Below, one piece after another: positions 1 through 64,000 of a stretch of DNA of 64,000 nt (the first letter of the stretch is position 1; each line of letters starts with the position of its first letter). Origin of the DNA: Glycomyces tenuis DSM 44171 (GTDB lineage: Bacteria > Actinomycetota > Actinomycetes > Mycobacteriales > Micromonosporaceae); NCBI RefSeq assembly GCF_000427885.1, contig NZ_ATYW01000003.1:368159-432158 (forward strand), given 5' to 3'. The translations under genes were made by a program, and so were the position numbers. The notes beneath the pieces are model-generated. The model was not told the DNA's origin, ran no database searches, and saw only the letters and a list, made by a program, of their open reading frames with translations.

Positions 1-4
1 CCCG

Positions 5-1354
5 ATGGCCGCGCCCGGGATGCCGACCCCGGGCGGGCCCATGCCGCCCGGCTCGCCGATGCCGACGCCGGGGGCGCCGATGCCGCCGCACATGACCGGC
101 CCGATCCAGACCCCGGCGTCCATGCCGGGCGCCCCGCTGCCGCCCGCGCAGAGCGGAGGCGGCGTCGGCGCCTGGCTCAAGAGCAAGACCGGCATGATCA
201 CCGTGGGGGCCGCAGGTCTGGCGGTCGTCCTGGTCCTCGCGCTCATCCTGGTCCCCGGCCTCATCGGCGACTCCGAGGACGGCACGGGATCCAACGAGGG
301 CGACACCGCGGCCGAGCAGCCGGACGAGGAGGCCGCCGAGACCGAGGACGCCGACAGCGGCAGCGGCGAGAGCGACTCCTCCCAGGCCGGAACCGGCGAG
401 GAGTCGGGTACGGCCGAGCTCGACAGCGCCGTCGTCGGCGATCCCGTGCTCCTCGAGGAGGGGGCCCACGTCGGCACCGTCAGGGCCGTCGAGACCGCCG
501 TCGTCGGCGGCGAGGCCGTGGGCATCACCGCCGGCGACGACAACATCATCCGCGTCTGGGGGCTGAGCTCGGGGGAGCTCCTCGGCGAGTACCGCGGCCA
601 CAAGGAACCGGTCGTCGACCTCGTGGTCACCGCCGACGGCGACCGCCCCGTCGTGCTCTCCACCGACACCTACGAAGAGCACGTCTGGTACCTCGACGAC
701 TACACGACGGTGAGCCAGCCTCGCGAGGCCAACACCGGCGACTTCTTCTGGGTCGGCGAGGTCGACGGGACGCCCGCCTACGCCGACGACTACTCCATAT
801 ACCAGGCCTTCACCGGAGCGGAGATCGACACGACGAGCACTTCCTATGCGTCGTTCTGGACGCTGGCCGAGATCGACGGCACGCTCAGAGGCGTCGGCGT
901 CGAGGAGAACCGGGTCTTCGTCTCCGATCTGGAGACCGGCGAGTACATCGGCGCCACCTTCGACCAGCAGAGCAGCGAGGTGGTCGCCGCGAGGTTCGGC
1001 GTCGTCGACGACGTGCCGGTCATGTTCACGGCCGACGCGGCCGGAACCATCCAGGGCTGGGACCTCACCAGCGGCGAGAAGTACGGCCCCGCGCTCAGTG
1101 AGCAGTACCAGACCGTCGAGGAGATCGAGCTCGTCGATGTCGGCGACGGTGTCCAGGTGCTCGTGCGCGGCACTCAAGGGCTGAGCCTGTTCGACTTCGA
1201 GACAGGCGAGCCGGTCACTGGGATGTTCGCGCAGTACACCGATGCCGACGCGCTCATGGCCGTCGAGGTCGCCGACGTCGACGGCCACCCCGTCGCGGTC
1301 ACCGGCTCCGGCGAGGGCACCGTGGCCGCCTGGAGCCTCAACACCAATCCCTGA
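5..1354 (+). CDS. Membrane-anchored Pro-rich protein with extracytoplasmic WD40-like beta-propeller (5' end may be cut)
   Basis: The first ~60 residues are Pro/Met/Gly-rich repeats (MPTPG, MPPGSP type). One membrane segment follows at about residues 64-88, then an acidic Glu/Asp/Ser linker (about 90-140) and a C-terminal domain with WD40/PQQ-like blades, for example DNIIRVWGLSSGELLGEY and GTIQGWDLTSGEKYG, ending GTVAAWSLN. It is probably a type II membrane protein with the propeller outside the cell, used for binding. Such architectures often sit beside or are fused to Ser/Thr kinases in actinobacteria. The frame is open to the window edge, so the ATG at 5 may not be the true start. No enzymatic motif is visible. 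Confidence 0.7.
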   Translation: MAAPGMPTPGGPMPPGSPMPTPGAPMPPHMTGPIQTPASMPGAPLPPAQSGGGVGAWLKSKTGMITVGAAGLAVVLVLALILVPGLIGDSEDGTGSNEGDTAAEQPDEEAAETEDADSGSGESDSSQAGTGEESGTAELDSAVVGDPVLLEEGAHVGTVRAVETAVVGGEAVGITAGDDNIIRVWGLSSGELLGEYRGHKEPVVDLVVTADGDRPVVLSTDTYEEHVWYLDDYTTVSQPREANTGDFFWVGEVDGTPAYADDYSIYQAFTGAEIDTTSTSYASFWTLAEIDGTLRGVGVEENRVFVSDLETGEYIGATFDQQSSEVVAARFGVVDDVPVMFTADAAGTIQGWDLTSGEKYGPALSEQYQTVEEIELVDVGDGVQVLVRGTQGLSLFDFETGEPVTGMFAQYTDADALMAVEVADVDGHPVAVTGSGEGTVAAWSLNTNP

Positions 1355-1368
1355 TCCCGGTCGCGGGC

Positions 1369-1396
1369 CCGCGGCCCGCCGTACGGCGGGCCGCGG
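1369..1396. terminator. Bidirectional hairpin between convergent genes
   Basis: Perfect 12-bp inverted repeat (1369-1380 with 1385-1396) around a GTAC loop, lying between two convergent genes. There is only a short T run on the plus side, so it is a GC-rich hairpin rather than a classical T-tract terminator. Confidence 0.6.
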
Positions 1397-1400
1397 CCTT

Positions 1401-1748
1401 TCAGTTCTGGGCGGACTCGTAGGCCTGGCGGACCCTGACCGGCGCCTTCAGCAGCCAGGCGTCCTCCACGAGCTCCTCGAGCCGCTCGGGCTCGACCTTC
1501 TCGAGGTCGACCAGGATCATCGCGTACCCGTCGTAGTGCGGCGTCGTGTAATAGGCGCTGTCCCCCGAGGCCAGCAGGGCCTCCTTCTCGCCCGGCTCGC
1601 ACACGATCGCCAGGCCGCCCTCGGCCTCGTCGCGCAGCCTCGCGAAGAACTTGCCCTTGACCTTCAGCGACGGGGACCGCCAGCTCGTGGTCTCCTCGAC
1701 CTCCGGGTACCGCTTCGCGATCGCGACGACGTCGTCCCATGTCGGCAT
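1401..1748 (-). CDS. MmcQ/YjbR family protein
   Basis: A 115-residue protein with the YjbR-type double-wing fold pattern: MPTWDDVVAIAKRYPEVEE at the N-terminus, SLKVKGKFFARL, then a Tyr/His-rich segment (YYTTPHYDGYAMILVDL) and the terminal LVEDAWLLKAPVRV. The ATG at 1748 is chosen because AAAGGAG lies about 7 nt upstream and the family starts here; an upstream in-frame ATG at 1835 would add 29 unrelated residues. Biochemical function is unknown; a DNA-binding role has been proposed for the fold. Confidence 0.8.
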   Translation of the reverse strand: MPTWDDVVAIAKRYPEVEETTSWRSPSLKVKGKFFARLRDEAEGGLAIVCEPGEKEALLASGDSAYYTTPHYDGYAMILVDLEKVEPERLEELVEDAWLLKAPVRVRQAYESAQN

Positions 1749-1819
1749 CTGGAGCTCCTTTCGTCGGGCTCCATGGTCTCCCGGACCACCGACACATCGG
1801 CGAAGACTCCGGGACGGCG

Positions 1820-2323
1820 TTAAGGGTTGATCCACTCCGCGATGTAGATCAGGCTCGCCGCGGAGACCCCCAGCACCACCAGCGTCACCACGGCCGCGGC
1901 CAGGAGCCGCAGCGGCATGTGCGTCCAGTCCGGCCCCATCTGGCGCCTGAGCACCGGCATGTGCCGCGAGTCCGCCTGGCCCGGCCGCTTCGCGGCCGCC
2001 GGCGGCACCGGCTCCTCGGCCTGCTTCGGCTTGGGGGCGATCCGGGGGAGCAGCTGCGTGTCGCCCACCGGGCGCCGCGCCTCGGGGTCCTGGACGCGGT
2101 CGATCTGCACGGACAGGCCGCCGACGGTGCCGCGCATGCCGTCGCCGACGCGGGCGAAGCCGTCGGTGTCGCCGCCCACGCGCGGCAGGGCCGGATCGGT
2201 CACGGCGTCGATCTGCACGGTCCGCATCTCGTCGGTGCCGCGCCTGCCGTCGCCGACCTTCGGCAGCTCGCCCGTCGTCGGGTGCGACGGGTCGCCGTAG
2301 CCGGGGCCCCAGCCGTAGCTCAT
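1820..2323 (-). CDS. Small C-terminally anchored protein with an internal duplicated motif
   Basis: A 167-residue protein I do not recognise. Residues about 22-90 hold two copies of the pattern VGDG-x-RGT...VQID-x-V-x-DP...VG-GDT (VGDGRRGTDEMRTVQID and VGDGMRGTVGGLSVQID), separated by about 33 residues. A Pro/Lys-rich linker follows, then one C-terminal membrane segment (LLAAAVVTLVVLGVSAASLIYIAEW). The N-terminus (MSYGWGPGYGDP) is Gly/Tyr-rich, so the bulk is probably cytoplasmic. The gene lies 8 bp downstream of the DUF305 gene on the same strand, probably co-transcribed. Function unknown. Confidence 0.65.
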   Translation of the reverse strand: MSYGWGPGYGDPSHPTTGELPKVGDGRRGTDEMRTVQIDAVTDPALPRVGGDTDGFARVGDGMRGTVGGLSVQIDRVQDPEARRPVGDTQLLPRIAPKPKQAEEPVPPAAAKRPGQADSRHMPVLRRQMGPDWTHMPLRLLAAAVVTLVVLGVSAASLIYIAEWINP

Positions 2324-2331
2324 GCCCGCCC

Positions 2332-2961
2332 CTATTCCGTTTCCGTGCCTTCGGCGGCGGCGAGGATCCGTTCGAGGTGGCCCTCCATGTTCGCGATCTC
2401 GCCCTTCTGGACGGTGATCATCCGGCTCGCCGCGCCGACGACCGTCTCGTCGTCGCTCAGCTCGACGACGGTCTCGGCCATCTCGATGCCGCCGATGTGG
2501 TGGTCGATCATCAGCTCGGCGAACATGACGTCCGCTTCATAGCCGGTGAGCTGCTGGAACTCGGCCATCTCCGCGTCGGTGGCCATGCCGGCCATCAGGC
2601 CGCCGTCCTCCGCGCCGTGGGCGTGCTCCTCGCCGGCCCACGCCATCGGCTCGCCGCTGCTCAGCTGGACGTCCCACTCGCGCAGCCACGACCGCATCAT
2701 CCCGATCTCGGCGGCCTGCGCGGTGGCGATGTCGTAGGCGATCGCGCGCATCGCCTCGTCCTCGCCGTTCTGCCACTCGTACATGGCCATCGCGACGGCC
2801 TGCTGGTGGTGGGTCTGCATGTCGCGCGCGAAGCCGGCCTCGGGGGAGTCGTTGCCGGGCGTCGCGGTGGCGCTCACCCACCCGATCGCGAACCCGGCGC
2901 CGAGCATCAGCACGGCGGCGATCGCGACCAGGACGGCGGGCTTCTGCCACAGACGGCTCAT
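2332..2961 (-). CDS. DUF305 family secreted/membrane-anchored protein
   Basis: A 209-residue protein with an N-terminal membrane anchor or signal (residues 9-32), then two DUF305-type four-helix units rich in His and Met: FARDMQTHHQQAVAMAMYE and, in the second half, ADVMFAELMIDHHIGGIEMAE. The paired HH motifs are the family signature and suggest ferritin-like metal binding outside the membrane; copper or other metal handling is often proposed but not shown by this sequence. It is followed by a DUF3105 gene upstream on the same strand, an arrangement seen in other actinobacteria. Confidence 0.85.
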   Translation of the reverse strand: MSRLWQKPAVLVAIAAVLMLGAGFAIGWVSATATPGNDSPEAGFARDMQTHHQQAVAMAMYEWQNGEDEAMRAIAYDIATAQAAEIGMMRSWLREWDVQLSSGEPMAWAGEEHAHGAEDGGLMAGMATDAEMAEFQQLTGYEADVMFAELMIDHHIGGIEMAETVVELSDDETVVGAASRMITVQKGEIANMEGHLERILAAAEGTETE

Positions 2962-2967
2962 TCGGGG

Positions 2968-3864
2968 CTAGCCCTCTCCTTCGGCGGGGGCGCTGCTCTC
3001 CATCTCCTCGAGCAGTGCCGCCATCTCCTCTTCGGTCATGTCAGTCTCGCTCCCGCCGGTGGCCGCCTGCGTGGTGGACACGCCGCCCGTGCAGGTGGCG
3101 TTCATCTCGGCGAGGTTGTCGCCGTTCTGGATGTAGTAGTTGAGGAACTCGTCGATCTTCGCGTCGTCGGCCGAGTCGGTCTGGTACTGCACGCCCCACG
3201 CCTGGAGCGAGACGGCGACGCCCTGGCCGGGGTAGGGGCTCATGAGGCTGTAGTCGCGGCCCTCGATCTTCGAGGACAGGGCGGCGACCTGGTCGTCGTC
3301 GACGAGCTCGGGGTCGTAGGTCAGCCACACCGCGCCGTGCTCGAGGGAGTGGACGGCGTTGCCGTCGGCGATCGGCTCGGCGTAGACCGTGCCGGTGCAG
3401 GTCTGCCACTGGCTCAGGTGGTTGCCGCCCGCGGGCGGGGTGACCTCGTAGGTGGGCGTGTCGTTGGTGGTGTCCTCGTCGGCGTCGAGGTGGTTCTGCT
3501 GCATCACCCACGGGTGCTCGAGGTCCTCGGCGGTGATGTCGCCGTCGTCGATCGCCTCGGACGCTTCCTGGTAGTTCGCGTACTCGCCGTAGAAGTCGGT
3601 GACGCCTTCCGGCGGCCGGCTGCGGTCCCAGACGACGAACACGGCCGCGGCGATGAGGCCGAGCGCGACCACGCCGACGGCGGAGAAGGTGAGGATGAGC
3701 CCCCACGGCTTCGGCTGGGCGACCTGGACGGCGCGGCCCTTGCGACCCGCGTTCTTAGCGGATTTCGAAGCCGTGCCCTTGGCGGACTTCGAGCCCGCGT
3801 TCTTAGCGGACTTCGACGCCGCGTTCTTCGCGGACTTCGAGGAGGTTTGCTTCTTGGATGCCAT
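2968..3864 (-). CDS. DUF3105 membrane protein with Lys-rich (KSAK) N-terminal repeats
   Basis: A 298-residue protein. Residues 1-45 are cytoplasmic and strongly basic, with four SKSAKNA-type repeats like a histone H1 tail. One membrane segment (LILTFSAVGVVALGLIAAAVFVVW) follows, then an extracytoplasmic DUF3105 domain with the family landmarks HPWVMQQNH, PPAGGNH, WQTCTGTVY and HSLEHGAVWLTYDP. Function is unknown. It ends 7 bp before the DUF305 start, so the two are probably one operon. It is a paralogue of the next gene upstream, with a 69-nt stretch identical between them (3202-3270 and 4173-4241). Confidence 0.85.
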   Translation of the reverse strand: MASKKQTSSKSAKNAASKSAKNAGSKSAKGTASKSAKNAGRKGRAVQVAQPKPWGLILTFSAVGVVALGLIAAAVFVVWDRSRPPEGVTDFYGEYANYQEASEAIDDGDITAEDLEHPWVMQQNHLDADEDTTNDTPTYEVTPPAGGNHLSQWQTCTGTVYAEPIADGNAVHSLEHGAVWLTYDPELVDDDQVAALSSKIEGRDYSLMSPYPGQGVAVSLQAWGVQYQTDSADDAKIDEFLNYYIQNGDNLAEMNATCTGGVSTTQAATGGSETDMTEEEMAALLEEMESSAPAEGEG

Positions 3865-4031
3865 TTCGCGCGGAGAGCCTTATTCGTCGACTTCGGGATG
3901 GTAGCGGCGGCGACGCCGGAAGTGACCCCGGTGATGCTCGCTCGCGTACGCCACCTTACCCGGTCGCATGACAGCGCCGTTCCGGAGAGTTGCTCGTACC
4001 ACGTCGAGCGGCGTCCGCGGCGGGAGCGCGA

Positions 4032-4733
4032 TCACTCCGCGAGCGCGAGGTTGCCGCCCGCGCAGGTCGCGTTCGGCTCGGGGTTGTACGCCTCGTTGAG
4101 GATGTAGGCGTCCAGGTAGGCGTCGATGTTCGGATCCGCAGGGTCCTCGGTCCGGTACTGGTTGCCCCACGACTGGAGCGAGACGGCGACGCCCTGGCCG
4201 GGGTAGGGGCTCATGAGGCTGTAGTCGCGGCCCTCGATCTTCTCGGCCAGCGACGCGATCTGCGCCTCGTCGACGAGCTCGGGGTCGTAGGTCAGCCACA
4301 CCGCGCCGTGCTCCATCGAGTGGACGGCGTTGGCGTCGACGATCGGCCCGTCGTAGACCGTGCCGGTGCAGGTCTGCCAGATGCTCAGGTGGTTCCCGCC
4401 CGCCGGCGGCGTCGTCTGGTAGCTCGGGAGCGTGCCGTCCCAGTTCGCGGAGGCGTCGACGTGGTCCTGCTGCACCACCCAGGGGTGCTCGAGGTCCTCG
4501 GCGGTGACCTCGCCGCCGTCGATCGCGGCCATCGCGGTCGGGTAGTCGGCGTGCTCGCCGTAGAAGTTCTGCACGCCTTCGACCTCGGCCGGCGCCTCCT
4601 GCGCGGCCGTCTCGTCGGCGACCTCGGAGCCGGTGCCGCCGGAACCGGAGTCCGATTCGGCGCCGCACCCGGCGGCGAAGACCGCGACGCAGGCGGCGGC
4701 CAGGACGGCGGAGCGGGAACGGGCGGTGATCAT
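4032..4733 (-). CDS. DUF3105 lipoprotein
   Basis: A 233-residue protein with a lipoprotein signal: MITARSRS, hydrophobic core, lipobox AAGC at about residue 22. The mature part is a DUF3105 domain (HPWVVQQDH, PPAGGNH, WQTCTGTVY, HSMEHGAVWLTYDP). The ATG at 4733 is preferred over 4766 because it gives a clean signal peptide and has GGAAGG about 10 nt upstream. It duplicates the neighbouring DUF3105 gene but uses lipid anchoring instead of a transmembrane helix and lacks the KSAK tail. Function unknown. Confidence 0.85.
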   Translation of the reverse strand: MITARSRSAVLAAACVAVFAAGCGAESDSGSGGTGSEVADETAAQEAPAEVEGVQNFYGEHADYPTAMAAIDGGEVTAEDLEHPWVVQQDHVDASANWDGTLPSYQTTPPAGGNHLSIWQTCTGTVYDGPIVDANAVHSMEHGAVWLTYDPELVDEAQIASLAEKIEGRDYSLMSPYPGQGVAVSLQSWGNQYRTEDPADPNIDAYLDAYILNEAYNPEPNATCAGGNLALAE

Positions 4734-4850
4734 GGCCGGGGCCTTCCAGTCGATGCCGGGACGCAATGGAGCTTACCGGCCGCGCCTCACGGCGCCGCGC
4801 AAGCGCGCCACAACCGGGTTTATCGCTCGCGGGCGCCGAAGCCCGGCGTC

Positions 4851-4856
4851 TAGGAT
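4851..4856 (+). promoter_or_regulatory. Candidate -10 element for a leaderless argS transcript
   Basis: TAGGAT ends 6 nt before the GTG start at 4863, so a transcript starting at normal distance would begin at the start codon. No convincing -35 box is seen. This is inference from spacing only. Confidence 0.35.
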
Positions 4857-4862
4857 TGCCTG

Positions 4863-6512
4863 GTGACTCCAGAGACGCTCGCAGAGAAAGTGCTGTCCGC
4901 CACGCGCGCCGCGTTCGCCGACCTCGGCCTCGACGCCACCGCGCTGCCCGCCGAAACGGCCGTGGAGCGACCCCGAAACCCCGAGCACGGGGACTACGCC
5001 TCCACGATCGCCCTCCAGGTGGCCAAGAAGGCCGGCACGAATCCGCGAGCGCTGGCCCAGGAGATCGCCGCCAGACTGGCCGAGCTCGACGGCGTCGCGA
5101 AGACCGACATCGCCGGCCCCGGCTTCCTCAACATCACGCTCGACGCCGCCGCCTCCGGCGGCATCGCCGGGCAGATCGTGATCGCCGGCACCGCCTACGG
5201 CTACAACGAGTCGATGAAGGGCGCGCACGTCAACCTCGAGTTCGTCTCGGCGAACCCGACCGGGCCGGTCCACGCGGGCGGCACCCGCTGGGCGGCCGTG
5301 GGCGACGCCCTCGCCCGAGTCATGCGCGCCTCCGGCGCGAAGGTGACCTCCGAGTACTACTTCAACGACGCCGGATCCCAGATCGACCGCTTCGCGAACT
5401 CGCTGCTGGCCCGCGCCAAGGGCGAGCCGGTCCCCGAGGACGGCTACGGCGGCGCCTACGTCGACGAGATCGCCACCGAGGTCCTGAACCGGCATCCCGA
5501 CGCGCTCGAGTCCGAGAACCCCCGGGAGGTGTTCCGCGTCGCCGGGGTGGAGCTGATGTTCAACGAGATCAAGACCACCCTCGCCGACTTCGGCACGCAC
5601 TTCGACGTGTACTTCAACGAGAAGGAGCTCCACGACCAGGGCGAGCTCGACGCCGCCCTGGAACGGCTGTCCAAGCTCGGCCACGTCTTCGAGGCCGAGG
5701 GCGCGACCTGGCTGCGCACCACCGAGTTCGGCGACGACAAGGACCGGGTGCTCAAGAAGTCCGACGGCTCGTGGACCTACTTCGCCGCCGACTGCGCCTA
5801 CTATCTGAACAAGCGCGAGCGCGGCTTCGGCAAGCTCGTGCTCATGCTCGGGGCCGACCACCACGGCTACGTGGGCCGGATGCAGGCGATCAGCCGGGCC
5901 TTCGGCGACGAGCCGGGCACCCTGGAGATCCTCATCGGCCAGATGGTCAACCTCTTGCAGGAGGGCCGACCGGTGCGGATGTCCAAGCGCATGGGGACCG
6001 TGGTGACCTTGGAGGACGTCGTCGAGGCCATCGGCGTCGACGCCACCCGCTACGCGCTCACCCGCTACTCGGCCGACTCGCCGATCGACCTCGACATCGA
6101 CCTGTGGACCAAGCACGGCAACGAGAACCCGGTCTACTACGTGCAGTACGCGCACTCGCGCACCCACGGCGTGCTCCGCAACGCCGCCGAGCGCGGCGTC
6201 GCGAAGGGCGACGGCTACGACGCCTCGCTCCTGACGCACCCGCGCGAGTCCGACCTGCTCAAGGCCCTCGCCGAGTTCCCGGCCACGGTCGCCACCGCGG
6301 CCGAGCTGCGCGAGCCGCACCGGGTGGCCCGCTACGCCGAGGAACTGGCCGGCGCCTACCACCGGTTCCAGCACGACTGCCGGGTCCTGCCGGTCGGCGA
6401 CGAACCCCAGACGCCCACCGGCCGGGCCCGCCTGTGGCTGGTCGACGCGACCCGCGTCGTCCTCGCCAACGCGCTCGACCTGCTCGGCGTCTCGGCCCCG
6501 GAGCGCATGTGA
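4863..6512 (+). CDS. argS: Arginyl-tRNA synthetase
   Basis: Cytoplasmic class I aminoacyl-tRNA synthetase of 549 residues that charges tRNA-Arg. Landmarks in order: the N-terminal Add-1 domain, the HIGH-like segment NPTGPVHAGGTRW (about residues 135-145, HAGG variant), the KMSKS-like RMSKRMGT, and the C-terminal DALR-type anticodon-binding domain ending EELAGAYHRFQHDCRVLP...ALDLLGVSAPERM. The GTG start at 4863 follows a TAGGAT box directly. lysA overlaps its stop (TGATG), and the argS-lysA pairing is a common actinobacterial arrangement. Confidence 0.97.
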   Translation: MTPETLAEKVLSATRAAFADLGLDATALPAETAVERPRNPEHGDYASTIALQVAKKAGTNPRALAQEIAARLAELDGVAKTDIAGPGFLNITLDAAASGGIAGQIVIAGTAYGYNESMKGAHVNLEFVSANPTGPVHAGGTRWAAVGDALARVMRASGAKVTSEYYFNDAGSQIDRFANSLLARAKGEPVPEDGYGGAYVDEIATEVLNRHPDALESENPREVFRVAGVELMFNEIKTTLADFGTHFDVYFNEKELHDQGELDAALERLSKLGHVFEAEGATWLRTTEFGDDKDRVLKKSDGSWTYFAADCAYYLNKRERGFGKLVLMLGADHHGYVGRMQAISRAFGDEPGTLEILIGQMVNLLQEGRPVRMSKRMGTVVTLEDVVEAIGVDATRYALTRYSADSPIDLDIDLWTKHGNENPVYYVQYAHSRTHGVLRNAAERGVAKGDGYDASLLTHPRESDLLKALAEFPATVATAAELREPHRVARYAEELAGAYHRFQHDCRVLPVGDEPQTPTGRARLWLVDATRVVLANALDLLGVSAPERM

Positions 6513-7909
6513 TGCACATTCACGAAGCCGGCGCGATGCACGGCGACTTCTCCGCCCTGAGCCCCGCCTGGCTGGGCGTGCCCGACGACGTCAACGCGCT
6601 GCTGCCGCAGCTGTGGGCCTCCGGCGTCGAACGCTCCGACGAGGGCGTCCTGCGCGTCGGAGGCGTCCCGGTCGGCGAGCTGGCCGCCGAGTTCGGCACC
6701 CCGGCCTACGTCCTCGACGAGGACGACTTCCGCGCCCGCTGCCGCGCCTGGTCCAAGGCCTTCACCGGCGCCGACGTGTTCTACGCCGCGAAGGCGTTCT
6801 GCTCCAAGGCCGTGCTCCGCGCCGCGGTCGAGGAGGGCCTGAACGTCGACGTGTGCACCGCCGGGGAGCTGGCCGTCGCGCTCGCCGCCGGGATCGAGCC
6901 CTACCGCCTCGGCTACCACGGGAACAACAAGTCCCTCGCCGAGCTGCGGCAGGCCGTCGAGCTGCGGGTCGGGCGCATCGTCGCCGACTCCTACACCGAG
7001 ATCGAGCGCCTCGACGCGATCGGCGCCGAGCTGGGCGTCCGGCCGCACGTCATGGTCCGCGTCAACGTCGGCGTCGAGGCCCACACGCACGAGTACATCG
7101 CCACCGCCCACGAGGACCAGAAGTTCGGCTTCTCGCTGGCCGACGGCGACGCCCACGAGGCCGCGCGCCGCGTCGCGGCCTCCCCGAACATGTACCTGGC
7201 GGGCCTGCACTCCCACATCGGCTCCCAGATCTTCGACACCTCCGCGTTCGAGGTCTCGGCCGCGCGCCTGGTGCGCCTGTTCGCGCAGCTCCAAGGCGAG
7301 ATCGACGAGCCGATGGGCGAGCTCGACCTCGGCGGCGGCTTCGGCATGGCCTACACGAGCCAGGACGACCCGCAGCCGCCCGCCGACATCGCCGCCTCGC
7401 TCGGCAAGATCGTCGAGGCCGAGTGCGGAGCGGCGGGCCTCCCCGTCCCGCGCCTGTCGATCGAGCCCGGCCGCACCCTCATCGGCCCGGCCGTGTTCAC
7501 GCTGTACGAGGTCGGCACCGTCAAACCCGTCACCCTCTCGCAGGGCGCTTCGCGCCTGTACGTGTCGGTCGACGGCGGCATGAGCGACAACATCCGGCCC
7601 GCGCTCTACGACGCCTCCTACTCGGCCACGCTCGCCTCGCGCGCCTCGCGGGCCGCCCCGGTGCTGGCCCGAGTAGTGGGAAAGCATTGCGAAGCGGGCG
7701 ACATAGTTGTTAAAGATGAATTCCTACCCGCCGACGTCGCTCCGGGCGACCTGATCGCCGTGCCGGGCACCGGCGCCTACTGCCGGTCCATGGGCTCGAA
7801 CTACAACCACGTGCCCCGCCCGCCCGTCATCGCGGTCCGCCACGGCGAAGCCCGAGTGATCCTCGCCCGCGAAACGGTCGACGACCTCCTGCGCCTCGAC
7901 GTCGGCTGA
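6512..7909 (+). CDS. lysA: Diaminopimelate decarboxylase
   Basis: A 465-residue PLP enzyme that decarboxylates meso-diaminopimelate to lysine. The PLP lysine lies in DVFYAAKAF (about residue 94). HSHIGSQIFD, the glycine-rich LDLGGGFGMAY and EPGRTL (phosphate binding) follow, then the substrate-site Cys in CEAGD near the C-terminus. The ATG at 6512 overlaps the argS stop by one base, giving translational coupling. The N-terminal ~45 residues precede the barrel, as in other actinobacterial LysA. The same frame is open back to 4766, but that upstream part is the argS shadow. Confidence 0.96.
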   Translation: MHIHEAGAMHGDFSALSPAWLGVPDDVNALLPQLWASGVERSDEGVLRVGGVPVGELAAEFGTPAYVLDEDDFRARCRAWSKAFTGADVFYAAKAFCSKAVLRAAVEEGLNVDVCTAGELAVALAAGIEPYRLGYHGNNKSLAELRQAVELRVGRIVADSYTEIERLDAIGAELGVRPHVMVRVNVGVEAHTHEYIATAHEDQKFGFSLADGDAHEAARRVAASPNMYLAGLHSHIGSQIFDTSAFEVSAARLVRLFAQLQGEIDEPMGELDLGGGFGMAYTSQDDPQPPADIAASLGKIVEAECGAAGLPVPRLSIEPGRTLIGPAVFTLYEVGTVKPVTLSQGASRLYVSVDGGMSDNIRPALYDASYSATLASRASRAAPVLARVVGKHCEAGDIVVKDEFLPADVAPGDLIAVPGTGAYCRSMGSNYNHVPRPPVIAVRHGEARVILARETVDDLLRLDVG

Positions 7910-7933
7910 GCTCACCAGAAAGGGAATCGGCGA

Positions 7934-9211
7934 ATGAAACTCGCGCTACTCGGATGCGGCACCGTCGGCAGTGAAGTCGTGCGCCTCATGCGAATGCGCG
8001 AGGAGGAGCTGGCCGCCCGAGTGGGGGAGCCCGTCGAGATCGCCGGGATCGCCGTCCGGCGCGCGGGCCGGGACCGCTCGCACCTGCCGGTCGACCGGTC
8101 CCTGTTCACCACCGACGCCTTCGGCCTGATCAAGCGCGAGGACGTCGACATCGTCGTCGAGGTCGCCGGCGGCATCGAGCCGGCCCGCAGCTGGATCACC
8201 ACCGCCCTCGGCGAGGGCAAGTCCGTGGTGACCGCCAACAAGGCGCTCCTGGCCGAGGACATGCCCGCGATGGCCGCCGCCGCGAAGGCCGGCGGCGCCG
8301 ACCTCTACTACGAGGCCGCCGCCGCGGCGGCGATCCCGCTCATGCGCCCGCTGCGCGAATCGCTCCACGGCGACACGATCAAACGGGTCCTCGGCATCGT
8401 CAACGGCACCACCAACTACATCTGCACCCGGATGACGCAGACCGGGACCGGCTTCGCCGAGGCGCTCGCCGAGGCCACCGAGCTGGGCTACGCCGAGGCC
8501 GACCCGACCGCCGACGTCGACGGCTACGACGCCGCCGCCAAGGCCGCGCTCATCGCCTCCCTGGCCTTCCACACCCACGTCGACCTCTCCGAGGTCTACC
8601 GGGAGGGCGTCACCGGCGTCACCCCGGCCGACATCGCCTCAGCCGCCGCCGAGGGCCGCGTCGTCAAGCCGCTGTGCATCGCCACCCGCGAGGAGGACGG
8701 CGTCTCGGTGCGCGTCCACCCGGCGATGATCCCGGCCACGCATCCGCTCGCCAACGTCAACGGCGCCTACAACGCGGTGTTCGTCGAGGCCGAGTCGGCC
8801 GGGCGGCTCATGTTCTACGGGGCGGGAGCCGGGGGGACCGAGACGGCCTCGGCCGTGCTCGGCGATATCGTGGCCGTAGCGCGCAACAAGCGCGGTGGGA
8901 TCACGGCGTTCCCTCCTGAGGCCGCCTACTCGGACGTGCCGGTGAAACCCATCGGCGAGGCCCGGACCCGCTACCACGTCAGTCTCGACGTCGTCGACGA
9001 GCCCGGCGTGCTCGCCCGCGTGGCGGCCACGTTCGCCCACCACGGGGTCAGCCTCGCCACCGTCCACCAGTCGGGCCGGGGCGACGATGCCCAGCTCGTC
9101 GTGGTGACCCACATCGCCGCTGACCGGCAGCTGTCGGACACGGTTGAGGAACTGTCGCAATTGGCACTGGTGCACCAGGTCACCAGCGTCATGCGCGTCG
9201 AAGGAGAATAA
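7934..9211 (+). CDS. hom: Homoserine dehydrogenase
   Basis: A 425-residue NAD(P)-dependent enzyme converting aspartate semialdehyde to homoserine. It has an N-terminal Rossmann motif [11 protein letters not shown] (residues 4-14), [11 protein letters not shown], the catalytic domain with [10 protein letters not shown] and [16 protein letters not shown], and a C-terminal ACT domain (from about 345: [28 protein letters not shown]) for threonine feedback. AAAGGGAA precedes the ATG. It is first in the hom-thrC-thrB set and lies 24 bp after lysA, so all five genes may be one transcript. Confidence 0.97.
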
Positions 9212-9218
9212 GGACGAC

Positions 9219-10337
9219 ATGTCCGAATCTGCCATGCGCCCACCCGTCTCCCACCACCACCCGAACCGGAGTGAACGCTGTACTCAGCCGGGGTGGCGCG
9301 GCCTCATCGAGGAATTCCGAGACCGGCTTCCGGTCACCGACGCCACCCCCGTGGTGACGCTCCAAGAGGGCGGGACGCCGCTGCTGCCCGCGCCGGTCCT
9401 GTCCGAGAAGACCGGCTGCGACGTCTACCTCAAGATCGAAGGGCTCAACCCGACCGGCTCGTTCAAGGACCGCGGCATGACCATGGCCGTCTCCAAGGCC
9501 GTCGAGGAGGGCTCGAAGGCCGTCATCTGCGCCTCCACCGGCAACACCTCGGCCTCGGCCGCCGCCTACGCCGCCCGCGCGGGCATCACCTGCGCCGTGC
9601 TCGTCCCGGCCGGGAAGATCGCCCTCGGCAAGCTCGCCCAGGCCCTCGTCCACGGCGCGAAGCTGCTCCAGCTCGACGGGAACTTCGACGACTGCCTGGC
9701 CGTCGCCGACAAGCTCTCGCAGGACTACCCGGTCACCCTGGTCAACCACCTCAACCGCAACCGGATCCTCGGGCAGAAGACCGCGGCGTACGAGATCGTC
9801 CAGGTCCTCGGCGACGCCCCCGACGTCCACTGCCTGCCGGTCGGCAACGCGGGGAACATCACCGCCTATTGGCTGGGGTACAACGAGGACTTCGCCGACG
9901 GCGCGGCCACCAGGCGGCCCCGGATGCTCGGCGTCCAGGCCGCCGGGGCGGCCCCGATCGTGAACGGCCGGGTCGTGGAGCACCCGCAGACCATCGCCAC
10001 CGCCATCCGCATCGGCAACCCCGCCTCGTGGGCCAAGGCCCTCGACGCGGAGAAGGAGTCGGGCGGGAAGATCATCGCCGCCACCGACCGCGAGATCCAC
10101 GCCGCCTACATGCTGCTGGCCCGCTCGGAGGGCGTCTTCGTCGAACTCGCCAGCGCCGCCTCGGTGGCCGGGCTGCTCAAGCAGGCCGAAGCCGGTTGGC
10201 TCGACAGAGGACAGACGGTGGTGTGCACGGTGACCGGCAACGGGCTCAAGGACCCCGACTGGGCCGTCTCCACCGCGCCCCAGCCGCAGACGGTGCCCGT
10301 CGACGTCGTGCAGACCGCCACCGCTTTGGGCCTCTGA
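9219..10337 (+). CDS. thrC: Threonine synthase with an inserted N-terminal segment
   Basis: A 372-residue PLP enzyme converting O-phosphohomoserine to threonine. The core is ordinary: [28 protein letters not shown], the PLP lysine in [44 protein letters not shown]. The ATG at 9219 follows AAGGA and lies 7 bp after hom. Residues about 7-22 ([15 protein letters not shown]) are foreign to the family and are encoded by a repeat also found in recG. Without it the protein would begin near WRGLIEEF, the usual N-terminus. thrB overlaps its stop (TGATG). Confidence 0.96.
9236..9285 (+). repeat. In-frame coding repeat, copy 1 (in thrC)
   Basis: These 50 nt match recG 49873-49922 at about 45 of 50 positions and are read in the same frame, giving [10 protein letters not shown]-x-SE-x-C in both proteins. 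Neither host family normally has the segment at this site. A shorter related core (about 22 nt) occurs in the intergenic foldback element at 28657-28680. Confidence 0.75.
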
Positions 10338-11248
10338 TGACGACGGGTTCGGCCACCGTGCGGGTCCCGGCGACCTCCGCCAACCTCGGGCCGGGCTTCG
10401 ACTCGCTCGGTCTCGCACTGGGTCTGTTCGACGAGGTGACCGCCACGGCGCTCGAAGGCGCGAGCGGCGGCGTCACGGTCGAAGTGGAGGGTGAGGGCGC
10501 CGGCACCGTCGCCTCCGACGAGCGCCACCTCGTCGCCGCCGCCATGCTGCGCGCCTTCGACGCCATCGGCGTCCAGGCGCCGGAGTTGAAGCTCAAGTGC
10601 CGCAACAAGATTCCGCACGCACGCGGCCTCGGCTCCTCCTCGGCGGCGATCGTCGCCGGGATCATGCTCGCCGACGCGCTGGCCGGCGGCGGCATGAGCC
10701 GCGCCGAGCAGCTCGCGCTGGCCGGTGAGATCGAAGGCCATCCGGACAATGTGGCGCCGTGCCTCCTGGGCGGCTTCACCATCGCCTACACCACTGAGGA
10801 CGGATCTCGGGCGGTCAGCCTCGAGCCCTCCCCGCGCGTGCACCCGTGGGTGTTCGTGCCCGAGAGCAAAGGCCTGACGGCGGCCGCCCGCGCGGCGCTG
10901 CCCGAGCGCGTCCCGTACGCCGACGCCGTCTTCAACCTCTCGCGGGCCGCGCTCCTGGTCGACGCCATCACCCGCAAGCCCTCGCGGCTGCTCGACGCCA
11001 CCGGTGACCGGCTTCACCAGTCGCGGCGGGCGGAGGGAATGCCGGAGAGCGCGCGATTGTTGGAACAGTTGCGTGCCGCCGGTGTGGCGGCCGCGATCTC
11101 AGGCGCGGGACCGACCGTCATCGCGCTGAGCGTGGACGGCGGGCCGAATTCCGAAGGCCTGTCCGCTTTCGCGCCGGCGGGGTTCGAGGTCATGCGCCTG
11201 GACGTCGCGGGCGGCGCCGCGGTCGTCGCGAGTCGGGTAGACTCATGA
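10337..11248 (+). CDS. thrB: Homoserine kinase
   Basis: A 303-residue GHMP-family kinase phosphorylating homoserine with ATP, the step before ThrC. Motif 1 is VRVPATSANLGPGFDSLGLAL at the N-terminus, motif 2 is the ATP-binding KIPHARGLGSSSAAIVAG (about residues 90-107), and motif 3 is AAAISGAGPTVIAL near the C-terminus. The ATG overlaps the thrC TGA by one base. It ends the amino-acid cluster; 680 bp without a gene follow before rho. Confidence 0.97.
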   Translation: MTTGSATVRVPATSANLGPGFDSLGLALGLFDEVTATALEGASGGVTVEVEGEGAGTVASDERHLVAAAMLRAFDAIGVQAPELKLKCRNKIPHARGLGSSSAAIVAGIMLADALAGGGMSRAEQLALAGEIEGHPDNVAPCLLGGFTIAYTTEDGSRAVSLEPSPRVHPWVFVPESKGLTAAARAALPERVPYADAVFNLSRAALLVDAITRKPSRLLDATGDRLHQSRRAEGMPESARLLEQLRAAGVAAAISGAGPTVIALSVDGGPNSEGLSAFAPAGFEVMRLDVAGGAAVVASRVDS

Positions 11249-11927
11249 CTCGCGAACATCACGGACGGGGCCGGTCGACGGCTCCGCGAACCGTCACGGC
11301 GAAGCTTGAGAGCCGCGCGTCGGCACCCTCAAGTGAGCGGACGAACAGCTCCTCAGGAGGCGCTCAGCTCGGAAAACGAGTGATCCTCGGGTCTGTTGGT
11401 GGCGGTGGGCCGGGTGCGCTACTATTCCTCGTAGACGACCACCCGGTGTCGTGACTGCTTGAAGCCTTGATTATGCTTGTAGTCACAACAGCTGCGGCGC
11501 ATCCAGCGCACGCCTGATCTCTTGTTTGGGTCATCACCCTCAATCATGGATTTGTGACTTTGCATAGCTCTAGCGTGACATGGCACAGTTCCGACTTCGC
11601 ATCCGTGGAGTCCCACGTGTGGCGCTGGGGCCTCGGCTCCGGCGAGGATCGCAATCACGTATCGCACCGTGCGCGTCGATCATCTATCGCGGGCCGTCGA
11701 GTCGCAGGCCCAGAGGCACCGCCTCATTCGGGACCGTCTGCTCAGCGGACTGCCCCAGGGTGTACCCAGGACCAGCTGTTGCACCACATCCACCGCGACC
11801 ATTCGACTAGCGCGCGGTGGACGACGCGATGGCGGGACGCAAACCAGAACATCGGCATTGCGGCTATTTGAAAGACGCGGAAACTTCTCGAATTCGATTC
11901 GAAGTGCTCCGCCAGGGAAGGAATCCA
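11249..11927. other. Gene-free region upstream of rho (about 680 bp)
   Basis: No protein-like frame is supported; the short open frames have low-complexity or shadow composition. The first part holds a hairpin (GACGG/CCGTC, 11276-11294) and one copy of the GAAGCTTGAGA-loop stem-loop (11297-11315). The stretch 11420-11600 is clearly less GC-rich than the surroundings (for example 11455-11480 and 11520-11580) and is the likely promoter and long leader of rho, which is autoregulated through its leader in many bacteria. I cannot place the start point. Confidence 0.5.
11297..11315 (+). repeat. Conserved-loop stem-loop, copy 1
   Basis: Stem CGGC/GCCG closing the 11-nt loop GAAGCTTGAGA. It belongs to the five-member set described at 14299, 28772, 62151 and 62184. 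Confidence 0.5.
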
Positions 11928-13877
<1,950 letters not shown>

Positions 13878-13886
13878 GCCCGGCGG

Positions 13887-13921
13887 CCGTGAGGCCGCTC
13901 CGGCTGAGAGCGGCCTCACGG
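13887..13921 (+). terminator. Hairpin after rho
   Basis: Perfect 14-bp stem (13887-13900 with 13908-13921) around a 7-nt loop, starting 9 nt after the rho stop. No T tract follows. Confidence 0.65.
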
Positions 13922-14065
13922 CTTACCATGGTCAATCGGTGCGCAGGTCGCGCACACGCCAAGCGCCCTGGATTCCGGGGCCCGATGCGGTACCGGTTCA
14001 CGGCCCGCCCCGCGCGAAGCGCGTTGGCAGGGGCCGACCCGGCGACCGAACAGAGAGGGAAACTC

Positions 14066-14290
14066 ATGAAACAGGGCATCCACCCTGAGTACGTGGTCAC
14101 CGAGGTGACCTGCTCCTGCGGGAACAGCTTCACCACCCGCTCGACGGAGACCAGCGGGAAGATCCAGGCGGCGACCTGCAACAAGTGCCACCCGTTCTAC
14201 ACGGGCAAGCAGCGCATCCTCGACACCGGCGGCCGCGTGGCCAAGTTCAAGGCCCGCTACGCCAAGGCCCAGGAGAAGGCCGGCAAGTAA
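14066..14290 (+). CDS. rpmE: 50S ribosomal protein L31 (zinc form)
   Basis: A 74-residue ribosomal protein of the large subunit. It starts [10 protein letters not shown] and has the zinc ligands in VTCSCGNSF and [10 protein letters not shown], so this is the Cys-containing C+ type. GAGAGGGAAA lies just before the ATG. It sits between rho and prfA, the standard actinobacterial place. The C-terminal [14 protein letters not shown] tail is typical. Confidence 0.97.
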
Positions 14291-14298
14291 CTCCGTCC

Positions 14299-14319
14299 AT
14301 GACGAAGCTTGCGAGTCAT
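14299..14319 (+). repeat. Conserved-loop stem-loop, copy 2
   Basis: Perfect stem ATGAC/GTCAT closing the 11-nt loop GAAGCTTGCGA, between rpmE and prfA. The stem differs from the other copies but stays fully paired. Confidence 0.55.
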
Positions 14320-14330
14320 AAATTAGCTCA

Positions 14331-14372
14331 GCGCAGCGCTCCGTGCCTCCGGGCACGGGCGCTGCGCGTTTT
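14331..14372 (+). terminator. Rho-independent terminator after rpmE
   Basis: About 17-bp stem with one mismatch (14331-14347 with 14351-14367) and a 3-nt loop, followed directly by GTTTT. This is the best T-tract terminator in the window; it separates rpmE from prfA. Confidence 0.85.
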
Positions 14373-14414
14373 CCGTCCGCTCCTCCACCGGCTTTCGATC
14401 CGAAGGGACCGCCC

Positions 14415-15503
14415 ATGTCCACCGCCGCCGACAACCGCCTGGCCTCGCTCCTCGCCGAGTACCACGACCTCGAGGCGCAGATGGGCGACCCGGCCCTGCA
14501 CGCCGACCCCGGCCAGGCCCGGCGCGTGGGACGCCGCTACGCCGAACTCGGCCCCATCGCCAAGACCGCCGCCGACATCGCCGCCGCCAAGGACGACCTC
14601 GAGACCGCCGAGGAGCTCGCCGCCGAGGACGCCGACTTCGCCGACGAGGCCGAGCGGTTGCGGAAGGCCATCCCCGAACTCGAGTCCAAGCTCGCCGAGC
14701 TGATGATCCCGCGCGACCCGGACGACTCCAAGGACGTCATCATCGAGATCAAGGCCGGCGCCGGCGGCGAGGAGTCCGGCCTGTTCGCCGGGGACCTCAT
14801 GCGCATGTACCTGCGCTACTTCGAGCGCCGCGGCTGGGCCGTCGAGACGCTGGAGAGCGTGCCCACCGACCTGGGCGGCATCAAGGACTCCTCGATCGCC
14901 GTGCGCACCAAGGGCGCCCCTGAGGGCGGCGACGGCGTGTGGTCCCGCATGAAGTTCGAGGGCGGCGTCCACCGCGTCCAGCGCGTGCCGGTCACCGAGT
15001 CCCAGGGGCGCGTGCACACCTCGGCCGCGGCCGTGGTCGTCATGCCCGAGGCCGAAGAGGTCGACGTCGAACTCAACATGAACGACGTCCGCGTCGACGT
15101 CTACCGCTCCTCGGGGCCCGGCGGGCAGTCGGTCAACACCACCGACTCGGCCGTGCGGCTCACCCACGAGCCCACCGGCATCGTCGTCACCAGCCAGAAC
15201 GAGAAGAGCCAGCTCCAGAACAAGGAGGCCGCGCTGCGCGTCCTGCGCGCCCGCCTGCTCGCCAAGCAGCAGGAGGAGGCCGCCGCCGCCGCGGGGGAGG
15301 CCAGGCGCTCGCAGGTGCGCACCGCCGACCGCTCCGAGCGAATCCGCACCTACAACTTCCCGCAGAACCGGCTCACCGACCACCGGATCGGCTTCACCGC
15401 CTACAACCTCGACCACGTCATGGACGGCGAGCTCGACGAGGTCCTCGACGCCCTCGCCGCCGCCGACCGGGCCGAGCGCATGGCCGGGGGCGATGGACAG
15501 TAA
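14415..15503 (+). CDS. prfA: Peptide chain release factor 1
   Basis: A 362-residue factor that reads UAA/UAG stop codons and triggers peptide release. It has the coiled N-terminal domain, the stop-recognition PVT tripeptide in [14 protein letters not shown], and the catalytic GGQ in [15 protein letters not shown]. The PVT motif points to RF1, not RF2. The ATG at 14415 follows GAAGGGAC. Its 3' end overlaps prmC by 11 bp, linking the factor with the enzyme that methylates its GGQ glutamine. Confidence 0.97.
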
Positions 15504-16356
15504 GGACGGGGCCTCGCCCTTCAAAACCTGGCGGGAGTTCATCGCCGAGGCGACGGAGCTGCTGGGCGAGGCGGGTGTGCCTTCACCGCGTGTCGACGCG
15601 GAGCTGCTGGCCGCTCATGTCACCGGGTTGAAGCGCAGCCAACTGCTGACGGCCGGAGCCCCGACCGCTGGGCAGGCGTTCGTCTTCGTCGGGCTTCTCG
15701 AGCGGCGCGGCGCTCGCGAACCGCTCCAGCACCTGACCGGCGCAGCCCCGTTCCGCTACGGCGAGATCGCCGTCGGACCGGGCGTGTTCGTGCCCCGGCC
15801 GGAGACCGAACTGCTCGTCGACTGGGCCCTCGAACACCTCCCGGAAGGCGGCGTCGTCATCGACGCCTGCTCCGGCTCGGGCGCGATCGCCCACGCGATC
15901 GCCACCGAGCGGACCGACGCCCGCGTGTGGGCCGTCGAGGCCGACCCCGACGCCTTCGAGTGGATGGAGTCGAACCTCGAGGGCACCGGAGCGGTGCCGG
16001 TCCTGGCCGACGCCGTCGCGGCGGGCACCCTCGCCGAGCTCGACGGCCTGGTCGACCTCGTCGTCGCCAACCCGCCGTACGTGCCCATGGACATGGAGGT
16101 CGCCCCCGAGGTCGACTTCGACCCCTCGGGCGCGGTCTACGCCGACGAGGCGGGACTGGCGGTCATCCAGCCGCTCGCGCTGCGCGCCGCCCGCTGGCTG
16201 GCGCCCGGCGGCTGGTACGGCTTCGAGCACGACGACACGCACGGCAAGGCCGCGCCCGAGATCCTGCGGGTCTCCGGTTTCACCGAGGTCGCCGACCACC
16301 GGGACCTGGCGGGGCGCTCGCGCTTCGCCACCGGGAGGCTAGGCTTGTCGCCGTGA
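15493..16356 (+). CDS. prmC: Release factor glutamine methyltransferase
   Basis: A 287-residue SAM-dependent enzyme that N5-methylates the GGQ glutamine of release factors. It has an N-terminal helical domain, [30 protein letters not shown] motif [18 protein letters not shown] and the catalytic NPPY in [11 protein letters not shown]. The ATG lies inside the prfA 3' end, and its own stop overlaps the next GTG (GTGA). Confidence 0.95.
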
Positions 16357-17066
16357 GGCTGTTCAACTGCAGGAAGATCAAAGACCGCGCCACCGGGCTC
16401 AAGTCCGCCGCGCGGGCCGTCGGCGGCGGCAAGCTCGTCGTGATCCCGACCGACACGGTCTACGGGATCGGATGCGACGCCTTCTCCCACGCCGCCGTGC
16501 GCGCGCTCCTCGCCGCGAAGGGCCGCGGCAGGGACATGGCCCCGCCGGTGCTCATCGGCTCCAAACGCGCCCTCGACGGGATCGCTTCCGACGTCTCGGC
16601 CTCGGCCAAGGAGCTCATCGAGGCGTTCTGGCCCGGCCCGCTCACCGTCGTCGTGCCCTACACCCCGAGCCTGACCTGGGACCTCGGCGACACCGACGGC
16701 ACCGTCGCGGTGCGGATGCCGCTGCACCCGCTCGCGCTGGAGCTGCTCAAGGAGACCGGCCCGATGGCCGTCTCCTCGGCCAACAAGACCGGGCAGCCGC
16801 CCGCCGAGACCGCCGCCGACGCGAAGGCGCAGCTCGGCGCCGACGTCGCGGTCTACCTCGAGGCCGGAGCCTCGGAAGACAACCTCCCGTCGACCATCGT
16901 CGACTGCGTCGCCGACCCGCCGCAGGTCCTGCGCGAGGGCGCGCTGACCGTCGAGCAGATCCGCAAGATCGTGCCCGAGGTGCTCGACGCCGACGGCTAC
17001 GGCCCCGGCGAGCGCCCCGAAGACCGGGAGACCGAGGACGAACTCGCTGAGGAAAGCTCGGAATGA
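16353..17066 (+). CDS. tsaC: L-threonylcarbamoyladenylate synthase (YrdC/Sua5 domain)
   Basis: A 237-residue protein that makes threonylcarbamoyl-AMP from Thr, bicarbonate and ATP for t6A modification of tRNA. Family signatures: [58 protein letters not shown] and [16 protein letters not shown]. It is a single YrdC domain without the C-terminal Sua5 extension; instead it ends in an acidic tail ([17 protein letters not shown]). The GTG start overlaps the prmC stop. Confidence 0.92.
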
Positions 17067-17629
17067 GCGCCGCGCCCTTCACGATCCTCCACGTGTGCAC
17101 CGGCAACATCTGCCGCTCGCCGATGTCCGAGCGCATCCTCGACGGGCTCACCGGCGACGACGTGCTCAACCACGGCGCGGGCATCTCCAGCTACCACGAG
17201 GGCGACCCGATGGAGGCCGATGCCGCGCACGAGCTGGAGGAGCGGGGCTTCGAGCCCGGAGGGCACCGCGCCCGCCACATCGACCGCGCCCACGTCGAGA
17301 GCTCGGACCTGATCCTGGTGGCCACCGCCGTGCACCGCGAGTACATCGCCGAGCGCTTCCCCGAAGCCGAGGACCGGACCTTCCTGGTCCGCCAGTTCGG
17401 GCGCATCGTCGGCGACATCCTCGAGCGAGGCGCCGCCGAGCTGCCCGACGGCGACGCCGCCGCCAGAGGCAGGGCCCTGGTGGCGCTGGCCTCCAAGCGC
17501 CGCGGCGACCACCCCGAGGACGAGCTGTCCGACCCGTGGGGGCTGAGCCGCGCCGTCTACTCCCAGATCGCCGACCAGCTCGAGGACGCGCTCGAACCGG
17601 TCGCCGACGCGCTGGAAGGCGACTCGTGA
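17063..17629 (+). CDS. Low-molecular-weight protein-tyrosine phosphatase
   Basis: A 188-residue cytoplasmic phosphatase. The P-loop C-x5-R is VCTGNICRSPM at residues 11-21, and the general-acid Asp is in ELSDPWGLS near the C-terminus. It dephosphorylates protein tyrosines or arginines. It is coupled to the threonylcarbamoyl-AMP synthase upstream (ATGA overlap) and to the small membrane protein downstream (GTGA). No tyrosine-kinase gene is adjacent; the only BY-kinase-like domain in the window (39467-41167) looks catalytically dead. Confidence 0.9.
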   Translation: MSAAPFTILHVCTGNICRSPMSERILDGLTGDDVLNHGAGISSYHEGDPMEADAAHELEERGFEPGGHRARHIDRAHVESSDLILVATAVHREYIAERFPEAEDRTFLVRQFGRIVGDILERGAAELPDGDAAARGRALVALASKRRGDHPEDELSDPWGLSRAVYSQIADQLEDALEPVADALEGDS

Positions 17630-18027
17630 AGGCCGCGCGGGGCTTCTTGAAGCCGTGCTCGGCAGTGGCGGGGATCGCGGTGGTCCTCGCCGCGCTCATC
17701 GGCCTCGTCGTCGACGGCGCGGGCGCCGCGGCGGGCGCGGCGGGCGGTGTCGCGCTCGCCTCCCTCGGCTTCGCCGCCTCCGTCTGGGCGGTCGCAGGAG
17801 CTGAAAAGATTGACCTACGTCTCACTCTTCCCGTGGCCTTGCTCACGTATGCGGCGAAACTCGGGGTGTTCGGGGCGGCACTGTGGGCGGTCGAGTCCAG
17901 TGGCTGGGACGTGTTGTGGCCGATGGCGCTCGGCATCATCGGCGGGGCCCTGGCCTGGCTCACGACCCAGGGAATCTGGCTGTTCAATGCGAAAATCCCC
18001 TATATCGAACTCGACGAGCGGGCCTGA
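17626..18027 (+). CDS. Small membrane protein before the ATP synthase operon
   Basis: A 133-residue protein with about four hydrophobic segments (AGIAVVLAALIGLVV, AAGAAGGVALASLGFAASVWAV, LPVALLTYAAKLGVFGAALW, VLWPMALGIIGGALAWLTT) and a short C-terminal tail IPYIELDERA. Position and pattern match the AtpI/ATP synthase I-like protein often found here in actinobacteria. The GTG start overlaps the phosphatase stop. A role in assembly of the ATP synthase rotor is possible but inferred from position only. Confidence 0.7.
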   Translation: MKAARGFLKPCSAVAGIAVVLAALIGLVVDGAGAAAGAAGGVALASLGFAASVWAVAGAEKIDLRLTLPVALLTYAAKLGVFGAALWAVESSGWDVLWPMALGIIGGALAWLTTQGIWLFNAKIPYIELDERA

Positions 18028-18122
18028 GCGCCTCGCCGCGATCGTTTCATTGGGGTTGACAAACGCGCACCACCAGCGCTCACCTGGGACAGCCCGGCGC
18101 TCGTTTGCCACGCACGTCCTGT

Positions 18123-18128
18123 TAGAGT
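18123..18128 (+). promoter_or_regulatory. Candidate -10 element of the atp operon
   Basis: TAGAGT lies 10 nt before the first atp start codon (18139), which would give a nearly leaderless transcript. A TTGACA at 18056-18061 is too far away to pair with it and has no good -10 of its own. Weak inference. Confidence 0.3.
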
Positions 18129-18138
18129 TCATCCCGAC

Positions 18139-18360
18139 ATGGCCGACAGGAAATCCCCCGATGACAAGCCACAGCCCGACGGTTCGGAAATGGGCTGGCG
18201 CGCTCTGGGATATCTCTTGTCCGGCATCATCTTCTGGGGTGGTGTCGGCTATCTCGTCGACCTGTGGCTCGGACTGCCCAAAGTCGGGCTCCTGGTAGGG
18301 ATGCTTGTCGGTGCTGCAGCGGGTATGTACCTGCTGATCAAGCAGATGTCAAAGTTATGA
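18139..18360 (+). CDS. atpI: AtpZ/AtpI family protein
   Basis: A 73-residue protein with a hydrophilic N-terminus (MADRKSPDDKPQPDGSEM) and two membrane helices (LGYLLSGIIFWGGVGYLVDLWLG and VGLLVGMLVGAAAGMYLLI). The GxxxD spacing in the hairpin is typical of AtpZ/AtpI, the small protein that helps assemble the c-ring or conduct divalent ions. It is the first gene of the ATP synthase set. Confidence 0.88.
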   Translation: MADRKSPDDKPQPDGSEMGWRALGYLLSGIIFWGGVGYLVDLWLGLPKVGLLVGMLVGAAAGMYLLIKQMSKL

Positions 18361-18387
18361 CCGACACTGACTGAGAGGCGTGACTCG

Positions 18388-19197
18388 GTGACCGACTCAG
18401 CCAAGGTGCTGGCCGAAGAACTGCACTTCCCGCCCGGGACCGACAGCTTCAATTTCCGGGACTGGTTCCCGGGATTGAGCGATACGGCGCTGGCCAACGT
18501 GTTCACGACCATCACCTTCGCGGTGTGGCTGACCGTCGCCATCCTCATCGTGTTCTTCCTGTGGGCCTACCGCAAGCCCCAGATCGTCCCCACAAAGCGG
18601 CAGTGGCTCGCCGAGTCGGCGTACGGATTCGTGCGCGACACGGTCTCCGTCGAGGTCCTCGGCAAGAAGGAGGGCGTGCGTTTCGCCCCCTATCTGACCT
18701 GCCTGTTCCTGTTCGTCGTGCTGATGAACTTCTGGGCGATCGTGCCCTTCGTGCAGATCTCCCCGAACTCCCACATCGCCTTCCCGGCCACGCTCGGCAT
18801 CCTGTCCTGGGTGATCTACAACTACGTCGGCATCAGGAAGCACGGCTTCCTCGGCTACCTGAAGATGACCTGCGTGCCGCCGGGCGCCCCGGTCTTCATC
18901 TACCCCCTGCTGATCCCGATCGAGTTCCTGCAGAACCTCATCCTGCGGCCGGTCACCCTCGCGCTGCGACTGTTCGCCAACATGTTCGCCGGCCACCTGA
19001 TCCTCCTGGTCTTCATCCTCGGCGGCTTCACGCTGCTCCAGTCGGACAACCTCTTCATCCAGGGCGTCTCGGTCGTCTCGTGGGCCTTCGGGATCGCGAT
19101 GACCTTCTTCGAGCTCATCGTCATCCTCTTGCAGGCCTATGTCTTCACCCTGCTGACGACCCTCTACATCCAGGGATCCCTCGCGGACGAACACTGA
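18388..19197 (+). CDS. atpB: ATP synthase Fo subunit a
   Basis: A 269-residue membrane subunit forming the proton half-channels. Five to six helices are visible. The essential Arg lies in LRPVTLALRLFANMFAGHLIL (about residues 192-212), with the conserved QAYVFTLLTTLYI in the last helix. The GTG start follows GAGAGGCG. The rest of the Fo and F1 genes follow in the order E-F-H-A-G-D. Confidence 0.97.
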   Translation: MTDSAKVLAEELHFPPGTDSFNFRDWFPGLSDTALANVFTTITFAVWLTVAILIVFFLWAYRKPQIVPTKRQWLAESAYGFVRDTVSVEVLGKKEGVRFAPYLTCLFLFVVLMNFWAIVPFVQISPNSHIAFPATLGILSWVIYNYVGIRKHGFLGYLKMTCVPPGAPVFIYPLLIPIEFLQNLILRPVTLALRLFANMFAGHLILLVFILGGFTLLQSDNLFIQGVSVVSWAFGIAMTFFELIVILLQAYVFTLLTTLYIQGSLADEH

Positions 19198-19287
19198 GTT
19201 CGCTCTCGCCCCCACCATTCAGATTTCGAATTGAACAAATCGTGCGCGTGACGGACACGCCACGCTGACACCTAGGAGAAAAACGCC

Positions 19288-19497
19288 ATGGAAGGCAGCC
19301 TCAACGTCATCGGTTACGGCCTCGCCGCTATCGGTCCGGGCATCGGTGTTGCCCTCGTCTTCGCCGCGTGGATCACCGCCACCGCCCGCCAGCCCGAGTC
19401 CGCGGGTATCACCCGCCCGATGCTGTTCATGGGCTTCGCGCTGGTCGAGGTTCTGGCCCTGTTCGGCCTGGTCCTCGCCTTCGTCTTGCCCGTATAG
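19288..19497 (+). CDS. atpE: ATP synthase Fo subunit c
   Basis: A 69-residue hairpin proteolipid of the rotor ring. Helix 1 has the GPGIGVALVF glycine pattern, the loop has ARQPE, and helix 2 has the ion-binding Glu in GFALVEVLALFGLVLAFV. The pattern is that of a proton-coupled ring; the sodium-binding residues are absent. TAGGAGAAA precedes the ATG, a strong site fitting the high copy number of subunit c. Confidence 0.97.
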   Translation: MEGSLNVIGYGLAAIGPGIGVALVFAAWITATARQPESAGITRPMLFMGFALVEVLALFGLVLAFVLPV

Positions 19498-19518
19498 CCG
19501 AACGTTAACGGAGCGATC

Positions 19519-20064
19519 ATGATTCACGCCGCCGAAGGAGGGGCCGGGATCCTCATCCCGGTCTGGCAAGAGATCGTCGTAGGGGCGATCGCCTTCGGTC
19601 TGCTGTGCTTCGTGCTCATGAAGTTCGTCTTCCCCCGCATGGAGAAGACCTTCGAGGCACGAGTCGACGCGATCGAAGGAGGCATCGAGCGCGCTGAGAA
19701 GGCCCAGGAAGAGGCCAATCAGACGCTCGAGGAATACCGCCGCAAGCTCGCCGGAGCCCAGGAAGAGGCCGCCGCCATCCGCGACGAGGCCCGGGCCGAC
19801 GCGGTCGCGGCCAAGGAGGAGATCCTCGTCTCCGCCCGCGAGGAGGCCAACCGCATCATCGCGGCCGGTCACGCCAACGTCGAGGCCTCGAGGCAGCAGC
19901 TCGTCCGCGAGCTGCGCAGCGAGGTCGGCAACCTGGCGGTCGACCTGGCCGGGAAGATCATCGGTCAGCGCCTGGCCGGTGAGACCGCCACCGAGCAGAC
20001 CGTCGACCGGTTCCTCGCCGAGCTGAACGACGACACCGCCAGCGAAGCGAGCGGAGCACGCTGA
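19519..20064 (+). CDS. atpF: ATP synthase Fo subunit b
   Basis: A 181-residue peripheral-stalk subunit: one membrane helix (about 14-33) and a long Ala/Glu-rich helix (EEANQTLEEYRRKLAGAQEEAAAIRDEARADA). It is a separate b subunit, not the b-delta fusion seen in mycobacteria. It ends in an ATGA-type overlap with atpH. Confidence 0.96.
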   Translation: MIHAAEGGAGILIPVWQEIVVGAIAFGLLCFVLMKFVFPRMEKTFEARVDAIEGGIERAEKAQEEANQTLEEYRRKLAGAQEEAAAIRDEARADAVAAKEEILVSAREEANRIIAAGHANVEASRQQLVRELRSEVGNLAVDLAGKIIGQRLAGETATEQTVDRFLAELNDDTASEASGAR

Positions 20065-20885
20065 TGTCGACGACTGGACGCGAAAGCATCGAGGCCGGTC
20101 GCGCGGCCCTGGAGGCGTTCGCCGCCGGGGCCACGGCCGAGCAGCTCACCGAGTGCGGCCAGCAGCTGCTGGACGTGACGCGGTTCCTCGTCGACCAGCC
20201 TCGGCTGCGTCGCGCCCTGTCCGACCCCGCCCGCGAGGCGGACGACCGGGAGGGCCTGGTCAGGCGGCTCATCGCCGACCAGGTCGGCGCGGCCGCGACC
20301 GACATCACCGCCGCGCTGGTGCGCGGCCGCTGGGGCACCCCCGGCGAGCTCGTCAACGGCTGCGAGCAGCTCGCCGTCGAAGCCCTGCTCGCCGCCGGAG
20401 CGAAGGAGGGCACCCTCGCCGACATCGAGGACCAGCTGTTCCGCTTCGGGCGCCTGGTTGACGGAGACGCCGAACTGTCGTCAGTATTGGGTGCGACGGG
20501 CTCCGACCCGAAAGGCCGGGCCGCCCTGGTCGAGCGCCTGCTCGACGGCAAGGCCGAGCAGGTGACGGTCGAGCTGGCCGTCGCCGCGTGCCACGGCATC
20601 GGCGGGCGCGGCTTCCACGCCTCGCTCGAACACCTCGTCGAGGCCGCTGCTGCGGCCCGCGACGAGGCCGTGGCGTACGTGACCGTGGCGAAGCCGCTCG
20701 ACGAGTCCGGTGAGCGCAAGCTCGCCGCCAAACTCAGCCTCGTCTACGGCCGTCCCGTCGGCGTCAAGATCACCGTCGACCCCGCGGTCGTCGGAGGCAT
20801 CCGGGTGCAAGTCGGCTCGGACCTGTGGGACGGCAGCGTCTCACGCCGCCTCGACGAAGCCCGCCAAGCCTTGGCCGGACGCTGA
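20064..20885 (+). CDS. atpH: ATP synthase F1 subunit delta
   Basis: A 273-residue peripheral-stalk cap protein. At about 270 residues it is longer than the enterobacterial form (~177) but usual for actinobacteria. The C-terminal [22 protein letters not shown]...[35 protein letters not shown] pattern (here AYVTVAKPL) is the OSCP/delta signature. It overlaps atpF by one base. Confidence 0.96.
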
Positions 20886-20920
20886 ATCCAGCCGGTAACC
20901 AAAGAAAGGGAAACGTTCAG

Positions 20921-22555
20921 ATGGCTGAATTGACCATCTCCTCAGACGAGATTCGTAGCGCGCTCGACGACTACGTCTCGTCGTACCGGCCGGAGATCTC
21001 ACGTGAAGAGGTCGGTACCGTCACCAGCGCCGGCGACGGCATCGCGATCGTCGAGGGCCTGCCCTCGGCCATGGCCAACGAGCTCCTCGAGTTCGAGAGC
21101 GGCGTCATGGGCCTGGCCCTCAACCTCGACGTCCGCGAGATCGGCGCCGTCCTCCTGGGCGACCCGGTCAAGGTCGCCGAAGGCCAGAGCGTCAAGCGCA
21201 CCGGCAAGGTCCTGTCCGTGCCGGTGGGCGACAAGTTCCTCGGCCGCGTCGTCGACGCCCTGGGCAACCCCATCGACGACCTCGGCGAGATCGAGTCCGA
21301 GGGCGACCGCGAGCTCGAACTCCAGGCGCCGAACGTCATGAGCCGCCAGCCGGTGAGCGAGCCGGTCGAGACCGGCATCAAGGCCATCGACGCGATGACC
21401 GCGATCGGCCGCGGCCAGCGCCAGCTGATCATCGGCGACCGCAAGACCGGCAAGACCCAGGTCTGCGTCGACACGATCATCAACCAGCGCGCCAACTGGG
21501 AGTCCGGCGACCCGAAGAAGCAGCTGCGCTGCATCTACGTCGCGGTCGGCCAGAAGGGCTCGACCGTCGCCGGCATCAAGGCCATGCTCGAAGAGCACGG
21601 CGCGATGGAGTACACCACCATCGTCGCGGCCAACGCCGACGAGCCGGCCGGCCTGAAGTACCTGGCCCCCTACACCGGTTCGGCCATCGGGCAGCACTGG
21701 ATGTACGGCGGCAAGCACGTCCTCATCGTCTTCGACGACCTGTCGAAGCAGGCCGAGGCCTACCGCACCGTGTCGTTGCTGCTGCGCCGCCCGCCGGGCC
21801 GCGAGGCCTTCCCCGGTGACGTGTTCTACCTGCACTCCCGCCTGCTGGAGCGCTGCGCGAAGCTCTCCGACGAGCTCGGCGGTGGTTCGATGACCGGCCT
21901 GCCGATCATCGAGACCAAGGCCGGCGACATCTCGCAGTTCATCCCGACCAACGTCATCTCGATCACCGACGGCCAGGTCTTCCTCGAAGAGGGCCTGTTC
22001 AACTCGGGTGTGCGTCCGGCGATCAACGTCGGCACGTCCGTCTCCCGCGTCGGCGGCGCCGCCCAGACCAAGGGCATGAGCTCCGTGGCCGGCTCCCTGC
22101 GACTCGACCTCGCCCAGTACCGCGAGCTGGAGGCCTTCGCGGCCTTCGCCTCCGACCTGGACGCGGCCTCGAAGGCGCAGCTGGACCGCGGCCTCCGGAT
22201 GGTCGAGCTGCTCAAGCAGGGCGTGGCCGAGCCGCTCCCGATGGGCGAGGCGACCATCTCGATCTGGTCCGGCGTCTCGGGTGAGCTCGACGACATCCCG
22301 GTCGGCGAGGTCCGCCGCTTCGAGAGCGAGTTCCTCACCTACATGCGGGCCAACCACGCCGATCTCATCGCGACGCTGAACGAGGGCAAGGAGAAGGTCA
22401 AGGGCGAGCTCGCGGACAGCCTCAAGGCCGCCATCGCCAAGTTCAAGCGCATGTTCAACGCCCAGGCCGACGATCTCAACGTCACCGACGAGCCCGAGAC
22501 GGCGCTCGAAGGCGACGTCGACGTCGAGACCGTCAAGCGCGTCAAGAGGGGTTAG
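20921..22555 (+). CDS. atpA: ATP synthase F1 subunit alpha
   Basis: A 544-residue non-catalytic nucleotide-binding subunit. Landmarks are [15 protein letters not shown], Walker [10 protein letters not shown], the arginine-finger region and the alpha signature [14 protein letters not shown]. The ATG at 20921 follows AAAGAAAGGGAAA. There is a C-terminal extension (about 515-544, [26 protein letters not shown]), as in other actinobacterial alpha subunits, where such tails restrain ATP hydrolysis. Confidence 0.97.
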
Positions 22556-22557
22556 CC

Positions 22558-24926
<2,369 letters not shown>

Positions 24927-24940
24927 CCCTTCCGGCGGAG

Positions 24941-24990
24941 CGACGACCGCGGCCCCGTTCCTCGGATGAGGAGCGGGGCCGCGGTCGTCG
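24941..24990 (+). terminator. Strong hairpin closing the atp operon
   Basis: Perfect 17-bp arms (24941-24957 with 24974-24990) with further CCTC/GAGG pairing inside. It begins 14 nt after the atpD stop, where atpC would normally start. There is no T tract. Confidence 0.75.
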
Positions 24991-25098
24991 TGTGAGTCGA
25001 CGCTTTCCCGGCGCGACCGGTGCGGTGCCGCCGCGATCTCGTGAACCAGGCGGTGAGCGCCGCAAGGTCTTGACGCGGGGCGGCATGACCTGAGATAC

Positions 25099-25111
25099 TT
25101 GATGTCATCAA
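25099..25111. promoter_or_regulatory. MarR-type operator 1
   Basis: Perfect palindrome with arms TTGATG/CATCAA around one base, 51 nt upstream of the MarR start at 25163, in a low-GC patch likely to contain the promoter. Confidence 0.55.
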
Positions 25112-25130
25112 TTATCGACCTTGTCTACGG

Positions 25131-25143
25131 ATGATGACATCAA
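25131..25143. promoter_or_regulatory. MarR-type operator 2
   Basis: Second copy of the same palindrome (ATGATG/CATCAA, 12 of 13 positions), 32 bp (three helix turns) from operator 1 and just ahead of the ribosome binding site. Paired sites suggest autorepression of the MarR-DoxX operon. Confidence 0.5.
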
Positions 25144-25162
25144 CCATCTCGGGAGGGCCAGG

Positions 25163-25579
25163 GTGACCGAAGCGAGCAACGAGTTCTTCGCCACCATGTA
25201 CGTCTTCGCGGAGCGGCTGCGCGACGACTACGAGACGGCGGCCGCGGCCGCCGATCTGACCGCGTCGCAGGCGATCGTGATCGGTCTGCTCTCCGAACCG
25301 CTGCCGATGGGCGACCTCGCCGCCCAGCGGCACTGCGACCCGTCCAACATCACGGGCCTGGTCGACCGGTTGGAGGACAAAGGGCTGGTAGCTCGTTCCC
25401 CTCACCCCACCGACCGTCGAGTCAAGCGGGTGGAGCTGACCCCTGAAGGGCGGCGGCGTCTCGCCCGGTTCCACGAGGAGCTGTCGCGCGTCTCGTGCCT
25501 CAACGACCTGACCGCCGACCAACGGCGTCGACTGCTCACCTCGGTGCCGTCACTGGAACCGGAAACCACCGACCGATAG
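25163..25579 (+). CDS. MarR family transcriptional regulator
   Basis: A 138-residue winged-helix repressor: EFFATMYVFAERLRDDYETAAAAADLTASQAIVIGLLSE, recognition helix CDPSNITGLVDRLEDKGLVARSPHPTDRRVKRVELTPEG, and C-terminal dimer helix. The GTG at 25163 is chosen because GGGAGGG lies 5 nt upstream; the frame is open to a TTG at 25121, but that start would lie ahead of operator 2. It probably represses itself and the DoxX gene 38 bp downstream. It replaces atpC in the normal order. Confidence 0.88.
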   Translation: MTEASNEFFATMYVFAERLRDDYETAAAAADLTASQAIVIGLLSEPLPMGDLAAQRHCDPSNITGLVDRLEDKGLVARSPHPTDRRVKRVELTPEGRRRLARFHEELSRVSCLNDLTADQRRRLLTSVPSLEPETTDR

Positions 25580-25617
25580 ACCGTCGCGAGCCTCTCCGTT
25601 CGCTGAGGAGCAACATC

Positions 25618-25986
25618 ATGTTCATTGCCACCGTCGTTTGCAGTGCGCTTCTAGGGCTGGCCTTCCTCGGAAGCGGCCTTATGAAAGCGATCGGGAAGCC
25701 CGACGTCGTAGAAGGACTCGGACGGCTCGAGGTGAGCCCGCCCCTGGTGCGAGCGATCGGCGCGCTCGAGGTCGCCGGAGCGGTCGGCGCCCTTGTCGGC
25801 CTCGCCGTCCCGTGGCTGGGCATCGCGGCGGCCGTCGGCCTCGCGCTCTTGATGATCGGTGCGATCGGTTTCCACGCGCGCGCCGGGGACTACAGCGACC
25901 CCAAGCTCCGCGGACCCGCCTTCATGCCGATCGTCCTGCTTCTGCTCGCGGCCGCGACGGCGATGTCGCGCTTCCTCAGCATTTGA
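25618..25986 (+). CDS. DoxX family membrane protein
   Basis: A 122-residue protein with four membrane helices (FIATVVCSALLGLAFLGSGLMKAI, VRAIGALEVAGAVGALVGLAV, LGIAAAVGLALLMIGAIGFHA, FMPIVLLLLAAATAMSRFL). GSGLMK with a following K-x-P-x-V is the DoxX-like pattern. GAGGAG lies 8 nt before the ATG at 25618. MarR-DoxX pairs are common in actinobacteria and usually respond to redox or phenolic stress; the substrate here is unknown. Confidence 0.85.
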   Translation: MFIATVVCSALLGLAFLGSGLMKAIGKPDVVEGLGRLEVSPPLVRAIGALEVAGAVGALVGLAVPWLGIAAAVGLALLMIGAIGFHARAGDYSDPKLRGPAFMPIVLLLLAAATAMSRFLSI

Positions 25987-25990
25987 GTGA

Positions 25991-26542
25991 CTAGTCGTCC
26001 CCGCTGTCGTCGTCGTCATCGTCGTCATCGCCGCCGCTGGTGTGGATCGAGGACTGCGGCGCGCCGTCGACGCAGGCGATGGTGTACTCGAATTCGCTGG
26101 CGCCCTCGAACTCGATCTCGGCGTCCTCGCCGGGGCCCGGGTCGACCGAGGAGACCTGCCAGCCCTGCGCGGCCACCCACCACATCAGCTCGACCTGTGC
26201 TCCCGAGCACCGCGCCAGGAAGGTGCCGCCGTCGACGGCGAAGACCTCTTCGCCCGTCTCGGCGCCGCCGCTGGGGATCTCGTCGAGCTGGCCGGTCGGT
26301 TCGGGGGACGGGGAGGCCTCCTCGCCGGGCGACTCGCTCGGCGAGGCCTCGGGGGACGGCGTCCCTCCCGCGGAGGAGGAGGCCGTCGCGTCCTCCAGCG
26401 CCGCCTGCACACTCTCCTCGGACACCGGCTCGGTCGGCGGCCCCAGGGTCCCGCCCTGAGCCAGCGCCACCGCGCCGACGCCCGCGGCGACGGCGATCAC
26501 CGCCGCGGCCGCCCAACCGGTCACTACCCACTGTCGTCGCAT
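25991..26542 (-). CDS. Secreted/anchored Ser-Pro-Glu-rich protein with poly-Asp tail
   Basis: A 183-residue protein I do not recognise. Residues 9-29 form a signal or anchor helix, 35-90 a Ser/Pro/Glu/Gly linker (SPEASPSESPGEEASPSPEP), and 95-165 a small folded domain with two Cys (FLARCSGAQVELMWWVAAQGWQVSSVDPG and YTIACVDG) that could form a disulfide. The end is DDDDDDDD-SGDD. It is divergent from the response-regulator gene, and the three-hexamer box lies 24-51 nt upstream of its start in the same orientation as in front of the DUF4956 gene, so it is a likely target of that regulator. Confidence 0.7.
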   Translation of the reverse strand: MRRQWVVTGWAAAAVIAVAAGVGAVALAQGGTLGPPTEPVSEESVQAALEDATASSSAGGTPSPEASPSESPGEEASPSPEPTGQLDEIPSGGAETGEEVFAVDGGTFLARCSGAQVELMWWVAAQGWQVSSVDPGPGEDAEIEFEGASEFEYTIACVDGAPQSSIHTSGGDDDDDDDDSGDD

Positions 26543-26565
26543 GTTCCCAGCTTGCCTCCCACGAC

Positions 26566-26593
26566 GTTAAGAGAAGGATAAGGGCGTTCTAAG
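26566..26593. promoter_or_regulatory. Predicted OmpR-type response-regulator box 1
   Basis: Three direct hexamers, GTTAAG (26566), GATAAG (26577) and TCTAAG (26588), are spaced by exactly 5 nt each, an 11-bp period that puts them on one face of the helix. This is the classical layout for tandem binding of OmpR/PhoB-family dimers. The first two hexamers recur with the same spacing at 30275. The box lies between the secreted-protein gene and the response-regulator gene. Confidence 0.6.
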
Positions 26594-26642
26594 TCCGCGC
26601 CAGATCACCTCCCCGAGGTGGACCGGTGATCCGACGGCGACA

Positions 26643-26648
26643 TAGAGT
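26643..26648 (+). promoter_or_regulatory. Candidate -10 of the two-component operon
   Basis: TAGAGT ends 6 nt before the ATG at 26655, implying a leaderless or nearly leaderless transcript. The three-hexamer box is centred about 75-80 nt upstream of the implied start point. Confidence 0.35.
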
Positions 26649-26654
26649 CCCTGC

Positions 26655-27353
26655 ATGGCTCAGCTGCTCCTGATCGAAGACGACGAGCGCGTCCGCACCA
26701 CCCTGCTGCGGTCCCTGCGCGACCTCGACCACCAGGTCGCCTCCGCGCCCGACGCGATGACCGGGCTGCGCGCCGCGGTCGACCACCGGCCCGACCTGGT
26801 GGTGCTCGACCTCGGCCTGCCCGACCTCGACGGCGGCGAGATGCTGCGGATGCTGCGCGGCGTCTCCGACGTCCCGGTGATCGTCGCCACCGCCCGCGAC
26901 GACGAGAACGAGATCATCCGCATCCTCGGCGCCGGCGCCGACGACTACGTGGTCAAGCCGTTCACCGCCAGGCAGCTCGACGCCCGCATCCAGGCGGTCC
27001 TGCGCCGCGCCGGAGCCGTCGCGCAGGTCGAGGAGACCGTCGTGGTCGGGGGCCTGCGGATCGATCCGAGGGGTCGCTCGGCCCACCTCGACGGCAGGCC
27101 GCTCGAGCTGAGCCCGAAGGAGTTCGACCTGCTGCACTACCTGGCCTCGCGCGCCGGGGAGGTCGTCGCGAAACGGCGACTGCTCACCGACGTGTGGGAC
27201 CTGCCGTTCGGCGGCGCGGACAAGACCGTCGACGTTCACCTCGCGTGGCTGCGCCGCAAACTCGGCGAGACCGCCCAGCGTCCCCGGTTCCTGCACACCG
27301 TGCGCGGCGTCGGCGTCAAACTCGTCGACCCGGCCGAAGGGGACCGGCAGTGA
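26655..27353 (+). CDS. OmpR-family response regulator
   Basis: A 232-residue protein with a canonical receiver: acidic pair at residues 9-10, phospho-acceptor Asp52 in VVLDLGLPDLDGG, Thr/Ser switch in VIVATARDD, and Lys in YVVKPFTARQLDARI. The C-terminal winged helix is LSPKEFDLLHYLASRAGEVVAKRRLLTDVWD...KTVDVHLAWLRRKLGE, ending RFLHTVRGVGVKLV. It overlaps the kinase gene by GTGA, so both are made together. Predicted targets are its own intergenic region and the DUF4956-VTC operon, from the shared box. Confidence 0.95.
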   Translation: MAQLLLIEDDERVRTTLLRSLRDLDHQVASAPDAMTGLRAAVDHRPDLVVLDLGLPDLDGGEMLRMLRGVSDVPVIVATARDDENEIIRILGAGADDYVVKPFTARQLDARIQAVLRRAGAVAQVEETVVVGGLRIDPRGRSAHLDGRPLELSPKEFDLLHYLASRAGEVVAKRRLLTDVWDLPFGGADKTVDVHLAWLRRKLGETAQRPRFLHTVRGVGVKLVDPAEGDRQ

Positions 27354-28624
27354 GGGCCCGACTGACGCTGCTCGTGGCGGCCACCGCCGCTCTCCTCCTG
27401 CTCGCGTTCTCCGTTCCGATGGCGATTCTGCTGCGCAACACCACCGCCGAGCGGACCATCGACATCGCCGAGCAGGAGGCCCAAGACCTCATTCCGTTGA
27501 TCGCGTCCTCCGAGAAGGCGGCCGTGGAGTCGTATGTCGCGAACATGAACGCCTCCAGGGAATACCCGGTCACGGTGTTCTGGCCGGACGGCACGCTCAT
27601 CGGCGACGAGGCGCCGCGCTCGGACGCCGTCGAACTGGCCGCCATGGGCGGCTCGCTGACCGCCGAGGCCCCGGGAGGCAGGGAGATCCTCTTCAGCGTC
27701 CAGGGCCGCCCGGAGGGCACCGCCGTCATCCGGGTCTATGTGGCCGACGGCCAGCTCACGGCCGGGCTCGGCCGCTCGCTCCTGCTGCTCGGCGCGATCG
27801 CCGTGGTCCTGCTGGGCGTCGGGCTGCTCCTGGCCTCGCGCCTGGCGCGCGTGCTGCTGGTGCCGCTGGCCGACATGGCCGCCGTCTCGAACCGCCTCGC
27901 GGGCGGCGATCTGGAGGCCAGGGCCGCCGTCGACGGCCCGCCCGAGGTGCGGAACGTCGGCACCGCGCTCAACACGCTCGCCGACCGCATCAGGGACCTC
28001 CTCGAAGCCGAACGCGAACGCGTCGCCGACCTCTCGCACCGGCTGCGCACCCCGCTGACGGTGCTGCGGCTCGAGGCCGAGGCACTAGCGAACCCGGCCG
28101 AGCGCGAGACCGTCGACGAGGCCGTCGGCGAGGTGGAGCGCGCCGTCAACGCCGCGATCCGCGACGCCCGCAACCCCGGCCCCTCGGGGGCCGTGTGCGA
28201 CGCCGCGGCCGTGGTGGCCGAGCGGGTCGAGTTCTGGTCGGCACTGGCCGAGGACACCGCCCGCGAATGCCGCGTCCACCTGGCGCCCGGGCCGCTGCAG
28301 GTCCGGCTCTCGGGCGAGGAGCTGGCGGCGGCGATGGACTCGCTGCTCGCGAACGTCTTCGCCCACACTCCGGACGGGACCGCGTTCGAGGTGCGGCTGA
28401 GCCCGCGGCACGGCGGCGGGGCCGTCGTCGACGTGGTCGACGAGGGCCCCGGGCTGTCGGATCCGGCGGTGTTCGAGCGCGGCCGCAGCGAGGGCGGTTC
28501 GACCGGTCTGGGTCTCGACATCGCCCGCCGCGCGGCCGCGGCCTCGGGCGGCCAGATCTTCTTCGGCCAAGGCCCGGGAGGCGTCGGAGCCCTCATCCGC
28601 CTTGAGCTAGGGGGTGCCCTGTGA
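27350..28624 (+). CDS. Sensor histidine kinase
   Basis: A 424-residue membrane kinase: TM1 (about 5-27), a ~110-residue extracytoplasmic sensor domain without recognisable family, TM2 (about 143-163, LLLLGAIAVVLLGVGLLLASRL), HAMP (VPLADMAAVSNRLAGGDLEARA), HisKA with the phospho-acceptor His230 in DLSHRLRTPLTVLRLE (HRLRTP, not the usual HELRTP), N box LLANVFAHTPDGT, and G boxes VVDEGPGLSD and STGLGLDIARRAAAASGG. The stop codon lies inside the left arm of a foldback repeat; the last residues GGAL are encoded by it and match the end of the convergent VTC protein. Confidence 0.94.
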   Translation: MRARLTLLVAATAALLLLAFSVPMAILLRNTTAERTIDIAEQEAQDLIPLIASSEKAAVESYVANMNASREYPVTVFWPDGTLIGDEAPRSDAVELAAMGGSLTAEAPGGREILFSVQGRPEGTAVIRVYVADGQLTAGLGRSLLLLGAIAVVLLGVGLLLASRLARVLLVPLADMAAVSNRLAGGDLEARAAVDGPPEVRNVGTALNTLADRIRDLLEAERERVADLSHRLRTPLTVLRLEAEALANPAERETVDEAVGEVERAVNAAIRDARNPGPSGAVCDAAAVVAERVEFWSALAEDTARECRVHLAPGPLQVRLSGEELAAAMDSLLANVFAHTPDGTAFEVRLSPRHGGGAVVDVVDEGPGLSDPAVFERGRSEGGSTGLGLDIARRAAAASGGQIFFGQGPGGVGALIRLELGGAL

Positions 28625-28858
28625 ATCAGACCGGGCGTTATCCGGCCCGTTCGGCCCGCCCGTCGCCCACCGCCACCCGACATCGTGCTCGCTGCGCTCG
28701 CTCTGAAGGGAAGGCTGCGTTGTCGGGGCGACCAGATCCAACACCGGGATCTGGGCGCCCCTCCGCCCTCGTGGCGACGCTTGCGAGCCATACCTTGGCA
28801 CTGCGAGCGAACAAACGGACTCGGATACCACCTCGCCCTGATTCACAGGGCACCCCCT
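28609..28858. repeat. 250-bp nested foldback element between convergent genes
   Basis: Perfect 21-bp terminal inverted repeats (28609-28629 and 28838-28858), continuing imperfectly inward (TATCCG in both arms), plus a near-concentric central hairpin with 15-bp arms and one mismatch (28725-28739 with 28747-28761). The left arm contains the kinase stop codon and the right arm the VTC stop codon; both proteins end GGAL. The element also holds a 22-nt core related to the thrC/recG insert (28657-28680) and one conserved-loop stem-loop (28772-28790). It has no coding capacity I can support; it looks like a MITE-like or terminator element. Confidence 0.7.
28772..28790 (+). repeat. Conserved-loop stem-loop, copy 3
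   Basis: Stem TGGC/GCCA closing the 11-nt loop GACGCTTGCGA; a flanking G-T wobble can extend it. It lies inside the foldback element. Confidence 0.5.
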
Positions 28859-29619
28859 GGGCTCACCGGACCGAACCACTCCCTGATCTCGCGGGTCCAC
28901 GGGTTCGCGCGCAGCCACGGGAAGAGCACCGCCGCCGCCATGCAGTACTTGCTGACCGACACGGGCCGCGCCCCCAGCTCCCACAGCAGCCGGTCGACCG
29001 GGCCGCCGCCGCGCGCCGCCTTGACCTCCACGAGGCACAGCCGCCGCGCCGCGGCCGTTCCGGTCGCGGCGGTGCAGCTCAGGTCCTCGTCGACGGTGAC
29101 GCGGGTCGCCAGGCCGAGGTTCACCAGCGTGTGCCGCCGGTAGTCGGTGCGCAGCCGCGGGGCCATGCCCGCGGGCACGCCCGTCCCGTAGGCGGACCGG
29201 AGCGTCTCGGCCAGGAAGCCGGCGGCCTCCCCGGTGAGGCGCCCGGCGTCGGCCGCCGGGTAGGGGATCCGCTGCTTGACGGTGTTCTGGCGCGAGCCCT
29301 TGAGCTTGACTTCGAAGGCGCATTCGCCGGAGTCGGCGTAGGTCCGCGAGCGGACCTTGAACCGGCGCCTGCGGCCCTGACGGTGCTGCCGGTACGTCAA
29401 CAGGTCCGGGGTGTCGAAGTAGACCGACTCGTAGGCGAAGCGGCGCCGCCGGTCGATCTCCAGGCACGACCAGCCCCCGGCCTCGGCCAGGCGCTCGCGG
29501 AAGCGCCGGCAGACGGCGGGCGCGAGGAGGTACTTGGAGTCGACGCGGGTCTGGAGCGCCGCGGCGTCCACGACGGCCGCGAGGCCGATCGGCGCGAAGG
29601 CTTCGAGCCCGGTGTCCAT
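28843..29619 (-). CDS. VTC-domain (polyphosphate polymerase-like) protein
   Basis: A 258-residue protein of the VTC/CYTH-like tunnel fold. It has an alternating basic/acidic pattern: DSKYLLAPAVCRRF, FAYESVYFDTPDLLTYRQHRQGRRRRFKVRSRTY, CAFEVKLKGSRQNTVKQRIPY, LRTDYRRHTLVNL, RVTVDEDLS, LCLVEVKA, VSVSKYCMA. The Lys/Arg-rich strands and Glu/Asp metal ligands match the VTC4 catalytic domain, which in yeast makes polyphosphate from ATP; bacterial activity is inferred. ATG at 29619. DUF4956 and VTC genes are a recurrent pair in bacteria, often with a CotH kinase, which is absent here. Confidence 0.85.
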   Translation of the reverse strand: MDTGLEAFAPIGLAAVVDAAALQTRVDSKYLLAPAVCRRFRERLAEAGGWSCLEIDRRRRFAYESVYFDTPDLLTYRQHRQGRRRRFKVRSRTYADSGECAFEVKLKGSRQNTVKQRIPYPAADAGRLTGEAAGFLAETLRSAYGTGVPAGMAPRLRTDYRRHTLVNLGLATRVTVDEDLSCTAATGTAAARRLCLVEVKAARGGGPVDRLLWELGARPVSVSKYCMAAAVLFPWLRANPWTREIREWFGPVSPGGAL

Positions 29620-30218
29620 CAGATCCTCCCGACCGGCACGGTGCGGTCGGCGGGCGAGGCGACGGGCGCGGGCAGCGGCCGGTAGCGCACGTCGACGGTC
29701 ATGGTCTCGCGCACGTAGTCGGTGTCGACGACCTCGAACTTCCGGACCTCGGCGTCCAGGCGCCGCTCCAGGTCGGCCGCGAGCGCCGCCTCGCCGCGGT
29801 GGACGGTGTCGAGGATGACGATCCGGTGCCTGGACCGGTTCGCCAGGCGCGGATGGTCGGCGACGTACATGGTGGCGATGAGCAGGACGCTCAGCGAGAT
29901 CATGGCCGTCGGCCGCGAGGCCCCGATCCCGTTGATGAGGCCCAGCGCCAGGGCCGTGAAGTAGTAGCCGACGTCGCGCTGGGAGATCTGGTCGGAGCGC
30001 AGCCGCAGGATCGACAGGACGCCGAACAGGCCGAACGCCAGCCCGAGGCTGACCTGCTGGGAGAGCATGAGCGCCGAGACGGCGAAGACGCCGACGTTCA
30101 GGGCGACATAGGCCAGCGCCAGGTCCGTGCGGTGGTGGCGGCGGTAGTAGATCGCGCACGCCAGCACGGTGATCGCGAACAGGTTGACGGGCAAGGCGAG
30201 TGCGAGCGCGAGACTCAC
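29619..30218 (-). CDS. DUF4956 membrane protein
   Basis: A 199-residue protein with about four N-terminal helices (residues 3-22, 33-52, 55-75 and about 88-118), with the family motif GFGVLSILRLRSDQISQRDVGYYFTALALGLING (here GLFGVLSILRLRS), then a ~75-residue cytoplasmic ferredoxin-like domain (RHRIVILDTVHRGEAALAADLERRL). The GTG start follows AGGAGGA. Its stop overlaps the VTC start by one base (TGATG), so the pair probably forms a membrane complex, perhaps exporting or anchoring the polymer. A three-hexamer regulator box lies 57-84 nt upstream. Confidence 0.85.
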   Translation of the reverse strand: MSLALALALPVNLFAITVLACAIYYRRHHRTDLALAYVALNVGVFAVSALMLSQQVSLGLAFGLFGVLSILRLRSDQISQRDVGYYFTALALGLINGIGASRPTAMISLSVLLIATMYVADHPRLANRSRHRIVILDTVHRGEAALAADLERRLDAEVRKFEVVDTDYVRETMTVDVRYRPLPAPVASPADRTVPVGRI

Positions 30219-30274
30219 GGCGTTCCTCCTCGGGGTACGTGGATGTGCTTGAGGAAGAACGTAAGTCGGCGGCC

Positions 30275-30302
30275 GTTAAGGAACCGATAAGCCGTGAATA
30301 AA
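30275..30302. promoter_or_regulatory. Predicted OmpR-type response-regulator box 2
   Basis: GTTAAG (30275), GATAAG (30286) and AATAAA (30297), again with an exact 11-bp period. The first two hexamers are identical to box 1 at 26566. Relative to the downstream gene (DUF4956) it has the same orientation as box 1 has to the secreted-protein gene. Confidence 0.6.
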
Positions 30303-30360
30303 GGGCGTCCAAAGCTGGAACCGGCAGTGCACGGCGCCCGAACGGCAAGGGGCCGAACGG

Positions 30361-31269
30361 TCACAGGCCGCGCCCGCGGCGGTGGAGTGCCGCCATCACC
30401 GTCGGGACGCCGACGATCCCGGCCGCGGCCGCCGCCGCGACGGCCGCCCTCGGCTCGCCCGGGTTCGACCTCGTCGCCTTGAGCGCCCAGCGCAGCGCCT
30501 CCCGGCGGTCGCCGATCGCGGCGTGCCAGCAGGCGAGCTGGCCGTAGACGCGGGCCGCGCCCGCGGGGCTGCCGTGGATCTCCGGGTGCCGGTCCAGGAT
30601 CCACCGCAGCGAGGAGATCTTGGTGTCCCAGCGGGTCTCGAAGTGCGAGCCGGCCCAGTTGACCAGCGCCAACGGCGTGTCGACGTGCGCGATCGGGCGG
30701 CGCCTGGCCGCCCGCAGCAGCATGTCCCAGTCCTCGTTCTGGCTGCCCGGCGCGTCCTCGGCGACCAGCCCGAGACCGCCCATGAGCGCGGAGCGGCGGA
30801 AGACGAACGTGGAGGAGTGCAGCATCATCATCCGCGAGCGGAGCAGGTCCGCGTGGCGCACCGCCGTCCGCTCGGCCAGGCGCGCGTTGCGCCGCCCCCG
30901 GTAGTCGACCTCGATCGCGGTCGTGCACATCTCCGCCTCGGTGCCCAGCGCGGCCACCTGCGCGGTCAGCTTGCCGGGGAGCCACTCGTCGTCGTCGTCG
31001 AGGAAGGCCACGAGCTCGGTCCCCAAGGCGGCGATCCCGGTGTTGCGGGCCCCGGCCAGGCCGGGCGTGCGCCGGTTCTTCACCACCCGCACCGGCCGCT
31101 CGCCGTCATCGGACGCGAGCGACTCGTCGGGCTTCGCCCGGTCGAAGACCACGACCACCTCGACCCGCCCCGGATAGAACTGGGTCAGCACCGAACGCAG
31201 GGCCGCGCGCACCTGCTTCGGCCGGTCGTGGGTCGGGATGACCACCCCGACCGAAGGCAGGTCACTCAC
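30361..31269 (-). CDS. Family 2 glycosyltransferase
   Basis: A 302-residue GT-A enzyme: VGVVIPTHDRPKQVRAALRSVL at the N-terminus, the nucleotide-sugar DxD region VAFLDDDDEWLPGKL (about 90-104), and SQNEDWDMLLRAA (the ED acceptor/base motif, about 178). No membrane helix is present, so it acts on the inner face of the membrane. The GTG start at 31269 overlaps the sulfotransferase upstream by 8 bp. It probably adds one sugar of the surface polysaccharide. Confidence 0.9.
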   Translation of the reverse strand: MSDLPSVGVVIPTHDRPKQVRAALRSVLTQFYPGRVEVVVVFDRAKPDESLASDDGERPVRVVKNRRTPGLAGARNTGIAALGTELVAFLDDDDEWLPGKLTAQVAALGTEAEMCTTAIEVDYRGRRNARLAERTAVRHADLLRSRMMMLHSSTFVFRRSALMGGLGLVAEDAPGSQNEDWDMLLRAARRRPIAHVDTPLALVNWAGSHFETRWDTKISSLRWILDRHPEIHGSPAGAARVYGQLACWHAAIGDRREALRWALKATRSNPGEPRAAVAAAAAAGIVGVPTVMAALHRRGRGL

Positions 31270-32278
31270 TCGCGGCCACCTCCGCGGGCGGCTCCTCCGC
31301 AGCGGGTTCGAGCTCGTCGAGGTAGCCGTAGCGGCCCAGCAGCGGGCGCGTCAGCGTCGACACCATCCGGCGGGTGCCGTGCGCCATGTCCTCGGCCCAC
31401 GCCTCGTCGGGCATGATCGGTATGCGCCCCACCGTGAACCGCATCGGGTTCCCGGCCGCCGAATGGCTCGGGCCCAGATCGGCCCAGCCGTCGCCGATGA
31501 AGTTCAGATCGGATTCGACCAGGTCGATCCCGCAGAAGCGGGCCAGTGACGCGATCACCTTGCGCGGGCGCTGGATGACCCGCTCGTAGCGCACCCGCCG
31601 CACCGGCACCCCGCGCCGGGCCAGCAGGCTGAACGCGGCGTTCTGCGCGTTCCACAGCATCGCGGCCTTGGCGGGGGAGTAGCGGGTCATCTGGTCGCCG
31701 GTGGGCGACTCGGGGCGCCGCACCTGCTTCGTCCATGAGTAGGCCACGCCGCGCGAGTCGCGCACGACGTGCAGCACCCGCAGGTCGATGTTCGGCGACC
31801 AGCGCAGGCAGTAGGCCAGCGAGGCGTGCTTGGAGGAGTCCACGATGACGCGGGCGTTCGTGTCGGCCGCCGCGGCCTGGTAGACCCGCTCGAAATAGGA
31901 GACGTACTCGCGGACCAGCCGGTGCTGGGCCGAGGCGAGCTTCTTCGCGGCGAGCGCGGGGATGTGCCGGGTGCGGTCCACGGTGGACTTGAGGGCGCTC
32001 AGCCGCGCCACGTCGACCTCGTCCCAGGAACCGAACGCGGACTCGCCGATCCGCTGCCAGAACTCGCAGTAGGAGAACGTCGCGCCGCAGGCGCACATCT
32101 CGTTGCCGAGCAGGTCCCGCTCCCACAGATGGGTGATCTCGCCCAGGGGCATCACGCCCGGCAGCTGGCCCAGCAGCCGCTCCAGGAGCGTCGTGCCGCT
32201 GCGGCCCAGGCCTCCGATGAACACCACCCTGACGGGGTTATCGGACTGCTCGGCCGTGTCGGCGATCTTGACGCTCAC
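31262..32278 (-). CDS. Sulfotransferase (PAPS-dependent family)
   Basis: A 338-residue protein with the 5'-phosphosulfate loop VVFIGGLGRSGTTLLERLLG (residues 18-37) and the 3'-phosphate motif LRVLHVVRDSRGVAYSW (about 180-196), plus VIVDSSKHASLAY. These are the PAPS-binding motifs of the sulfotransferase superfamily. The GTG start follows GAGGAG. Coupled with the glycosyltransferase, it probably sulfates a sugar in the exopolysaccharide or a precursor lipid. A second, different sulfotransferase lies at 35815-36699. Confidence 0.88.
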   Translation of the reverse strand: MSVKIADTAEQSDNPVRVVFIGGLGRSGTTLLERLLGQLPGVMPLGEITHLWERDLLGNEMCACGATFSYCEFWQRIGESAFGSWDEVDVARLSALKSTVDRTRHIPALAAKKLASAQHRLVREYVSYFERVYQAAAADTNARVIVDSSKHASLAYCLRWSPNIDLRVLHVVRDSRGVAYSWTKQVRRPESPTGDQMTRYSPAKAAMLWNAQNAAFSLLARRGVPVRRVRYERVIQRPRKVIASLARFCGIDLVESDLNFIGDGWADLGPSHSAAGNPMRFTVGRIPIMPDEAWAEDMAHGTRRMVSTLTRPLLGRYGYLDELEPAAEEPPAEVAASE

Positions 32279-32401
32279 GGATGGCTCTCCTCTCGATTAG
32301 GACGGTCCTGTGTCGGTATAACGACTCTGGGTGGGGTCGAGGACACGCCCTGCGGTGAAAAATCCCGGAAAATGCCGCCCCTGGCCTTACGGTCTGATGG
32401 C

Positions 32402-33217
32402 ATGGAGCGGTTCGCCCCCACGGGGCTCGGCGAGCGAGGCGACACGTCCTCGCCACGGATTCGGCTCGGCGGCATCGGCATCGACCGAGTCGACGAGCGC
32501 CAGGCCGTCGCGCGGGTCCTCGACGCGATCGAGGCGGGCCGCGGCGGGCAGATCGTCACGCCCAATGTCGACATCGTGGCCGCCGCCAGGCGCAGCCGCG
32601 AACTGCGCGCCGTCATCGAGGCCTCGGACCTCTCGGTCGCCGACGGCGCGCCCCTGGTGTGGGCCTCGAAGCTGGCCGGGACGCCGCTGCCGCAGCGGGT
32701 GGCCGGCTCGGACCTGGTGTGGAGCCTGTCGGAGGCGGCCTCGCGGCACGGGTTGAAGGTCGCCCTGCTCGGCGGCACCCCGGACGGCGCGGCCCGGCCC
32801 ACCGAGCGGGCCGCGGCGGTCCTGGAGCGGCGCTACCCGGGCCTGAAGGTCGTCGGGGCGTGGTGCCCGCCGATGGGCTTCGAACGCGACGAGTCGCACT
32901 GGCGGGCCCTGGTCGACCGCTTCGAGGCGGCCGCGCCCGACCTGGTGTACGTGGGGCTGGGCTTCCCGAAGCAGGAGCACGTGATCGTGCGGCTGCGGGC
33001 GGCGGCGCCGCGCGCGTGGTTCCTCGGCTGCGGCGCGAGCATCGACTTCATCGCCGGGTACCGGCGCCGCGCCCCGGAGTGGATGCGGCGCAGCGGCGCC
33101 GAGTGGCTGTTCCGCCTGGCCTCCGAACCCCGCCGACTCGCCGGACGCTACCTCCTCAAGGACGTCCCCGAGGCACTGCGGCTCCTGTCCGAGGCCGCTC
33201 GCTCACGCCGCTCTTGA
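32402..33217 (+). CDS. WecG/TagA/CpsF family glycosyltransferase
   Basis: A 271-residue GT26 enzyme: RLGGIGIDRVDERQAVARVLDAI, the diagnostic TPNVDIVAAAR and ADGAPLVWASKLAG with the catalytic Asp, RVAGSDLVWSLSEAA, KVALLGGTPDGAA, and VYVGLGFPKQEHVI near the C-terminus. Such enzymes add the second sugar to undecaprenyl-PP-linked sugar at the inner membrane face. The start is uncertain: the ATG at 32402 has a weak ribosome site, and an in-frame ATG 30 nt upstream is possible. Divergent from the sulfotransferase operon. Confidence 0.9.
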   Translation: MERFAPTGLGERGDTSSPRIRLGGIGIDRVDERQAVARVLDAIEAGRGGQIVTPNVDIVAAARRSRELRAVIEASDLSVADGAPLVWASKLAGTPLPQRVAGSDLVWSLSEAASRHGLKVALLGGTPDGAARPTERAAAVLERRYPGLKVVGAWCPPMGFERDESHWRALVDRFEAAAPDLVYVGLGFPKQEHVIVRLRAAAPRAWFLGCGASIDFIAGYRRRAPEWMRRSGAEWLFRLASEPRRLAGRYLLKDVPEALRLLSEAARSRRS

Positions 33218-33245
33218 CGCTCTGAGCGCACTCAGATGGCATACT
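33214..33245 (+). promoter_or_regulatory. Promoter with operator palindrome of the RHH gene
   Basis: TTGACG (33214-33219) and CATACT (33240-33245) with a long 20-bp spacer that contains the inverted repeat CTGAG/CTCAG (33222-33235). A palindrome between -35 and -10 fits autorepression by a ribbon-helix-helix protein. Confidence 0.45.
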
Positions 33246-33251
33246 TTCGAC

Positions 33252-33509
33252 ATGAGCGGTTCGGCTGTGATCAAGCTTCCAGTGGAACTGCGTGACCGGA
33301 TCGCCAAGTTGGCGGAAGATCGCCGTCTGACCATCGCCGGTGCCGTCGCGCACGCACTCGATGCGGCCGAGGAGGCAGAGTTCCGGGACAAGTCCAGATC
33401 CGCTATGGGAACCCGCTCTGCGGGGGCCGGGCTGCGGCGTCAGAGCGAACGCTTCGCCCCCTCGCTCTCGGACGAACTGGAGCCGGAAGACTGGAGCGAC
33501 GTGCTGTGA
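33252..33509 (+). CDS. Ribbon-helix-helix antitoxin-like protein
   Basis: An 85-residue protein. Its N-terminal SAVIKLPVELRDRIAKLAEDRRLTIAGAVAHALDAAEE is a ribbon-helix-helix pattern (beta strand, then two helices); the C-terminal half is flexible and ends ELEPEDWSDVL, like the toxin-wrapping tails of MazE/VapB-type antitoxins. An inverted repeat lies in its promoter. The next frame overlaps its stop by GTGA, as in toxin-antitoxin operons, but encodes only 35 residues, so the antitoxin may be an orphan. Confidence 0.7.
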   Translation: MSGSAVIKLPVELRDRIAKLAEDRRLTIAGAVAHALDAAEEAEFRDKSRSAMGTRSAGAGLRRQSERFAPSLSDELEPEDWSDVL

Positions 33510-33613
33510 GACCGCGGCACGAGGCCACGCGGCTTCGGCGATTCGATCGGCCATGGGCGCAAGGACATATGCAGATCGAACTCGTTCTGCGCCGGATCCT
33601 CGGCCCGACCTGA
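33506..33613 (+). other. 35-codon frame overlapping the antitoxin stop (possible toxin remnant)
   Basis: GTG start in a GTGA overlap with the antitoxin gene, 35 codons to TGA, product Arg-rich (begins MRPRHEATRLRRFDRPW). It has no recognisable toxin motif. It stops 3 bp before the end of the convergent methyltransferase gene, so if a toxin gene was here it has been cut at this junction. Confidence 0.3.
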
Positions 33614-33616
33614 CCC

Positions 33617-34348
33617 TCAGCGGCGGCGGGCGACGTAGACGACGTCGGTGCACCGCTTCGACAGCGGCGAGGCCAGCACCGCGTCCGCGGCCTTCGACGC
33701 CCACGCCCACGGCCTCCGGTAGCAGCCCTGCGTGAACAGCGTGAAGCCCTGCACGCCGACCAGCTCGTAGCCGTGCCGGTCCAGCAGCGCCCGCATCTCC
33801 TCGTGCGAGAGCTCCTGGAACCACGTCGAGGAGTCCACGCGGCCGAACGCCTTGCGCAGGTGGCGCAGCGAGGCGGTGTTGCCGTGGTTCTCCACCAGCA
33901 GCAGCCCGGCGTCCGCGTCGGGCAGGGCCGCCGAGGCGAACTCCATCAACTGGTCCCGCAGCCCGGCGTCCACGTTGAGCACGAAACGGAACGCCGTCAC
34001 CATCGCCGGCCGCCCCGGCACGACCTCCGGGCACGCCCCGCCGGGCCCCACCAGGTGCGAATGCCCCGGCGTGCCCAGCTCGCGGCCCTTGGCCAGCATC
34101 GCCTCCGACGTGTCGTAGCCGTGCGAGACCTCCACCAGGCCCGACAGCATCCGGGCCACCCGCCCGGTGCCGCAGGCGAAGTCGTGGTGCACCGGCGGCA
34201 TCCCGAACGCGCTCGGCACGAAACCGCGCAGCCAGCCCGCCTGGCGGGCGCTGACGATCGACGAGAACGTGCCGGGCGCGTACGTCCGCTCGGCGTACTT
34301 CTCGACCGCGGACGGGTCCTGGAACACCTCGGTGTAATCGGCAGCCAC
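33617..34348 (-). CDS. Class I SAM-dependent methyltransferase
   Basis: A 243-residue protein. Motif I is HDFACGTGRVARML (about 57-70), the acidic loop follows in VSHGYDTSEAMLAKG, and VTAFRFVLNVD is post-motif II. The first third (YTEVFQDPSAVEKYAERTYAPGTFSSIV) is an N-terminal cap. The substrate is unknown; within this locus it may methylate a sugar. It ends convergently 3 bp after the short frame described above and is separated by 21 bp from the flippase, the next gene on the same strand. Confidence 0.8.
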   Translation of the reverse strand: MAADYTEVFQDPSAVEKYAERTYAPGTFSSIVSARQAGWLRGFVPSAFGMPPVHHDFACGTGRVARMLSGLVEVSHGYDTSEAMLAKGRELGTPGHSHLVGPGGACPEVVPGRPAMVTAFRFVLNVDAGLRDQLMEFASAALPDADAGLLLVENHGNTASLRHLRKAFGRVDSSTWFQELSHEEMRALLDRHGYELVGVQGFTLFTQGCYRRPWAWASKAADAVLASPLSKRCTDVVYVARRR

Positions 34349-34369
34349 GAATATCCCCCAATTGGAGCT

Positions 34370-35827
34370 CTAGATTCTGCGTCGGTAACGCAGCAGCGTC
34401 ACCGCCCAAGCCAGGCCCGCGGCCGCGAGCGCGGCCAGCGTCCACGGCCCCCCGAGCGGGCTGAGCGACAGCGGCAGCACGCCGAAGACGAGCCCGGTCG
34501 CCGCCAGCGCCCGCCTCGTCAGCGCGCCGAACGGATGCAGACCGAAGGTCCGCCACAGCTGCGCGAGTGGAATCAGATTATTCACCACGACGGCCGCCGA
34601 CCACGCGATCGCCGCGCCGACGACGCCGAGCGAAGGAATCAACAGCAGGTTCAACCCCACGTTGACGGCGAGTGAAATCGACACGTCGATCAGCTGCCAC
34701 GCGGTCTTCCCGGCCATCGACAGCATCGAGTCGACCACCCCGCAGGCAGCGCTCGCCATCATCGCGGGCACCAGGATCCACACCACCGCGCGCGCCGTCC
34801 CGGTGGCGTACTCGCCGCCGAACAGCCGCAGATACCAGTCGGCGCCGATCCCCACCGCCAGGTAGACCGGCCACGTGAGCGCCACGATCCACGCCGTCGA
34901 CGCCTGGTAGAGCCGCTTCGCCGACAGCGCCTCCCCGGCGGCCATGGCCGCCGCCGCGCGCGGCTGCACCGCCTGCCCGACCGCCCCGGACGCCAACTGC
35001 CCCACGATGACGAACCGCGTCGCCACCGTGTAGACCGCGGCCGGACCGAGCCCGGCCAGGGCCGCCACCAGGATGATGTCGAGGCGCTGGAGGCCGATCT
35101 GCGCCACCCCGGCGACCGCCCGCGGCGCGGTGAAACCCCAGAACGCCCGCGCCTCGACGCGGTCGGGGAAGCCCGCGTCGCCGCCTCCCCGGTGGCGCCG
35201 CCACAGGTACCACCCGGCGGCGAGCGCCGCGGGCAGGTACGGCAGCGCCCACGCGGCGGTGACCGTCAGCGCCGAGGCCGCGCCGGTCAAGGCGATCGCG
35301 GCGAGCGCCGCCAGCTGCGCCAGCGTCCGCCCGAGCTTGTCGATGAGGACCGTCGGGCCCATGAGCCGGTAGCCGCGCGTGGCCGCCAGCAGCGCCTCCA
35401 GCGCCACCGACGCGGGCAGGAAGACCGCCACGAGGCGCACCAGGTCGGGCCGCTCGAACATCGGCGCCGACGCGAACAGCGCCAGCGCGGCGGCGGCCGA
35501 GGCGAGACAGGCCGGCCACAGGCTGATCCGCAGCACCGAGCCGATCGCCGCCTCCCGGCCCACCTGGCGCAGGCGCGCGACCCAGTACACGAGCCCCGTC
35601 GGGGTCCCCAGGCGCGCCAGAGCGCCGACGACGAGGAACACCGACGTCACCGCGAAGAACGCGCCGGCGTCGGCAGGCGAGAGCGCCACGGCCACCAGCC
35701 AGGTGACCGTCAGGCCCCCGCCTCCGGCGACCACCGCGCCGACGAGGTTGACTAGGCCCCCGCGCGCGGTGCCGCGCAGCTCGGCCCGGTCGGCGGGCTC
35801 GACCCTGGCGGCGGTCAGCGTCTCCAA
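34370..35827 (-). CDS. Polysaccharide flippase (MOP/Wzx superfamily)
   Basis: A 485-residue membrane protein with about 12-14 helices spread over the whole length (for example LVNLVGAVVAGGGGLTVTWLVAV, FFAVTSVFLVVGALARLG, AVNVGLNLLLIPSLGVVGAAIAW). The last of these, N-x-x-L-N-x-x-L-IP-x-x-G-x-x-GAA, is a MOP-family flippase signature. It moves the lipid-linked oligosaccharide across the membrane. TTG at 35827 is the only plausible start near the sulfotransferase end and overlaps it by 13 bp; the open frame continues upstream as a shadow. Confidence 0.85.
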   Translation of the reverse strand: METLTAARVEPADRAELRGTARGGLVNLVGAVVAGGGGLTVTWLVAVALSPADAGAFFAVTSVFLVVGALARLGTPTGLVYWVARLRQVGREAAIGSVLRISLWPACLASAAAALALFASAPMFERPDLVRLVAVFLPASVALEALLAATRGYRLMGPTVLIDKLGRTLAQLAALAAIALTGAASALTVTAAWALPYLPAALAAGWYLWRRHRGGGDAGFPDRVEARAFWGFTAPRAVAGVAQIGLQRLDIILVAALAGLGPAAVYTVATRFVIVGQLASGAVGQAVQPRAAAAMAAGEALSAKRLYQASTAWIVALTWPVYLAVGIGADWYLRLFGGEYATGTARAVVWILVPAMMASAACGVVDSMLSMAGKTAWQLIDVSISLAVNVGLNLLLIPSLGVVGAAIAWSAAVVVNNLIPLAQLWRTFGLHPFGALTRRALAATGLVFGVLPLSLSPLGGPWTLAALAAAGLAWAVTLLRYRRRI

Positions 35828-36699
35828 CTCGGCGTCCCGCCCAGCCAGTCGGCGAGCCGGGCGTCGTACGGCTCGTAGTGCTCGGTCAGCCGCGCCCGCA
35901 GCGCGGGCGACATGGGCGAGGGGCGCCCGCGGGCGTTGTGCCTGGCGAAGGCGAACTCGCCGAGCCACGGCAGGCCGAGGAACCGCAGGGCCCGCTCGAA
36001 GGCGTCCTCGGGCCTGGTGAAGAACTCGCCGGAGTCGAGCACCAGGATCCGGTCGCGGCCCACCGCCTCGGCGAGCGGCTCCAGGTAGTCGGTGTAGCGC
36101 CCGCGTGCGACGTAGGCGTGGTGCTGGTGGCTGAAGCTGTAGTGCTCCGGCTCGGCGCGCAGCCGCCGCTCCTCGCCGTCGAGCCGCTCGTCCTCGGCGC
36201 CGACGGCCGCCTCGAAGTCGGCGATGTCCTCGAAGCCGCGGGCCGTCTCGTGGGCGTGGTGGGACCAGGCCCGCTCGACCGGGTCGCGGACGAGCACGAT
36301 GACCTTGACGCCCGGCAGGTCCCGCGCGAAGCGCTCCGCGGCGAGCGGATGGTAGAGGTAGTACGGGCTGGACTCGAAGCCGATCGGCGCGAGCCCGGTG
36401 TGCTCGGCGATGCGGCGGGCGGCGGCCTTGGTGGGGAAGTGCGCCCGGTACCACGGCAGGCCCCGGCCGTAGGCGGTGTCGAAGTAGTGGACGCCCTTGT
36501 GGCAGACGGGTTTGAGGATCGCCGGGTGCTGGGCGAGGGCCCGGTACAGCGACGTGGTGCCGCAGCGCTGGCCGCCGCAGACCAGCAGGCCCGGCAGGAT
36601 CCGGGACGACGAGGTCAGCCGCCCGAAGGTCCGAGTGGAGTGGCCGACGACGGCCTTGACGGACGTCGGGACGCGCTCCCGCAGTGTTCGCTCGCTCAA
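35815..36699 (-). CDS. Sulfotransferase domain protein
   Basis: A 294-residue protein with PAPS motifs: 5'-loop LLVCGGQRCGTTSLYRALAQHP (about 38-59) and 3'-loop VKVIVLVRDPVERAWSHHAHE (about 135-155), followed by the typical SGEFFTRPEDAFERALRFLGLP. This is the heparan-sulfotransferase-like branch, different from the sulfotransferase at 31262. The TTG start has AGGAG 6 nt upstream. It is overlapped by the flippase gene. Together the two enzymes predict a sulfated polysaccharide. Confidence 0.9.
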   Translation of the reverse strand: MSERTLRERVPTSVKAVVGHSTRTFGRLTSSSRILPGLLVCGGQRCGTTSLYRALAQHPAILKPVCHKGVHYFDTAYGRGLPWYRAHFPTKAAARRIAEHTGLAPIGFESSPYYLYHPLAAERFARDLPGVKVIVLVRDPVERAWSHHAHETARGFEDIADFEAAVGAEDERLDGEERRLRAEPEHYSFSHQHHAYVARGRYTDYLEPLAEAVGRDRILVLDSGEFFTRPEDAFERALRFLGLPWLGEFAFARHNARGRPSPMSPALRARLTEHYEPYDARLADWLGGTPSWRR

Positions 36700-36728
36700 A
36701 CGGTGCTCCTAATAATCCACAGTGCTCA

Positions 36729-36867
36729 CACATCCCGCCGCGCCGCTTCGCGCATCCCGCTGCCGCGCGCCGTGCTTCATGCATCGCGCTGCCGCGCGCC
36801 GTGCTTCATGCATCGCGCTGCCGCGCGCCGTGCTTCATGCATCGCGCTGCCGCGCGATGTGCCTCAG
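36729..36867. repeat. Tandem 29-bp repeat at a gene's 3' end (about 4.7 copies)
   Basis: Units at 36752-36780, 36781-36809, 36810-36838 and 36839-36867, with a partial unit from 36729. Two units are identical; the outer ones have a few changes. The unit at 36839-36867 together with 36835-36838 is the 3' end of the kinase gene (RQRDA and the stop), so each further unit repeats the codons RQRDA-stop. There are no spacers, so this is not a CRISPR. Confidence 0.9.
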
Positions 36868-38094
36868 CAGCGTCGGCAGCAGCCAGCGGCCGAGCGCCCC
36901 CAGCGCCGCCCCGGCCTGCTCGGCCTGGTCGCTCATGTAGCGCGCCGCCAGGTCCACCAGGTACAGCAGCGTCGTCGGCTCCGCCTCCGAAGGCGCCACC
37001 CCCATGGGCGCCAGCACCGCCGAGGCGTTGGCCGCCAGCAGCAGCACCGCCGTCGTCGGATCCACCTGGTGGGTCACGATGTCCTCTTGGAGCCGGTAGT
37101 GGACCGCGTCGAAGCCGTACGGGACGCCGATCTCGAACCGCTCCAGGTCCCACAGGTAGATCAGCTCCGCGCTCTCGCGGGTGTTCCACGGCGACCAGTC
37201 GCCGTGCCAGGCCCCGAAGGTCAGCTCCACGCGGGCGAAGCGGTCCAGGAGCGTCGTCCCGGCCGCCACCAGCGTGTCGACGTCGGTGTCGCACTCCCCG
37301 CTCGGGCCGAGCCCGGCCGACCGGCTCCGCGCCGCCAGCGACGCCAGCCTGGCCCGGAGCCGCGCGGCGTAGTCCGACTCGCCCAGCGGCGACCGCACCG
37401 TTCCGGCGACCTCCGCCAGCTCGCGCATCGCCGCGATCCTGGGGGCGCTGCCGCGGTCGGCGGGCTCCGTCCAGGCAGGGAGCGCCGAGGTGACCATGAG
37501 GTTGTGGCCGCGCCAGGTCCCCGCGTGCAGCAGCGCCGGGACGCGGAGCGTGCGCAGCTGCCCGAACTCGCCGAGCCGCCGTGTCGCCGCCGTCTCGGCC
37601 TCCACGAGTTCGCGCGTCAGCTCGTTGACGCCGAGCTTGGCGAAGGCGACGGTCCGCGCCTCGCCGTCGAGGATCTGAAGCACCGGTTTGCGGTTCGCCC
37701 TCGCCGGGCCGATGTGGATGCTCAAGTGGACCTCGTGGCCGAGCACCGCGCCGAGATGGTCGTCGATGCCCTCGGACGCCGACACCTGGAGGCGGTGCGG
37801 CAGCAGCAGCCGGTCCAGACCCAGACGCAGCGCCCACACCGCGGCGTCGCGCTTGACGCGGGCGGCCCGCGCGGCCGGCCTGGAGTACCGCGACAGCGCC
37901 CCGGCGGCGACCTTCCGGTTCGAGGCCGGGATCAGCACCCGCGGCTTGCGCCGGTTCGGCACGACGATGTACGGGCGCGACTCGCCCGCGGCCGATGCGG
38001 ACCGGTCCGGTCCCGGATACAGCTGGTCGACCACCTCGGCGAGATAGGTGGCGCGCCGACGCAGGTCGTCGGCGGTCTGCAGGGCTCTGCTCAT
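36835..38094 (-). CDS. APH/choline-kinase-fold phosphotransferase
   Basis: A 419-residue protein. The second half has the kinase catalytic loop TFGAWHGDWSPWNTRESAELIYLWDLERFEIGVPYGFDAVHY, with HGDxxxxN and a D-x-E metal segment as in aminoglycoside phosphotransferase/choline kinase folds. The first half has PYIVVPNRRKPRVLIPASNRK and KPVLQIL, possibly the ATP-binding lobe. In this locus it might phosphorylate a sugar or lipid; the substrate cannot be read. It overlaps the ligase gene (ATGA), and its 3' end is repeated in tandem downstream. Confidence 0.75.
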   Translation of the reverse strand: MSRALQTADDLRRRATYLAEVVDQLYPGPDRSASAAGESRPYIVVPNRRKPRVLIPASNRKVAAGALSRYSRPAARAARVKRDAAVWALRLGLDRLLLPHRLQVSASEGIDDHLGAVLGHEVHLSIHIGPARANRKPVLQILDGEARTVAFAKLGVNELTRELVEAETAATRRLGEFGQLRTLRVPALLHAGTWRGHNLMVTSALPAWTEPADRGSAPRIAAMRELAEVAGTVRSPLGESDYAARLRARLASLAARSRSAGLGPSGECDTDVDTLVAAGTTLLDRFARVELTFGAWHGDWSPWNTRESAELIYLWDLERFEIGVPYGFDAVHYRLQEDIVTHQVDPTTAVLLLAANASAVLAPMGVAPSEAEPTTLLYLVDLAARYMSDQAEQAGAALGALGRWLLPTLLRHIARQRDA

Positions 38095-39470
38095 GACTTC
38101 TCCGTAGTCGTTCCCAGTGGCACCGGTGTTCGGTTGGCGGCGAGGAGCACATAACTGAGAAGGGTGAGCAGGAGCGGAGTGACCAGGGCGTTGTAGTAGA
38201 ACATCGAGAGCAGCGACAGCCCGATGACCGCCGAGCCGGCGATGCCGACCGCGGAGTGGTCGGATCTGAAGCGCCACAGCACGCTCAGGGCGAAGCCGAG
38301 GTAGGCGACGGTCCCGGCGACGCCGTGGGCGAACAGGACCTGCCACAGCTGGCCGTTGCCCCCCAGCGTGCGGGCCCCGCACCGCGGGCATTCCGGCGTG
38401 GGCCCCACGGCGATCGACTCCCCGGAGCCGAGCGTCTTGCGGGTCGAGCCGAAGCCCAGCACGGGGGAGTGGCGCAGCACCAGTTCGGTGGCGGTCTCCG
38501 AGGAGAAGGCCCGCCCATCGTCGGAGTGGCCGTTGTCGAGCCGCGCCTGCACGACAGTCCCCAGTGGTGTGAGCATCACCAGCAGGACGGCGGCGATCCC
38601 GGCGCCGCCGAGCGCGGCGAGCCCTGCGGGCCTGCCGGAGACGAGCAGCCGCAGGGCCGCGAAGACCGCGATCGCGGCCAGGCCCAGCCACAGCCCCCGG
38701 TTCATCGAGTACACGGCCGGGACGAGCGAGACCACCAGGAGCGCGGTGGCCGCGATGCGCCAGCGCGTCGCCACCGGCAGGCAGAACGCGGCCACGACGA
38801 GCCACACGACGGTGATGGCGAAGTTGTTGCCCCAAGTGTTGGTGTAGCCCCACGGCGCGGCCGGACGCGGCGTCTCGTACCCGAGGAAGTCCATGGTCTG
38901 GGCGGCCGACGGGTGGACCAGCGACTGCACGAAGCCGTCGGCGGCCACCGACTTCGGCAGCAGCGCCTCCACCGGCGAGGTGTACTCGAAGCCGCCCGCG
39001 AAGGTCCCGAGCAGGCCCCCGGCGACGGTGACGACGAACAGCCACGCCAGCAGCCGGATGAGCCGCTCCTTGGGGTAGCGGCCCTCGGCGACGAGGTTGT
39101 AGGCCCACAGGACGATGAGCGTGACGCAGCAGTAGAAGCCGAGCCGGAAGGTCGCGCCCGGCAGGTTGGAGATCCACGAGCCGGGGACGGTGCCGGGCGG
39201 GTCGACGCCCAGGTGCGCCAGGCTGAGCGCGACGGCCAGGAGGAACAGCAGCCACCAGCCGAAGGCCGGCGGGACGGCGATGCTCCTGCGCCGCAGCAGG
39301 TGCACGGCGCCGACGGCGGCCACGAACGGGATGACGAGGACGCCCATGCCCAGCGCCCACCACAGCGGGTAGGCGGCGAGCAGCCAGGTGAGCGAGCGGC
39401 CCTCCCGCGAAGACGGCGGAGGCCCCGGCGGGGCGCCCCGGGCGGCTCTCGCCGCTCCGGTGAGGGTCAT
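38091..39470 (-). CDS. O-antigen ligase/polymerase (Wzy-WaaL family) membrane protein
   Basis: A 459-residue protein with 10-12 membrane helices and a large extracytoplasmic loop. The loop region holds SMNRGLWLGL, then LVLRHSPVLGFGSTRKTLG, where the Arg/His pattern H-x-P-x-x-G-x-G is the O-antigen ligase signature. It polymerises or ligates lipid-linked repeat units outside the membrane. A CPRCG pair (about 350) is an oddity that could bind metal or form a disulfide. The ATG at 39470 overlaps the upstream chain-length gene (ATGA). Confidence 0.85.
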   Translation of the reverse strand: MTLTGAARAARGAPPGPPPSSREGRSLTWLLAAYPLWWALGMGVLVIPFVAAVGAVHLLRRRSIAVPPAFGWWLLFLLAVALSLAHLGVDPPGTVPGSWISNLPGATFRLGFYCCVTLIVLWAYNLVAEGRYPKERLIRLLAWLFVVTVAGGLLGTFAGGFEYTSPVEALLPKSVAADGFVQSLVHPSAAQTMDFLGYETPRPAAPWGYTNTWGNNFAITVVWLVVAAFCLPVATRWRIAATALLVVSLVPAVYSMNRGLWLGLAAIAVFAALRLLVSGRPAGLAALGGAGIAAVLLVMLTPLGTVVQARLDNGHSDDGRAFSSETATELVLRHSPVLGFGSTRKTLGSGESIAVGPTPECPRCGARTLGGNGQLWQVLFAHGVAGTVAYLGFALSVLWRFRSDHSAVGIAGSAVIGLSLLSMFYYNALVTPLLLTLLSYVLLAANRTPVPLGTTTEKS

Positions 39471-41167
39471 CGCGTCTCTGCCGCGGGCCGCCGCGACCTC
39501 GCGCCGTCGACCGGCACGGGTGCATCGGAGCGGCCCGGCGCGTCGTCGACCGCTTCGAGCGAGTCGGTGGGCGTCTCGTCGGCCGACATGCCCGACCCGG
39601 TGCCGCGCCGCGAGCGCGGGAGCTCGCGCGTCTGCCCGCCGGGCATCGGCACGTTGCCCATGGGGCCCAGCGAGCTCGGCAGCAGGACCGCGCCGAGCAG
39701 CGGCGTGTCGATCTGGCGCATCGCGACCGAGGCGGCCGAGGTCTCCGAGACCGAGTCGCGCTGCGACTGGACGGCGAGGATGACCGCGTCGGCGTGCGCG
39801 GCCAGCAGCTGGGCGTCGGCCGAGCACGACAGCGGCGGCGCGTCGACGATGACGAACCGCCCCGCCTCGGCGAGCTTCGCGAAGGTCGCGGCGGCGGCCT
39901 CGCTGGTGGGGCCCGCGGCCCGCGCGGCGGCGCCGGGGCCGACGACGGACAGGATCGGCTGCCTCGGGGCGGCCTGCATGGCCTCGGAGAGGTCGACGCG
40001 GCCCGACCACACGTCGGCCAGGCCGGGGACCGGCTCGGTGCCGAACAGTTCGGGCAGGCCGACGGTGGTGCTGGGGTTGGCGGCGACGGCGGTGACGCGG
40101 TCACCGGCGCGGGCCATCGCGGTGGCGAGGTTCGCGGCGACGACGCTGGCCGCCGGGCCGGGCGCCACCCCGGCGACGACCACGACGCGCTGCTCGCCGG
40201 TGAGCTGGGAGGAGATGACGTTGCGCATCTGGGAGAAGACCCGGCCGCCGGGGCTGTAGGCCCCGAAGACCTCGCGCCGCTGGAACTTGACCGACTTCGG
40301 CACCGAGCCGAGGACGTCGGTCTCGCACCGCTCGACCAGGTCGGCGGGGTAGCAGACGCGGCGGGCCAGGCGGTGCCTGGCCCAGGCGAGCATGAGGCCG
40401 AGCGGCAGCCCCGCGCCGAACGCGGCGGCGAGGTTGAACAGCGGGTTCGGTGAGACCGGCGAGTCGGGCAGGGTGGGCTGGTTGATGATCCGTCCGGCGG
40501 TGACGGCGCTCTGCTCGGCCTCCAGGGCGGCGATGTGGGATTCGAGCTCGCCGGCCTCGCGGTTCAGGTTGTCCAAGGTGGATTCCAGGGCGGTGGGGTC
40601 GTCCCCGTCGTCGAGCGAGGCCAGTTGGTCTTCGACGCCGCCGATCTCGGTGTCGAGGGCGTCGAGGCTGGTCTGCGTGGCGGTGATCGAGCCTTCGAGC
40701 GAGGCCGTGGCCGCCGCCATCCGGTGGGCGAGGTAGGCCTCGCTGAAGGCGACGGTGCCCGCGCGGGCGGTCTCGGGGTCGGCGGCGCGGAAGCTGATCT
40801 TCAGCACCGAGGTGTTGGGCGGCACGGTGACCGAGACCTGTTGGGACAGCTCGTCGGCGGGCGGGCCCTCCAGGCGCTCGGCGGCGGCCTGGGCGACCTC
40901 GGTGGACTTGACGAGCTGGGCCTCGGTGTCGAGGTTGATCTGCCCGGCGGTGCGGGCGCCCGCGACGTCGGTGTCGGTGGCGGTGGGCATCACCAGGACC
41001 GAGGCGGTGGACTCGTACACCTTCTCAGTGGCCGCGGTGTAGCAGATCCCGGCCGCGAGGGCGACGGCGACGGTGCCGACGATGAGCCACCATGAGCGGC
41101 GGGCGATGATGCCGTAGTCGGCGAGCGTACGGGCGGCAGGGGTCCTCAACGCGAAAGCCTTTCTCAT
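39467..41167 (-). CDS. Chain-length regulator (Wzz) fused to a degenerate BY-kinase domain
   Basis: A 566-residue protein. Residues 15-60 and 240-265 are the two membrane segments of a Wzz-type co-polymerase, with an extracytoplasmic coiled coil between (about 140-225). From about 300 it has the CpsD/Wzc ATPase fold (FGAYSPGGRVFSQMRNVISSQL), but the Walker A is GVAPGPAASVVAANLA (333-347), lacking the GK[ST] lysine. Walker A' (RFVIVDAPPLS, 437-447) is kept. The 49-residue tail has no Tyr cluster. It is therefore probably structural, not an active tyrosine kinase. It is first in the operon leading to the ligase, kinase, sulfotransferase and flippase. Confidence 0.85.
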   Translation of the reverse strand: MRKAFALRTPAARTLADYGIIARRSWWLIVGTVAVALAAGICYTAATEKVYESTASVLVMPTATDTDVAGARTAGQINLDTEAQLVKSTEVAQAAAERLEGPPADELSQQVSVTVPPNTSVLKISFRAADPETARAGTVAFSEAYLAHRMAAATASLEGSITATQTSLDALDTEIGGVEDQLASLDDGDDPTALESTLDNLNREAGELESHIAALEAEQSAVTAGRIINQPTLPDSPVSPNPLFNLAAAFGAGLPLGLMLAWARHRLARRVCYPADLVERCETDVLGSVPKSVKFQRREVFGAYSPGGRVFSQMRNVISSQLTGEQRVVVVAGVAPGPAASVVAANLATAMARAGDRVTAVAANPSTTVGLPELFGTEPVPGLADVWSGRVDLSEAMQAAPRQPILSVVGPGAAARAAGPTSEAAAATFAKLAEAGRFVIVDAPPLSCSADAQLLAAHADAVILAVQSQRDSVSETSAASVAMRQIDTPLLGAVLLPSSLGPMGNVPMPGGQTRELPRSRRGTGSGMSADETPTDSLEAVDDAPGRSDAPVPVDGARSRRPAAETR

Positions 41168-41365
41168 TCATGGGATCTCGCCCCTCTAACGAGTCAAGGC
41201 AGGGAAAGGTGACGGGCGGGACGGAATATCACTGATGCGAGAGGTTCCAATGTGCCAAGAAATCTGTTAAAACCATTATGTTCGCTAACATGTGGGATCA
41301 CGGTATTTGAGCGTGTGTCACGACGGTGCTCCCGTGTGGCCGGACGAAGCGAGGTGGGGGCGAAG
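41168..41365. promoter_or_regulatory. Divergent promoter region of the polysaccharide operon and the glycosidase
   Basis: About 200 bp between divergent starts. It contains a patch of low GC (41258-41305) with an imperfect TGTTA/TAACA inverted pair (41269 and 41287 area). I cannot assign -35/-10 boxes with confidence. Confidence 0.35.
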
Positions 41366-43114
41366 ATGAGCAAGTCGCACAGGCAGCGGGGACTGACACT
41401 GAGGACGGGCCGGGGCCTCGTCGCGCTGCTGGCCGCCGTCCCGCTGGTCCTGGCCGGATTCCTCGCGGGATACGGCGTCGGCGCCGACCACGGCGGCACC
41501 ACCCCCACCGTGCCCGCCTGGGACCAGGTGCCAGGCCAGGCCGACCACGAACCGGTCGCCGCCACCTTCACCGCCAGCGCCGTCGACGGCTCCGCCCCGG
41601 CCGAGCCGAGCGCCCTGCCCGTCGGCAACGGCTCGGGCCTGGGCATCACCGTCACCCACCTCCAGTTCGCCGTCGACGAGTCCACAGTGACGCCCGAGCA
41701 CACCGCGGAGCTGCGCCTGCCGGTGCTGACGCCGCCCGGCGGCGAGGACATGATGATCGAGGTTTCCTCGGTCCACGCCGTCTCGTGCCTGTGCTCGCTC
41801 ACCGCCGACACCGCCCCGCCCTACGGCCGCGTCTGGGACACCGCCATGGTCGACGCCGCCACCACCGAGGTCGTCTTCGACGTCACCGGCGCCATCGACG
41901 CGCCCGGCCGCTACGGCTTCGCGATCTCCACGCCCGACACCGACGGCTACCTCGAATTCGAAGGGCTGAACATCGACGGCCAGGGCCCGAGGCTGCGCAC
42001 CGTCCCCGTGCCCGAGACGCCCGCCGCGCCCGAGACGCCGACGGCTCCCGGCCAGCCCAGCCAGATCGCGAGCCCCAGCCCGTCGCCCACCGCCGACGCG
42101 CCCTCCACCGCGGAGCCGAGCCCCGACCCGCTCGCCCCCTTCACCCCCGAAGCGGGCCAGGCCGCGGGCAACCTCGGCACCTGCACCACCGACGAGAAGC
42201 TCGTCCCCAGCTGCGGCGCCCTCGTCGGCGCCGCCGCCGGCGGCCACACCGACCGCCCTAAAGAGGAGGCGTTCCTCGAGTTCGAACAGGACGCCGCGCA
42301 CCACCAGCAGATCTACCACGCCTACGAGCGGGCCGACGGCCGCCTGTTCCCCACGCCCGAGCAGATCGAGCTCACCGAGGACCCCGAGCACCCGCGGACC
42401 CTGTTCATCAACTGGAAGCCGCAGATGGCCGAGTGGGCCGAGATCGCCGCCGGAGACCCGAAGGTCGACGACTACCTCACCCGCCTCGCCGAGCACATCA
42501 AGGCGAACTTCGACAAGCCGTTCTTCTTCACCGTCCACCACGAGCCCGAGAACGACGTCGTCGACCGGGAGGGCTCGGGCATGGAGGCGGGCGACTACGC
42601 CGCGATGTTCCGCTACGTCGTTGAGTTCCTGCGCGGCCAGGGCGTCGACAACCTCGTCACCGTCATGAACTACATGGGCTACCTGAAGTGGGTCAGCGTG
42701 CCCTGGCACGGCGAGCTCTACCCCGGCGACGACGTCGTCGACTGGATCGGCGTGTCCGGCTACGGCCAGTCCCTCGCGGACGACGGCCACTCCGACTTCA
42801 CCGAGATCGTCGACCAGACCAAGGACGACTCCTGGCCCGGCTTCTACCACTGGATCGGCCAGACCCACCCGGACAAGCCGATGATGATGGCCGAATGGGG
42901 CGTGTTCCACTACGACGAGTACCCGAACCACCAGCAGACCGTCTTCGAGTCCGCCGCCGAGCAGTTCGCGCACTACCCGAGGCTCAAGGCGATCGTCTAC
43001 TTCTCCTCGCCCGACGCCGAGGGCCGCGACTCCGAGATCCACGTCGACCCCGACGCGCAGCAGGCCTTCCGCGAGCTGATGGACTCGCGCCACTTCGACG
43101 TGGTCCTGGAATGA
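41366..43114 (+). CDS. Secreted GH26-like glycoside hydrolase with DNRLRE-type N-terminal domain
   Basis: A 582-residue exported protein: signal/anchor (about 15-35, GLVALLAAVPLVLAGFLAGYGVG), a beta-rich domain (about 80-190, TAELRLPVLTPPG...VVFDVTGAIDAPGRYGFAIST) resembling DNRLRE domains, a Pro/Ser/Thr linker (about 205-255), and a barrel domain. FTVHHEPEN (Glu near 393) and MMAEWGVF (Glu near 510) sit where GH26 has its acid/base and nucleophile. It may trim or release the polysaccharide made by the divergent operon, or attack mannan; the substrate is inferred. ATG at 41366 after GAGGTGGGGG. Confidence 0.8.
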   Translation: MSKSHRQRGLTLRTGRGLVALLAAVPLVLAGFLAGYGVGADHGGTTPTVPAWDQVPGQADHEPVAATFTASAVDGSAPAEPSALPVGNGSGLGITVTHLQFAVDESTVTPEHTAELRLPVLTPPGGEDMMIEVSSVHAVSCLCSLTADTAPPYGRVWDTAMVDAATTEVVFDVTGAIDAPGRYGFAISTPDTDGYLEFEGLNIDGQGPRLRTVPVPETPAAPETPTAPGQPSQIASPSPSPTADAPSTAEPSPDPLAPFTPEAGQAAGNLGTCTTDEKLVPSCGALVGAAAGGHTDRPKEEAFLEFEQDAAHHQQIYHAYERADGRLFPTPEQIELTEDPEHPRTLFINWKPQMAEWAEIAAGDPKVDDYLTRLAEHIKANFDKPFFFTVHHEPENDVVDREGSGMEAGDYAAMFRYVVEFLRGQGVDNLVTVMNYMGYLKWVSVPWHGELYPGDDVVDWIGVSGYGQSLADDGHSDFTEIVDQTKDDSWPGFYHWIGQTHPDKPMMMAEWGVFHYDEYPNHQQTVFESAAEQFAHYPRLKAIVYFSSPDAEGRDSEIHVDPDAQQAFRELMDSRHFDVVLE

Positions 43115-43129
43115 GGCGCTCGGCCCCGT

Positions 43130-43723
43130 TCACGCCTCGGCGAGGGGCGCCTTCGGGTGGCGCTTGTACGGGGAGACGAACGCGTCGCCGTCGATCCAGA
43201 ACCGCCACGGCACCTCGGCGGCCTTCGTGATCCCGGTCCGCGGCCCCGTCCGCACCGCGGGCGCGGCGCCGTCGGCCCGCACCGCCCCGACCATGTCGGC
43301 GCCGTCGTCGCCGCGGTCCCAGCCCAAGGCCTGCGTCAGCCGTGCCGGGCCCCTCGCCAGGTCCCGGAACGCGACCCGCTCACCGCGCCGGCCCCGGGCC
43401 GTCTCGGCGCCGTCGACGACCTCCCCGGCGCGCAGCAGCACCGCCGCGCCGAAGCCCTCCGGTCCACAGGTGAGGTTCGCGCAGTAGTGCATCCCGTAGG
43501 TGAAGTAGACGTACAGGTGCCCGGCGGGGCCGAACATGACCGCCGTGCGGGCGGTGCGGCCCCGGAACGAATGCGAGGCCGGATCGTCCTGTCGGTAGGC
43601 CTCGACCTCGGTCAGGCGCACCGTCACCCCGTTCGCGGTGACCAGGCATCCCAGCAGCTCGGGCGCCACCGCCACCGCGTCGCGCTCGAAGAAGGACCGG
43701 TCGAGCGGCCCGGCCCCGCTCAC
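43130..43723 (-). CDS. 3-methyladenine DNA glycosylase (AAG/MPG family)
   Basis: A 197-residue base-excision enzyme. Family landmarks are RSFFERDAVAVAPELLGCLV, VRLTEVEAYRQDDPASHSFRGRTARTAVMFGPAGHLYVYFTYGMHYCANL (the catalytic Glu and the Tyr/His base-flipping residues), VLLRAGEV, and GPARLTQALGWD. It removes alkylated purines. The GTG start at 43723 overlaps the DUF3515 stop (GTGA); the longer open frame upstream is a shadow of that gene. Confidence 0.93.
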   Translation of the reverse strand: MSGAGPLDRSFFERDAVAVAPELLGCLVTANGVTVRLTEVEAYRQDDPASHSFRGRTARTAVMFGPAGHLYVYFTYGMHYCANLTCGPEGFGAAVLLRAGEVVDGAETARGRRGERVAFRDLARGPARLTQALGWDRGDDGADMVGAVRADGAAPAVRTGPRTGITKAAEVPWRFWIDGDAFVSPYKRHPKAPLAEA

Positions 43724-44262
43724 GAGCAGCCCGACGGCGCGTCCTCGGACACCGGCACCGCCTCGCCGATCGCCCCCGACAGCCCGTTCAGCACGTCCAC
43801 GGGCTGCTCGTAGTCGGCGGGCACGGCCACGCCCACCGGTATCCGGCGGTCCACGGTGACCCACTCGGTGCCGTCGCCCGCTTCGTCGGTGAACCAGCAG
43901 ACCCCGTCGAGCATGTACACCACCGCGGTGTCCTCGACCTCCACCGCCTCGGCCCCGCAGGTCGCCACGACCGCCGGATCGCCGTAGGCCAGCACGAACT
44001 CCGAGGCGTGCTCCCCGCCCTCGACCGGCCTGGCCGGCAGCTCGGCGACGCTCTCGGGCGCCTGCGCCGTCATCGCCAGGCACACCACGGCGTCCTCGTC
44101 GCTCAACCGCGGGACCTCGACGCTCACGGCCGACAGGTCCTCGTCGAAACGGGAGTCCTCGGCGGCGGGCTCGATGAGGTTGAACACGACCACGCCCGCG
44201 ACCGCGGCCACCGGCACCGCCACGGCCGTGGCCACCACGGCCGGAAGCTTCGCCTTCCCCAC
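43720..44262 (-). CDS. DUF3515 membrane-anchored protein
   Basis: A 180-residue protein with one N-terminal helix (residues 7-30) and an extracytoplasmic domain with four Cys (VVCLAMTAQAPESV, VATCGAEAVEV, DGVCWFTD, PSGCS), probably disulfide-bonded. The pattern, including ACGDPAVVATCG-like AYGDPAVVATCGAEAV and the final PVSEDAPSGCS, fits DUF3515, a family commonly found next to an Lrp-like gene and thiL in actinobacteria. Function unknown. Confidence 0.8.
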   Translation of the reverse strand: MGKAKLPAVVATAVAVPVAAVAGVVVFNLIEPAAEDSRFDEDLSAVSVEVPRLSDEDAVVCLAMTAQAPESVAELPARPVEGGEHASEFVLAYGDPAVVATCGAEAVEVEDTAVVYMLDGVCWFTDEAGDGTEWVTVDRRIPVGVAVPADYEQPVDVLNGLSGAIGEAVPVSEDAPSGCS

Positions 44263-44270
44263 GGCGCTCC

Positions 44271-44504
44271 TCAGAGATGCAGAATCGAACAGGTCAGGGT
44301 GCGGGTAACGCCCGCCACCCGCTGGACTCTACTCACCATCTCGGCCACCGGCTGGTCGATGGTGGCGGCCTCGGTGAGGACCACCACGTCGTAAGGGCCG
44401 GTGACGGTGTCGACCCGCAGCACGCCGTCGAACTTCGACACGGCCTCGGCCACCCGCCCCGCCATCCCGACCTCGGTCTGGACCAGAATGTACGCCTGCA
44501 CCAT
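44271..44504 (-). CDS. Stand-alone Lrp/AsnC ligand-binding (RAM) domain protein
   Basis: A 77-residue protein that is only the RAM domain of Lrp: MVQAYILVQTEVGMAGRVAEAVSKFDGVLRVDTVTGPYDVVVLTEA...RVQRVAGVTRTLTCSIL. There is no DNA-binding helix-turn-helix, so it probably binds an amino acid and modifies another Lrp-family protein. ATG at 44504 is preferred, as the family begins MVQAY. Same strand and order as DUF3515, divergent from thiL. Confidence 0.88.
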   Translation of the reverse strand: MVQAYILVQTEVGMAGRVAEAVSKFDGVLRVDTVTGPYDVVVLTEAATIDQPVAEMVSRVQRVAGVTRTLTCSILHL

Positions 44505-44647
44505 CCACAGGCCTCCCAACGCTAGGGCGATCAGGGGTTCGGCGGCCGGAAGGCGACATCGGCGGGCCTGACCGGCTCACGATCGCCGTTGAGCGAAGAT
44601 TACGCAGTAAGCCGAAGCCCGTCAACTGCCCGAGACTGGAAGCAACC

Positions 44648-45601
44648 GTGAGCGAAACCGTCGCCGAAGTCGGAGAATTCCGACTCATCGAGCGCTTCAC
44701 CAGGCACTTCACCACCACCGACGCCGTCGAGCTGGGGCCGGGCGACGACGCCGCCGTCGTGGCCGCCCCCGACGGCCGGGTCGTCGCCTGCACCGACATG
44801 CTCGTCGACGGCCGCCACTTCCGCCGCGACTGGTGCTCGGCGGCCGACGTCGGCCACCGCGCCGCCGCCGCCAACTTCGCCGACATCGCGGCCATGGGCG
44901 CCAGGCCCACCGCGCTCCTCGCCGCCGTCTCCGCGCCGCAGGACACGCCCGCCGAATGGCTCGACGGGCTCGCGTCCGGCCTGGCCGCCGAGGCCGCCGG
45001 CGTCGGCGCGGCCGTCGTCGGCGGCGACACCACCCGCGGCCCGCAGCTCACCGTCACCGTCACCGCGCTCGGCGACCTCGAAGGCCGAGCGCCGGTCACC
45101 AGGTCAGGGGCGCGGCCGGGGGACGTGCTCGCCCTGGCCGGCCGGATCGGCTGGGCCGCGGGCGGGCTGCACGTCCTCTCGCGCGGATTCCGCTCCCCCG
45201 GAGCCCTGGTCGGCGCCTACCGGCGCCCGCAGCCGCCGTACGGGGCCGGGCGCGACGCCGCCCTGATGGGCGCGCACGCCATGATCGACGTCTCGGACGG
45301 GCTGCTGGCCGACGTCGGCCACCTCGCCGAGGCATCGGGCGTGGCCGTCGACGTCGACACGGCCGCGTTCGACGTCCCCGAGCAGATGGCCAACGCCGCC
45401 GAGGCGCTCGGCGCCGACTCGCTCACATGGCTGCTGTCGGGAGGCGAGGATCACGCTCTGGCCGCGGCCTTCCCGCCCGAGGTGATCCTCCCCGAGGGCT
45501 GGAGGCGCATCGGCACGGTCGGCGAAGGCGCCGGCGTCACCGTCGACGGCGGCGCCTGGACCGGCCCGGCCGGCTGGGACCACTTCAAGGAGGCGCAGTG
45601 A
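44648..45601 (+). CDS. thiL: Thiamine-monophosphate kinase
   Basis: A 317-residue enzyme making thiamine diphosphate from thiamine monophosphate. It has the PurM-like fold: GEFRLIERFTRHF, the metal-binding GPGDDAAVV, CTDMLVDGRHFRRDW, NFADIAAMGARPTALLAAVSAP, GGDTTRGPQLTVTVTALG, SDGLLADVGHLAEASGV and LLSGGEDHALAAAFP. GTG start. No TPP riboswitch is visible in the 140 bp upstream. Confidence 0.95.
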   Translation: MSETVAEVGEFRLIERFTRHFTTTDAVELGPGDDAAVVAAPDGRVVACTDMLVDGRHFRRDWCSAADVGHRAAAANFADIAAMGARPTALLAAVSAPQDTPAEWLDGLASGLAAEAAGVGAAVVGGDTTRGPQLTVTVTALGDLEGRAPVTRSGARPGDVLALAGRIGWAAGGLHVLSRGFRSPGALVGAYRRPQPPYGAGRDAALMGAHAMIDVSDGLLADVGHLAEASGVAVDVDTAAFDVPEQMANAAEALGADSLTWLLSGGEDHALAAAFPPEVILPEGWRRIGTVGEGAGVTVDGGAWTGPAGWDHFKEAQ

Positions 45602-45618
45602 AGAGAGGTGTGCGAAAA

Positions 45619-45673
45619 GCGCGCGGCGTCCGCCGCGCACGACAAAACGCCGCCGGGCCGAGCCCGACGGCGT
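45619..45673. terminator. Two hairpins between convergent thiL and rpmB
   Basis: Hairpin 1 has 8-bp arms (45621-45628 with 45631-45638). Hairpin 2 spans 45647-45673 with an ACGCCG/CGGCGT outer stem and CGGGC/GCCCG inner stem. They probably end transcription from both sides. Confidence 0.6.
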
Positions 45674-45690
45674 GAAGTCTTCATCGTCCC

Positions 45691-45882
45691 TTAGCGGGTC
45701 ACCTTGTTGGCCTTGAGGCACGAGGTGCAGACCTTGGCGCGGTGCTTGTTGTCACCGGAGCCAGTCGCGATGCGAATGGTCTGGAGGTTCGGGTTCCAAC
45801 GACGCTTGGTCTTCTTGTGGGACCACGGGACGTTGTTGCCGAAGCCCGGGCGCTTGCCGCAGACTTCACACACGCTCGACAT
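45691..45882 (-). CDS. rpmB: 50S ribosomal protein L28 (zinc form)
   Basis: A 63-residue protein of the large ribosomal subunit. SSVCEVCGKRPGFGNNVPWSHKKTKRRWNPNLQTIR and KVCTSCLKANKV hold two CxxC pairs, so it is the zinc-binding C+ type. A good Shine-Dalgarno (GCAGGAG) precedes the ATG by about 9 nt. Confidence 0.97.
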   Translation of the reverse strand: MSSVCEVCGKRPGFGNNVPWSHKKTKRRWNPNLQTIRIATGSGDNKHRAKVCTSCLKANKVTR

Positions 45883-46184
45883 TTTCCAAACTCCTGCGTT
45901 GACGATTCAGCGGCCCGCCCCCACGGCGGGCAACCCGGCAATTCTAACGGACCTGCGGGGCCGCGCCCCCAGCAGGGCCGAGGGGCTGCGTCACAGCCTC
46001 ACGAAGCCCCGAAAACCGACGTTTCCGACGTACCCCCCGAAGGTTCGCCGAGGTGACGGCCCCGATGCACTGTGGTGGCTGCCGCCGACCGCCGCGGTCG
46101 GCCACTCTAGGATTGGTCCGGATCCCGTAGGCTACCCACATACAGTGATGTGCCGATGCCCATATTTTCGTTGGTGAGTCGATC
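45883..46184. other. Divergent upstream region of rpmB and the Pro-rich protein
   Basis: 302 bp without a supported gene. On the minus side, TAGAAT (45941-45946) lies about 60 nt upstream of rpmB and is a candidate -10; a GCCCGCC/GGCGGGC hairpin (about 45912-45931) falls in the rpmB leader. The plus side has low-GC sequence from 46125 to 46170 before the ATG at 46185, probably the promoter of that gene. Confidence 0.4.
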
Positions 46185-47285
46185 ATGAGCAACACCCCGC
46201 AGCCGCCGGCCGACGGCTGGCAGCCGCCGCAGTCTCCGCAAGAGCCCCCGGTGTACCGGCCCAATGAGCAGCCTCCCACCGAGGAGCCTCCGCCGTGGTC
46301 TCCGGAGAGCCAGCGCGTGTCTCCGCCGAACCAGCAGGTCCCCGTCGAGGACGTCGACGGCACGGTGAAGTACGCCAGCGGACCGGGCAGCCAACCCCAG
46401 GCGCCGTTCGGGCCGCCTCCGGGCGTGCCGGTGTCCCCTTTCGACGCCCCGCCGATGCAGCAGCCGGCCCCTCCCCCCGGCATGCCGCCGGTCTCGGGGA
46501 TGCCGGTCTCCGGCATGCCCCCCGTCTCCGGGATGCCGGCCTCGGGGGTGCCGGTCTCGCCCGGGCAAGGCCAGTTCGGCCCGCAGGGCGGACAGCTGGT
46601 CCCCGTCTCCGGAGCGGCCGGGCAGCAGCCGTGGGGCGGCGCCCAGCCGGGCCAGATCCAGCGCAAGAAGAAGAAGGGCGGCAGCAAAGGGCCGCTGTGG
46701 GTCCTGCTCGCGGGCGTCGTCGTGATCGCCGCCGCGCTCGGCGTCGGCGGGTTCATCCTGTTCAACCCCACCGACGACGGAGGCTCCGACGACGAGCCGT
46801 CCGCCACCATCGAGAGCAACGAGGCCGAGCCCGAGGCCCCCGAAGCGACCCTGGTCGTCAATGAGGCCTCCGGCCTGACCTTCGTCGCGAACGCGGCGTG
46901 GTCAGAGTCCGCCGGGGCCCCCGAAGGGACGTTCACCGACGTCACCGGCGTCGCCACGGAGGACGGCTCGTCCCTCGCGTTCGTCGGCGTGATCGACCCG
47001 GCCGCGCTCGGCGTCGCCGAGGACGCCTCGGTCGCCGACGCGGCGACCGCCTTCGACAACCTGATCGTCCAGCATCTCGGCGGCGAGATCTCCGGCGACG
47101 TCACCGCCAACGACTACCGCATAGACGCACGGCCCGCGGCCTTCCACACCTTCACCGTCGGCGAGACCACGGTGCTGGCGGCCATCATCCAGACCGACGT
47201 GGGCTACGTCGGCTTCGCGGGCATCGCGACCGCCGACCAGGTCGAGGCCGTCACGGCGATGCGATCCAGCCTCAGCTTCAACTAG
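46185..47285 (+). CDS. Pro-rich single-pass membrane protein with extracytoplasmic domain
   Basis: A 366-residue protein. Residues 1-150 are cytoplasmic and Pro/Gln/Met-rich, with repeats MPPVSGMPVSGMPPVSGMPASG. A basic stop (RKKKKGGSKG) precedes the membrane helix (about 173-193, PLWVLLAGVVVIAAALGVGGFIL). After an acidic linker comes a ~120-residue alpha/beta domain (VVNEASGLTFVANAAW...AMRSSLSFN) resembling LpqN/APA-like or photosystem-P-like extracytoplasmic folds, which I cannot name firmly. Its general plan (Pro/Met-rich, helix, acidic linker) is like that of the first protein in the window. Confidence 0.75.
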   Translation: MSNTPQPPADGWQPPQSPQEPPVYRPNEQPPTEEPPPWSPESQRVSPPNQQVPVEDVDGTVKYASGPGSQPQAPFGPPPGVPVSPFDAPPMQQPAPPPGMPPVSGMPVSGMPPVSGMPASGVPVSPGQGQFGPQGGQLVPVSGAAGQQPWGGAQPGQIQRKKKKGGSKGPLWVLLAGVVVIAAALGVGGFILFNPTDDGGSDDEPSATIESNEAEPEAPEATLVVNEASGLTFVANAAWSESAGAPEGTFTDVTGVATEDGSSLAFVGVIDPAALGVAEDASVADAATAFDNLIVQHLGGEISGDVTANDYRIDARPAAFHTFTVGETTVLAAIIQTDVGYVGFAGIATADQVEAVTAMRSSLSFN

Positions 47286-47334
47286 CCGGAGCGATGTCCC
47301 GATCGGAGCGGTACCGAAGCGGTCGCCGAACGCG

Positions 47335-47340
47335 TATCCT
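47335..47340 (+). promoter_or_regulatory. Candidate -10 for a leaderless DAK2 gene transcript
   Basis: TATCCT ends 8 nt before the GTG at 47349, consistent with transcription starting at or next to the start codon. Confidence 0.35.
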
Positions 47341-47348
47341 GGTGGGCC

Positions 47349-48932
47349 GTGAAGGCAGACATCCCTGACCACGGCCCCCAGGGCCTCGACGCGGGCGCCA
47401 TGCGAGCGTGGGCCGCCCGCGGCATCGACACGTTGACGCGCCATCGGCGCGGCGTCGACGAGCTCAACGTGTTCCCCGTCGCCGACTCCGACACGGCGAC
47501 CAACATGGTCGCCACGCTCCAGGCCGCCTTCCAGGGCGCGACGCCGGACCTGCCGCTGCCCGCGCTGCTCGACGAGGCCGCCGGCCGCGCGCTCCTGTCG
47601 GCCCGCGGGAACTCCGGGGTGATCCTCGCGCAGATGCTCCGCGGCCTGGCCGACGCCTGGACGGCCGACGGCGTCGACGCCAAGGGATTCGCCGCCGGGC
47701 TGCGCTCGGCCACCGACGCGGCCACCGCCGCCGTCGCGGTGCCCACCGCGGGCACCATCCTCACCGTCGCCGAGGCCGCCTCCTCGGCCGCCGCGAAAGC
47801 CGCGCCGTTCGGCCTGGTCTCGGCCGCCCGCGCCGCCGCCGAGGCCGCCGCCGAAGCGGTCGCCGCCACGCCGACGCAGCTGCCCGCGCTGGCCCGCGCG
47901 GGCGTGGTCGACGCGGGCGGCCTCGGCCTGGCGCTGCTGCTGGAGGCGCTCGTCGAGACGCTCACCGGCACCGCCTCGACAGGCGCGCTCGACCTGCTCG
48001 AAAGCCACCGCACCAGGCCCGCCGGGCCCGTCGAGGAGGTCCCGCGCGAGACCGGTTCGGAGGCCTACGACTACGAAGTGCAGTACCTGCTCGAGTCCTC
48101 GGCCGACGCCGCCGCCGACCTGCGGCGGCGCCTGACCGGGCTCGGCGACTCGGTCGTCATCATCGGCTCGCGCGCCGCCCGATCGGCCACCACGTTCAAC
48201 GTCCACGTCCACGTCAACGACATCGGCGCGGCCATCGAGGCCGGCATCGAGCGCGGCCGGGTCCACCGGATCTCGGTGACCCGCTTCGACGACGCCTACT
48301 CGCGCCACCCCACCGGGGATCTGGACCGGGCCGTCGTCGCCGTCACCGCCCGGCCGCAGCTGCGCGGCCTGCTCGAGACCGAGGGCTGCCGCGTGGCCGC
48401 CACGGGCGGCGTCGACGACGTGCTGACGGCCATCCGCTCCGGCGGCGGACCGGACGCCGTCGTGCTGGTCGACGACCCGGCCGCGATCGACGCGGTCCGC
48501 GAGGCCTCGCGCGCCGCTCGCGGCGACGGCTACCGGGTCGCGGTCATCCCCACCGGATCGATCATGCAGAGCCTGGCCGCGTTCGCCGTGCACGACGCGG
48601 AGCGGCCCTTCGACGACGACGTCATCGCCATGGCCGAGGCCGCCGCCGCCTGCCGCACCGGCGAGGTCCGCTACGAGGGCGGGACCGTCCTCGGGCTGGT
48701 CGACGGCGACGTCGTCCACACCGGAGCCGACCCGGCCGTCGCCGCCCTCGACCTGGTCGACCGGCTGTGCTCCGCCGGGGCCGAACTCATCACGCTCCTG
48801 GTCGGCGCCGAGTCGGATCCCGAAACTGTCACAGCCGTAGGCGATCATGTGGAAAAAGCGTGGCCGCTGGTGGAGATCCAGCAGCTGCCCGCCGGACAGG
48901 ACCGGCCGCTCATGCTCATCGGAGCCGAGTGA
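47349..48932 (+). CDS. DAK2/DegV-like domain protein (FakA-type)
   Basis: A 527-residue protein. The N-terminal ~200 residues are a DhaL/DAK2 nucleotide-binding domain: ELNVFPVADSDTATNMVATLQAAF (usual NVFPVPDGDTGTNM, so the metal-binding Asp positions are kept), ARGNSGVILAQMLRGLADAW, AGVVDAGGLGLALLLEAL. The rest is the FakA middle and C-terminal part (EAYDYEVQYLLES, LGDSVVIIGSRAARSATTFNVHVHVNDIGAAIEAGI). In firmicutes FakA phosphorylates fatty acids bound to FakB. Its place just before recG is conserved in many bacteria. GTG start. Confidence 0.9.
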   Translation: MKADIPDHGPQGLDAGAMRAWAARGIDTLTRHRRGVDELNVFPVADSDTATNMVATLQAAFQGATPDLPLPALLDEAAGRALLSARGNSGVILAQMLRGLADAWTADGVDAKGFAAGLRSATDAATAAVAVPTAGTILTVAEAASSAAAKAAPFGLVSAARAAAEAAAEAVAATPTQLPALARAGVVDAGGLGLALLLEALVETLTGTASTGALDLLESHRTRPAGPVEEVPRETGSEAYDYEVQYLLESSADAAADLRRRLTGLGDSVVIIGSRAARSATTFNVHVHVNDIGAAIEAGIERGRVHRISVTRFDDAYSRHPTGDLDRAVVAVTARPQLRGLLETEGCRVAATGGVDDVLTAIRSGGGPDAVVLVDDPAAIDAVREASRAARGDGYRVAVIPTGSIMQSLAAFAVHDAERPFDDDVIAMAEAAAACRTGEVRYEGGTVLGLVDGDVVHTGADPAVAALDLVDRLCSAGAELITLLVGAESDPETVTAVGDHVEKAWPLVEIQQLPAGQDRPLMLIGAE

Positions 48933-49003
48933 CGGCTCCGGGTACGAGCCGCCGGCGGTCGAATCGGCAGTGAGACCGAGTGAGAACAGTGGAGAGGTGA
49001 CCG

Positions 49004-51217
49004 TTGACTGTAGGCCTGGACGCCCGCCTGCGAGACGTCGTCGGCGCGAAGACCGCAGCCGCACTCGACAAGGGACTGGGGCTCGAGACCGTCGGAGACC
49101 TGCTGTCCCACTACCCGTTCCGCTACGCCCAGCGCGGCGAGCAGACCGACCTCGGCTCCCTGCAGCTCGGCGAGGAGGTCACGATCTTCGCCCAGGTCCG
49201 GGCCGCCGTGCAGAAGTCCATGCGCCCCAGGCCCGGCAAACGCAGCGGCAGTTACCTCGAAGTCGTCGTCGCCGACGAGGCCGGCCGCACGCTCACCCTC
49301 ACCTACTTCAACCAGCCGTGGCGGGTGAAGGAACTCGTCCCCGGCCGCTGGGGCCTGTTCGCCGGGAAGGTCGCCCAGTTCCGCGGCCGCCTCCAGCTGA
49401 ACTCGCCGCAGTCGCGGATGCTCTCGGACGGCGCCGCCGATTCGGCCGAGGCCGTCGAGGAGTTCGCCGGCGCGCTCATCCCCGTCTACCCGGCCACGGC
49501 CGACCTGCCGACCTGGAACATCGGCAAGTGCGTCCAGACCGCCCTGGACCGGCTCGAGACCCCGGCCGACCCGCTCCCGGCCGCGATCCGCTCCCGCCAG
49601 CGCCTGATGGACTACGCCACCGCGCTCCACCAGATCCACCGCCCCGAGTCCTTCGAGTCCCTCGGCGCGGCCAAGAAGCGCCTGAAATGGCAGGAGGCCC
49701 TGGTCATGCAGGCCGCGCTGGTGCGCCGCAAGGCCGAGGCCGCCGTCGAGCCCGCCACGCCCCGCCCCACAGGCGGAGCGATCCTGGAGGCCTTCGACGC
49801 CGCACTGCCGTTCGAGCTCACCGCCGGGCAGCGCCGCGTCGGCGAGGAGATCGCCGCCGAACTCGCCGGAACGCGCCCTCCCGTCTCCCACCACCACCCG
49901 AACCAGAGTGAACTCTGCCCTCCTATGCACCGGCTCCTCCAAGGCGACGTCGGCTCCGGCAAGACGCTCGTGGCGCTGCGCGCCATGCTCCAGGTCGTCG
50001 CCCACGGCGGCCAGGCCGCGATCCTCGCGCCCACCGAGGTCCTCGCCGGACAGCACCACCGCTCGATCGTCGAGATGCTCGGCGAGCTCGCGCACGGCGG
50101 CGAACTGGGCGCCCCGTTGGAGGCCACCCGAGTCGAGCTGCTCACCGGCTCGGCCACCGCCGCGCAGCGCCGCTCCACCCTGGAGGCCGTCAAATCCGGG
50201 GAGGCCGGGATCGTCGTCGGCACCCACGCCCTGCTCTACGACGGCGTCGACTTCGCCGACCTCGGCCTCGTCGTCGTCGACGAGCAGCACCGCTTCGGCG
50301 TCGAGCAGCGGGACGCGCTGCGCTCCAAGGCCGAACGCCCGCCGCACACGCTCGTCATGACCGCCACGCCGATCCCCAGGACCGTCGCCATGACCGTCTA
50401 CGGTGACCTGGAGACCAGCCGCCTCACCGAACTCCCCGCCGGGCGCAGCCCGATCGACACGCACGTCGTGCCCTACACCGACCAGCGCTGGATGAACCGC
50501 ACCTGGACGCGCGTCCGCGAAGAGGTCGCCGCCGGACGCCAGGCCTACGTCGTCTGCCCTCGCGTCGGCGGTGACGACAACGAGGACACCGGCGCGGACG
50601 ACCGCCGCCCGCCGCTGGCCGTGACCGACACGATCGAGCAGCTCCGCACCGGCCCCCTCCACGGCCTGCGCCTCGGCCTCCTCCACGGCCGCCTCGACGC
50701 CGACGAGAAGGACCGCGTCATGCGCGCCTACGCCGCCGGCGACATCGACGTCCTGGTCGCCACCACCGTCATCGAGGTCGGCGTCAACGTCCCCAACGCC
50801 ACCGCCATGGTCATCCTCGACGCCGAGCGCTTCGGCATCTCCCAGCTCCACCAGCTGCGCGGTCGCGTCGGGCGCGGCAGCCACCCCGGCCTGTGCCTGC
50901 TGGTCAGCGAGGCCGCCGAAGGCACCGCCTCCCGCGAGCGCCTCGACGCGGTCGCCTCCACCACCGACGGCTTCGCCCTCGCCGAGCTCGACCTGGAGCA
51001 GCGCCGTGAGGGCGACGTCCTCGGTGCCGCCCAGTCCGGCACGAAGTCGCACGTCAAACTCCTGTCGCTGCTGCGCGACGTCGACATCATCGAGGCGGCC
51101 AGAGCCGACGCCGTCGAGCTGATCACCGCCGACCCGCGGCTGCGCCAGGAGCCGGCGTTCGCGGCGCTGGTCGACGACCTGGCCGCCGACCGCGGTGAAT
51201 ATCTGGAGAAGGGCTGA
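49004..51217 (+). CDS. recG: ATP-dependent DNA helicase RecG with an internal insert
   Basis: A 737-residue helicase that remodels stalled forks and Holliday junctions. It has a wedge/OB domain (LSHYPFRYAQRGEQTDL, EEVTIFAQVR), FELTAGQRRVGEEIAAEL, Walker A LLQGDVGSGKTLVALRAML (about 314-321), DEQHRFG, VMTATPIPRTVAMTVYGDL and motif VI region QLRGRVGRGSHPGLCLL. Residues about 291-307 ([17 protein letters not shown]) are an insert between the Q motif and Walker A, encoded by the repeat shared with thrC. TTG start at 49004 after GGAGAGG. Confidence 0.95.
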   Translation: MTVGLDARLRDVVGAKTAAALDKGLGLETVGDLLSHYPFRYAQRGEQTDLGSLQLGEEVTIFAQVRAAVQKSMRPRPGKRSGSYLEVVVADEAGRTLTLTYFNQPWRVKELVPGRWGLFAGKVAQFRGRLQLNSPQSRMLSDGAADSAEAVEEFAGALIPVYPATADLPTWNIGKCVQTALDRLETPADPLPAAIRSRQRLMDYATALHQIHRPESFESLGAAKKRLKWQEALVMQAALVRRKAEAAVEPATPRPTGGAILEAFDAALPFELTAGQRRVGEEIAAELAGTRPPVSHHHPNQSELCPPMHRLLQGDVGSGKTLVALRAMLQVVAHGGQAAILAPTEVLAGQHHRSIVEMLGELAHGGELGAPLEATRVELLTGSATAAQRRSTLEAVKSGEAGIVVGTHALLYDGVDFADLGLVVVDEQHRFGVEQRDALRSKAERPPHTLVMTATPIPRTVAMTVYGDLETSRLTELPAGRSPIDTHVVPYTDQRWMNRTWTRVREEVAAGRQAYVVCPRVGGDDNEDTGADDRRPPLAVTDTIEQLRTGPLHGLRLGLLHGRLDADEKDRVMRAYAAGDIDVLVATTVIEVGVNVPNATAMVILDAERFGISQLHQLRGRVGRGSHPGLCLLVSEAAEGTASRERLDAVASTTDGFALAELDLEQRREGDVLGAAQSGTKSHVKLLSLLRDVDIIEAARADAVELITADPRLRQEPAFAALVDDLAADRGEYLEKG
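49873..49922 (+). repeat. In-frame coding repeat, copy 2 (in recG)
   Basis: Matches thrC 9236-9285 at about 45 of 50 positions, same strand and same codon phase. It encodes the [10 protein letters not shown]-x-SE-x-C segment immediately before helicase motif I. Confidence 0.75.
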
Positions 51218-51224
51218 GCGGAGT

Positions 51225-51230
51225 TACAGT
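51225..51230 (+). promoter_or_regulatory. Candidate -10 for rsmD
   Basis: TACAGT ends 9 nt before the rsmD ATG (51240); a transcript from here would be nearly leaderless. No Shine-Dalgarno precedes the ATG, which supports this reading. Confidence 0.35.
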
Positions 51231-51239
51231 GGTAATCCC

Positions 51240-51797
51240 ATGACCAGGATCATCGCGGGCGCCCTCAAGGGCCGCCGCCTCGCCACACCGCCGGGGGACC
51301 GCACCCGGCCCACCTCCGACCGGGTCCGCGAGGCGCTGTTCAACTCGCTCGCCCCCGGAGGCGACCTCGAAGGGCTCCGCTTCGCCGACCTGTACGCCGG
51401 TTCCGGCGCGGTCGGCATCGAGGCGGTCTCGCGGGGCGCCGAGCACGCCCTGTTCGTCGAGTCCCATCCGCTCACCGCGAAGCTGCTGCGCCGCAACATA
51501 ACCGAGCTCGCCGTCGAGGACTGCCTGGTGGTCTCCGCCCCGGTCGAGAAGGCGCTCGCCTCGGCGCCGCAGGAGCCCTACGACATCGTCTTCGCCGATC
51601 CGCCGTACGCCGTGACCGACCAGGCGATCGCCGCGATGCTCGAGGCGCTGGTCGAACACGACTGGCTCGCCCCCGACGCCGACGTCGTCGTCGAGCGCGC
51701 CGGTCGCGACGCGAGCGTGCCGTGGCCCGCGAAGATCGCAGAAGACCGCGTCCGCCGCTACGGGACCACCGCTCTTTGCTACGGTCACCGGCTGTGA
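51240..51797 (+). CDS. rsmD: 16S rRNA (guanine966-N2)-methyltransferase
   Basis: A 185-residue enzyme: MTRIIAGALKGRRLATPPGDRTRPTSDRVREALFNSL (family N-terminus), SAM motif I FADLYAGSGAVGIEAVSRG, and the catalytic DPPY in YDIVFADPPYAV. It methylates N2 of G966 in 16S rRNA. ATG at 51240 is chosen on the conserved MTRIIAG start; the frame is open 45 nt further upstream. coaD starts inside its stop (GTGA). Confidence 0.94.
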   Translation: MTRIIAGALKGRRLATPPGDRTRPTSDRVREALFNSLAPGGDLEGLRFADLYAGSGAVGIEAVSRGAEHALFVESHPLTAKLLRRNITELAVEDCLVVSAPVEKALASAPQEPYDIVFADPPYAVTDQAIAAMLEALVEHDWLAPDADVVVERAGRDASVPWPAKIAEDRVRRYGTTALCYGHRL

Positions 51798-52285
51798 AAC
51801 CTGAATCTCGGCACGCCGTCTGTCCCGGATCATTCGATCCGGTGACGTACGGTCATCTCGACATCATCCGCCGCACCTCACAGCTGTACGATGAGGTGTG
51901 GGTCGCGGTCTTCCACAACGCCTCGAAGAACGCGGTGTTCACCGTCGAGGAGCGGCTGGAGCTCCTTCGTGAGACCACGGCCGACATCCCGAACGTCCGA
52001 GTGGCGTCGTTCCGAGGGCTGGTCGTCGACTTCTGCGCGGAACACAGAGTCGGCGTCATCGTCAAAGGAGTTCGCGCCGTGTCAGACTTCGACTACGAAC
52101 TGCAAATGGCCCAGATGAACTACGGTCTGAGGGGCATTGAGACGGTGATGATGCCCACCAATCCGCTGTACTCTTTCCTTTCGTCCTCGATGGTCAAAGA
52201 CGCGGCAAAGTGGGGCGGCGACATCTCCCCCCATGTGCCGGAAATCGTCCAAAGGCGACTGGTGGAACGCATGAGTCAGGATTGA
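51794..52285 (+). CDS. coaD: Phosphopantetheine adenylyltransferase
   Basis: A 163-residue enzyme of coenzyme A synthesis, moving AMP from ATP to 4'-phosphopantetheine. HxGH motif in CPGSFDPVTYGHLDIIRR (residues 9-26), RGVRAVSDFDYELQMAQMN-like VKGVRAVSDFDYELQMAQMN, and FLSSSMVKDAAKWGGDIS at the C-terminus. The GTG start overlaps the rsmD stop. rsmD-coaD pairing is widespread. Confidence 0.96.
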   Translation: MKPESRHAVCPGSFDPVTYGHLDIIRRTSQLYDEVWVAVFHNASKNAVFTVEERLELLRETTADIPNVRVASFRGLVVDFCAEHRVGVIVKGVRAVSDFDYELQMAQMNYGLRGIETVMMPTNPLYSFLSSSMVKDAAKWGGDISPHVPEIVQRRLVERMSQD

Positions 52286-52321
52286 GCAGTAATTCCTGGC
52301 CCGATACGGGACAATAACCCC

Positions 52322-52861
52322 ATGACAGATATCGACGGGAGCAAATCGGTGGGTTCGCTCGACAGGATCGAAGAGATCATCGCCTATGTGGAGGCGGCCA
52401 AGGCCGTCCCGATGTCCCGCGCCTGCAAGGTCGATCGGGCCGAGCTCATCGCGATGCTGGAGGAGCTCCAGAACGAGCTCCCGGGCGACATCCGCCGCGC
52501 CGAGGCCATGCTCCAGGAACGCGACAAGATCATCGAGGCCGGAGAGCGCGAGGCCGAGCGGATCATCTCCGAAGGCGAGGCCGAGCACGCCAGGCTCGTC
52601 TCGCGCCACGAGGTGACGGTCTCGGCCGAGCACGAAGGCAACCGCATCATCTCCGAGGCCCGCGGCGAGGCGCAGCGGCTGCGCGACGAGGTCGACGAGT
52701 ACGTCGACACGACGCTCGCGAACTTCGAGCAGTTCCTGCACCGGGCCCTCTCGGGCGTCGAGCGGGGCCGCGACAAGATGCACACGCTCCGCGAGATCGG
52801 CTCCTTCGCCCCCCACCAGGCCGAAGAGGCCGAGGACGAGCGCCCGCTCCCGCAGATCTGA
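52322..52861 (+). CDS. DivIVA-like coiled-coil protein (SepIVA-like)
   Basis: A 179-residue cytoplasmic protein. The N-terminus (SLDRIEEIIAYVEAAKAVPMSRACKVDRAELIAMLEELQNELPGDI) is conserved in actinobacteria, followed by a long heptad-rich helix (AMLQERDKIIEAGEREAERIISEGEAEHARLVSRHEVTVSAEHEGNRII). Position before DUF177-rpmF-rnc-mutM matches mycobacterial SepIVA, a septum-associated regulator of cell-envelope growth. It resembles subunit b of ATP synthase in composition only and has no membrane helix. Confidence 0.82.
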   Translation: MTDIDGSKSVGSLDRIEEIIAYVEAAKAVPMSRACKVDRAELIAMLEELQNELPGDIRRAEAMLQERDKIIEAGEREAERIISEGEAEHARLVSRHEVTVSAEHEGNRIISEARGEAQRLRDEVDEYVDTTLANFEQFLHRALSGVERGRDKMHTLREIGSFAPHQAEEAEDERPLPQI

Positions 52862-52906
52862 CGGCCCGCCCGCGGCCCGCGTGGGAGCCCGGCTCGACGT
52901 CGCACT

Positions 52907-52939
52907 GCCGACGGCTCCGCGTCCCATCGCGCCGTCGGC
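52907..52939 (+). terminator. Hairpin after the SepIVA-like gene
   Basis: Perfect 9-bp arms (52907-52915 with 52931-52939) with a 15-nt loop. No T tract. Confidence 0.4.
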
Positions 52940-52994
52940 CCGCGGCCGCCCCGTCGCCGTCTGATCGAGCGTTTCGCCGCCGCCGCCCACCTGC

Positions 52995-53024
52995 TTGGGC
53001 ATGCCCGCGACGCTGAGGTAACAT
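52995..53024 (+). promoter_or_regulatory. Promoter of DUF177-rpmF-rnc
   Basis: TTGGGC (52995-53000), an 18-bp spacer and TAACAT (53019-53024), 55 nt before the DUF177 start. Confidence 0.45.
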
Positions 53025-53079
53025 TGTCGGTCGGCCTCGATCGAGGCACATCTCCCTGACGAAGGACTGCCGTTCACCG

Positions 53080-53655
53080 ATGACTGACACTGCCCTGGAT
53101 CCCGCCGCTCCGCTGGTGGTCGACACCGCGGAACTCGGGCGTAGCGCAGGCGCGACCATGAGGGTCGAGCGCGAGGTCGCCGCACCCGAGGCGTTCGGTC
53201 CTGACGTGTTCCGGGTCCCCGAGTCGTCGCCGCTGTCCGTCGACGTCACCCTCACCTCGGTGAGCGAAGGCGTCCTCGCCGACGGCGACGTCGAGGCCAC
53301 CGCCGAGGGGGAGTGTGCGAGGTGCCTCGCACCCGTCGAGGACACTCTCAGGGTCCGCGTACAGGAGCTGTACGCTTATGAAGGCTCCGTCACCGAAGAG
53401 ACCACTGACGCCGACGAGATTCTGCGGCTCCAGGGGGATCTGCTCGATCTGGAGCCCGCGGTTCGGGACGCGCTGGTGCTGGCGATGCCGGTCACCCCGC
53501 TGTGCCGACCTGACTGCCCGGGGCTGTGCGCCGAATGCGGCGTCCCCTGGGACGAACTGCCCGACGACCACCGTCACGAGACGGTGGACCCGCGTTGGGC
53601 GGCATTGGAGAAGTTGCGGTCAGTCGACGCCGAGAGCGACGACAGGCCCGAGTAG
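53080..53655 (+). CDS. DUF177 (YceD) family protein
   Basis: A 191-residue protein. ADGDVEATAEGECARCLAPVEDTLRVRVQELYAY and LDLEPAVRDALVLAMPVTPLCRPDCPGLCAECGVPWDEL are the YceD signature, with Cys pairs CxxC and C-x3-C-x2-C-x2-C likely to bind zinc. It sits directly before rpmF as in most bacteria; YceD has been linked to 23S rRNA processing. A promoter-like pair lies 55 nt upstream. Confidence 0.92.
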   Translation: MTDTALDPAAPLVVDTAELGRSAGATMRVEREVAAPEAFGPDVFRVPESSPLSVDVTLTSVSEGVLADGDVEATAEGECARCLAPVEDTLRVRVQELYAYEGSVTEETTDADEILRLQGDLLDLEPAVRDALVLAMPVTPLCRPDCPGLCAECGVPWDELPDDHRHETVDPRWAALEKLRSVDAESDDRPE

Positions 53656-53682
53656 CACAGCGTACAAGTATGGAGTTCTGAA

Positions 53683-53856
53683 GTGGCTGTTCCGAAGCGT
53701 CGTATGTCGCGTAGCAACACCCGGCACCGCCGTTCGCAGTGGAAGGCTGCGCCGGTGCGACTGGTCGAGTGCCCGCAGTGCCACGCCAAGAAGCGCGGCC
53801 ACCAGGTCTGCGAGGTCTGCGGCACGTACAAGGGCCGTCAGGTCCTCGAGGCTTAA
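53683..53856 (+). CDS. rpmF: 50S ribosomal protein L32 (zinc form)
   Basis: A 57-residue protein reading [20 protein letters not shown] from a GTG start, followed by two CxxC pairs ([18 protein letters not shown]) for zinc and the end KGRQVLEA. It lies 27 bp after DUF177, the standard order. A foldback element separates it from rnc. Confidence 0.97.
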
Positions 53857-53883
53857 GCGGGGGCAAGGGTCCGCTCGGGCCCG

Positions 53884-54023
53884 GGCGGACCGCCTCAGAA
53901 CCGATCACCGATCCCATGCTCGGCTCGCCGAGCTCGACCGGCCCCGTCGCAAGCTCGCTTCGCGAGCTCCGCCGACGGGCCGGCTCCTCACCAGGACCGG
54001 TGACCCGTCCTGAGACGGCCTCC
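53884..54023. repeat. 140-bp nested foldback element between rpmF and rnc
   Basis: Outer imperfect arms of about 30 bp (53884-53914 with 53994-54023, roughly 80% paired). An inner stem CCGGCCCCGTCG/CGACGGGCCGG (53938-53949 with 53973-53983) follows, then a perfect AGCTCGC/GCGAGCT tip (53952-53958 with 53962-53968). All three are nearly concentric. No coding capacity is supported. Confidence 0.65.
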
Positions 54024-54074
54024 ACGGCCCGGCCCGGCTGACGTCTCCATATGTCCATCCTGGGTGGGAGGCTC

Positions 54075-54791
54075 ATGGGCGACAAGGCAGTTCAGCATTT
54101 CGAAGCAGTGTTCGGGGTCCGCGACATCGACCCCGAACTGCTGCGTCTCGCCCTGACCCACCGGTCCTACGCCTACGAGCACGGCGGCATCCCCACGAAC
54201 GAGCGCCTCGAGTTCCTCGGCGACTCGGTGCTGAGCCTGGTCATCACCACCGCGCTGTACGGCAACCACCCCGAACTGCCCGAAGGGCAGCTCGCCCGGC
54301 TGCGGGCCTCGGTGGTGAACATGAAGGCCCTGGCCGCCGTCGCGCGGCGCATGGGGGCGGGCGGCATCGGCCCGCACCTCTACCTCGGCAAAGGCGAGGA
54401 GTCCTCCGGCGGGCGGAACAAGAACTCGATCCTGGCCGACGCCGTGGAGGCGCTGCTCGGCGCGGTGTACCTCCAGTACGGCGTCGAGACCGCCAAGCGG
54501 GTGGTCCACCACTTCTTCGACCCGCTCATGGAACGCGCCGCCGGGCAGGGCGCCGCCCTGGACTGGAAGACCAGCCTCCAGGAGCTCACCGCCGACTCCG
54601 GCCTCGGCGTCCCCGAGTACCGGATCAGCGAGTCCGGGCCCGACCACGCCAAGGAGTTCACCGCCTGGGCCGTCGTGGCCGGCGAGGAGTTCGGCGAGGG
54701 CACCGGCGGCTCGAAGAAGGACGCCGAGCAGATCGCGGCCGAGCTGGCCTGGCGGGTGCTCTCGGAGCGCCTCGGCGTCAAGCAGCGCTGA
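54075..54791 (+). CDS. rnc: Ribonuclease III
   Basis: A 238-residue double-strand RNA endonuclease. It has the catalytic signature [16 protein letters not shown] (Glu/Asp metal ligands), then [14 protein letters not shown], and the C-terminal dsRNA-binding domain ([38 protein letters not shown]...[19 protein letters not shown]). The ATG at 54075 follows GGGAGG; an in-frame ATG at 54051 would add eight residues but has no ribosome site. Next to mutM and smc, as in other actinobacteria. Confidence 0.95.
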
Positions 54792-54794
54792 GCC

Positions 54795-55658
54795 TCAGCG
54801 CTGGCACTTCGGGCAGTAGTGCGCCGAGCGGTCGCCGATGACCTCCCGGCGGATCGACGTGCCGCACCGGCGGCACGGCTGCCCCGCGCGGCCGTACACC
54901 GCGAGCTCCCGCGAGAAGTACCCCGACTCGCCGTTGACCCGCACATAGAGCGGGTCGAACGAGGTCCCGCCCGCTTCGAGGGCCTCCTCCAACACGGCCC
55001 GGACGTGCCCGAGCAGCTCCATGGCCTTCCGCTGCGAGATCCGCTCCCCGAGCCGTCGCCCGCGGATCCCGGCCCGCCACAGCGCCTCGTCGGCGTAGAT
55101 GTTGCCCACGCCGCTGATCCAGCCCTGGTCCAGCAGCGCCTTCTTCACCTCGATGCGCCGCGAGCGCAGCCTGGCCGCGCACCGCTCGGCGTCGAACTCC
55201 GGCTCGAACACGTCCGGCGCGATGTGGCCGAGCGTCTTCGGCACCGTCCCGTCGTGGTCGGTGACCTCGAGGAAGCCGAAGGTCCGCTGGTCGACGAACC
55301 ACAGCTCGCGCTCGTCAGCGAACCGCACGCGGACCCGCAGGTGCCGGTGCGCCTCCGCGCCGGCGTCCATGACGCGGAACTGCCCGCTCATGCCCAGATG
55401 GCACACCAGGACCCGGTCGCCTCCGGGGAGCTCGCCGGCCGAGGACGGCTCGGCGTCGAGATGCAGCCACATGAACTTCCCGCGCCGCCCGCTGCCGGTG
55501 ACCGTCAGCCCGCGCAGGCACGCGGCGAAGTCGTCGACGCCCGCCGCGTGGCGTCGGACCGACCTCGGGTTGTACACCTCGACGGCGCTGATGAGCCCGC
55601 CGCGGAAGGCCGCGTCGACCCCGCGGCGGACCGTCTCGACTTCGGGAAGTTCAGGCAC
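54795..55658 (-). CDS. mutM: Formamidopyrimidine-DNA glycosylase
   Basis: A 287-residue bifunctional repair enzyme removing 8-oxoguanine. The catalytic N-terminus is MPELPEVETVRRG (Pro2, Glu3), with the conserved VCHLGMSGQFRV, DQRTFGFLE, the helix-two-turn-helix GWISGVGNIYADEALWRAGI and the C-terminal zinc finger CRRCGTSIRREVIGDRSAHYCPKC. It is convergent with rnc and ends 4 bp after it, whereas in related genomes the rnc-mutM pair is co-directional, so this gene is locally inverted. Confidence 0.96.
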   Translation of the reverse strand: MPELPEVETVRRGVDAAFRGGLISAVEVYNPRSVRRHAAGVDDFAACLRGLTVTGSGRRGKFMWLHLDAEPSSAGELPGGDRVLVCHLGMSGQFRVMDAGAEAHRHLRVRVRFADERELWFVDQRTFGFLEVTDHDGTVPKTLGHIAPDVFEPEFDAERCAARLRSRRIEVKKALLDQGWISGVGNIYADEALWRAGIRGRRLGERISQRKAMELLGHVRAVLEEALEAGGTSFDPLYVRVNGESGYFSRELAVYGRAGQPCRRCGTSIRREVIGDRSAHYCPKCQR

Positions 55659-55681
55659 CGCTCAATTATGCGCGGGCCGCT

Positions 55682-56320
55682 TCAACTGAGCTGCGGGTGC
55701 TTCTCCCGGACCGGTTCCAGGCCGTAGTTGATCGCGAAGGCGATCGCCGCCAGGCGCGAGTTCACGCCGAGCTTGCCCAGGACGTTCTGGACGTGGGAGC
55801 GGACCGTGGAGACCGACACGCCCATCGCGTCGGCCATGTGGCTGGTGGCCTCGCCTCGGACGATGCGGCGCAGCACGTCGTCCTCCCGCGGGGTGAGGTG
55901 GTGCGCCAGCTCATGCGCGTCCTGCGCGCCGAGGAGCGGCGCGGGTTGGAGGGCGGCCCGGAGAAGCTGCGGATCGTAGTACGGGGGGCTGGCGATCCCC
56001 TGGTCGATCGCTTTGAGCAGGTCTTTCGGCAGGATATGGGTGCACGCTATCCCGGCGGCGGCCACCGAGACGGCCTTGCGCAGGACGGAACCGTCGTCGC
56101 GGTCCGTGATGAGGAACACCGGTCTTCTACAGTCGGTCAGGATTCTGCTCCTGGAGACAGCCTCCAGGGCGACCAGACAGCATTCGACGTGCTCTGCGGT
56201 GGCGAGCGCCTTGGCGTTCGTCGCCTCGATGGCGATGTCGCCTCGGCGGTGGAGCAACGGTCGAATGCTGGCTGAGAACACCTGATTGGGGTCGTACAGC
56301 ATTACACGCACGGCCTGCAC
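55682..56320 (-). CDS. LuxR-family regulator with a degenerate receiver
   Basis: A 212-residue protein. The C-terminal 65 residues are a LuxR/NarL helix-turn-helix (LTPREDDVLRRIVRGEATSHMADAMGVSVSTVRSHVQNVLGKLGVNSRLAAIAFA). The N-terminal ~120 residues have the receiver outline (VRVMLYDPNQVFSASIRPLL, then CCLVALEA, then PVFLITDRDDGSVLRKAVSVAAAG), but the acidic pair is DPN and the phospho-acceptor position reads VALEA with no Asp. It probably works without phosphorylation. It is on the same strand as mutM, 23 bp upstream, with no kinase nearby. Confidence 0.88.
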   Translation of the reverse strand: MQAVRVMLYDPNQVFSASIRPLLHRRGDIAIEATNAKALATAEHVECCLVALEAVSRSRILTDCRRPVFLITDRDDGSVLRKAVSVAAAGIACTHILPKDLLKAIDQGIASPPYYDPQLLRAALQPAPLLGAQDAHELAHHLTPREDDVLRRIVRGEATSHMADAMGVSVSTVRSHVQNVLGKLGVNSRLAAIAFAINYGLEPVREKHPQLS

Positions 56321-56718
56321 CTCATCCTTCAGGTTTTTGGTCGCCTCCCCAGTTGCGCGCCGGTTCAGGCGGCTATCCCAGAATGACCGTTTGTAATCGC
56401 CGAGTCCAGCTTTGAGTCAGATGGCCGACACAAGTGGGTATGAAACGGCTCCAAGCTGCGATAATGCGAATCCGGCTTGTTGCGGACGGTGACCGCCGCG
56501 CCGGCTCGACACCGGGCCGGGGCCGCACGATCGCCTGGTGGGTCTGCCACGCGGTCGACGAGGCCCCGGCCCGGTCCGTGACGGTGCCCCGGGAAGACGG
56601 CTCCGCGCCGTGGGCCTGTGCCGCCCGTCCGGCCGCCTCGTCAACGCCCCCCCGGGCCGCCGTGCCGTCCGTTCGGCTTCCTCCGTCAGCCCCTGGGCCC
56701 TCTGTTCGGCTTCCTCCG
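56321..56718. other. Gene-free region with a duplicated CAP-gene 3' end
   Basis: About 400 bp without a supported gene. The left half (56340-56480) is less GC-rich and is the likely promoter of the LuxR regulator. The right half has biased open frames only, and contains a 21-bp direct repeat (56671-56691 and 56704-56724, 33 bp apart), the second copy of which covers the stop codon of the CAP gene. Confidence 0.5.
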
Positions 56719-56724
56719 TCAGCC
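56671..56724. repeat. Direct repeat covering the CAP gene stop codon
   Basis: A 21-bp sequence occurs at 56671-56691 and 56704-56724 (33-bp period). The right copy includes the last codons and stop of the CAP gene (minus strand); the left copy lies just downstream of that gene. Confidence 0.75.
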
Positions 56725-57438
56725 GAAGTTCTGCACCCAGTACATGGTGTACGCGGAGCCTTCGACCTCGGCGACGCCGACGCCGATGACGTCGTAGTCG
56801 CAGTTCAGGATGTTCGCGCGGTGGCCTTCGGAGTTCATCCAGGCCTCCATGACCTCGGAGACGTCGCGATGCCCGGCGGCGATGTTCTCACCGACGCCGC
56901 CGCTGTAGCCCTGCTCGGCGGCGCGATCCGAAGGGCTGCGCCCGTCGAGCGAGGTGTGGCTGAAGTAGTCGTTGTTCCCCATGTCCTCGGCGTGGAGGCG
57001 CGCGGTGGTGTCGAGGGTCGCGTTGCTCTCCACAGCGCCGCAACCGGCTTCGGCCCGCTCGCTGTTGACGGCGGCGACGAGGGCCTCTTCCGTGGTGCGG
57101 TCCGGATCGGGCTCGGGCTCGTCGTCGTCCTCATCGGGCTCCGATTCGGACGACGGCTCGTCGTCCGTCGGCGCCGCGCTCGTGGGCTCCTCTTCGGCGG
57201 CCTGCGGCTGGACGGCGGAGTCGCCGATCTGGAGCTCTGGCGGCGCGCCGTCCGGGGTCTCCGCGACCTCCGCGGCGGTCTCGCCGTCACCCGAAGCGGT
57301 GGTCTCGCCGAGTGGCGAGTCGAGCGCCCACAGTGAAGTGGCCGCCGCGCCGAGTCCGCAGGCCAGAAGGATCACGAGGAACGTCCGGCGTCGGCTCTCG
57401 GCGGGGTCGCGATGGAGCCCGCCTCTGGGTCTGCTCAT
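56719..57438 (-). CDS. CAP (SCP/PR-1) domain secreted protein
   Basis: A 239-residue protein with an N-terminal membrane signal (about 20-40), a long acidic/Ser-Pro linker (about 45-110) and a C-terminal CAP domain: TTEEALVAAVNSERAEAGCGAVESNATLDTTARLHAEDMGNNDYFSHTSLDGRSPSDRAAEQGYSGGVGENIAAG and WMNSEGHRANILNCDYDVIGVGVAEVEGSAYTMYWVQNFG. The His/Glu CAP cavity residues are kept. Bacterial CAP proteins are exported and of uncertain function. Confidence 0.92.
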   Translation of the reverse strand: MSRPRGGLHRDPAESRRRTFLVILLACGLGAAATSLWALDSPLGETTASGDGETAAEVAETPDGAPPELQIGDSAVQPQAAEEEPTSAAPTDDEPSSESEPDEDDDEPEPDPDRTTEEALVAAVNSERAEAGCGAVESNATLDTTARLHAEDMGNNDYFSHTSLDGRSPSDRAAEQGYSGGVGENIAAGHRDVSEVMEAWMNSEGHRANILNCDYDVIGVGVAEVEGSAYTMYWVQNFG

Positions 57439-57753
57439 CGGGGTGTGGTGAACTCGTTACGGGAAGTTGTGTGAGGTATGTTCCGATTTTCAGGCACACT
57501 ACCAGGCGCGGAAACGTCGCGCGAGCCACGCGGTGTGACCCCTGTCGAATCCATGGGGCAAAGCCTGTGTAAAGCTTGACGAGAACCGTCGTGTAGGCGG
57601 ATGATGTGAGAGACGGCCGGCGTTCACGAGCCGTGCTCCACCGGTCCCGCCGGGGCAACTGGCTCTTGCGGCAAAAATTCACTCAGCTATATGCGACGTT
57701 ATTTATGGTGCGTACACCACCGTCACCAAACGACGCGATCGCAAGGAGAAACT
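57439..57753. other. Divergent region between the CAP gene and a small coiled-coil gene
   Basis: 315 bp with no supported gene. It contains a stem ACGGC/GCCGT (57613-57634) closing a 12-nt loop that ends CACGA, a possible distant relative of the conserved-loop stem-loops. For the plus-strand gene, TTGCGG (57666-57671), a 16-bp spacer and TATATG (57688-57693) form a candidate promoter in a low-GC patch. Confidence 0.4.
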
Positions 57754-57942
57754 ATGGCGAAAGCCCTCTACGGCCACATCGGCCAGGCACCGAACAAGCG
57801 CCTGCTCGAAGAAGTGGTCCAGCTACGTGCGCGAGTACGCAACCTCGAGACCGAGCTCGCCGAGCTTCGCGCTCGCGAGAGCGAGGTACAGCACGACGAA
57901 GCCGAGGAGTTGATGCGGCTGCAAGAGCCCGCGTTGACTTAG
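57754..57942 (+). CDS. Small coiled-coil protein
   Basis: A 62-residue protein, MAKALYGHIGQAPNKRLLEEVVQLRARVRNLETELAELRARESEV, ending MRLQEPALT. Residues 17-45 form a heptad coiled coil. AAGGAG lies 7 nt before the ATG. Short proteins starting MAKALYGH are conserved in actinobacteria; the function is unknown to me. The frame is open a further 63 nt upstream, but that part contains the candidate -10. Confidence 0.8.
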   Translation: MAKALYGHIGQAPNKRLLEEVVQLRARVRNLETELAELRARESEVQHDEAEELMRLQEPALT

Positions 57943-58409
57943 CCGTCACTCGCACAACGGAACATCAGCGCGCCAGCTGTACGACAGCCGGCGCGCATCG
58001 TCGTCTCCGGGCCGACTTCGCCGCCGACACCCCCTCGCATCAGCGCATTCGCCTCCGCCGCACCGAGCTTTTGAGACAAGGGCCTTCGCCGCGGCCTTGT
58101 GGAAAGCGTTTGACGGCGAACGGCGTCCACCGCTGCGAAGCATCCGACCGGCCCCGACCCCGCGCCCAGTCCTCACCGCTTGCAGCGCGCCTCCGTTGGA
58201 AAGCGCTTGACGGCGAACGGGTTCCGACGCCTCCAAGCCATCCCCGTCCCCCCGAGCCGCGCCGCCGAGCTCCGCGAACGTCCACCTCCGCCGGCCCGCC
58301 GCCCCTTCCCACGGGCGGCCGCCGCGGGTCGATATGCCCGTTGCCGTCGGGGCCGCCTTGTAGTCTTGGACCGACCCAGCCACGCAGAGCCGCGCCACGG
58401 AGTTGACCG
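57943..58409. other. Gene-free region upstream of smc with a 97-bp-period direct repeat
   Basis: About 470 bp with no supported gene. A ~23-nt sequence (GGAAAGCG, T or C, TTGACGGCGAACGG) is present at 58101 and again at 58198, with weaker similarity for about 45 nt after each. The TTGTAGTCTTGG stretch near 58359 is a possible -10 (TAGTCT) for smc. Confidence 0.5.
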
Positions 58410-61400
58410 TTGTACCTCAAGAGCCTCACGCTGAAGGGCTTCAAGTCCTTCGCCTCGGCCACGACCCTGCGCTTCGAACCGGGCATCACCTGCGTCGTCG
58501 GCCCCAACGGCTCCGGCAAGTCCAACGTCGTCGACGCCATCGCCTGGGTCCTCGGCGAGCAGGGCGCCAAATCCCTGCGCGGCGGCAAGATGGAGGACGT
58601 CATCTTCGCCGGTACCACCGGCCGCCCCGCCCTCGGACGCGCCGAGGTCACCCTCACCATCGACAACACCGACGGCGCCATCCCCATCGACTACACCGAA
58701 GTCTCCATCACCCGCCGCATGTTCCGCTCCGGTGAGGGCGAGTACGAGATCAACGGCGACCGCTGCCGCCTCCTCGACGTCCAGGACCTCCTCTCCGACG
58801 CCGGCATCGGCCGCGAGATGCACGTCCTGGTCGGCCAGGGCAAGCTCGACTCCTACCTCCACGCCCGCCCCGAGGACCGCCGCTCCTTCATCGAGGAGGC
58901 CGCAGGCGTCCTCAAGCACCGCAAACGCAAGGAGAAGGCCCTCCGCAAGCTCGAAGGCATGCAGGGCAACCTCGACCGGCTCTCCGACCTCACCGCCGAG
59001 CTGCGCCGCCAGCTCAAACCCCTCGGCCGTCAGGCCGAGCTCGCCCGCCGCGCCCAGACCATCCAGGCCGACCTGCGCGAAGCCCGCCTGCGCCTCCTCG
59101 CCGACGACCTCCACAGCCTGCGCACCGACATCGCCAAGGACCTCGCCGACGAAGAGGCCCTGCGCGAACGCAAGGCCGTCCTCGCCGAGGAGCACGGACG
59201 CCTCGCCGCCCACATCGGCGAGATCGAGACCGCCCACGCCGCCGACAAGCCGCGCCTGGCCCGCCTTCAGGAGACCTGGTACCGCCTCCAGGCCGTCGCC
59301 GAGCGCCTGCGCTCCACCGCCCAGCTCGCCGCCGAGCGCCGCCGCTACCTGTCCGAGGACACCGGCGACGACCGCCTCGGCCGCGACCCGGAGGTGCTGG
59401 AGACCGAGGCGCAGCGCATCCGCGAGCAGGAGATCGAACTGCGCGAGGGCATCGCCGAGGACTCCGAGCGCCTCGCCGCCGCCGTCGAGACCCGCGAGGA
59501 GACCGAAGCGGCCCTGTCCGAAGCCGAGCAGCGGATCGTCGGCGCCGTCAAGGCCGCCGCCGAGCGCCGCGAGGCCCTCGCGAAACTGCGCGGGCGCGTC
59601 GACTCCCTGCGCTCACGCACCGCCGCCGCGGCCGAGGAGCTCGAACGGGCCTCCGTCGCGCTCGCCGAGGCCAAGGAGCGAGCCGAGACCGCCGCCGAGG
59701 CCGTCGCCGAAGCGGAAGCCGAAGACGAGGCGGTCGAGGCCGCCACCGAGTTCGACGAGCAGGACACCGCCGCGAAGGCCCGCGTCGCCGCCGCCAAGGC
59801 CGAAGTCGACCGGCTCACCGAGGCCGAACGCGCCGCCGACCGCGACGCCTCCCAGTGGACCGCCCGCGAAGAGGCCCTCGCCGTCGGCCTGCGCCGCAAG
59901 GACGGGGCGGCCGCGCTCCTCGCCCGCGGCGAGGCCGTTCCCGGCATGCTCGGCTCCGTGGCCGCCCTGCTCACCGTCGAACCCGGCTACGAGGCCGTCC
60001 TCGCCGCCGCGCTCGGCCGCCTGGCCGACGCCATCGCCGTCACCGACGCCACCGGAGCCGCCGCGGCCCTCCGGGTCCTGCGCGACGAGGACGGCGGCCA
60101 GGCCTCCTTCCTCTACGCGCACGGCCTCATCGAGCACGGTGCCGCCGCTGCGGTGCCGCCGCGGTTCAAGGCCGTCGCCGACACCGTCTCGGCCCCCGCC
60201 GAACTCGCCGGCGCCGTCCGCGCGGTCCTGGCCGGCATGGTCGTCGCCGAGGACCTCGACGACGCCCGCGCCGTCGTCACCGCCCACCCCGAGCTCACCG
60301 CCGTCACCCGCGACGGCGACGTCCTCGGCGCCGCCGCCGCCCACGGCGGTTCGGCGAAGGCCCAGTCCTACATCGAGATCCAGGCCGCCGTCGACGAGGC
60401 CCGCGACCGCAAGATCGCCGCCGAATCCCTCGCCGCCCAGCTGCGCGAACAGCTCGACGAGGCCCGCGAGGTCCTCACCGGGGCCGAAGCCGCCGCCGAG
60501 GAGATCCGCGCCGCCCGGCGCCAGGCCGAGGCCGCTCACAACGCCGCAAGCCGCCGCCTCGCCGAGCTCGGCGCCGCCGCCCGCAGCGCCGAAGCCGAGG
60601 TCGCCCGCCTCGCGCAGGCCAGAGAGCGCGCCCAGAACGCCCGCGAGACCGACACCGCCGGCCTGGCCGAGCTCGAGGTGCAGCTCGAAGAGCTCGAAGC
60701 CTCCCCCGAGGTCGAAGAGCCCCCCACCGACAAGCGCGACGCGCTCGCCCGCGAACTCGACGCCGCCCGGCAGAACGAGATGGAGACCCGCCTGGCCGTC
60801 CGCACCGCCGAAGAGCGCGCCTCGGCGCTCGCCGGACGCGCCGACACCCTGGCCCGCCAGGCCCAGTCCGAGCGCGCCGCCCGCGCCCGCGCGCAGGCCC
60901 GCCGCGCCGCGCGGGCCCGCGGCGCCGCCGTCGCCGCCCTCGTCGCCGAGGCCGCCGAGACCGCGGGCGTCCACCTCACCGACTCCCTCGAAACCGCCGC
61001 CATCGAGCGCGACACGATCGCCGCCGACCAGGCCCGCCGCGAAGCGCAGCTCGCCGAGCTGCGCGAACGCGCGAACACCACCGCCGCCGAGCTCGAGCGG
61101 ATCACCTCCGCGGCCCACCGCGACGAGGTCGCCCGCGCCGAGCAGCGCCTGCGCATCGAGCAGCTCGAAGAGAAGGCCGGCGCCGACTTCGGCGTCGACA
61201 TCGAGACACTGCTCGGCGAGTACGGGCCCGAGCAGCCCGTCCCGCCCAGCGCCGAGGATCTCGCCAAGGCCGAGGAGAAGGGCCGGCCCGAGCCCGGGCC
61301 GCGCCCGTTCGACCGGGCGATCATGGAGAAGCGCGCCGCCAGAGGCGAGCGGGAGCTCAAACTCCTCGGCAAGGTCAATCCGCTCGCGCTCGAGGAGTTC

Positions 61401-61967
61401 GCCGCGCTCGAGGAGCGCTACAAGTTCCTCGGCGAGCAGCTCGAGGACGTCAAGAAGACCCGTGCCGACCTGCACCACGTGGTCAAGGAGGTCGACGAGC
61501 GCATCCAGACCGTCTTCGCCGAGGCCTACGCCGACACCGCCCGCGAGTTCGAGCACGTCTTCCAGACGGTCTTCCCCGGCGGGGAGGGGCGCCTGATCCT
61601 GACCGAGCCCGACGACCTGCTCCACACCGGCGTCGAGGTCGAGGCCCGGCCGCCCGGCAAGAAGGTCAAGCGGCTCTCGCTGCTCTCCGGCGGGGAGCGG
61701 TCCCTGACGGCGCTGGCGCTGCTGTGCGCGATCTTCCGGGCCCGTCCCAGCCCGTTCTACCTCATGGACGAGGTCGAGGCCGCGCTCGACGACGTCAACC
61801 TCGGCCGCCTGCTCGATCTGCTCGTCCAACTCCAGGAGAACTCGCAGCTGCTGGTCATCACCCACCAGAAGCGCACGATGGAGATCGCCGACGCCCTCTA
61901 CGGCGTGACGATGCGCTCCGGCGTGACACAGGTGATCAGCCAGAAGTTCACCAAGGAAGAGGTCTGA
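58410..61967 (+). CDS. smc: Chromosome segregation protein SMC
   Basis: A 1185-residue condensin ATPase: Walker A CVVGPNGSGKSNVVDAI (about 31-47), long Ala/Glu/Arg-rich coiled coils (about 170-500 and 665-1010), hinge (about 510-660, GMLGSVAALLTVEPGYEAVLAAALG), ABC signature RLSLLSGGERSLTALALL and Walker B PFYLMDEVEAALDDVNL, with the ITHQKRTMEIADALYGVTM D-loop/H-loop end. TTG start giving MYLKSLTLKGFKSFA. The neighbouring mutM/rnc upstream and ftsY downstream are the usual order. Confidence 0.97.
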   Translation: MYLKSLTLKGFKSFASATTLRFEPGITCVVGPNGSGKSNVVDAIAWVLGEQGAKSLRGGKMEDVIFAGTTGRPALGRAEVTLTIDNTDGAIPIDYTEVSITRRMFRSGEGEYEINGDRCRLLDVQDLLSDAGIGREMHVLVGQGKLDSYLHARPEDRRSFIEEAAGVLKHRKRKEKALRKLEGMQGNLDRLSDLTAELRRQLKPLGRQAELARRAQTIQADLREARLRLLADDLHSLRTDIAKDLADEEALRERKAVLAEEHGRLAAHIGEIETAHAADKPRLARLQETWYRLQAVAERLRSTAQLAAERRRYLSEDTGDDRLGRDPEVLETEAQRIREQEIELREGIAEDSERLAAAVETREETEAALSEAEQRIVGAVKAAAERREALAKLRGRVDSLRSRTAAAAEELERASVALAEAKERAETAAEAVAEAEAEDEAVEAATEFDEQDTAAKARVAAAKAEVDRLTEAERAADRDASQWTAREEALAVGLRRKDGAAALLARGEAVPGMLGSVAALLTVEPGYEAVLAAALGRLADAIAVTDATGAAAALRVLRDEDGGQASFLYAHGLIEHGAAAAVPPRFKAVADTVSAPAELAGAVRAVLAGMVVAEDLDDARAVVTAHPELTAVTRDGDVLGAAAAHGGSAKAQSYIEIQAAVDEARDRKIAAESLAAQLREQLDEAREVLTGAEAAAEEIRAARRQAEAAHNAASRRLAELGAAARSAEAEVARLAQARERAQNARETDTAGLAELEVQLEELEASPEVEEPPTDKRDALARELDAARQNEMETRLAVRTAEERASALAGRADTLARQAQSERAARARAQARRAARARGAAVAALVAEAAETAGVHLTDSLETAAIERDTIAADQARREAQLAELRERANTTAAELERITSAAHRDEVARAEQRLRIEQLEEKAGADFGVDIETLLGEYGPEQPVPPSAEDLAKAEEKGRPEPGPRPFDRAIMEKRAARGERELKLLGKVNPLALEEFAALEERYKFLGEQLEDVKKTRADLHHVVKEVDERIQTVFAEAYADTAREFEHVFQTVFPGGEGRLILTEPDDLLHTGVEVEARPPGKKVKRLSLLSGGERSLTALALLCAIFRARPSPFYLMDEVEAALDDVNLGRLLDLLVQLQENSQLLVITHQKRTMEIADALYGVTMRSGVTQVISQKFTKEEV

Positions 61968-62150
61968 CCGCCGTACGGCGGCACGCGCGGTGAGAACCCC
62001 GCGAACGGCGGGCGCGAGCGGCACCGGGGAGTCGGGGCGGGGGAGCGCCGGTGCGGCCCATGGGCCCCACGAGCGGTGCCCCGCACGGTGCCTCGGCCCG
62101 CGGATCGTGAGAGAACCGCACGGCTCACGCGTACCGCGGACCACCTCGCC

Positions 62151-62171
62151 ACGGTGAGGCCTGCGAGCCGT
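62151..62171 (+). repeat. Conserved-loop stem-loop, copy 4
   Basis: Stem ACGGT/GCCGT (one T-G wobble) closing the 11-nt loop GAGGCCTGCGA. Confidence 0.5.
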
Positions 62172-62183
62172 ACATCGGCACCT

Positions 62184-62202
62184 CGGCGAAGCTGGCGAGC
62201 CG
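62184..62202 (+). repeat. Conserved-loop stem-loop, copy 5
   Basis: Stem CGGC/GCCG closing the 11-nt loop GAAGCTGGCGA, 13 nt after copy 4. Confidence 0.5.
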
Positions 62203-62259
62203 TCACTCGGGGTCGCCAGTACAGTGGTGGAGCACTGCGACTTCCTGGAGGGTGAAACC

Positions 62260-63396
62260 GTGGACAACCTGTGGATCTGGCTCGTGGCGGCGATCGTCCT
62301 CGTGGCGGCCGTCGTCGGCGGGGTGCTGCTCGCGCGCCGATCCGGGTCGAAGGCCGTCGAGGCCGAACCGACGGCGGAACCGGCGGTCGAAGCTGAGCCC
62401 GAGGCGAAGCCGACGGCGGAACCGGAGACCCGGCCGGCCGCTCCCGCGATCGAGACCCCAGCGCCGACGGCCGGACGCCTGGTGCGGCTGCGGTCGCGGC
62501 TGTCCCGCTCCAACAACGCCCTCGGCAAGGGCCTGCTGGCGCTGCTGTCGAGCGACAGGCTCGACGACGACGTGTGGGAAGAGGTCGAGGACACGCTCCT
62601 CGGCGCCGACGTCGGCGTCACCGACACCACCCAGATCGTCGAGCGCCTCCGCGAGCGCGTCAAGGTCCTCGGCACCCGCAGCCCCGCCGATCTGCGCGCC
62701 CTGTTGACCGAGGAGCTCACCACCGCGCTCGAACCCGAGCTCGACCGCTCCGTCGCCACGGCCTCCCCCTCCGGAGAGGGCCCGGCGACGGTCATGGTCG
62801 TCGGCGTCAACGGCTCGGGCAAGACCACCACCTGCGGCAAGATCGCGCGGGTCCTCATCGCCGACGGCCACACCGTCATCCTCGGGGCCGCCGACACCTT
62901 CCGCGCCGCCGCCGCCGAGCAGCTCGAGACGTGGGGGAGCCGCGTCGGCGCCAAGGTGGTCCGCCGCGGCGAGGGCGCCGACCCCGCCTCGGTGGCCTTC
63001 GACGCCGTCAAGGCGGGCGCCGACGAGGGCGCCGACGTCGTCCTGGTCGACACCGCCGGGCGCCTCCAGAACAAGACCGGCCTGATGGACGAGCTCGGCA
63101 AGGTCAAGCGCGTCGTCGAGAAACAGGGCCCGGTGGCCGAGACGCTGCTGGTCCTGGACGCGACCACGGGCCAGAACGGACTCCAGCAGGCCAAAGTGTT
63201 CGGTGAGGTCTGCCAGATCACCGGCGTGGTGCTCACCAAGCTCGACGGGACCGCCAAGGGCGGGATCGTCATCGCGGTTCAGCGGCAGTTGGGGGTACCG
63301 GTTAAGCTGGTCGGACTCGGGGAGGGTCCGGATGACCTGGCCCCGTTCGAAGTAGAAGAGTTCGTCGGCGCCATCGTCGACGGCACCGAAGGCTGA
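62260..63396 (+). CDS. ftsY: Signal recognition particle receptor FtsY
   Basis: A 378-residue GTPase receptor that docks SRP-ribosome complexes at the membrane. It has an N-terminal membrane helix (LWIWLVAAIVLVAAVVGGVLLARR), an Ala/Glu/Pro-rich A domain (about 30-75), the N domain, and the G domain: G1 GVNGSGKTTTCGKIA, DTFRAAAAEQLETW, G3 VDTAGRLQNKTGLMDEL, G4 TKLDGTAKGG and the closing GLGEGPDDLAPFEVEEFV. GTG at 62260 is preferred (GGAGG 8 nt upstream); a GTG at 62224 in frame would overlap the candidate -10. Confidence 0.96.
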   Translation: MDNLWIWLVAAIVLVAAVVGGVLLARRSGSKAVEAEPTAEPAVEAEPEAKPTAEPETRPAAPAIETPAPTAGRLVRLRSRLSRSNNALGKGLLALLSSDRLDDDVWEEVEDTLLGADVGVTDTTQIVERLRERVKVLGTRSPADLRALLTEELTTALEPELDRSVATASPSGEGPATVMVVGVNGSGKTTTCGKIARVLIADGHTVILGAADTFRAAAAEQLETWGSRVGAKVVRRGEGADPASVAFDAVKAGADEGADVVLVDTAGRLQNKTGLMDELGKVKRVVEKQGPVAETLLVLDATTGQNGLQQAKVFGEVCQITGVVLTKLDGTAKGGIVIAVQRQLGVPVKLVGLGEGPDDLAPFEVEEFVGAIVDGTEG

Positions 63397-63426
63397 TTGA
63401 CACCACGGCGGGCACTGCGGGGACCG

Positions 63427-64000
63427 GTGAGCCAAGACGAGATTCCGCTTATTGGCGGTAACACGAGCACTGTGGTCCGGTTGGGGGACACGGTCCGGCG
63501 CAACACCGGCCCGTGGACGCCATCGGTCCACGCCCTGCTGCGACACCTCGAGCAGGCGGGGTTCACCGGCGCGCCCAGGCCGCTCGGGATCGACGAGCAC
63601 GACCGCGAGGTCCTGTCGTTCGTCGAAGGCGAGCCGGGGAAGTACCCGCTGGCCCCGCACTGGACGACGGACGACACGTTGACCGCGGTGGCGAAGATGC
63701 TGCGGATGTTCCACGACGCCCAGTACGGCTTCCGGCCGGCGCCGGGCGCGACCTGGCGCTCGTTCGGGCCGCCGCCGCCGGACACCGAGGTCATCTGCCA
63801 CCACGACGCGGCGCCCCACAACGTCGTCTGGAGGCCCGACGGGACGCTGTCGCTCATCGACTTCGACCTGGCGAGCCCCGGCGCGCGGATCTACGACGTG
63901 GCTTACGCGGCGTGGACGTGGGTGCCGGTCTTCACCGACCGCGACTCGGTGACGCTCGGCTGGAAGAAGCCCGACCGGGCCAGGAGGCTGCGGCTGTTCG
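63427..64000 (+). CDS. APH-family phosphotransferase (cut by the window end)
   Basis: At least 191 residues, continuing past the window. From GTG at 63427 it reads MSQDEIPLIGGNTSTVVRLGDTVRR, the small N-lobe of the phosphotransferase-enzyme family with the usual ATP lysine position occupied by Arg, then FVEGEPGKYPL, the catalytic loop VICHHDAAPHNVVW (HxDxxxxN) and the metal-binding LIDFDLASPGARIYDVAYAAWTWVP. This is the aminoglycoside/homoserine/choline kinase-like fold; the substrate is unknown and resistance should not be assumed. Confidence 0.85.
   Translation, partial: MSQDEIPLIGGNTSTVVRLGDTVRRNTGPWTPSVHALLRHLEQAGFTGAPRPLGIDEHDREVLSFVEGEPGKYPLAPHWTTDDTLTAVAKMLRMFHDAQYGFRPAPGATWRSFGPPPPDTEVICHHDAAPHNVVWRPDGTLSLIDFDLASPGARIYDVAYAAWTWVPVFTDRDSVTLGWKKPDRARRLRLF

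Follow-up and report, generated by a model that had tools for sequence, protein, structure and literature searches.

Within a 64,000-nucleotide stretch of the Glycomyces tenuis DSM 44171 genome (5.7 Mb), hereafter the window, an OmpR-type two-component system lies between the gene for an Asp-rich protein and a VTC/DUF4956 gene pair, and repeated sequence boxes stand beside both. We asked whether these boxes join the three gene groups into one regulon. The response regulator (26655 to 27353, plus strand) has Response_reg and Trans_reg_C domains that pass the curated cut-offs (PF00072, 85.9 bits; PF00486, 82.9 bits), making it an OmpR/PhoB-family protein by domains, and it is followed by a sensor histidine kinase with HAMP, HisKA, and HATPase_c domains (27350 to 28624, plus strand). 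On the minus strand lie a VTC-domain protein, a putative polyphosphate polymerase (28843 to 29622; PF09359, E = 2.1e-24), whose 86.8 bits against a cut-off of 23 place it in the VTC domain family, and a DUF4956 membrane protein (29619 to 30218; PF16316, E = 4.8e-58). Pfam thus agrees with the identities given to these genes in the original prediction. Upstream of the DUF4956-VTC pair is a gene for a glycosyltransferase.

The Asp-rich protein (25991 to 26542, minus strand; here SEC) is predicted to be secreted or membrane anchored. It consists of an N-terminal hydrophobic segment, a Pro/Ser linker, and a beta domain (residues 98 to 168), with two conserved Cys residues, and matches no Pfam or NCBIfam family. 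The poly-Asp tail by which the protein was first described is present in this strain, but it is not a constant feature: one relative (L131) lacks it, and other SEC proteins in the alignment carry Asp runs inside the domain. Structure work on 11 SEC sequences gave an AlphaFold model of the domain with a pLDDT of ~95, and its best fold matches (Foldseek E of 0.24; VIA-align Z of 5.3) fall in the range of unrelated folds. The DUF4956 model (pLDDT of 77) has five long helices followed by a C-terminal alpha/beta domain, and its best Foldseek match had an E value of 0.11.

Direct reading bore out the two sets of hexamers on which the original prediction was built. The first comprises GTTAAG at 26566, GATAAG at 26577, and TCTAAG at 26588, and the second comprises GTTAAG at 30275, GATAAG at 30286, and AATAAA at 30297; both follow exact 11-bp steps, and the first two hexamers are identical between sets. 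The third had been called A-rich; it is present at the 11-bp step in both boxes and is better described as a half-site that is conserved, though looser. A scan of the window for GTTAAG-N5-GATAAG with up to one mismatch found 2 matches against 0.00 expected from 100 shuffles, and the suggested search of the whole genome returned just the 2 exact matches at the locus, with 0 for the reversed control. Could the likeness be accidental, or left by duplication of a promoter segment? Only ~28 bp are common to both boxes, as either would allow, but the expectation for the exact pattern is ~0.03 per genome (window base composition applied to 5.74 Mb), the spacers and flanks differ, and, as described below, the box is kept before DUF4956 across Glycomyces and in other genera, so we regard this explanation as extremely improbable.

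As had been noted, the orientation of the boxes toward SEC matches that toward DUF4956. Their functional reading is on the minus strand, toward the genes, as three half-sites with an 11-bp period. Read in this way from sequence and conservation, operator 1 is CTTAGA-N5-CTTATC-N5-CTTAAC (26566 to 26593) and operator 2 is TTTATT-N5-CTTATC-N5-CTTAAC (30275 to 30302). In both operators the last half-site, CTTAAC, is followed after 11 bp by a -10-like hexamer, which is CAAGCT for SEC (26549 to 26554, minus strand) and TACGTT for the DUF4956-VTC operon (30258 to 30263, minus strand); both are matches to a loose consensus. The SEC hexamer is 6 nt before the ATG, and the transcript is probably leaderless. 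On the plus strand, a putative -10-like TAGAGT (26643 to 26648) stands 6 nt before the ATG of the regulator-kinase operon, and operator 1 is ~62 to 90 bp upstream of the regulator start, so that autoregulation through operator 1 is possible.

The three half-sites, their 11-bp period, and the 11-bp distance from the last of them to the -10-like hexamer together give the operators the geometry of activator sites. The same regulator could instead repress the same targets, by binding at -24 to -51 and excluding RNA polymerase until a signal arrives. The boxes do overlap the -35 region, and in Streptomyces the CutR sites close to the start (-17, -21, and -28) are listed as repression sites (PMC12802291). 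Against repression stand the in-phase half-sites, the constant 11 bp to the -10, and the lack of a recognizable -35 at these promoters, together with an equally fixed spacing in 31 of 33 promoters of a second operator class with a CTCA word (loci from the best 80 of at least 569 matches). Such a layout is that of OmpR/PhoB-type activators, as in the E. coli pho box. We therefore consider repression unlikely and infer that binding would activate.

Conservation within the genus follows the regulator. The exact pattern occurs in 12/12 Glycomyces genomes that have the regulator and in 0/10 that lack it (22 genomes; Fisher P = 1.5e-6, with shared ancestry ignored), although the genomes are not phylogenetically independent and the counts therefore weigh less than such P values imply. 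All 12 loci have SEC divergent to the regulator with the operator before it, and in all 11 Glycomyces loci with an adjacent DUF4956-VTC pair the operator, or a one-letter variant, precedes DUF4956; in the remaining genome (G015) the pair is absent from the locus and one box is found there. The N11 spacing to the -10 is common to both promoters: CAnnCT follows the SEC box at N11 in 12/12 Glycomyces loci, and TAnnnT follows the DUF4956 box at N11 in 12/12 loci (11 from Glycomyces and one, G034, from outside the genus). When a relaxed operator was scanned blind across the 22 genomes, 23 of 29 matches fell at the locus and 3 before a SEC paralogue on another contig, a third promoter with the operator that was found in exactly the 3 species having the paralogue. 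The last 3 matches lay at neither place and the reversed control gave 6, so that a single relaxed match means little alone.

Regulator matches at E ≤ 1e-60 were found in 58 of 101 genomes; a search of a plasmid collection with the regulator returned one Nonomuraea record, which was left out of the comparison. In other genera, tblastn matched SEC at 10 of 15 loci (L096 to L110; the copy in L100 is not adjacent), and a SEC-type operator with a looser -10 was found in 25 of 31 regulator loci (Glycomyces contributing 12) versus 69 of 3,000 random regions. Six of the 31 loci, one of which had no upstream sequence, gave no match to the SEC-operator expression, and a match in L180 was not before the SEC start predicted there. 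The single exact-pattern match outside the genus, in G031, was set aside as chance, being away from the regulator match with no query proteins around it (L115). The same locus with a DUF4956 operator is present in Allosalinactinospora, in a metagenome-assembled genome (MAG), and in G034. Because the regulator in other genera mostly keeps the SEC operator without VTC/DUF4956 alongside, the pair was probably recruited later, and SEC looks like the older target.

These comparisons also bear on which protein binds. The boxes might be bound by an OmpR-family regulator encoded elsewhere, with the adjacent pair a bystander: similar words can be common to OmpR-family regulators, one with a similar helix could bind, and a loose first search of this genome with the regulator turned up 68 candidate sites. 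This is improbable, given that boxes and adjacent regulator co-occur across the 22 Glycomyces genomes, that other genera also have the operator between the SEC and regulator genes, and that the recognition helix hardly varies among 31 aligned regulator relatives, where the operator word is constant, and differs in regulators that neighbor loci with other words. Direct binding by the adjacent regulator thus appears the best reading. The original proposal that the OmpR-type pair controls SEC and VTC/DUF4956 gains support from the lack of further exact copies in the genome, box conservation, co-occurrence, the SEC-paralogue operator, and the near-constant helix, and we think it probable that the genes at this locus form a small two-component regulon. 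Phosphorylated by the kinase, the regulator would bind head to tail on the three half-sites (CTTAGA or TTTATT, then CTTATC, then CTTAAC), which substitute for a -35 element at 11 bp upstream from the -10. It would thereby activate SEC and DUF4956-VTC at the locus, plus the unlinked SEC paralogue.

We compared this arrangement with known systems; the open-licence papers searched yielded no description of one with this content. The PmrA/BasR box, HTTAAD-N5-HTTAAD (YTTAAK in Salmonella), is likewise a hexamer direct repeat with a 5-bp gap, an 11-bp period, a TTA core, and an OmpR/PhoB-family regulator (PMC10927774). The Glycomyces operator differs in having three half-sites with CTTATC or CTTAGC in the middle, other targets, and an actinobacterial host. 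The regulator scored 142.6 bits against the PmrA equivalog NF007928 (cut-off, 330), and it fell under the cut-offs for CseB (the best, 175.2 versus 350), MtrA, PhoB, QseB, and PhoP. CutRS of Streptomyces, also an actinobacterial two-component system with mapped operators, recognizes TAWATAAA and has targets that include htrA3 and htrB (PMC12802291); this motif does not fit the boxes, and CutR was rejected as an operator model. The actinobacterial PhoP/PHO box, which controls phosphate genes, has 11-nt direct repeats too (GTTCACC in S. coelicolor), and the same account lists ppk among the genes that most bacteria induce (PMC4415409). The type-1 operators, those of the present locus and its relatives, are also 11-nt head-to-tail repeats but use a different word: the best match to GTTCAYC-N4-GTTCAYC within 250 bp upstream in this strain's type-1 promoter had 5 mismatches, and the PHO box was dismissed as the source of the type-1 boxes. 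In several other Glycomyces, a PHO-like repeat does lie just upstream.

What the pair makes is less certain. In profile searches the VTC protein matched chains of yeast Vtc4 (best, 3g3q; E = 7.5e-5), and an alignment of 19 VTC sequences (18 from fetched loci) has invariant R, K, and E columns. The basic residues align with Vtc4, with the last stretch (E-K, SK) not significant by itself, and we take the aligned invariant residues to be tunnel residues of that polymerase. On the strength of this alignment, the likeliest output would be polyphosphate or a comparable polyanion, synthesized in a membrane-coupled manner and perhaps also exported. As in the yeast VTC complex, a VTC domain with these residues is coupled to the gene for a small membrane protein; unlike it, Pfam finds no SPX domain, the partner is DUF4956, and the activity is putative. 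This genome also has ppk1, and the open-licence literature searched, seen in part, offered no function for DUF4956 or bacterial VTC proteins. A relationship of DUF4956 to MgtC was considered and not adopted: profile-to-profile comparison gave a probability of 0.03 (scale, 0 to 100) for the type-1 protein; the type-3 DUF4956 of this genome scored 27.4 bits, under the 31.4 cut-off, and of its copies in relatives one was just at the cut-off and the others below.

With the regulation as proposed, the pair could quite conceivably act on an exopolysaccharide or a protein instead, as CotH-associated modules may. Gram-positive Pel polysaccharide clusters carry genes for CotH, a poly-phosphate polymerase-like protein (PPP), and DUF4956 as accessory members, in the set CotH-PPP(VTC)-DUF4956-DUF4832 (PMC7112168), which shares the VTC-type and DUF4956 grouping. 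Two further VTC/DUF4956 modules in this genome have a CotH gene alongside (one identified by Pfam, the other by ORF reading), and the glycosyltransferase gene upstream of the pair fits this reading as well. Type-1 loci differ from Pel loci in having a two-component operator and no CotH: none was found by tblastn with two queries in 8 of them (7 named Glycomyces and the MAG L131), and at the G. tenuis locus the eight Pfam-tested proteins near the boxes are not of the Pel type. The polyphosphate reading is favored by the alignment with Vtc4 and by a PHO box (1 mismatch) at the third VTC/DUF4956 module of this genome, type 3, resembling those of ppk1 and pst-like genes.

Many of the sampled VTC/DUF4956 loci are linked to an OmpR-type regulator, and the Glycomyces locus is not peculiar in this respect. 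Among the best 80 of at least 569 confirmed DUF4956 matches, all but one actinobacterial by title and the only sample for which these fractions are valid, 52 loci had such a regulator in the fetched stretch; in 33 it stood immediately upstream, and 32 of the 33 had the CTCA word in the same layout; the 11-bp period was again found in the sampled promoters. Random control windows for the period, CTCA-spacing, and PHO-box tests were mostly coding DNA. Loci scored as without a regulator may be missed ones, since some stretches were short and neighbors were sought by tblastn at 1e-8 (one kinase query, HK3, came from approximate coordinates); the DUF4956 alignment comprised 43 sequences, the window protein and 42 from the 80 loci. 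Related bacteria appear to have repeatedly wired the pair to similar regulators.

We hold tentatively that polyphosphate, or a polyanion like it, and an acidic surface protein that may bind cations could together form an envelope response to cation or phosphate stress. More speculatively, VTC-DUF4956 may be a membrane-coupled polyphosphate polymerase/translocase, distinct from PPK and assembled by actinobacteria as needed, with several lineages carrying their own OmpR-family regulator and 11-bp-phased operator (CTTA, CTCA, CTATGG/CATAGG, or PHO words) at a constant -10 distance in the two best-sampled classes. The Glycomyces pair would then have come under an older sensor system, one that at first had the Asp-rich protein as its output, giving a combined polyanion envelope response. 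A regulator with a precise operator and a small regulon would offer an experimental handle on the VTC-DUF4956 product; through the PHO box of the type-3 module, at least one such gene group is connected with phosphate, and the wider OmpR-type linkage and 11-bp promoter period make the question of VTC-DUF4956 a general one.

The original prediction described two sets of hexamers at 11-bp spacing, and re-reading the sequence confirmed both their positions and their words. Operator 1 (26566-26593), with GTTAAG at 26566, GATAAG at 26577, and TCTAAG at 26588, precedes SEC (25991-26542, minus strand), which encodes an Asp-rich secreted or membrane-anchored protein matching no Pfam family. Operator 2 (30275-30302), with GTTAAG at 30275, GATAAG at 30286, and AATAAA at 30297, precedes the DUF4956 gene. 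With one mismatch permitted, a scan of the window found these two sets only, and shuffled sequence gave none. The whole-genome scan (5.74 Mb, 44 contigs), proposed as a check on a regulatory link, likewise returned exact copies at these two sets only, where ~0.03 would be expected from the base composition of the window. Pfam assigned the neighboring genes to an OmpR-type response regulator (26655-27353), a histidine kinase (27350-28624), a VTC protein (28843-29622), and a DUF4956 protein (29619-30218). A MITE-like repeat of ~248 bp (28610-28857) with perfect 20-bp terminal inverted repeats (GGGGGTGCCCTGTGAATCAG) lies between the kinase and VTC genes, each of which terminates within its ends; BLAST finds 33 matching pieces in the genome, 10 of which, window copy included, are at least 145 bp long.

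At a threshold of E ≤ 1e-60, the regulator is present in 12 of 22 Glycomyces genomes (our strain and 11 others at 87 to 91% identity). The exact operator pattern occurs in all 12 (twice in 9 and once in 3) and in none of the 10 genomes without the regulator; the second proposed check, conservation in relatives, thus found at least one box kept wherever Glycomyces has the regulator. Genomes G013 and G014 have single matches because a one-letter variant (CTTAGC) precedes DUF4956, and G015 because VTC/DUF4956 is absent at the locus. VTC of the window type (type 1; 67 to 100% identity, E ≤ 1e-10) is found in every regulator-bearing Glycomyces genome but G015 (11 genomes), and matches at 43 to 47%, those of G003 and G015 among them, represent a second type. 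Over 61 genomes, the exact pattern gave 22 matches, 21 of them at a window-type locus, and the reversed control gave 1.

Read toward the gene, all 12 Glycomyces SEC promoters contain CTTA-type half-sites that recur every 11 bp, the last being CTTAAC, followed by exactly 11 bp, CAnnCT, 6 to 7 nt, and ATG. The DUF4956 promoters (11/11 in Glycomyces, plus the compared genome G034) carry an array with a final CTTAAC, 11 bp, and then TACGTT, TACGGT, TACCTT, or TAGCGT; the SEC array of G034 has its final two words swapped in order. Because the gap to the -10-like hexamer is fixed at 11 bp, the array would cover about -24 to -51 and replace the -35 element. OmpR/PhoB-type activators use such a layout, and by analogy the regulator would activate at these arrays. 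Its recognition helix, ADKT[VI]DVH[LIV][AS]WLRRKLGE, is common to all 31 aligned relatives and differs in regulators beside other DUF4956 loci (~GSN[VI]VDV[FY][VI]R in the 11 aligned), as well as in those of types 2 and 3, two further VTC/DUF4956 modules of this genome. The window operator is similar to the PmrA box in its length, the size of its gap, and its TTA core (PMC10927774), but the window regulator fails the PmrA model and lies far under the cutoff of each NCBIfam model among the matches listed (25 of 94), including PmrA, CseB, PhoB, and QseB.

A relaxed pattern (YTTADS-N5-YTTADS-N12-ANNNT) run on the 22 Glycomyces genomes gave 29 matches, 23 at the locus and 6 elsewhere, compared with 6 for the reversed control; the ten regulator-less genomes had none, and 3 control matches fell in them. 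Three off-locus matches (in our strain, G015, and G020) precede one gene, a possibly metal-binding SEC paralog containing extended Asp-rich runs (Asp/His in G020), and the other three are taken as background. The paralog (33% identical to SEC; BLASTP, 2e-19 for one single comparison) was found in exactly these three of the 22 genomes, the remaining matches of the search being SEC. At its loci (L220 on contig C35 of our strain, L221, and the Asp/His-rich L222), the operator reads GTTAGA-N5-CTTAGC-N5-CTTAGG or similar, N11, and GACGCT or GATGCT.

Fifteen loci from other genera (L096 to L110) encode a regulator 64 to 72% identical; in the stretches fetched for them, VTC and DUF4956 had no match at all, and SEC matched in 10 at 1e-6. 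The SEC promoter pattern, defined as half-site, 11 bp, NAnnnT, 5 to 8 nt, and start codon, occurs in 25 of 31 regulator loci (12 Glycomyces included) versus 69 of 3,000 random regions. It is missing in L098, L100, L106, L108, L109, and L136, the last being without upstream sequence, and the match in L180 is not ahead of the SEC start predicted there. DUF4956-VTC together with both operators is also found at the locus in Allosalinactinospora lopnorensis (L135) and G034, and the MAG locus L136 has the DUF4956-VTC-kinase-regulator part with its operator. This distribution across genera, rather than a tree, suggests that the SEC operator is probably older and that DUF4956-VTC was recruited as a target. 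Streptomyces monomycini (L180), which encodes a 66% identical regulator close to DUF4956-VTC and carries GTTAAC-N11-TAGCGT ahead of DUF4956, may be an independent case or a degenerate one. Upstream of DUF4956 in L054 (genome G073), CTTAGT-N5-CTTAGA-N16-CTTAGA appears in reverse orientation; its layout is that of SEC operators of other genera, and its contig differs from the regulator's.

We also surveyed the best 80 named loci of at least 569 confirmed DUF4956 matches, all but one actinobacterial by title. The fetched stretch contains an OmpR-type regulator match in 52 (within 3.5 kb in 49), placed directly upstream and co-directional in 33, convergent in 12, and elsewhere in 7, with none in 28. 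Period-11 repeats (score ≥14) lie upstream of DUF4956 in 36/80 loci versus 7/240 same-locus windows, controls that are mostly coding and peak at periods 9, 12, and 15; among the other periods between 7 and 15, none exceeded 11/80. Loci with no regulator match share the period (mean score, 12.9 versus 13.3), so the regulator need not be close by. CTCA is the word in the 33 co-directional loci, which come from Nocardiopsis, Nonomuraea and its relatives, Amycolatopsis, Arthrobacter, and a single record titled Glycomyces fuscus. It scores at least 10 of 12 in 32 of them versus 7 of 500 control regions, and in 31 the distance between the start of the final CTCA and NAnnnT is exactly 15 nt; these counts are not independent because the word was taken from the same loci before scoring and many loci are closely related. 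Immediately ahead of the CTCA array, 22 of the 33 (within L141 to L199) have GATGA, perhaps an inverted fourth half-site. L151, titled Glycomyces fuscus, is a Nocardiopsis-like CTCA-type locus unlike other Glycomyces loci, and its label may be worth checking.

The type-2 module (L111; contig C11, 65000-77000) combines DUF4956-VTC with a divergent CotH-like gene, a convergent OmpR-type regulator with no adjoining kinase in the ORF list, and its own 11-bp-period array of CTATGG/CATAGG words before DUF4956; the convergent regulator and the array recur in L113 and L114. A divergent CotH-like gene, as in L111, was also seen in L194, apparently on the same contig as L114. The type-3 cluster (L112; contig C9, 91000-102000) runs VTC-DUF4956-CotH-regulator-kinase and has a PHO box ahead of VTC, and its DUF4956 protein has a below-threshold Pfam match to MgtC. 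The PHO-box pattern (≤1 mismatch) has 12 genome matches (control, 0), six of which closely precede the genes for ppk1, two ABC ATPases, a phosphate-type binding protein, a DUF47 protein, and type-3 VTC; no phosphate gene was recognized at the remaining six. We read the ATPases and binding protein, which Pfam gives as ABC_tran and PBP_like_2, as pstB and pstS. PHO-like repeats (≤2 mismatches) precede 14/80 DUF4956 genes versus 6/800 random windows; these include Streptomyces and several Glycomyces type-1 promoters, that of this strain not among them, and some may be CTCA-type words resembling the PHO word.

Among the open-licence PMC papers listed by literature searches, titles and abstract openings yielded no description of a two-component system controlling VTC/DUF4956. 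The VTC profile matches yeast Vtc4 chains (best, 7.5e-5), and its R, K, and E positions, which presumably line the Vtc4 tunnel, are invariant in 19/19 sequences. DUF4956 is modeled with moderate confidence as a protein of five long helices that has an alpha/beta domain at its C terminus. The main rival reading, a role in surface polysaccharide, is prompted by the CotH and Pel neighborhoods seen elsewhere (PMC7112168). The most economical guess is that the VTC/DUF4956 output of this locus is membrane-coupled polyphosphate synthesis.
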